A stretch of 26,669 nucleotides of DNA from a virus. The notes under the pieces were generated by a model. That model made no database searches. It had not been told where the DNA came from and saw nothing but the letters and a program-made list of their open reading frames with translations. How positions within the stretch are numbered: the stretch's first letter is position 1; every line of letters starts with the position of its first letter. Of the stretch, positions 1 to 26,669 are shown piece by piece. The stretch spans positions 1-26,669 of IMG/VR virus record IMGVR_UViG_3300042477_000491; one strand, given 5' to 3'. The translations under genes were made by a program, and so were the position numbers.

Positions 1-504
1 GATTTTGTAAAAGAAACTCAAGCTATCCTCGATGCTCAACATGAAAAGCAAGTACAGGAATTTATTGAAGTTCTTCTCAGAAATGGGTCTCTTGTGAATG
101 GCATAGAGACAACTGAAGTCAACGAAGCTCTTACTCGTAAACATTTTAAACTCGCTGCTGATAGCGTTAAAACAATTGAAGATAAGCAAAAGCGTAAGGA
201 ACTAGCTCAGCATCATGCTGATATATTTACTAAATCCAACCCACGCTTTGACCGTAAAAAGTTTATGCAAGCTGCTGGCGTAGAAGAGCACGAAGAGACC
301 AAAAAAACTAACGTGAATGAGTCGGTTACTCGTAAACATTTTAAACTCGCTGCTGATAGCGTTAAGTCAATTGAAGACAAAAAAAAGCGTAGAGAAATGG
401 CTAATCAACATGCTGAGGTCTTCGCTAAAGCCAACCCACGCTTTGACCGTAAAAAGTTTATGCAAGCTGCTGGTGTAGAAGAACACGAAAAAACCAAAAA
501 ATAA
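1..504 (+). CDS. Small repeat protein of unknown function, 5'-truncated
   Basis: The reading frame is open from the first base of the window to TAA at 502-504, giving 167 visible residues. The true start lies upstream; an internal GTG at 94 is in frame but there is no reason to prefer it. The first 37 residues are charged and probably helical (EKQVQEFIEVLLRNG). The rest is two tandem 65-residue copies, each carrying a TRKHFKLAADSVK segment, a charged helix, and NPRFDRKKFMQAAGV. The TRKHF...NPRFDR...F..A.GV signature is familiar from short hypothetical proteins and C-terminal tails in marine phages, but I know of no assigned function. It is highly charged, with no membrane segment or signal peptide. 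It lies upstream of a phage hypothetical and the spanin genes. It is certainly coding; its function is unknown. Confidence 0.85.
   Translation, partial: DFVKETQAILDAQHEKQVQEFIEVLLRNGSLVNGIETTEVNEALTRKHFKLAADSVKTIEDKQKRKELAQHHADIFTKSNPRFDRKKFMQAAGVEEHEETKKTNVNESVTRKHFKLAADSVKSIEDKKKRREMANQHAEVFAKANPRFDRKKFMQAAGVEEHEKTKK
112..501 (+). repeat. Two tandem 195-bp in-frame repeats
   Basis: Copy 1 spans 112-306 and copy 2 spans 307-501, with a period of exactly 195 nt (65 codons). A 40-nt stretch beginning TTACTCGTAAAC (131-170 and 326-365) is identical in both copies, and the stretch encoding NPRFDRKKFMQAAGVEEHE is nearly identical. The central third has diverged at both protein and DNA level. Identity concentrated at the two ends suggests a fairly recent duplication, or continued gene conversion of the conserved segments. 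Confidence 0.95.
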
Positions 505-555
505 ACGCACCATTAACTCGCACAGTTTCAAAAAGTAATGTTCAGCTTTGCCTTT

Positions 556-600
556 GTTTAATAGAATTAAACGATACTGTTTAATTTTGTTTAAGCATAA
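556..600 (+). promoter_or_regulatory. GTTTAA-rich upstream region with inverted repeat
   Basis: The 104-nt gap between the first two genes holds a perfect 7-bp inverted repeat, GTTTAATAGAATTAAAC (556-572). Further direct copies of the arm follow at 579-585 (GTTTAAT) and 589-594 (GTTTAA). The last copy is part of GTTTAAGCATAA (589-600), a 12-mer that recurs at 24195-24206 before another small gene. A Shine-Dalgarno-like AAGG lies just before the ATG at 609. It may be an operator or a promoter; the function is inferred only from position and repetition. Confidence 0.4.
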
Positions 601-608
601 GGTAAAGT

Positions 609-911
609 ATGCCATATATACGCGCATCTGAAAGAGAAAATTATAATAAGCAAATATTAAAATTAGCGGAAAAGATTCGAGATGAAGGGTATAAAAGCGC
701 AAGCTCTTTCACTGGACAACTCAATTACGTTATAACTCGCCTTATCCTTGAACTTTATGGTCCTTATCTGCCAAATTATGCAGATTTCAATGAAATAATT
801 GGCGTTTTAGAATGTGCCAAATTAGAAATGTATAGACGACACGTCGGCACATACGAAGACTTGAAAATCCAAGAAAATGGCGATGTAAAGCCACCAACTA
901 CAAAAAAATAG
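609..911 (+). CDS. Conserved phage hypothetical protein (DUF6899-like)
   Basis: This 100-residue soluble protein starts at ATG 609 after TAAGGTAAAGT, which offers an AAGG ribosome-binding site. Its core matches a small family common in marine and other tailed phages: an N-terminal MPYI, a central [11 protein letters not shown], then [20 protein letters not shown] and a C-terminal [11 protein letters not shown] tail. I associate this pattern with DUF6899; that assignment is from memory. No enzymatic motif, membrane segment or signal is visible. The family's function is not known to me. The conserved length and the intact ends suggest a complete gene. Confidence 0.85.
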
Positions 912-948
912 CTATAAAATACATTAACACTTAATTATATGTTTCTCT

Positions 949-1350
949 ATGACCAATCGAGTTTTGTTTGTTTATGATAATTTGAAAGTTACCCTCAATC
1001 CAGGAGATCAGCCATATTACGGCTTTGATATTCTTGTCGGAGAAGCTCAATGTAGTGCGGAAGGCACTTTATACGACCTTGGTTCAGATGCAGGATTCGT
1101 ACCCCATGGCAAGACGCGAGTAAGGGGGCAAATATGGATTGCCGATACAACAACCCTCATCGAAGAGCTAAAGGAATTTGCATACCCTAAAGGTAATGTT
1201 CGCTTAGTCTCCATCCATGTCACAATTACTGAAGAGAATGAAAAACTTGTAATTCCATCACTAACATTTGCGTTAGAGCAAATACCGCGAATGGCCAAGC
1301 CTGTGCAGTCAGGCTTTTGGCCAGTTCGCTGTTCTCTTAAAGGTAGTTAA
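949..1350 (+). CDS. Gamma-glutamylcyclotransferase-like (AIG2/GGCT fold) protein
   Basis: This 133-residue protein has the pattern of the GGCT/AIG2-like fold: an N-terminal strand-loop VLFVYDNLK (residues 5-13, matching the usual VYGTLR), AEGTLYDLG (37-45), RVRGQIW (57-63) and an LKEF...VRLVSIHV segment (74-91). Family members cyclise gamma-glutamyl groups to release 5-oxoproline. Here two signature positions look altered: the glycine of YGTL is Asp10, and the residue after the aromatic of LKEF, where the catalytic Glu normally lies, is Ala78. It may therefore be inactive or act on something else. The C-terminal 30 residues are not recognisable. It lies 3 nt before the i-spanin gene, so the two are probably co-transcribed. 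The fold call is from pattern recognition only. Confidence 0.6.
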   Translation: MTNRVLFVYDNLKVTLNPGDQPYYGFDILVGEAQCSAEGTLYDLGSDAGFVPHGKTRVRGQIWIADTTTLIEELKEFAYPKGNVRLVSIHVTITEENEKLVIPSLTFALEQIPRMAKPVQSGFWPVRCSLKGS

Positions 1351-1353
1351 AAT

Positions 1354-1758
1354 ATGTGGTCATTGATAATAAAAGGACTAATCCTACTAAAGGACAATTT
1401 AGTACCAATTCTTATCTCAATTGGCGTGGGAATCGTTTTGTTTTTCGTTGTTGGCTTTTTTTCATTTCGGCAGAAACTTCATGAAGCTGAACAAAAGCTA
1501 ACCATGGCAGAAACTCAGATCACTCAGTTGAAAAAGGATATACAGGAGATAACATCTGCACACATAGACCTTTCAAAAGATGCAGAACAGTATAGAAAAA
1601 AGAGCCAAGACTTAGAAAGGCGTCTTGAAAGGCGAGGTAAAAAGCCCATTACTGAACTAGCTCGAAAGCGAGCTAAACTTGTAGAAAAAGCAATTAACTC
1701 AGGCACAAAAAAAGCTTTAAAATGCATTGAGATTATCAGTAATGGCGGAGCGTGTTAA
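1354..1758 (+). CDS. i-spanin (Rz-like inner-membrane lysis protein)
   Basis: The 134-residue product has one N-terminal membrane segment (about residues 16-37, rich in Ile, Val and Phe). A long charged coiled-coil stretch follows (about 38-95, KLHEAEQKL...EQYRKKSQDLERRLERR), then a short C-terminal region ending in GGAC. This is the N-in/C-out layout of Rz-type i-spanins, which span the periplasm and fuse the inner and outer membranes at the end of lysis. The next gene, 3 nt downstream, encodes a small lipoprotein, the expected o-spanin partner. The start ATG 1354 lies 3 nt after the previous stop, with AAAGG inside the upstream gene end as a ribosome-binding site. The call rests on architecture and pairing, not on a sequence signature. 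Confidence 0.8.
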   Translation: MWSLIIKGLILLKDNLVPILISIGVGIVLFFVVGFFSFRQKLHEAEQKLTMAETQITQLKKDIQEITSAHIDLSKDAEQYRKKSQDLERRLERRGKKPITELARKRAKLVEKAINSGTKKALKCIEIISNGGAC

Positions 1759-1761
1759 CAT

Positions 1762-2070
1762 ATGAAAGCTAAAATATTGAAAATGGGCATTTTATTTGTG
1801 TTGTTTACTGGTTGCACTCCGGCGCAGAAGATTGGTAGGTCACCACTCAATTTACCATATCCAGAACCGCTCATTATGAGACCTGTTGAGTGGAGTGTTA
1901 TTCCAGATAATTTAACAGGCACTCAAAAAGACAAAACAGTCCCATTCATTGCTCTAACCGAAGATGGATATAAAAACTTAGCGGAAAACTTTAGAAATAC
2001 TACGAATTTTATCGGTCTCCAGCATAAAATCATTGAAAAATATAAAAGCTACTACGAATCTGAAAAATAA
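1762..2070 (+). CDS. o-spanin (Rz1-like outer-membrane lipoprotein)
   Basis: The 102-residue product starts with a lipoprotein signal: basic MKAKILK, a hydrophobic stretch, then FTGC with the lipidated Cys at position 18. Thr at +2 is compatible with outer-membrane sorting. The mature part has a proline-containing segment (PLNLPYPEPL) and a C-terminal helix (GYKNLAENF...IIEKYKSYY). With the i-spanin immediately upstream it forms a two-gene spanin pair of the separate, non-embedded type. The o-spanin binds the i-spanin coiled coil across the periplasm and drives membrane fusion after endolysin has degraded the wall. A GGAG in the end of the upstream gene can serve as its ribosome-binding site. 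Confidence 0.8.
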   Translation: MKAKILKMGILFVLFTGCTPAQKIGRSPLNLPYPEPLIMRPVEWSVIPDNLTGTQKDKTVPFIALTEDGYKNLAENFRNTTNFIGLQHKIIEKYKSYYESEK

Positions 2071-2112
2071 TACGCGAAGTCTTGATATTAAAAAGCATAC
2101 TTCGTTAACTTC

Positions 2113-2120
2113 TATAAATA
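2113..2120 (+). promoter_or_regulatory. T4-type late promoter (TATAAATA) before gp25
   Basis: An exact TATAAATA lies in the 57-nt gap before gp25. In T4 this box sits about 6-13 nt upstream of the transcript start and is read by RNA polymerase carrying the late sigma factor gp55. Here the box ends only 7 nt before the ATG at 2128, so the transcript would start almost at the start codon. A weak inverted repeat (CGAAGT 2075-2080 with ACTTCG 2099-2104) lies just upstream. Confidence 0.75.
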
Positions 2121-2127
2121 ACGGAAT

Positions 2128-2520
2128 ATGCCAAGCGTTACTAAAAAATATTCTGATATAGATTTGTCGTTCACTCCTCATCCTGTAACCGGAGACATTA
2201 CGGTTTTGCGCGATGCAGAGGCTGTTAAGCGGTCTTTAAGCAATTTAATTTCCATGAATAGATTTGATCGCCCTTTTGAACCGGATCTCGGTACAAATTT
2301 ACGCGAGCTGCTCTTTGAACCTATAAATCCACTTACAGAAAAATCAATTGATATGCAAATTCGAGGAGCTATTTCTCGATATGAACCCCGCGTTTCAATT
2401 ACAGATTTGACAATTGAGGGAAGACCAGATGAACACGGCTATTATATAACGTTAAAATTCGTCATAGATTCACTATCCATTTTTGAAACAATTACTGCGT
2501 TTTTAGAAAAACTTCGATAA
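2128..2520 (+). CDS. 25: Baseplate wedge protein gp25
   Basis: This 130-residue protein is a full-length member of the gp25/GPW_gp25 family (T4 gp25 is about 132 residues). It shows the typical DIDLSFTPHPVTGDI start, the DAEAVKRSLSNLI helix, RPFEPDLG (48-55), and the conserved EPR motif within SRYEPRV (residues 84-90). In contractile machines gp25 sits at the core of each baseplate wedge, and the EPR region helps nucleate the sheath. Despite older annotations as a lysozyme, it is structural. It is followed 14 nt later by gp6, its partner in the wedge. The late promoter 7 nt upstream and the absence of another nearby Met support ATG 2128. Confidence 0.95.
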   Translation: MPSVTKKYSDIDLSFTPHPVTGDITVLRDAEAVKRSLSNLISMNRFDRPFEPDLGTNLRELLFEPINPLTEKSIDMQIRGAISRYEPRVSITDLTIEGRPDEHGYYITLKFVIDSLSIFETITAFLEKLR

Positions 2521-2534
2521 GTTAAAAATAAGCT

Positions 2535-4337
2535 ATGACCACTAACTTTAAAAACCTTGATTACGCTCAAATAAAAACTTCCTTAATAGAGCATTTAAAA
2601 ACCCTTAAGGAATTTCAAGATTTTGATTTTGAGGCAAGTGGTATTCAGCAGATTTTATCTATTCTTGCGTATAACACGGCATACAATGCTTTTTACTTAA
2701 ACATGGTCGGTGCTGAGATGTTCTTGGATTCCGCTCAGCTCCGCTCTAGCGTCACATCACGTGCAAAAGCTATAGGATACACACCATCGTCAATTGCAGC
2801 AGCCAGAGCCAAGATACGCATAGAAATAGACACTACCACCGGACCAGGACCGGCTAATCCAGCATTCGTGAGATTAAACACAACTGATGAATTTCAATCT
2901 TATCTAGATGGAAAGGCTTACTTTTTTACCCCCGAAAGAACATACCTAATTGAGCCGAATGGTAACGGAAAGTACATAGAGGATGTGACACTAATTGAAG
3001 GGAAGCGCTTAAAGTACGAATATGTCGTCGATCGAACGTCCCCAGTCAAGCAAAGATTTGAAATTCCCAACAAGAACGTGGATATGACGACTCTTAATGT
3101 AAGAGTAAAGGAATCAGTTTCTTCTGCTGCTATTACTGTATTTTCAAAATCAGGAAACATCAATTTGCTTGATTCCAGCTCGCTTGTATATTTCACCCAA
3201 GAGAATGAAAATGGGCTCTACGAAGTTTATTTTGGCGAAGATGTACTCGGAGTTCAGCCTAAAAGCGGAAATATCGTGATACTAGAATACGTTGTAAGCA
3301 GTGGTTCCGCTGCCAACGGATTAAAAGTATTCGGAAAAATAAACAAACCGACTGGTTATGATTCGATTAAAATTAGCACACTACAAGCAGCCCAAGGCGG
3401 AAAGGAACAAGAAGATATTGATTCTATTAAACTTTTAGCTCCATTGCTTTATGAGTCTCAAGATAGAGCGGTTACCCGAAATGATTATGAGGCATTAATA
3501 CGGAAAGATAATCCCAACATTCAATTTGTTAGAGTGTGGGGAGGTGAAGAGAACGTTCCGGCAGATTACGGTAGGGTCTATGCGTCGATAAAACCTAAAA
3601 CTGGAACGAGACTTTCAACAGAAGAGAAAGCTCTTATCGTCAATCGCCTCTTAAAAGAGAGAAACATAGTTTCAGTTGAAGTAAAGATCGTTGACCCAGA
3701 ATACGTGTTCATGAATCTTACTTCAGTTGTAAATTTCAAATCCAAGAGCACAACGTTAAGAGCAGTAGACATAAAAAAAGCAGTTTACGATGAGATAGTC
3801 GCCTATAAAGACTCAGTACTTAATGGATTTGACGCCGATTTTTCACATTCTAAAATGCTTGGTAAAATTGACTCAGTAGATAGGTCTATTGTAGGAAATG
3901 TCACGACCATCGATATTAAGAAGCGCATTTATCCGGCCTTTAATTCGCCTTCGCGGTTTGAGATTAATTTCTACAACCCAATCGATCGCGGGGATAGTGC
4001 TAATGAAGTCAATTCCGTAACCTCAAGTGGCTATACATATCGCGGTCTCCTTACGTACATTGGCGATGATGGCAAGGGCGCATTATATCTGTATCGAATC
4101 GTAGACGGAAAAAAGGTAATTATTCAAAAGGGAATCGGCTCAGTTGATTATGAGAAAGGGCTTGTAGTTATCGATTCTTTAGACGTTCAGGGCATACCAA
4201 ACGGCGATTTCATCGAAATGACGGCAAAGCCAGTTACGTACGACATTTATACCCCAAGGGAGGCTATTTTGCTTCTGGAGGAATCGGACATTGCAGTTTA
4301 CGTGAAGGCTATCGATGTATTGGGAGAAAAGGCATAA
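2535..4337 (+). CDS. 6: Baseplate wedge protein gp6 (baseplate J-like)
   Basis: The 600-residue product is close in length to T4 gp6 (660). The N-terminus carries the family pattern FKNLDYAQIKTSLIEHLK...FDFEASGIQQILSILAYNTAYNAFYLNMVGAEMFLDSA (about 5-67). The central region holds the J-like core with GGKEQEDIDSIKLLAPLLYESQDRAVTRNDYEALI (about 288-322), very typical of gp6 and gpJ proteins. The C-terminal 120 residues (from FYNPIDRGDSANE) form a less conserved domain. Gp6 dimers join neighbouring wedges to form the inner iris of the baseplate. It lies between gp25 and the gp7-slot gene. There is no clear Shine-Dalgarno before ATG 2535 (AAAAATAAGCT), so translation may be coupled or SD-independent. 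Confidence 0.93.
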   Translation: MTTNFKNLDYAQIKTSLIEHLKTLKEFQDFDFEASGIQQILSILAYNTAYNAFYLNMVGAEMFLDSAQLRSSVTSRAKAIGYTPSSIAAARAKIRIEIDTTTGPGPANPAFVRLNTTDEFQSYLDGKAYFFTPERTYLIEPNGNGKYIEDVTLIEGKRLKYEYVVDRTSPVKQRFEIPNKNVDMTTLNVRVKESVSSAAITVFSKSGNINLLDSSSLVYFTQENENGLYEVYFGEDVLGVQPKSGNIVILEYVVSSGSAANGLKVFGKINKPTGYDSIKISTLQAAQGGKEQEDIDSIKLLAPLLYESQDRAVTRNDYEALIRKDNPNIQFVRVWGGEENVPADYGRVYASIKPKTGTRLSTEEKALIVNRLLKERNIVSVEVKIVDPEYVFMNLTSVVNFKSKSTTLRAVDIKKAVYDEIVAYKDSVLNGFDADFSHSKMLGKIDSVDRSIVGNVTTIDIKKRIYPAFNSPSRFEINFYNPIDRGDSANEVNSVTSSGYTYRGLLTYIGDDGKGALYLYRIVDGKKVIIQKGIGSVDYEKGLVVIDSLDVQGIPNGDFIEMTAKPVTYDIYTPREAILLLEESDIAVYVKAIDVLGEKA

Positions 4338-4341
4338 TTAA

Positions 4342-6048
4342 ATGTCAAACATATTTCCAACCAGTTTAAATAATGTTCCTACTGTCGGCACTCCCAATGT
4401 AGTCTTGGGGACGCTTTATATTTCAGTCCCCAGCATCGTTCGATTTCCTTCCGTCTCATCTCCTGCTGTAGGGAACATTAATATTAACGGTTTTGGTATA
4501 GCCAACGATCAGCAAAAGTTCGGGATACCATCAGCATATTCAACTAGCCAAGTTCCGGAGATTCATAGTCAAGTTGAATTTCTGTTTCCTGAGTTTATAC
4601 AAGAAGAACACAGGGCATTTATCGCATTTATTCAAGAGTATTACAAATTCATTGAAAAAAGTGAAGGACCACTTCACTTCTTGCGCCGACTTTTGCATCT
4701 GCAAAATATAGACCAAACGGCAAGCGATTTGCTCGAATATTTTTATAGAGAGTACGCGCCGACATTTCCTCGGAATACGGTACTATCTCCTGCGATTATT
4801 TTCAAAAATATTAAACAATTTTATGTCGCAAAGGGTTCTGAAAAATCGTTTGAATTTCTATTTCGCGTTTTCTTCGGTACCGAGATAGAATTCTACTATC
4901 CTCGCCTTGATATACTTCGCTTTTCGGATGGTAAGTGGATTCAAAACAGAACCATTAGAGGTATCTTACTCCAAGGTGAGCCGTCAAAACTGATAGGAAA
5001 TAGAATCTTCGGCGTGCAAAGCAAAGCAAGCGCCTTTGTCGAGAACGTGTTAATTACACAAGAAGGTTCAATTACAGTTCACGAACTGTTTTTAAACGCA
5101 TCATCGATTGTGGGTAAATTTGAAATAGATGAAGTCGTAAAAGACGAAAGCGACCAAATAAAATGTCGAGTCTTACCGATGATTTCAGAAATAAAAATAA
5201 CCTCTCCAGGGCGTGGGTATGAAGCAGGTCAGGAGTTGAGCATAATTGGAGAGGGCTTTAACTGCAAAGCCAGGGTGGGAAAAGTAAGTGAAAGCGGCGG
5301 AATCCAATCTGTTGAAATCTATAAATTTGGCGCTGGTTATAAAGCTGAAACCACTTCAGTTGCATTTCCGCAATATGCAAATGTAATTGAGCAGGCTTCG
5401 GGGAAACCTACTTTTAATTCAACGGTAAAATACCCAGGATATTTTTTAAACTCGGATGGAACGTTTTCTGATCTTAAATATATTCAAGATAGTTATTATT
5501 ATCAGCAATTTAGTTATGTTATTCGATCGCCAGAAAGCCGAGACCGATACGAAAGTATTGTCAAGAACCTAGCACATCCGGCAGGATTTATTTTCTTTTC
5601 TGAAGTTGTACTGGAAACTAATATCGACGCATCTCCAAATATTCCAGAAGATTTAGACGGTAACATTACAACTAACTTTGAGCGATTTACTGATTATCGA
5701 TTCGATTTTAACGAATTTCATGTTCCGATAAATGAATATGTATTTCAAGAAGTTCCAACTTCTACTGAGGACACAGATGTTGAGTTCTTTGCCGAGGATG
5801 TTACATACGCCGAGCGCAACACGCCTATGGGACCGACTTGGAATGATTGGGAAAAATGGAAGACGGACTATCGCCCAACTCCAATATTCGGACAACCTAC
5901 TGATGAAATTATACAGCCTGGATACTATTCACTCTACGCAAACACTCCATTAAAGGCTTTTGCTGATGTAAAATTAGCAGATATAGTGTTTAATTCGTTT
6001 GCACAAATTGATCACTTACCTGAGACGACGATTACTCAGGAAGTTTAA
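4342..6048 (+). CDS. Virion structural protein in the gp7 slot (probable baseplate component)
   Basis: This 568-residue protein lies between gp6 and gp8, where T4 has gp7, but it is much shorter than T4 gp7 (about 1030 residues) and I see no clear sequence match to it. About residues 71-210 carry a pattern I know from marine T4-like phages: FLFPEFIQEEHRAFIAFIQEYYKFIE, then LRRLLHLQNIDQT, then FYVAKGSEKSFEFLFRVFFG, and FYYPRLDILRFSDGKWIQ. The middle (about 275-350) has glycine-rich strand repeats (SPGRGYEAGQELSIIG; FGAGYKAETTSVAF), a module also seen in gp8. The C-terminal 130 residues are acidic and aromatic. The role as a baseplate wedge component is inferred from position. Its 3' end overlaps the reverse-strand gene by 17 bp. 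Confidence 0.85.
   Translation: MSNIFPTSLNNVPTVGTPNVVLGTLYISVPSIVRFPSVSSPAVGNININGFGIANDQQKFGIPSAYSTSQVPEIHSQVEFLFPEFIQEEHRAFIAFIQEYYKFIEKSEGPLHFLRRLLHLQNIDQTASDLLEYFYREYAPTFPRNTVLSPAIIFKNIKQFYVAKGSEKSFEFLFRVFFGTEIEFYYPRLDILRFSDGKWIQNRTIRGILLQGEPSKLIGNRIFGVQSKASAFVENVLITQEGSITVHELFLNASSIVGKFEIDEVVKDESDQIKCRVLPMISEIKITSPGRGYEAGQELSIIGEGFNCKARVGKVSESGGIQSVEIYKFGAGYKAETTSVAFPQYANVIEQASGKPTFNSTVKYPGYFLNSDGTFSDLKYIQDSYYYQQFSYVIRSPESRDRYESIVKNLAHPAGFIFFSEVVLETNIDASPNIPEDLDGNITTNFERFTDYRFDFNEFHVPINEYVFQEVPTSTEDTDVEFFAEDVTYAERNTPMGPTWNDWEKWKTDYRPTPIFGQPTDEIIQPGYYSLYANTPLKAFADVKLADIVFNSFAQIDHLPETTITQEV
6014..6044. terminator. Hairpin in convergent overlap, possible two-way terminator
   Basis: ACTT-a-CCTGAG (6014-6024) pairs with CTCAGG-AAGT (6035-6044): ten base pairs with one bulged A around a 10-nt loop. 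On the plus strand it is followed by TTAATTTC, a poor U-tract. The loop contains the minus-strand stop codon (6032-6034), and the plus-strand stop lies just past the stem (6046-6048). The location where two transcription units meet head-on fits a bidirectional terminator. The weak U-tract is a reservation. Confidence 0.5.
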
Positions 6049-6598
6049 TTTCGGGATCATAATCCAATTGAATTTGTAACGCTCCCGCCTTCTCTATAAC
6101 GGCATCCAAAGATATTGGGGTGAAATTCCAGCAATCGACTCCCACGTCAAAGGATAAGCCATGTGGTGGCATATTACCGTGACTGTGACCAAAGAGGTGA
6201 ATTGACCCATGATTCGATCTCAGCCACGTTCGGTGTGCGTAATGGGAAAGAAAAAGCTGAACCTTTTTTCCTTTGTGTTGAGTTTTTAAAACGTGAACAT
6301 CTTTAATAAATTGAAATCTTTGACTTGCAGGTTCACGAATCGCTGAATCGTCATGATTTCCTTTTATCAGATAGAGTTTGCCGTTAAGTCTTTGCAACAC
6401 TCGATATAAATAGTCAGGGGAGCCAAACCCGACGTCCCCTAAGTGGTAAACGTGGTCATTTGGCTGAACGACGGAGTTCCAGTTTTCTATGAGAGTTTCA
6501 TTATGCTCGGCTAAAGATTCAAAAGGTCTGGCGCAATACTTAATTATGTTGCGATGGCCAAAATGAGTGTCTGCTGTAAAGAATATGCAACTTGTCAT
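6032..6598 (-). CDS. Calcineurin-like metallophosphoesterase
   Basis: The 188-residue product has all the metal-binding motifs of the calcineurin-like phosphoesterase superfamily in order: DTHFGH (D10, H12), GDVGFG (D55), GNHDD (N81, H82), SHYAH (H119) and GHSHG (H138, H140). These bind two metal ions and hydrolyse phosphomono- or diesters; the substrate here cannot be told. Small single-domain members like this are frequent in phages, often annotated simply as metallophosphatase. It is on the strand opposite to the structural operon, between the gp7-slot gene and gp8. That is typical of a 'moron' with its own regulation. There is no obvious Shine-Dalgarno before its ATG (6596-6598), and its 3' end runs 17 bp into the converging structural gene. 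Confidence 0.93.
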   Translation of the reverse strand: MTSCIFFTADTHFGHRNIIKYCARPFESLAEHNETLIENWNSVVQPNDHVYHLGDVGFGSPDYLYRVLQRLNGKLYLIKGNHDDSAIREPASQRFQFIKDVHVLKTQHKGKKVQLFLSHYAHRTWLRSNHGSIHLFGHSHGNMPPHGLSFDVGVDCWNFTPISLDAVIEKAGALQIQLDYDPEIKLPE

Positions 6599-6650
6599 AT
6601 GTTTGTTTGCCCAAATGGATCGGAAAAGTGATCGCTAAATCTTAGTTGTT

Positions 6651-6854
6651 TTACCAATCTATAAAAATGTGGTCATTTCCATAGTAGATGTCACCACCAA
6701 TATATTTATTGGAGAGCATATACAGCATTACATTTTGCAAAAGTAATGTTGTACATATGATCTCTTCAAATAAGATGTAAAAACGGTCATTGATAGTGAG
6801 ACCAAGGAAAAACGGAAATATAGACGATATAAATATCACACTGAATCGTTTCAA
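6651..6854 (-). CDS. Possible small two-helix membrane protein
   Basis: A 67-codon reading frame lies 52 nt upstream of, and in line with, the metallophosphoesterase gene. It fills most of the only sizeable gap in the window (6599-6869). The start would be TTG (6854) or GTG (6837-6839); no ATG fits and no ribosome-binding site is visible. The translation has two hydrophobic stretches (about residues 5-21 and 25-47) and a polar aromatic tail (NKYIGGDIYYGNDHIFIDW) that does not look like random translation. Against it: the weak start, and overlap of its 5' end with the gp8 late promoter on the other strand. I do not recognise a family. Confidence 0.4.
   Translation of the reverse strand: MKRFSVIFISSIFPFFLGLTINDRFYILFEEIICTTLLLQNVMLYMLSNKYIGGDIYYGNDHIFIDW
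6828..6835 (+). promoter_or_regulatory. T4-type late promoter (TATAAATA) before gp8
   Basis: An exact TATAAATA, within GATATAAATATC (6826-6837), lies 34 nt upstream of the gp8 start. The same 12-mer recurs at the 23872 promoter. Because the reverse-strand island interrupts the structural operon, gp8 and the genes behind it need their own late start, and this box supplies it. Confidence 0.8.
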
Positions 6855-6869
6855 CGGTGCTAAAGAAGA

Positions 6870-8579
6870 ATGACGGCTAAACTTACTCCCAATTTAAGGC
6901 TCCGCAATGCACAAGATTTTCTTGAGAATCTTGTAAATCACCCTATCACACCACCTCAAACGGCAGCCGATGGCTCGCATAAAGTGGATAGGAGTCACTA
7001 TGTTTTTGTAGGTCGAACGAAGGAGTGGCCAACTAACCTTCTAGCGAATCCGGTAGTTTCGGAATATTCGCCCCCTTCACCGCAAAATACCGTCGCAGAA
7101 GACCTTGAGACCAGAGATCACATGATTGCTCTAAAGAAAGTTAGAGATGTGGATGCGACTCTTGTTGTTCGTCGCTTTAATTGGGATCAGTCCGGTCAAA
7201 CGGTGTACGCGCCTTACGACATTTCTGACGCTGAATTGTTCAATCATCCTACTCAGGCTGAAATACAAGCTGCCAACGTAAACGGAACATATAAGGCGGG
7301 TAGTCATTATGTTATTACTGAAGATTATCACATTTTTAAATGTCTCTCCAACGGCAATGGAGCCAAAAGTACAGTTAAGCCAACCTTACCGTTAAGTCCA
7401 CCGTTTACAGTTTCGGGCGTAGATGGTTATGTTTGGAAATATTTGGGAACAGTAACTAACTTCCAGACTCAATATTTCCTCACTAACCAGTGGATTCCTG
7501 TAAAAAAACTTATCGACGACAGCGGTACAAATCAGTGGGATGTCCAAGTATCTGCTGTAGATGGTGCCATAGACTCATATTTAATCGCAAATGCAGGTAA
7601 CGATTATATTAATGTTTATTCTGGCACATTCGATGCTAGTGGCGTTAATACTGCTACATTACCCGAAGGTCCTACTCGCTCTCTCATTGACGATGCGTAT
7701 AAAAATAGTCTCGTCTGGATTACAGGTGGAACCGGCTTTCCGTCAGGTCCGTTTTTAATTACAAGTTACGTCGCAGCCACAAGGACTATTACAATCAGCG
7801 GAACGTGGGGAGTTGATGCAACTACCACATTTGAAATCCTTCCTAGAGCCGTAGTCTCAGGTAATGGCTCAGGCGCAACCGCTAAGGTGCTCGTCGATAC
7901 TTCAACAAATAAAGTTAAGCAAGTACTCCCAGTAGAGTTTGGTAGCGGTTATAGCAACGCGACGGTTGAAATCTTCGGAGGAACAACAGGAACGCCAGCC
8001 ACCGTAGTGCCACAAATTCCACCACCTGGCGGTCACGGTTCGGATATTGAGCGAGAATTGAATGCCTGCTTTGTAATGCTAACAGCTCGTCTTCCTTATG
8101 ATGATGGAACTCAAGATTTCCCACTATCTAACGATTATCGTCAGGTGGGTATTATTCGAGATGTTAAGAAGTTAAACGGAGAACTTGCAAACGCCCAAAC
8201 GCTAAGAGCGAGTAGGGGAATTAAATTAACAAGTGTTGCCACTGGAGCCGGAGGAGCTTTCCAACCTGATGAATTAATCATAGGAACGAATGGAGTGACG
8301 ACCGCAAGGGCTCGAATTATAGCAATTGTTAATGGTCCGGGACCAACAGATGCCAGCATTCATTTTTATCAAGACTCTTCAACTGGATATGATTCTTTTG
8401 TTGCAGGCATGGCCGTTACTGGGTCAACGACAAATGCAACGGGGAATATTCCTGTAGGCGGGCTAATTGATTCGGAAATACAAAAATTATCTGGAGATAT
8501 TCTATACATAGATAATAGGCGAGCTGTCTTAAGGGCACCGAATCAAACCGAAATACTTAGAGCTGTTATTAAATTTTAA
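6870..8579 (+). CDS. 8: Baseplate wedge protein gp8
   Basis: The 569-residue product matches the gp8 family of T4-like phages in its first 220 residues: SHYVFVGRTKEWP (residues 42-54), a short PPSP segment, MIALKKVRDVDATLVVRRFNWDQSGQTVYAPYD (85-117), and YHIFKCLSNGNGAKSTVKPT then DGYVWKYLGTV. In T4 gp8 (334 residues) these belong to the fold that forms the wedge with gp10, gp7 and gp6. This protein is about 230 residues longer. The extra length includes glycine-rich strand modules (GNGSGATAKVLVD...EFGSGYSNATVEIFGG; FQPDELIIGTNGVTTARARI), as in marine T4-like phages. AAAGAAG precedes ATG 6870 as a ribosome-binding site, and a late promoter lies 34 nt upstream. Confidence 0.9.
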   Translation: MTAKLTPNLRLRNAQDFLENLVNHPITPPQTAADGSHKVDRSHYVFVGRTKEWPTNLLANPVVSEYSPPSPQNTVAEDLETRDHMIALKKVRDVDATLVVRRFNWDQSGQTVYAPYDISDAELFNHPTQAEIQAANVNGTYKAGSHYVITEDYHIFKCLSNGNGAKSTVKPTLPLSPPFTVSGVDGYVWKYLGTVTNFQTQYFLTNQWIPVKKLIDDSGTNQWDVQVSAVDGAIDSYLIANAGNDYINVYSGTFDASGVNTATLPEGPTRSLIDDAYKNSLVWITGGTGFPSGPFLITSYVAATRTITISGTWGVDATTTFEILPRAVVSGNGSGATAKVLVDTSTNKVKQVLPVEFGSGYSNATVEIFGGTTGTPATVVPQIPPPGGHGSDIERELNACFVMLTARLPYDDGTQDFPLSNDYRQVGIIRDVKKLNGELANAQTLRASRGIKLTSVATGAGGAFQPDELIIGTNGVTTARARIIAIVNGPGPTDASIHFYQDSSTGYDSFVAGMAVTGSTTNATGNIPVGGLIDSEIQKLSGDILYIDNRRAVLRAPNQTEILRAVIKF

Positions 8580-8587
8580 GTTTTAAT

Positions 8588-11500
8588 ATGGTAGATATAA
8601 AAAAGCCTCCATATTTTTCAGCCTACGATGAGGCAAAAAAATATTACCGCATTCTTGCTCGACCTGGCAGACCAATACAGGTACGTGAATGGAACGACCT
8701 TCAAGAGCAAATTCAAAAACAGATAGAACGAATCGGCGCTCATCTTTTTGAAAACGGTGCTCAAATTCTACCGGGAAGTAAAGAGGGTGTGAAATATGTA
8801 AATAACATTGGCTGGATTAAAATTCCAAGAACGGCCAATGCAGATACTGAAGCAGCACTTAAAAATTTGTGGCTCGGTAAAACTATTATTAGCACTTCGG
8901 GAAATCTCGGAATAAAGGCTCAAGTTATTGGCTTTAAGGTGCCAGATGAGTCAAACGAAGCCAGACTATTTCTTAATTATTTAAACGCCGATGCAAGTGG
9001 AGTGTACACAGCATTCTCGGAAGGGCAGGTTGTAACTACACAAGAAACTAGCCCTATTAGCGCAACCATTGTAGCAAATTACGGCGTTGGTCAAATTTCA
9101 TCGGTAATTGTTGAAGAAGGGGTTTATTTCTACAACGGGAATTTCATACTCGTCGATCAGCAACAGATTTTTATTGAGCCGGAGAATCCACTAGACCAGA
9201 CAGCCTGGATAAACAGACCAGCTGCACTTGTAGCCTTAAGAGTGACCGAGAGTATTGTCACGGCGGAGGATGACCCAACTTTATTTGACAATGCATCAGG
9301 AACTCCAAATTTTTCAGCTCCAGGAGCGGATCGTCTTGCAATTACGGCCACTCTCATCCAGACGAATTTAGATAATACCGATCCTAATTTGATACCACTG
9401 TTAAAGGTAGTGGATGGGACAGTGCAGCAGCGAGTTGTTCGCACAGACTATTCAGTAATCGAGGACACCTTAGCACGACGTACGTTTGATGAATCCGGCG
9501 ATTACTGTATTAATCCTTTTACGATTTCTATACAAAATTTCCTTCGAATTGGAAATAATGAAGGAGTTCATGTAGAAAAGGAATTCTATTTCGAAACATC
9601 TGAAGCAGCCAAGGAAGCGTCAAAAAGACTTTTTAACTTTCCCGATCCTGGCGAATCTTGTAATCATCCAAACGTACCGGGCTTTTTCCTTCCCGCATCT
9701 TCTTATAGTCGCTTTTTGCAACTCTGCAATGATAGACTTTCGATACGAGTCGGTCCTGGGAAAGCTTACGTCAAAGGTTACGAGATAGAGAAGATATTCA
9801 CTAATACCATTGATATAGAAAGAGCGAGAACTCTTAAATATAGAAACAATAAGTCTGTTTTTACACCTCTTGGTACGTTCTTATACGTTACTAACTTATT
9901 TGGCACACCCAAGATAGAAGATTATGATTTAATCGAGATTCATTCAAAGTTTGTTACAACAAACGGGGTCAGCCCAGCCTCTAAAATAGGTACAGCTCGC
10001 GCACTGGCTCTTGAGTTCTTTAGTGGAGTAAACGGAAGTTCGACGGGAGTCTATCGCCTGTTCCTTTTCGACATTCAAGCCGATGACGGAAAAGATTTAA
10101 CTCAAGCAAAAAGTCTTTATTCAGGAAGTCCAACTTTCACCTGCAATATTGAACCAGAGTTCTTTAGATTAAATGGCTCAATAACAACCACAAATATCGG
10201 CGGTGTGGCAGCTGGCGCAAACACACTTTTAGGAATTGGCACCTCTTGGAAAAACGATCAAACACAGGTTTTGAAGAAAGGTGATTATATTCGCGTTGGG
10301 CAGGGAGAGCAAGCAAGACTTTACTCTATCACAGAAGATCCAGATACGGATAACAGTCTCACTGTAGCTCCAAATCCAGCAACCGATGGCCATACATGGC
10401 CTGACGGAGCAACGGTTGATTATGTTTTTGCGACGGTCAAGGGAACATCAGAAACTCCATCACTCCTTTATAAGCTTCCTGATGAAATCGTATACACCAT
10501 TAGAGGAGGGGAGCAAGGAGAGGTTAATCCCGCGATTATTGATACATCTTATGTTTCAAGACGAGTCATCTTGGACGGCACTCCGCCAAATTCTACGGCT
10601 AACGGACTTGGAAAACTAACTGCTACGATTGGTGCAGATGAGGAGTTTCAAACATTTTCTGCGTCAGATTATGTTGTTATCGATCAGGATACGGGAGACT
10701 ATCTTGAGGTTCTTCCATATGTCTCAGGCAACCCAACCACTGGAAAATGTGAAATCCAACCTGTGGGATCGCAGCTTACCATTCACTGCAACGCAGCTCT
10801 AGCAGGTCATAATTTTTATGTTATTGCATCCATTAGGCGTAACGGAAATTCTGCCGGTCAGGAACGAGCGAAAACGCTGGTTTCTGGGATTTTTAGCGGT
10901 GGAGTCGGAAGCTTTTATAGTGGACCATACGCCGAATCAAATGGAGCCGATGTAAACGTCATATCTCTTGGCAAAGCTGACGTCGTTCGAGTTACAAGAA
11001 TTGTCGAATCACCAAATTATAATACCACTCCAAGTAATTTAGAAACACTACCAGACGGGCATAAAGATATTACTGGAGCATACATTTTAGATAACGGTCA
11101 AAGAGACTACTACTATGATATTGCTCGCATAACTTTAAAGGCAGGCGCAATTAGGCCGAAGGGAAGAGTTAGAGTTGAATTTGAATACTTTACTCACGGT
11201 AACACTGGTAATTATTTCTCAGTGGATTCTTATCCGTTTAAGGGATCGAATCCTCAAATGCGATACGAGGATATTCCCTTGTATAATTCCCCAAATGGCG
11301 GGCAATATGATTTAGCAAGCTGCTTAGACTTTAGACCTCGCGTTTCTGAGCCTGGTGGGATTGGCGATGGGTTCTCCACGAGTATTGAACCACCTAAAGA
11401 TTCAGTGCGCTGTGATTATCACTTTTTTGAAGCCAGAATTGATAAACTCTACCTAGACCGAAGCGGTAAGTTTGGTATTAAAAAGGGTGTCCCTGACATC

Positions 11501-12475
11501 ACTCCTGTCACTCCAGGAGAGCCAGATACGGGGATGACTCTATACAAGTTATATTTGCGACCATACACAGCCAACCCCAGCGATTGCGTTCCAGAGTTAA
11601 TTGATAATCGACGTTATACGATGCGCGATATCGGAAAACTCGAAAAACGTATTAAAAATCTTGAGGATTACACTAGCCTTTCCTTATTAGAAAAGGAAAC
11701 ATCCGATTTACTTATTCCGGACGCAACTGGAAAGAATAAGTTTAAAAATGGATTTATGGTTGATAACTTTAGCGGATTTAAACTGTGCGATCTCGGCAGT
11801 TTGGATTTTAGGGCAGCAGTCGATACCGCCTCACGCGAACTGCGACCTATGGCATATCGCGATAACGTTAGAATGTTTGAATTAAATCTACTAGAGCCTA
11901 ACGAAGTTACGCGACAGAGTAATAGAGCAGCAAACCATTATCAAAAAACAGGTGACATTTATACTCTACCCTATACTGATACAGTCTTAGTCGAGCAAAC
12001 AAAGGCCAGTAAGGTCTCAAACGTGAATCCATATGCCGTATTCACTTACGTTGGAGTTCTTGACATTAAACCTTGGTCTGACGAATGGAAAGAAGCTGAC
12101 CAGTGGGCACCTCCACTAAATGTCGTGGACGATTCAGAATTTCAAGCTGTCAATCGCTCATTTGGTCCTCCGGGAACGTCAATTTCTTGGGGAGCTACAC
12201 TCAACAACTGGACTGGCATTGACATAAACAAAACCAATACGGGACGCGAAAAGCTAATTACCGCAGGCCATGCTGATGTGGCAAGAGTAAGGAAGATTGC
12301 TGAAGAAAAAACCAGAGATAACAAAAATGAAAATAGAAACAACCCAGAGCAAGGAAAGAAGGGTTCTTCGGGAAGCAGTACAATAAGAGGTCCAGGAAAG
12401 CCAGCACAAAACTCTTCCAGTAAGGGAGGAAGGCAGCAAGTTGGCGGCCATAGAGGTGGAAAAAATAGAAAATAA
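8588..12475 (+). CDS. Large virion structural protein, DUF4815-type
   Basis: At 1295 residues this is the largest gene in the window. The N-terminus (YDEAKKYYRILARPGRPIQ, REWNDLQEQIQKQIERIGAHLF, NGAQILPG) is the hallmark I associate with DUF4815 proteins of marine T4-like phages, which are virion components. Other recognisable segments are YSRFLQLCNDRLSIRVGPGKAYVKGYEIEK (about 378-407) and YNSPNGGQYDLASCLDFRPRV (about 899-919). The last 60 residues are polar, basic and glycine/asparagine rich, and look disordered. Placed after gp8, it occupies the gp9/gp10 region of T4 and may form the outer wedge or fibre attachment; that is inference. The preceding stop is 8 nt away, with no Shine-Dalgarno visible (TTTTAAT before ATG). 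Confidence 0.85.
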   Translation: MVDIKKPPYFSAYDEAKKYYRILARPGRPIQVREWNDLQEQIQKQIERIGAHLFENGAQILPGSKEGVKYVNNIGWIKIPRTANADTEAALKNLWLGKTIISTSGNLGIKAQVIGFKVPDESNEARLFLNYLNADASGVYTAFSEGQVVTTQETSPISATIVANYGVGQISSVIVEEGVYFYNGNFILVDQQQIFIEPENPLDQTAWINRPAALVALRVTESIVTAEDDPTLFDNASGTPNFSAPGADRLAITATLIQTNLDNTDPNLIPLLKVVDGTVQQRVVRTDYSVIEDTLARRTFDESGDYCINPFTISIQNFLRIGNNEGVHVEKEFYFETSEAAKEASKRLFNFPDPGESCNHPNVPGFFLPASSYSRFLQLCNDRLSIRVGPGKAYVKGYEIEKIFTNTIDIERARTLKYRNNKSVFTPLGTFLYVTNLFGTPKIEDYDLIEIHSKFVTTNGVSPASKIGTARALALEFFSGVNGSSTGVYRLFLFDIQADDGKDLTQAKSLYSGSPTFTCNIEPEFFRLNGSITTTNIGGVAAGANTLLGIGTSWKNDQTQVLKKGDYIRVGQGEQARLYSITEDPDTDNSLTVAPNPATDGHTWPDGATVDYVFATVKGTSETPSLLYKLPDEIVYTIRGGEQGEVNPAIIDTSYVSRRVILDGTPPNSTANGLGKLTATIGADEEFQTFSASDYVVIDQDTGDYLEVLPYVSGNPTTGKCEIQPVGSQLTIHCNAALAGHNFYVIASIRRNGNSAGQERAKTLVSGIFSGGVGSFYSGPYAESNGADVNVISLGKADVVRVTRIVESPNYNTTPSNLETLPDGHKDITGAYILDNGQRDYYYDIARITLKAGAIRPKGRVRVEFEYFTHGNTGNYFSVDSYPFKGSNPQMRYEDIPLYNSPNGGQYDLASCLDFRPRVSEPGGIGDGFSTSIEPPKDSVRCDYHFFEARIDKLYLDRSGKFGIKKGVPDITPVTPGEPDTGMTLYKLYLRPYTANPSDCVPELIDNRRYTMRDIGKLEKRIKNLEDYTSLSLLEKETSDLLIPDATGKNKFKNGFMVDNFSGFKLCDLGSLDFRAAVDTASRELRPMAYRDNVRMFELNLLEPNEVTRQSNRAANHYQKTGDIYTLPYTDTVLVEQTKASKVSNVNPYAVFTYVGVLDIKPWSDEWKEADQWAPPLNVVDDSEFQAVNRSFGPPGTSISWGATLNNWTGIDINKTNTGREKLITAGHADVARVRKIAEEKTRDNKNENRNNPEQGKKGSSGSSTIRGPGKPAQNSSSKGGRQQVGGHRGGKNRK

Positions 12476-12483
12476 ATTAGTAT

Positions 12484-15400
12484 ATGGCTAATACGAGAAA
12501 TTCAAACAGAAATAACAGAAGTAAAGCGGCAAAGGCAAAGGCTCCGCAATCTGTTAAGAATGCTCTGGACGACATTCGCAATGAGGTGAACATTAAAGCT
12601 CCACCCGGATATGTGAATGAGGGGCAAAAGGTAAATGTTGATGATATCAGCGTTGTCAGCCCAGAAGTAAGAACCACAGTCGGGCTTTCGGGAAATGAAA
12701 TTCAAGTTGGAGTTCAAACTTCCATTCAAGATTTAGGATATACTACTCCAGTAAATCTTGGTGATCGAATTACTGATATCTCTTTAGCCAATTACATGCG
12801 CTCAAGAGATATAACCTTCACAGGAAAGGCTTTCATGCCAGGAAGCCGTTTATATCCTTTTTTTGATGACGTTGATGTAAGCGATTATTGTAAACCTGAT
12901 GGTGGAGATTACGGCGATCCTCTTATTTGTAATTCGAAAGGGCAAGTAAGTGGAACGTTTACGATTCCCAATGAGCCGGAAAGTGGAATTAGATTCAAGA
13001 CCGGAACTGTTACATTTCGTCTTACCACCTCTCCTACAAATCAGCAGTTTCCTCCACCTGCATCTTTTGCTGATGCGAAATATATGGCGACCGGATGGGT
13101 TGCGACAAAGCAAGCTACTACATACTCCACCAGAGCGTTCAAATACGACATCAAATCAGTTTCTAAGGTGGGCAATTCAATTGAAAAAACTGACTCCGTA
13201 GATGCCTTTGAGGGAGTTTGTCCACGAGACCCTATATCGCAAAGTTTTTTCATTTACGATCAAGGTGGCTGTCATATTACAGCAATTGATGTTTTCTTTT
13301 ACAAAAAGCCAGACGACCCAGCAAAACCACAGCCTCCCGTCATCTTGCAGTTAAGAGCCTTAGATGATGGCGGTAACCCATCATCTAAAATTCTCCCACT
13401 AGGTGAGGTCGTAAAGGAATCTGAGGAAATTGTCATTAATAAAATTGATTTAAATGCCGGAACACTAACCGTTACGGGAAACCCCAGCGGGACGGCTGGA
13501 GTGGATGTTGGTCCGTGGACTTCGACGACAGAGGTTAGAAATAAATCCGGAGTAACGATACCGAATGGAACTCCGATTTCCATGTACGTTGCCGGATTTA
13601 ATCCTACAGATCATATGATTCCAACGCGGTTTCGCTTTGAATCGCCCATTCCCGTATTACAAAATACCAGCTACTGTTTTGTAATTTTATCAGACAGCAA
13701 TGAGTATAACGTGTGGGTTTCGCAATCCGGTCCCGATGTTACGGGGCGCGAGGGTGTAGATGCTTTTCGAGCATCAGGAGAAATCAATACTAACATCGGA
13801 ACTAACGATCCTATTCAAAAAGACCCGTACGTTCAGGGAGTATTTTTCAAATCACAAAACGGTATCTCTTGGACTGCTGACCAGACTATTGACATAAAAT
13901 TTGCAATTTATAAGGCAAAATATGACATTTCACGTAAGGGTGAAATCGATTTTGTTAATGAAACGCTACCATTAAAAACACTGCCTCTTGACCCTTTTAT
14001 AGTTCAGCAAGACTCATCTGTTGTTAGAGTGCTTCATGCCAATCATGGGATGCCGATTAGTAGCAGAGTGGTGTTTGCCGGTGTAAGTGGGCAATCAAAT
14101 GGGATTCCTCTTTCTACGTTCAATAGAGCCGAGGGATTTACAATTATTCAATCTGAACTTGATTATTATGTAATTGATGTTGGCGTAAATGCCACTACTT
14201 CCGGAAAAATTGGCGGTAGTGCGGTGAAAGCAACCGAAAATAAACGATTTGAAGAACTACTGTTCCTTACGACTCAACTGGAACTACCAGAGACTGATAT
14301 TACGTGGAATATTCAAACCACATCTAGCCAAGGAGCTAACGAATCAATCAACATACCTTATCTAGTACAGCCAAGACGAAATATATCCCCAAATACTAAC
14401 ATCATATTTGATAAGCCTATGCATATTTCGTCGTCTATCAATGAAAATAACTCATTAGATACGCCGACTGGACCATCTACAGTATTGACAACTGGACTAG
14501 GAGATAAGAAATCACTTCAAATACGAGCAATATTAGCTAGTTCAAATGCTAATTTGTCTCCTATTATAGATACATCACGCTTTAGTGTCACGCTAACTGA
14601 TAATCGTATTGATAATCCAAGCGGTACTATTCCTTTAGGTTCTACCATTGATCCAAATACTGTAATAAATGGTGTTTGGGATAATTTTCAGTGCGTACCG
14701 ACGAATGATAATCCCGCAGTTGCAAGCACCGCCAATAAAATTCATTTCAGTACTTCCACTGGAGCCTTAACGGGCACCAATTTTGTAAGCAGCGGAACGA
14801 CAGTCACGGGAACTGGAAGTAGGTTCATCGCAGAACTTTCAATAGGGGATATAATTAAAGACCCATTGAGCGGAGAGGAAAGAACGGTCATTTCTATTTT
14901 ATCAAATACTTCCTTACAGACTGATATTGCTTTTAATCCGGCGCTTGGCACGACGACGCTTCTAACAGAGCCACCGCCATTAAAAATTAAAACAGCCGAT
15001 GATAATGTCGCTCTGCATCTCTCAAAACTAGACGTTGGAAAATTAGTTTCCATAAACGCAGGAGTAGGAACAGATCGTACATTCGCGGATCAATACATTT
15101 TAGAGGTAAACTATACTCCGAATAATACCGTGGTCGATTCTGATTTATCAGCTCCAGTGAAATGTGAAGTTGTTATCGATTATAGACCAAAGACTGCGGC
15201 AGGCATTTCTTCAGAAAACGTCACAATTATTCAAAAAGATCGATACATCGATGAGATAGCTCCGAGTGGGGGAAGCTGTTCAGCAAAATATGTTTCTAAA
15301 ACTTTACTCCTTGCACAATCAGCTAATTCTTTAAAAGTTATGTTTGATTGTAACCGACATGAAAGCAATCAAGTAGACTTGTACTATAAACTTTCCTTGG

Positions 15401-15648
15401 TGGACGATAAGGCACGTCTTGACGATACAAACTGGACTCTGGCTGAGTTCAACTTAGAGCAAAACGGGCAACTAGTACCAACTACACCACTTCCAAATGA
15501 TGACCCAGATGAGTTTAGTGCATACGAAGCTAACCTAATAGATTTACCACAATTTAATGGTGTACAAATTAAAATTGTAATGCGAGGTGGTAATCCGGCA
15601 AGAGTGCCGCGAATTAAGAATTTAAGAATAATTGCTTTGGATGAATAA
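12484..15648 (+). CDS. Large virion structural protein (marine T4-like tail/baseplate family)
   Basis: The 1054-residue product starts with a basic, Asn/Lys/Ala-rich tail (first 25 residues), then a coiled or extended stretch. About residues 97-137 carry LANYMRSRDITFTGKAFMPGSRLYPFFDDVDVSDYC, a signature (MRSR..I.F....L.P..R.Y.FFD.VDV..YC) seen in large structural proteins of many myoviruses. A region near residues 755-820 has the TVTGTGSRF...LSIGDIIKDP...RTVISILSNTSLQT module typical of phage tail proteins. The last residues (QFNGVQIKIVMRGGNPARVP, then a short RIKN tail) match the C-terminal pattern I recall from cyanophage structural proteins. It probably belongs to the baseplate periphery or fibre network; the exact T4 equivalent is unclear. 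It starts 8 nt after the previous gene. Confidence 0.85.
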   Translation: MANTRNSNRNNRSKAAKAKAPQSVKNALDDIRNEVNIKAPPGYVNEGQKVNVDDISVVSPEVRTTVGLSGNEIQVGVQTSIQDLGYTTPVNLGDRITDISLANYMRSRDITFTGKAFMPGSRLYPFFDDVDVSDYCKPDGGDYGDPLICNSKGQVSGTFTIPNEPESGIRFKTGTVTFRLTTSPTNQQFPPPASFADAKYMATGWVATKQATTYSTRAFKYDIKSVSKVGNSIEKTDSVDAFEGVCPRDPISQSFFIYDQGGCHITAIDVFFYKKPDDPAKPQPPVILQLRALDDGGNPSSKILPLGEVVKESEEIVINKIDLNAGTLTVTGNPSGTAGVDVGPWTSTTEVRNKSGVTIPNGTPISMYVAGFNPTDHMIPTRFRFESPIPVLQNTSYCFVILSDSNEYNVWVSQSGPDVTGREGVDAFRASGEINTNIGTNDPIQKDPYVQGVFFKSQNGISWTADQTIDIKFAIYKAKYDISRKGEIDFVNETLPLKTLPLDPFIVQQDSSVVRVLHANHGMPISSRVVFAGVSGQSNGIPLSTFNRAEGFTIIQSELDYYVIDVGVNATTSGKIGGSAVKATENKRFEELLFLTTQLELPETDITWNIQTTSSQGANESINIPYLVQPRRNISPNTNIIFDKPMHISSSINENNSLDTPTGPSTVLTTGLGDKKSLQIRAILASSNANLSPIIDTSRFSVTLTDNRIDNPSGTIPLGSTIDPNTVINGVWDNFQCVPTNDNPAVASTANKIHFSTSTGALTGTNFVSSGTTVTGTGSRFIAELSIGDIIKDPLSGEERTVISILSNTSLQTDIAFNPALGTTTLLTEPPPLKIKTADDNVALHLSKLDVGKLVSINAGVGTDRTFADQYILEVNYTPNNTVVDSDLSAPVKCEVVIDYRPKTAAGISSENVTIIQKDRYIDEIAPSGGSCSAKYVSKTLLLAQSANSLKVMFDCNRHESNQVDLYYKLSLVDDKARLDDTNWTLAEFNLEQNGQLVPTTPLPNDDPDEFSAYEANLIDLPQFNGVQIKIVMRGGNPARVPRIKNLRIIALDE

Positions 15649-15650
15649 CT

Positions 15651-15887
15651 ATGAATTCATTTTTAAAAGTAAAAGATCATCCTGGTTTGATAAGAGATAT
15701 GAATTCTCAAGGTATCGTAAATGTTGATAGTAACAAATACAATGCTCATAAACTTCAAAAGCAATCTGTAGAACAGCAAAAGCGAAAAGAGCAATTGCGT
15801 GAAGATAAAATAAATAAACTCGAAGATGATGTTATTCAGCTAAAAGAAAGCATTAATGAAATTCTAGCAATTTTGAGGAATAAGTAA
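15651..15887 (+). CDS. Small coiled-coil phage protein
   Basis: The 78-residue product begins NSFLKVKDHPGLIRDMNSQGIVNVD (split here as a KVKDHPGLIRD core and a NVDSNKY segment), followed by a Lys/Gln/Glu-rich coiled coil (about 32-76). The F(L)KVKD.P.L.RD...G.I.N.....Y head plus coiled-coil tail is a recurring small-protein layout in marine T4-like phages, usually left as hypothetical. It starts 2 nt after the stop of the large structural gene, and its TAA overlaps the next ATG (TAATG at 15885-15889). It is therefore translationally coupled in the fibre operon. The role could be an adaptor or assembly factor; nothing in the sequence decides. Confidence 0.85.
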   Translation: MNSFLKVKDHPGLIRDMNSQGIVNVDSNKYNAHKLQKQSVEQQKRKEQLREDKINKLEDDVIQLKESINEILAILRNK

Positions 15888-16090
15888 TGAGTATCCCGCA
15901 AGTCGATATCAACAGTTTTACAATCGCTACACAAGTTGAAACGATCAATGAAATTGCACAATTGGAAGGAGACTTGGAAACATTAGAGACGGATGCCAAG
16001 GATAATTTAGTTGCTGCAATTAATGAAATTCGCTCTTCACTCGCCGGTCTTAAGCGATCAATTCTAACCTACGCAATTGCAATGAGCTAA
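15887..16090 (+). CDS. Small fibre-like coiled-coil protein
   Basis: The 67-residue product carries the segment ETLETDAKDNLVAAINEIRS (about 32-51). This resembles the trimeric linker 'LxTxxKxxLVxAINEI' found many times in phage tail-fibre proteins. With no globular domain it may be a short fibre stalk, a capping peptide, or the remnant of a longer fibre. It is coupled to its upstream neighbour by TAATG, and the next gene begins 1 nt after its stop. There is no membrane segment or signal peptide. Confidence 0.75.
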   Translation: MSIPQVDINSFTIATQVETINEIAQLEGDLETLETDAKDNLVAAINEIRSSLAGLKRSILTYAIAMS

Positions 16091-16091
16091 A

Positions 16092-16787
16092 ATGGGTAAT
16101 TCATTATTTAAAAACGCAATTAAACCATCTGTTGGGAACAGCTTTCAGACGCTGTATAGTGCCCCAGCAGGTCAGGGGAGCCTCCTTTTACAGCTAAACG
16201 GCTCAGTGGTAGGGGCTGCTGCTTTGGTCGGTTCAGCTCGTATCTTTGATGCCTCAGAGGGAACGTACTCATACCTCATTAAGAAAGCGCCAATTCCCAC
16301 TGGTGATGCTATTAGATTGATCGATCAAGCGAAGGTTGTGCTCGAATCTGAAGATCGCATTGAGATAATGTGCGAATCTCCATCAGAGACAATTGATTTT
16401 ATTGGATCTCTCATTGAGGATATCAACGATAATTCATTTGGAAAGTTTTTAGGAAGTTACAAAAACGCTATTAAACCCGATGTTGGTAATAGCTGGACTA
16501 CACTTTATCAAGCTCCAGCAGACAAGACTACTTTTGTTCTGCAAATAAATGCTGCCAATAAATCCGAGAGTGGTGTTCAGGTATCGGTGAGACTTTGGGA
16601 CGATTCAGCCGGATTGTATGCGTCGGTTCTTGATTCTGCACCAGTACCAGTTGCAGATGCTATCCGCCTCATCGATCATGCTAAAATTGTATTGGAAGGA
16701 AATGATAGACTTGAAGTTAAGTGCAACACTTTAGGTGAAGCAGTTGATTTAGTAGGAAGTTTAATTGAAGACGTAAACCAGATTTAA
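16092..16787 (+). CDS. Two-domain virion structural protein (tandem duplication)
   Basis: The 231-residue product is two homologous domains: KNAIKPSVGNSFQTLYSAPA...GDAIRLIDQAKVVLESEDRIEI...DFIGSLIEDIND (about 7-113) and KNAIKPDVGNSWTTLYQAPA...ADAIRLIDHAKIVLEGNDRLEV...DLVGSLIEDVN (about 124-230). The pattern of short strands looks like a beta-sandwich. It lies between small coiled-coil proteins and the collar-domain fibre, so it probably belongs to the fibre or baseplate surface. I do not know an assigned function. ATG 16092 follows the previous stop by 1 nt; the next gene begins 1 nt after its stop. Confidence 0.85.
   Translation: MGNSLFKNAIKPSVGNSFQTLYSAPAGQGSLLLQLNGSVVGAAALVGSARIFDASEGTYSYLIKKAPIPTGDAIRLIDQAKVVLESEDRIEIMCESPSETIDFIGSLIEDINDNSFGKFLGSYKNAIKPDVGNSWTTLYQAPADKTTFVLQINAANKSESGVQVSVRLWDDSAGLYASVLDSAPVPVADAIRLIDHAKIVLEGNDRLEVKCNTLGEAVDLVGSLIEDVNQI
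16110..16784 (+). repeat. Tandem domain duplication inside the 231-residue protein
   Basis: Copy 1 is about 16110-16430 and copy 2 about 16461-16784, offset by 351 nt (117 codons). The protein copies are clearly homologous (KNAIKP.VGNS, DAIRLID.AK.VLE..DR.E, GSLIED.N), while the DNA has diverged widely. The duplication is therefore older than the one at 112-501. Confidence 0.9.
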
Positions 16788-16788
16788 T

Positions 16789-19365
16789 ATGAGTTATATT
16801 CGCGGGGCATTGCCTTTTCTCATTTATAATCCGAATACACGAGATGATATCGTGCCCAACGGATCGTCATCAAGCTTTGAGCTTTCTCAGGAAGTTCCGG
16901 GTGGATATGAAAATAATGTTCAAGTTATTAGGCGTGAGTTTAAGTCTGACGTCTTAGTGCAGTCATGTTCATCAATTGCATTTGATGGGCTGTTAAGTCA
17001 AATAAGCTGTTCTGAATCTTCCATAGCAGCAGCACTTTCCTTAGTGCAAGTGGGAGATGTGGTAAGAGTTCAAGGCGCAACTAACGCAGCCAATAACGGT
17101 GACCTTTTAATTACAGCAGTCACGTACAACGGTCAAAATATTGTCATAACAGTTGATGATACTGGTTTAATTACTGAATCCGCAGGGTCTTTGGTAACTC
17201 TTACTCGTCGGTTTGTTGGGTCATGGGAGATTCTTGAGCCTGAAATTGACTATGTAATTGGCGGAACCGGCAATCAAGTTAATAAAATAATCACATTTTC
17301 AAAAATACCTCAAGAAACTGATGTTATTTACGTTATTCATCGAGGGGAAGCCACATACAACTTTGTTCCAACTGAAAAAACAGTAGGTCCTGAGCAACTT
17401 CAAGAAAACCTCAGAAATTTCAAAGTTGATATTTTTACAGGAGACGGTTCGTCAACTGATTTTAATTTGAGTCAGTTTGCAGTAAATGCCCGAACTCTTG
17501 AGCTTTCCGTCGATGGTTTCGTCAAATATGGTAGTGATGTTGACGCTGCATTCGTCGGAGATTTTGAGTTATTGAGCGACGGTACTACGATTCGTTTCGC
17601 GAGCCCGCCATCTAATGGTGCTAAGATTTATGTAAGACATTTAGGATTTAGTACAGTTTCTCGAAGGCAGGCGCTTTCCCCATCACAAATCGGTAGCGTA
17701 GCACCCGGATCAATCAATACGGTTCATCTAGCAAATAACGCGGTTACTTCTTCTAAAATAGCTGATGGCGCAGTAACTAATACTAAAATACAAGATGGAG
17801 CTGTTAGTGGTTCAAAGATTTTACTTAATAATAATGAATCTTTAAACTGGAAAAGTGCTGTATCTCCGTTTAGCGCAACATCAGTTTTACGATTAGATGC
17901 GACGAACAATGCAATCTTAAGAGCAGTTGGCGGCAAAGTATCCGTTAATTTGTCAGACACGAAGCTCATAGAATTTAGCTCAAGCTCCATTAAAGACGCA
18001 AGCGCATCGGGACAAGTTGATTTAGGCTCATCTGCAAATAAATTCAAAGACGCATTTCTTTCTGGTCAGATATCCTCGGCTACCGCTTCAGTAAGTGGAA
18101 ATGCAAGTGTGGGTGGCGATCTAAGCGTCACTGGAAATATTATCGTTGACGGTAACGTTGATGGCGTTGATGTGTCAGCACTTCAGGCTCAGGTGAACGC
18201 ACTTGCAGCTCTGGTTGCTCAAAATAGTGCAGCCGGAACTATTACACTTTGGGCTAGAGATACAGGGGCTCCAGCTGGATATCTTCTCTGTGATGGTGGT
18301 TCGTACTCAACATCAGTATATCCTAATTTATTTGCAGCCATAGGGTACACTTTTGGGGGGTCAGGTGCCACATTTAGTGTTCCAGATTTTAGAGGCCGTT
18401 TTCCGTTAGGTAAAGCATCTTCCGGTACGGGTTCTGGTTGGGGAACTGGTCCGTCAGCGAGAGGTGGCTCTTTAGACCACACTCACACCACACCAGCACA
18501 CACCCACGGACTGGCGAATCACGTCCACACAATTCCATCACATTACCATGCGATGATTTTTAATAATAGCACCTTAGCTATTAATCCTTCGGGCGATCAT
18601 CAAACGTCACTTAACCACGACCACGGCACATATACGACTCCTGCTGGAGAGGGTTTGCATGAGCATAATTTAAACATTGCAACCGGAGCAGTTACAAGTT
18701 CTAATGGAGCACATTCTCACGGGTTTTCACTGAGTGCAGCAACTGCGAGTCTCAATCACCGGCATTATATAAATTTTAATACATCAACAGAAAGTGCTAC
18801 TCACACGCATCCCGGTACGACGGACTCATCTGGAACTCATGACCATGATATCAGCGCATTACAGGGAACCGACGTATCAGACGGTAATAGCAATAGAGCG
18901 TTTTCAGCAACTAATACAAGTTTTACCCATACACGTAATACCTCCAGCGCGGGAAATCACACTCACTCATTTACAACAGGAAATAACTCCCAATTTCACG
19001 TTCATGCAGTTACAGGAAACAGTGATTTTACAGATGTAAGTCACGGCCACAGCATTACGGGTTCAATTAATGATGCAGGAGCCCACACACATTCAGTCGT
19101 AGGTCGAATATTCAATTACGAATCAAATCACCAACACACCGTAGATCTGCCTGAATTTACCGGATTATCGGGAAGTAACGGTACGCATAGACATTTTGCA
19201 GGTGATTTTTCTGGTGCGATAGGAAATGTTTCAAGTGGAAGTGATGGAAATGCTGGTTTTAATTCAGGTCCTCCTTCTCCAAACTCAACAGATTCTGGCG
19301 GTGCCTTGAATACTGGACAATCAAATCCTGCATTTCAGACGATTAACTTTATCATTAAAACGTAA
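16789..19365 (+). CDS. Tail fibre with phage tail-collar domain and His-rich tip
   Basis: The 858-residue protein has a modular fibre layout. The N-terminal part (1-285) has two beta modules, the second ending in RFASPPSNGAKIYVRHLGF. A stalk with TSSKIADGAVTNTKIQDGAVSGSKI follows (about 319-344), then a collagen-free beta/coiled region with NASVGGDLSVTGNI (about 438-451). The phage tail-collar domain lies at about 484-540 (TLWARDTGAPAGYLLCDGGS, FSVPDFRGRFPLG), as in T4 gp12. Residues about 564-803 hold 16 HxH motifs in a Ser/Thr/Gly-rich background, and the end is QTINFIIKT. Its position ahead of gp13 and its collar domain make it the likely short-tail-fibre (gp12) counterpart. The HxH ladder suggests a metal-threaded trimeric tip that contacts the receptor. 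Confidence 0.9.
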   Translation: MSYIRGALPFLIYNPNTRDDIVPNGSSSSFELSQEVPGGYENNVQVIRREFKSDVLVQSCSSIAFDGLLSQISCSESSIAAALSLVQVGDVVRVQGATNAANNGDLLITAVTYNGQNIVITVDDTGLITESAGSLVTLTRRFVGSWEILEPEIDYVIGGTGNQVNKIITFSKIPQETDVIYVIHRGEATYNFVPTEKTVGPEQLQENLRNFKVDIFTGDGSSTDFNLSQFAVNARTLELSVDGFVKYGSDVDAAFVGDFELLSDGTTIRFASPPSNGAKIYVRHLGFSTVSRRQALSPSQIGSVAPGSINTVHLANNAVTSSKIADGAVTNTKIQDGAVSGSKILLNNNESLNWKSAVSPFSATSVLRLDATNNAILRAVGGKVSVNLSDTKLIEFSSSSIKDASASGQVDLGSSANKFKDAFLSGQISSATASVSGNASVGGDLSVTGNIIVDGNVDGVDVSALQAQVNALAALVAQNSAAGTITLWARDTGAPAGYLLCDGGSYSTSVYPNLFAAIGYTFGGSGATFSVPDFRGRFPLGKASSGTGSGWGTGPSARGGSLDHTHTTPAHTHGLANHVHTIPSHYHAMIFNNSTLAINPSGDHQTSLNHDHGTYTTPAGEGLHEHNLNIATGAVTSSNGAHSHGFSLSAATASLNHRHYINFNTSTESATHTHPGTTDSSGTHDHDISALQGTDVSDGNSNRAFSATNTSFTHTRNTSSAGNHTHSFTTGNNSQFHVHAVTGNSDFTDVSHGHSITGSINDAGAHTHSVVGRIFNYESNHQHTVDLPEFTGLSGSNGTHRHFAGDFSGAIGNVSSGSDGNAGFNSGPPSPNSTDSGGALNTGQSNPAFQTINFIIKT
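18478..19197 (+). repeat. HxH ladder (16 motifs) in fibre tip
   Basis: Reading the translation in order, the HxH triplets are HTH, HTH, HVH, HYH, HDH, HEH, HSH, HRH, HTH, HDH, HTH, HVH, HGH, HTH, HQH and HRH, with one degenerate HTR between the tenth and eleventh. Spacing is about 6 residues for the first four, then about 9-30. The codons vary, so this is a protein-level repeat and not a DNA satellite. In the T4 gp37 tip, HxH pairs from three chains each hold one iron ion along the axis. Confidence 0.9.
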
Positions 19366-19373
19366 GGGGGCAT

Positions 19374-20276
19374 ATGTCGTATATCAGCAGAGGCAACCCT
19401 TACGGGTTTTTTGAAAAGCAAACATTTTCTCCAGATGGAATTCTCGACACTTTTACATTAAATTATCGTCCGGGTCAAAGTGGCGCTCTATTAGTAGTTT
19501 ATGGTGGTGCTATCCAAGAACCAGGGACTTCTTACATTTTAATAGACGGTGGCAGAAAGATAAAATTCACCTTCATACCAGAAGCTGGGCAACTTTTATA
19601 TGTACTATATCTAGGTAGAGAACTTTCGATACCCACAGTTTCGGGCAATTACCCTATTCATGAAACTGCGATAGGTGATGGACTCAATACACACTTTACT
19701 TTACCTGTAACACCAGCTGAAGCCGCTTTAATGGTTTACATAGACGGGATATTAAAAGGATTCGGCGAACATTGGACTCTTGTGGGTAACCAAGTTGCTT
19801 TCATAACTCCACCTTTAGTTGGCGCGAAAATTGATTTTTACATTCATGGCGTAGAAAGACTTGATGTAAGTACGGTTGACGACGGTTCGATTACAGCATC
19901 TAAGTTAAATCTTTTCTATCTACCGTTTACACCAAGTATCATTACCTTCAACGGAATGAATCACACAACTCCAAGTTTTACTGTTTCAAAATTTTTACCT
20001 CTCGGCAATTTTGTCAAATTGCGATTATTGTTTAGCACTACATTTTCTGACGTTCCTCATAATACTGTGCGGTTTACGTTGCCTCCAGGTTATGAAAATG
20101 ACGGCTCTGGGCTTGTATCAGGTAGTGTAACATTGTCTAATTCTAGCACTCTAGAAACAGGTATTTTGCGTTGGGGTAGTTTAAATTCAATTGATATTAA
20201 ACGTCAAAATAACATCGATTATACGGTAGGGGATGCGTGGACGTTTGAAATCGCTCTGGATTATGATTTGGGGTAA
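19374..20276 (+). CDS. Tail fibre protein with two stalk modules and a C-terminal knob
   Basis: The 300-residue product starts MSYISRGNPYG, similar to the MSYIRG of the gene before it. Two homologous beta modules follow: about 17-83 (DTFTLNYRPGQSGALLVVYG ... GQLLYVLYLGREL) and about 97-168 (THFTLPVTPAEAALMVYIDG ... GAKIDFYIHGVERL). Each has the T-F-x-L ... V-x-x-G ... P-x-x-G-x-x-I layout also found in the preceding fibre (about residues 217-285). A DGSITASKL stalk motif (about 174-182) leads to a 115-residue C-terminal beta domain, which could be a receptor-binding knob. It has the strongest Shine-Dalgarno in the area (AAGGGGG, 8 nt before ATG), unlike its neighbours, so it may be highly translated. 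Confidence 0.85.
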   Translation: MSYISRGNPYGFFEKQTFSPDGILDTFTLNYRPGQSGALLVVYGGAIQEPGTSYILIDGGRKIKFTFIPEAGQLLYVLYLGRELSIPTVSGNYPIHETAIGDGLNTHFTLPVTPAEAALMVYIDGILKGFGEHWTLVGNQVAFITPPLVGAKIDFYIHGVERLDVSTVDDGSITASKLNLFYLPFTPSIITFNGMNHTTPSFTVSKFLPLGNFVKLRLLFSTTFSDVPHNTVRFTLPPGYENDGSGLVSGSVTLSNSSTLETGILRWGSLNSIDIKRQNNIDYTVGDAWTFEIALDYDLG

Positions 20277-20427
20277 TTTGTCATATCACAACGACTCTTG
20301 TCTCTGTAACAGCGAAAATAATAGTTGCGTATATTAAAATATTAAGTTTTTAAAAGAAAATCTTCAGTCGGTGGGCTTTCTCTTTTATTTCAACAGTTTA
20401 AAGTTTAAAATTATATATCGTCTGACT

Positions 20428-20435
20428 TATAAATA
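20428..20435 (+). promoter_or_regulatory. T4-type late promoter (TATAAATA) before the S74 fibre gene
   Basis: An exact TATAAATA lies in the 196-nt gap 20277-20472, 37 nt upstream of the start at 20473. It extends to TATAAATAGTCA (20428-20439), which also occurs at 6405-6416. The rest of the gap is AT-rich. I looked for a terminator after the 300-residue fibre gene and found only an imperfect AAAAGAAA/TTTCTCTTTT pairing, which I do not call. Confidence 0.75.
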
Positions 20436-20472
20436 GTCAAAAACTAGGTCTAACATTTTAACATTAATTATT

Positions 20473-23400
20473 ATGGGCGCTACGCAAATTACCGGAACAC
20501 AGATAAGGGACGGCTCGGTACAAAGAAAAGACCTCGATGTTACTACGACGGGGCAGGCCGTTATAAGAAAAGTAATCGCAGGAAGTGGAATTAGTCTTTC
20601 TTGGACTGGCGTAGATGCGGGAACGGGGGATGTTACAATTAGCTCTACCGGAGGCGGTGGTGGAGGTTCGGGAATATCAACTCTTAACACTTTAACCGAT
20701 TCAATTCAGACATTTGCGGTCGGTAATTCTGGTACAGACTTTGCCATTTCTAGTTCTGGTTCAGTTCATACGTTTAACTTACCCGACGCTTCGGCTACGG
20801 CTAGAGGTTTAATTAGCACAGGAACGCAGGTAATTGCAGGTAGTAAAGACTTCACAGCAAATGCTAGACCTACAGTGAGTGGCAATTACTATCGATTTGG
20901 CGTAAACGCTTACCCGGACATAACCGCAAATACAACTCGATACAATAAGATTATTGAATTGGAAGGCTCTAATCCCTTAATATCAGCAGGTGTAACTGAT
21001 TCGGGATATAGAATAGCATTAGGAATCGAAAATTATTTCGATCATGTTGGATTCGCTGGAACTTTAAATGAAAGCACTGGTATTTGGGCTAGAGTCGGAA
21101 CAGACACGGCGTCGCCGACGGGTACGATCACTAATGTATATGCCGTAAAAGCTCAAATTCTTAAAGGAGCTAACGCAACACATACAAATGCTTTTGGGTT
21201 CTATGAATACAGCCAAGACTCAAACAGTAAAAACTATATGCAGAGTCCTCTAGGACTCAACACGACAAGTGTGTCTGCACAATTGCATGTGCAAACGAAT
21301 GGCGCTGCACAAAGGGGCATACTTGTTCGAGGTTCTGCTTCGCAAACAGAAAACCTTCTTGAAATTCAAAATAATAGCTCAACGACCCTTTTTGCTGTTG
21401 ACTCCTCCGGTACATTAACAGCCGGAACTATACCAGCAGCCAGAATAACGGGATTATCGACCGGAATTACGAGTTTAAACGCACTCACCGAAGTAACACA
21501 GACTTTTGCAACAGGCACAGCAGGGGCAGACTTCGCAATCTCCAGCTCTGGCTCAACGCATACATTTAATCTTCCCGACGCATCGGCGAGTAATAGAGGC
21601 TTAGTTACTACAGGATCCCAAACATTTGCCGGTGTTAAAACTTTTAACTCTGGAATAAGCATTGGTGCTGACTCTAATTTGGGCGGCTTTAAGCTCACTA
21701 ACGTAGGCACTCCCGTATCAGCTAATGATGTCGCCACGAAAGCATACGTAGACTCAATCACGTTCCCGATGGATGTTAAAAATTCCTGTAGAGTCGGAAC
21801 AACTGCCAATATTACCCTTTCTGGTACGCAAACCATTGACGGCATTTCGGTTGTTGCTGGTGATCGAGTATTAGTAAAAAATCAAACAACTGGATCACAA
21901 AACGGCATTTATGTTGTTGCTTCAGGCGCGTGGTCTCGCTCATCAGACGCAGACTCTAGCGCAAAGGTTACTGCTAATATGTTTGTGTTTGTTTCCGAAG
22001 GTTCAACCCAAGCAGATACTCAATGGGTTTTGACAACTAACGATACTATCACACTTGACACAACTGCTTTAAATTTTGTGCAATTTGGCTCTTCGCCTGG
22101 TACTGGCATTAATACACTGAATGGTTTGTCGACTACATCTCAAACGTTTGCGGTTGGAACATCAGGGACAGATTTTTCTATTTCCAGCTCTGGCTCAACG
22201 CATACATTTAATCTTCCTGACGCATCAGCGAGTAATAGAGGATTGATCACTACAGGAACCCAAACATTCGCCGGTACTAAAACGTTTAGTAGTAGTGATA
22301 CATTTTTCCAAAATATTAGAGTAGGCACTATTTATCCGAGAAGCGGGGAAAATAACATCACGCTACTAACAAGCAGCAGTGGTACTCTGTTTCTAAATGG
22401 TGGCACTCGTATTAACTTTGCATCCCAAAGTTTCGATTGGTCCATTAACGCCTTCACGCGCATGCAATTTACTAATAATAGCTATTTACAAATTGGAAAT
22501 CTAGGTGCTGCTCCCGGTGGAGGCTGGAATGCTCATTTACAAATAGCTTCACTTTCGGCAACAAATCGCGGTCTCGTAATTCAAGGCGCTTCGTCTCAAA
22601 GTGCAAATTTAATTGAGCTTCAAACTCATGCTTCAGCAACTGTCTTTTCTGTGAACCCATCCGGGGTTACGACAATGGCAGAAGCAGTATGTAATACTAT
22701 CAAAAATACTGGTAGCAATAATTTAGCTCTAACGACAACAAATGCACAAGATATTAACTTTAATACAAATAATACGGCAAGGTGGACTATAAGCAGTAGT
22801 GGTCTTCTGTATAATAATACCAGTACAGCAAACCTTTCAATTATTGGCGATGCAGTTGGGCATGATACTGCCAATTATGCACCACTCGGAGTTACGAGAT
22901 CAGATACTTTAAACGATTTAACTTACATAGCATTTACTCGCTCCGGTAATGCCGTCTGGGGAATTGGATACGGCACCGGAAACGAAAGAGTGCTATGCGG
23001 AGGAGTTGCTTCGGGTAAATCGTTTCACTCAAAGGATTTCACTTATAATCCTGGAATTAACAATGGCGAATTTAGAACAAAAGGTGACGCCTTTGCATTA
23101 AACATTAATGGCAGTGGAGATCGAAATACTTTTATCGATTTTTATAGTCGAAGTGGTGTTAATTATTATGATGCAAGAATAATTAGAAGACCAGGCGCAA
23201 CTGCGAATTTTGAGATAATCAATAACAGTGGTGGAATAACATTCTATACAAATGATCTATTACGATGGACTATTAATTCTTCTGGCACGTTGACGTCATC
23301 CTCTGGTATCGGAATTTCATGTGCTGCGATTCAATGCTCTTCGGTGGAAGCTACCGGAGGAGCAACATTCGGAGATGTTATCACTGTCAATAACTCGATT

Positions 23401-23856
23401 AGAGTCTACGGAATAAGAACGAGAAGTGGCTTTAGTGGGAGTTGGGGTAATAACCAGTTTAATATAGACTGGACTGGCAGTGCTCAATTATGGATTGATG
23501 GTACTAACGTCGGAACTATTCAAATTGTATCAGACTACAGAGTAAAGAAAAATGTAGTCACGCAAACCGAAAATGCAATTGATAGAATTAAACAAATCAG
23601 ACCAGTTACTTATCAAAGGGCAAATTACGGAGATATCTTTTTTGAGTCTGAGGAAATACGTGAAGGATTCGTCGCACACGAATTAGCAGAAATAATTCCA
23701 AGCGCCGTAGAAGGTGAAAAAGATGCACCAAATCAAATACAATCGTTGAAACTCGATGCGCTGTGTTCGGTTCTGGTAAAAGCAGTACAGGAATTAACCT
23801 CAAAGGTAGAGCAGTTAGAAGAGCGTTTAAGTGTACTAGAGGGTAATAACGAATAA
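20473..23856 (+). CDS. Long tail fibre with S74 (endosialidase-type) C-terminal chaperone
   Basis: This 1127-residue fibre begins with IRDGSVQRKDLDV (11-23) and a SGISLSWTG..AGTGDVTIS module (38-57), then a six-glycine hinge (60-65). Three 61-residue repeats follow at about 67-127, 331-391 and 545-605. Between the second and third repeats are VSANDVATKAYVDS and a GDRVLVKNQTTGSQNGIYVV module, both common in fibre stalks. The C-terminus is a peptidase S74 intramolecular chaperone: SDYRVKKNV at 1020-1028, PVTYQ, GFVAHELAEIIPSAV, LDALCSVLVKAVQEL, then a coiled coil. In this family the chaperone trimerises the fibre and cuts itself off just before the Ser (Ser1020 here) with a Lys five residues on (Lys1025), releasing about 108 residues. 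It has its own late promoter but no Shine-Dalgarno. Confidence 0.92.
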   Translation: MGATQITGTQIRDGSVQRKDLDVTTTGQAVIRKVIAGSGISLSWTGVDAGTGDVTISSTGGGGGGSGISTLNTLTDSIQTFAVGNSGTDFAISSSGSVHTFNLPDASATARGLISTGTQVIAGSKDFTANARPTVSGNYYRFGVNAYPDITANTTRYNKIIELEGSNPLISAGVTDSGYRIALGIENYFDHVGFAGTLNESTGIWARVGTDTASPTGTITNVYAVKAQILKGANATHTNAFGFYEYSQDSNSKNYMQSPLGLNTTSVSAQLHVQTNGAAQRGILVRGSASQTENLLEIQNNSSTTLFAVDSSGTLTAGTIPAARITGLSTGITSLNALTEVTQTFATGTAGADFAISSSGSTHTFNLPDASASNRGLVTTGSQTFAGVKTFNSGISIGADSNLGGFKLTNVGTPVSANDVATKAYVDSITFPMDVKNSCRVGTTANITLSGTQTIDGISVVAGDRVLVKNQTTGSQNGIYVVASGAWSRSSDADSSAKVTANMFVFVSEGSTQADTQWVLTTNDTITLDTTALNFVQFGSSPGTGINTLNGLSTTSQTFAVGTSGTDFSISSSGSTHTFNLPDASASNRGLITTGTQTFAGTKTFSSSDTFFQNIRVGTIYPRSGENNITLLTSSSGTLFLNGGTRINFASQSFDWSINAFTRMQFTNNSYLQIGNLGAAPGGGWNAHLQIASLSATNRGLVIQGASSQSANLIELQTHASATVFSVNPSGVTTMAEAVCNTIKNTGSNNLALTTTNAQDINFNTNNTARWTISSSGLLYNNTSTANLSIIGDAVGHDTANYAPLGVTRSDTLNDLTYIAFTRSGNAVWGIGYGTGNERVLCGGVASGKSFHSKDFTYNPGINNGEFRTKGDAFALNINGSGDRNTFIDFYSRSGVNYYDARIIRRPGATANFEIINNSGGITFYTNDLLRWTINSSGTLTSSSGIGISCAAIQCSSVEATGGATFGDVITVNNSIRVYGIRTRSGFSGSWGNNQFNIDWTGSAQLWIDGTNVGTIQIVSDYRVKKNVVTQTENAIDRIKQIRPVTYQRANYGDIFFESEEIREGFVAHELAEIIPSAVEGEKDAPNQIQSLKLDALCSVLVKAVQELTSKVEQLEERLSVLEGNNE
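20671..20853 (+). repeat. Fibre stalk repeat, copy 1 of 3 (183 bp)
   Basis: This copy encodes GISTLNTLTDSIQTFAVG through IAGSKDF, 61 residues. It is the most diverged of the three at DNA level. The shared core is TLN.L....QTFA.G..G.DF, ISSSGS.HTFNLPDASA and RGL..TG.Q..AG.K.F. Confidence 0.92.
21463..21645 (+). repeat. Fibre stalk repeat, copy 2 of 3 (183 bp)
   Basis: This copy encodes GITSLNALTEVTQTFATG through FAGVKTF, 61 residues. A roughly 60-nt stretch starting CCAGCTCTGGCTCAACGCAT (21542) matches copy 3 with only about three mismatches, so copies 2 and 3 share recent ancestry or have been homogenised. Confidence 0.92.
22105..22287 (+). repeat. Fibre stalk repeat, copy 3 of 3 (183 bp)
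   Basis: This copy encodes GINTLNGLSTTSQTFAVG through FAGTKTF, 61 residues, exactly the length of the other two. Its central part (from 22182) is nearly identical to copy 2. The starts of copies 2 and 3 are 642 nt apart, and the segment between them holds the KAYVDS and GDRVLVKNQ modules. Confidence 0.92.
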
Positions 23857-23871
23857 GGTAATTTTCGGTGA

Positions 23872-23879
23872 TATAAATA
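23872..23879 (+). promoter_or_regulatory. T4-type late promoter (TATAAATA) before the small genes, holin and neck block
   Basis: An exact TATAAATA within GATATAAATATC (23870-23881) begins 15 nt after the S74 fibre stop and ends 62 nt before ATG 23942. A small hairpin (GTAAT 23884-23888, ATTAC 23895-23899) would lie near the 5' end of the transcript. It should drive the small genes and probably the holin and neck genes. Confidence 0.8.
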
Positions 23880-23941
23880 TCCTGTAATAATCTCATTACG
23901 AGAAGCATTGAATATTTTAATGATTTTAACGGAGATTTTAA

Positions 23942-24166
23942 ATGAGCGAGCAAGCAGAGAAAAAGGAAATTACTTTACCGGAAGTTTCAAAAGCTATTGA
24001 AATTGTTGGAGTTTTACTCAATCAAATTACCATTCCAGCAAATCGTGCTCAAGAGTTTGCTCTTTTGACTTCAACTTTAGGTGAACTTAAAGCTTTCGTT
24101 GATGGTAAAATCAATGAAAATGCACCTGAAGTTGCGGAGGAAGTGATCAATACTCCTGAGTCTTAA
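23942..24166 (+). CDS. Small acidic hypothetical protein
   Basis: The 74-residue product is helical-looking and acidic: EITLPEVSKAIEIVGVLLNQ, then ANRAQEFALLTSTLGELKAF, with an acidic tail (ENAPEVAEEVINTPES). No membrane segment is likely, though the helices are amphipathic. A good Shine-Dalgarno (GGAG, 9 nt before ATG) and a late promoter upstream support expression. I do not recognise the family. It may be a small assembly or structural protein; the sequence does not decide. Confidence 0.8.
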   Translation: MSEQAEKKEITLPEVSKAIEIVGVLLNQITIPANRAQEFALLTSTLGELKAFVDGKINENAPEVAEEVINTPES

Positions 24167-24192
24167 CATATCGGACACTTCATCGTTCCAAA

Positions 24193-24247
24193 GCGTTTAA
24201 GCATAAATAAAAAACACTTTATTAACTTAAACGCGAAAGCATAAATA
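24193..24247 (+). promoter_or_regulatory. Inverted repeat with duplicated AGCATAAATA boxes
   Basis: GCGTTTAAG (24193-24201) and CTTAAACGC (24226-24234) form a perfect 9-bp inverted repeat. Inside it AATAAA (24206-24211) can pair with TTTATT (24218-24223), leaving a 6-nt loop. AGCATAAATA occurs twice (24200-24209 and 24238-24247), giving two CATAAATA variants of the late promoter core. The second ends 3 nt before ATG 24251. Possible roles are a terminator for the upstream small gene, tandem late promoters, or a regulated leader. Confidence 0.5.
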
Positions 24248-24250
24248 GAG

Positions 24251-24511
24251 ATGTTATTAAGTGAGACTTTTCAGATGATACTTAAAGAAGCACAAGACGT
24301 TACCCCAATTCATAGTGATGTTGATATCGATTCATCGGTAAAAGCAATTCGCGTGGGTCATAGCGGAGATCTTGTGGTTCTTTTATCAAAAGATAGCACT
24401 CCAGTCACATTAGAAAACGTCGGTCCAAACGACCCGATTTTACAGTTTATAAGAATAAAGAAGATTTTCAAAGCAGGAACAACTGCGAAAAATATTATTG
24501 CTTTAAAGTAA
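24251..24511 (+). CDS. Small spike-base-like structural protein
   Basis: The 86-residue product has a short N-terminal part, then a compact beta domain: SVKAIRVGHSGDLVVLLSKD (29-48), STPVTLENVGPNDPILQFIRI (49-69) and KKIFKAGTTAKNIIALK (70-86). This matches the layout of the small spike-base (RCAP_Rcc01079-type) proteins of gene transfer agents and phages, where A(I)xVG..GDL.V...D...V....V..G..LP.R..R....GTTA..I.AL is the core. That assignment is from memory of the pattern. The start may be ATG 24251, or ATG 24275 if transcription begins at the CATAAATA box 3 nt upstream. It probably decorates or anchors a tail fibre or head surface. Confidence 0.7.
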   Translation: MLLSETFQMILKEAQDVTPIHSDVDIDSSVKAIRVGHSGDLVVLLSKDSTPVTLENVGPNDPILQFIRIKKIFKAGTTAKNIIALK

Positions 24512-24576
24512 CAGTAAAATCAAGTGAGTGGTGCTTAAAATCATCTGAAGCAAAAACTAAGTGTGAGAGGAACGAA

Positions 24577-25116
24577 ATGCTTCAGCCCCCAGTGACAGAT
24601 GTTGTTTGTAAGGAAAGTGTGGGAATTTGGTCTCATCTGCATACATTTGCAATATCGACGATTGCTGTGTTTGCGCCATTAAAGAGCGTAATGTTTGCTC
24701 TTTTATTTCTCGTCTCAGTCGATGTTATCACCGGCATTTGGGCTGCAATTGTTACAAATAAACCTCTTACCTCTCGAAGACTTGCCCGTACAATAGTAAA
24801 AACGTTTGTTTATCTTACCACTATTTGCGTAGTTCATGTGGCAAACAAATACTTACTCTCGGCTGGAGAATTTAGTCTACCTTTGGACACGCTCATCGTC
24901 GGTTTTATTGCTCTCACTGAACTAAAATCAATACTTGAAAATCTGCAAAAAATTCAGAAACAACCTCTTCTTCAATTTGTAATTGATAGAATCGCGTCTG
25001 ATTCTTCAAGGGCGCTTGAGCAAATAGAACCCGAAGACAAACCTGAGATACAGCCTAAGACAAAGCCTAAGACACCAAAGGAGAAAAAAGGTGGCACTTC
25101 CAACCGACAGAAATAG
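24577..25116 (+). CDS. Holin (phage_holin_4_1-like)
   Basis: The 179-residue product has three likely membrane segments (about 37-59, 74-95, 101-116). The family-like signature is SVDVITGIWAAIVTNKPLTSRRLARTIVKTFVYL (47-80), with ALTELKSILENLQKI (112-126). This resembles the bacteriophage holin family of the toxin-secretion/phage-lysis type (DxxTGxxAA...K.L.S......K...Y......E..SI.EN). A charged, Pro/Lys-rich tail (151-179) is cytoplasmic by expectation. Holins form the inner-membrane lesions that let endolysin reach the wall and time lysis. A Shine-Dalgarno (GAGAGGA) lies 5-6 nt before ATG. Its last 26 nt overlap the start of gp13. Confidence 0.85.
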   Translation: MLQPPVTDVVCKESVGIWSHLHTFAISTIAVFAPLKSVMFALLFLVSVDVITGIWAAIVTNKPLTSRRLARTIVKTFVYLTTICVVHVANKYLLSAGEFSLPLDTLIVGFIALTELKSILENLQKIQKQPLLQFVIDRIASDSSRALEQIEPEDKPEIQPKTKPKTPKEKKGGTSNRQK

Positions 25117-26077
25117 TTTAATTAAATTCTGTCTTCAGGAACTCGGCGCTCCAGTCATTCAAATAAACCTTGATGAGGAGCAAATTGAGAATCAGGTAGA
25201 CAAGGCTTTAGAACTCTTTAAAGAGTACCACATTGATGGTACAGCCATCTACTATAAAGCTTTCAAGGCTGAGGGCTCTAAGCTAAAACTTGCCGCAACA
25301 CCCCCAAATGACTTTCAATATCGAGAAATCGTTCAAGGCTCAACGTCCGGTGCTCAAGGGCGAGTAGAAGCGTACGATAAGGCAAATAAAGAAATCACCT
25401 TTATATTTCCAGATCGCATATCCCCTAAGCATTTCGTAAATGGTGAGATTATTACAGGTAATCAATCGGGAGTAAATGCAACACTTGCCTCTAATGAGGC
25501 ACAAATACTTGGTAGTATTGATAAGAAATATCTCGACCTTCCTGACTCCGTTATAGGAATCATTGATGTTTTAAAATCTAGAAGCACTTTCGGTTCACAC
25601 CCGATTAACCCATTTGATTTACAATATCAACTTGCACAGCAAGTGACTATTCATACATTTTTAAATGCTGATGTCGTTACGTACTACATGTATCAGCAAG
25701 ATATATCACTTTGGGATCAGTTATTTACAGGAGTCAATCCTCATTGGCATTCACGCAAAGAAAACCGCCTTTATATACACACCAATTGGACTGAAGAATA
25801 TAAAATTGGTCAATACATCGTCGTCAAATTTTGGGGAGCTGTAAAACCAGAAGACTTCCCTAAAGTGTACGGCGATAAATGGATTAGAAAATACCTAACG
25901 GCACTGCTTCAGGTTCAGTGGGGGCGAAATCTCACCAAGTTTACTAATGTGGCTCTACCGGGTGGTATTACGCTAAATGGGGAACAGATTCTTCTCTCCG
26001 GTGAAAAGGCTAAGGAGGAAGCTGAAATCGAATTGCGCTCGACTTACGAAATGAGAACCCCATTTAAAATTGGGTAA
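25091..26077 (+). CDS. 13: Neck protein gp13
   Basis: The 328-residue product starts at GTG 25091 inside the holin gene, behind AAAAAAGG. Its N-terminus (MALPTDRNSLIKFCLQELGA, then PVIQINLDEEQIENQVDKAL) is highly typical of gp13 of marine T4-like phages, as is YHIDGTAIYYKAF. Later segments are YLDLPDSVIGIIDVLK (147-162), DLQYQLAQQ, the WHSRKENRLYIHTNW region and WIRKYLTALLQVQWGRNLTKF. Gp13 and gp14 close the packaged head and form the connector for the tail. About residues 62-140 hold a GSTSGAQGRVEAYD ... GEIITGNQSGVNATL module that looks inserted relative to the core. Length is close to T4 gp13 (309). Confidence 0.92.
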   Translation: MALPTDRNSLIKFCLQELGAPVIQINLDEEQIENQVDKALELFKEYHIDGTAIYYKAFKAEGSKLKLAATPPNDFQYREIVQGSTSGAQGRVEAYDKANKEITFIFPDRISPKHFVNGEIITGNQSGVNATLASNEAQILGSIDKKYLDLPDSVIGIIDVLKSRSTFGSHPINPFDLQYQLAQQVTIHTFLNADVVTYYMYQQDISLWDQLFTGVNPHWHSRKENRLYIHTNWTEEYKIGQYIVVKFWGAVKPEDFPKVYGDKWIRKYLTALLQVQWGRNLTKFTNVALPGGITLNGEQILLSGEKAKEEAEIELRSTYEMRTPFKIG

Positions 26078-26086
26078 GAGTTTCGC

Positions 26087-26669
26087 ATGACAGCAAACAA
26101 ATATTTCAATCTTTTTAAGAATAAAAGCGAGCAAAGCTTACTTGATAGTCTCATGAACGAGACTATTGCCATTCATGGAATGAACTGTATATACATTAAA
26201 CGTTCCGGTCCTGTTGATCTCTTCTACGGCGAAGACCCTCTAGCAAAATTTACCAAATGGTTTGAAATGGTTGCCTACATAAAAAATGTAGATGGCTTTA
26301 GTGGTAGGGCAATGATGCAGAAGTGGGGCATCACGATGGAGCAATCCATTACAATTCAAATAGGTAAAACTGAATTTACTAGACAAGTTGGTACCGAGCT
26401 AGATCCCGTAAATAGGCCACGCGAGGGTGACTTATTATATTTCCCGTATGGTTTACCGGGTCAGTATCTCCTTGAAATTAAATATGTAACCGACAACGTA
26501 CCGTTTGTTGAACTTGGGCGAGATTACCTTTACGAAATTGATTGTCGCATGTTCACGTACAGCAATGAGGACTTAGACACTGGCATCTCTGAAATTGATA
26601 ATATCGAAGATGAAATCAAGCAGGGCATTGAAGTTGACCTTGGAAGCGGTACGGGGCAATTTGTTAAGA
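26087..26669 (+). CDS. 14: Neck protein gp14, 3'-truncated by the window end
   Basis: The frame runs from ATG 26087 to the window end without a stop, giving 194 complete codons; T4 gp14 has 256 residues, so the C-terminus is missing. The gp14 family pattern is clear: ANKYFNLFKNKSEQSLLDSL, then GEDPLAKFTKWFEMVAYIKN, VDGFSGRAMMQKWGITMEQS, RPREGDLLYFPYGLPGQYLL, YVTDNVPFVELGRDYLYEID, MFTYSNEDLDTGISEID. It starts 9 nt after gp13, with AAGAG upstream as a weak ribosome-binding site. Together with gp13 it completes the head neck, and the pair follows T4 order exactly. Confidence 0.92.
   Translation, partial: MTANKYFNLFKNKSEQSLLDSLMNETIAIHGMNCIYIKRSGPVDLFYGEDPLAKFTKWFEMVAYIKNVDGFSGRAMMQKWGITMEQSITIQIGKTEFTRQVGTELDPVNRPREGDLLYFPYGLPGQYLLEIKYVTDNVPFVELGRDYLYEIDCRMFTYSNEDLDTGISEIDNIEDEIKQGIEVDLGSGTGQFVK

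Follow-up and report, generated by a model that had tools for sequence, protein, structure and literature searches.

A tail fibre gene with 16 HxH motifs in a T4-like myovirus fragment, probably encoding a long gp37-type needle

The closest described systems to the fibre examined here are two proteins of bacteriophage T4. PDB 2XGF, the tip of the long tail fibre protein gp37, represents the first, and PDB 1OCY the second, gp12. Octahedral iron cages built from six histidines have been solved in gp37 (PMC6116203; PMC3004832) and also in R-pyocin fibres (PMC6116203). In gp12 the HxH motif is His445/447 (PMC3004832), and its cage holds Zn, possibly acquired during purification (PMC6116203). The gp37 tip contains seven HxH, as the first-pass annotation had stated; we counted them at residues 883, 915, 929, 966, 980, 989, and 998, and the gap at 932-965 is the region of receptor specificity (PMC9659904). 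Iron binding of the gp37 kind has been proposed, by inference, for fibres of the marine Alteromonas phage R22Y (six HxH; PMC11705849) and of Burkholderia phage E094 (seven HxH; PMC8174754).

The 858-aa fibre described here shares with gp37 a bipartite collar, an outgoing HxH arm, a head of 30-40 residues, a returning arm and a C-terminal collar strand. It carries 16 HxH (10 outgoing, 6 returning), whereas gp37 has seven (three out, four back), on arms about half as long and with no block of 7-residue spacing. With gp12 it shares the collar, which is its best match in both sequence and fold, and the position of the gene after those of the baseplate wedge. Yet the gp12 head is short and globular, with a single HxH and no long needle, and the 16 HxH seen here lie in long arms. 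The gene is thus gp12-like, as had been proposed, in its collar and its place on the baseplate side, but the layout of its tip is that of gp37. Among tips of the gp37 type this one is long, and similar or slightly longer ones occur in cultured cyanophages; since the fold and the metal site are both already known, it is not a new system.

The fibre gene, its collar and its neighbours

The window, that is, the whole stretch of 26,669 nucleotides analysed, is a fragment of a T4-like myovirus, and as a whole it gave no near DNA match in named phages. Baseplate wedge proteins are encoded upstream of the fibre genes. Among them, a gp6-like protein has its closest named relatives in Pelagibacter and Methylophilales phages and in cyanophages (35-38% identity), and a gp8-like protein in an Ochrobactrum phage and cyanophages (about 31% identity). 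Most of these named relatives belong to marine phages, which fits an aquatic phage without proving a marine one. A phosphoesterase-like gene (phrog_547) lies on the opposite strand amid the baseplate genes (6032-6598, -), and Rz-like spanin-type matches and a holin-type match (1354-2070 and 24577-25116) flank the structural block. The HxH fibre gene itself comprises the following features.

16789..19365, + strand: the HxH tail fibre gene, an ORF of 858 aa that matches the Pfam Collar family and PHROG families for tail fibre and short tail fibre
16789..18234, + strand: N-terminal shaft or attachment region, aa 1-482 (tblastn)
18235..18405, + strand: first part of the collar domain, aa 483-539 (PF07484; PDB gp12 matches 1ocy and 5iv5; AF2; Foldseek)
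18478..18549, + strand: collar-proximal block of four HxH at 7-residue spacing, aa 564-587, kept in the related contigs L002, L025 and L026
18616..18846, + strand: outgoing ladder of six HxH, aa 610-686, spacing 12-18 (histidine conservation against L002)
18847..18957, + strand: HxH-free tip of 37 residues, aa 687-723, in place and size like gp37 932-965 and the family gap
18958..19194, + strand: returning ladder of six HxH, aa 724-802, spacing 13-19 (arm-length symmetry)
19195..19320, + strand: returning Gly/Ser/Asn-rich stretch without HxH, aa 803-844, conserved together with the 7-spaced block in L002, L025 and L026
19321..19362, + strand: C-terminal strand SNPAFQTINFIIKT, modelled as completing the collar (pLDDT about 87; ending kept in relatives)

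Within the N-terminal region, aa 150-288 show similarity to proteins of Melnitz-1 and S-SRM01 that are fibres or baseplate-associated (tblastn). The Phage Tail Collar family PF07484 matches aa 483-539 with E=1.3e-18 and 67.1 bits, against a curated cut-off of 24; matches of the ORF to PHROG families (tail fibre, short tail fibre) are weaker. The gp12 collar, 1ocy, is recovered by phmmer (E=2.7e-05) and by Foldseek (probability 1.00), and profile comparison aligned the gp37 collar at 36% identity (E=8.6e-08). An AF2 monomer model of the C-terminal 385 residues, computed from an alignment with 17 relatives, is confident only in the collar (about aa 479-538) and in the last strand (pLDDT about 87). 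The protein ends in NFIIKT (aa 853-858), and its relatives end in a conserved NYIIKT. According to the model, then, the last strand belongs to the collar and the HxH tract is an insertion in a bipartite collar, which must run out and return. The tract had first been placed downstream of the collar; the collar does precede it, but the last strand, with NFIIKT, puts the tract within that domain.

The whole HxH tract falls below 50 pLDDT in the monomer, so that the model speaks neither for nor against a needle. A Foldseek match to 2xgf (220 columns, rmsd 54, probability 0.16) was rejected as evidence of one. By sequence, the tract itself has no significant match among solved structures, which counts against the needle reading, and no tblastn match in named phages.

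A second fibre gene, encoding 1127 aa with a C-terminal Peptidase_S74 intramolecular chaperone domain, lies at 20473-23856, so that genes for at least two kinds of fibre lie close together in this phage. Between the two, 19374-20276 encodes a 300-aa protein with a weak tail-fibre match that starts MSYIS, compared with MSYIR in the HxH fibre, perhaps a shared attachment domain.

Two arms around an HxH-free tip

Exactly 16 HxH are present in the ORF, all within aa 564-802. They start at aa 564, 571, 578, 585, 610, 624, 642, 657, 672, 684, 724, 737, 752, 766, 781, and 800. In nucleotides, they extend from 18478, the codon of the first motif histidine, to a last motif that starts at 19186, in agreement with the 16 motifs over about 240 residues (18478-19197) originally reported. 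When the residues of the 300-residue stretch were shuffled (2000 shuffles), HxH arose 3.7 times on average and at most 10 times; the 16 observed are therefore not a by-product of histidine content. The arms on either side of the HxH-free tip measure 153 and 135 residues, compared with 74 and 61 in gp37, which suggests a needle about twice as long. By its position, aa 687-723 would occupy the place of the gp37 receptor-binding head.

To place this layout in a family, collar proteins with HxH were gathered from viral contigs (protein and DNA-pattern searches) and from named phages. The census is non-random, one search having required three HxH at fixed spacing, so its counts show existence and not frequency. 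Two sequences with 19 HxH each (L117, L150) were left out as Arg/His-rich and probably spurious frames, and two without an evident collar (L113, 25 HxH; L135, 21 HxH) were excluded from the family. In each of the latter two, a single HxH stands apart and is followed by a run of near-perfect 7-residue repeats, with 24 HxH in L113 and 20 in L135. In another contig (L027, ORF from 2899), a 920-aa protein has tandem collar-like domains with a His-rich tract after each.

Counts in homologous fibres, proposed at the outset as a check, show how unusual the number is. The Synechococcus phages S-T4, Sf-FR1 and ACG-2014f share the collar, the two HxH arms and a tip gap of 37-39 residues, with 17, 15, and 11 HxH, respectively; they differ in their regular spacing (10 or about 13), in strict n / n-1 arms, and in showing little identity beyond the collar. 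A further cultured fibre, that of S-TIP37, has 11 HxH, another collar contig (L108) has 17, and other viral contigs have 17-25. In S-TIP37 the HxH fibre contains a 7-spaced run, and a 2OG-Fe(II) oxygenase is encoded two genes after it. Thus the tip is unusually long in that it has more than twice the seven motifs of gp37, and more than twice the six of R22Y, but it is not unique, given the cultured cyanophages. Reports of HxH numbers this high were not found in the literature searched, and may exist elsewhere. Among the closest known counterparts are the IMG/VR contigs L002 and L003, which carry the same gene, about 50% identical here, with 15 HxH, the 7-spaced block and the tip in the same place; they differ in lacking a counterpart of site 737 and in a slightly different ladder spacing.

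Across 25 distinct proteins that each have a single long gap, including gp37, the length from collar to gap follows that from gap to C-terminus (r=0.93), and gp37 lies on the line. When another interval was taken as the tip, the correlation became negative and the arm difference was 93 instead of 20 residues, a control that is partly built in, because shifting the tip transfers residues between arms. Proteins with all spacings of 9-20 were grouped at 60% identity into 19 clusters; in 16 of these the outgoing arm exceeds the returning arm by exactly one HxH, where 5000 random draws gave 3 such clusters on average and 9 at most. For instance, S-T4 has 9 + 8 HxH at spacing 10 and Sf-FR1 has 8 + 7 at spacing 13. 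The mean spacing of the two arms is likewise correlated (r=0.89, regular-ladder clusters). Between arms, the correlation is confined to arm length, motif number, and mean spacing; individual spacings were not significantly mirrored around the tip (p 0.11 and 0.30). The simplest reading of the extra outgoing motif is that levels are interleaved on one axis, out, back, out, back, with the last outgoing level beside the collar.

Some observations go against this regularity. The arms of the present fibre, 10 and 6, depart from the one-extra rule; they become 7 and 6 if the motif at 585 joins the ladder and three proximal levels are set apart, a split chosen after seeing the data. The gp37 split was also counted against the rule. 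In addition, motif number varies among close relatives (10 HxH in L025), which was counted against the needle reading. The Gly/Ser/Asn-rich return stretch at aa 803-844 may pair with the 7-spaced block. The arm test restricted to proteins with 7-residue spacing showed no correlation among seven usable proteins (L026 has two gaps, and its tip is probably misplaced), so this pairing is something we infer.

Facing and occupancy of the HxH sites

Against L002, the motif histidines are kept at 28 of 32 positions (88%), compared with 63 of 207 other tract residues (30%). This bears on the idea that the tract is a low-complexity repeat expansion whose histidines have no selected function. Its composition is indeed repeat-like, but the DNA of the tract holds no tandem repeat beyond a 29-base scrap, and the histidines are far better kept than their surroundings; we regard this explanation as very improbable.

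A hydrophobic residue stands at +4 after the first histidine in 12 of the 16 motifs, as in 5 of 7 in gp37 and in 66% of 651 pooled motifs, and the odd positions flanking +4 show no such preference. The two histidines (0 and +2) and the +4 residue would hence share one strand face, expected to form the core in gp37, and this lends indirect support to motif histidines that face inward. Alternatively, the fibre could be a histidine-rich surface with HxH turned outward, serving pH sensing, adhesion, or the binding of environmental metal. The tract is rich in Ser, Thr, Asn, and Gly, as such a surface might be; yet the same-face hydrophobic pattern is that of gp37, the arm symmetry includes gp37, and the solved precedents are all axial, so we hold outward-facing motifs to be unlikely. 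The suggestion of a metal-threaded, gp37-like needle, with which the first-pass annotation began, is on the contrary well supported at the level of sequence by arm symmetry, the one-extra rule, the same-face hydrophobic residue, and histidine conservation. We therefore consider it probable that the tail fibre is a homotrimer of the T4 gp37 type and that this region is its tip on the receptor side, threaded by metals at its HxH and with a needle about twice as long as that of gp37.

In such a tip each chain would leave the collar, run along the outgoing arm to a host-contacting head (aa 687-723), come back along the returning arm and finish the collar, and three chains together would form a six-stranded antiparallel needle. 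Each HxH, contributed by three chains, would make an octahedral cage of six histidines lying on the three-fold axis, likely with one metal per HxH, probably Fe(II) and possibly Zn. Levels from outgoing and returning motifs would take turns along the axis, except next to the collar, where only the outgoing 7-spaced block would contribute; up to 16 metal levels per needle would result.

How many of these levels are filled can be judged less firmly. Somewhat short of an even chance, in our view, is the case in which all 16 sites are occupied and 16 transition-metal ions stand in single file over about 30-40 nm, as estimated from strand geometry. This stack would have an undescribed two-module design, a one-arm 7-spaced block followed by an interleaved two-arm ladder. 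To our knowledge, such a stack would be more than twice the longest confirmed by structure. A gp37-like needle with metal in only some HxH, the 7-spaced block or the irregular sites being empty or having another role, is a tentative possibility that we take seriously. The block differs from the ladder in its spacing and in having no partner motifs on the return arm, and one histidine each at 642 and 672, together with the entire site 737, are unaligned in L002. The four block motifs, on the other hand, are perfectly kept in L002, and long 7-spaced HxH runs on the outgoing arm alone occur in many other collar fibres, which argues that the block is functional. In a gp37-type needle the metals would most likely bring the three chains into register as they fold and lend stiffness to the needle carrying the head, a role already proposed for the metals of the R-pyocin fibre (PMC6116203).

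Implications for phage fibres

If all sites are filled, the metal stack of such a tip would rank among the longest in any protein, and estimates of virion iron that assume seven ions per fibre would be too low for such phages. The consequences for marine iron or zinc raised with the first description of this fibre are speculation. Under the Ferrojan Horse idea, the iron in tail fibres would mimic siderophores. Vi01-like phages showed no dependence on tonB or feoB when tried on mutants, in one test (PMC10892097). For the family, the layout amounts to a testable fibre rule, with matched arms around an HxH-free tip and one more motif outward than returning. By this rule the receptor-contacting head could be located by sequence alone, in phages of unknown host.
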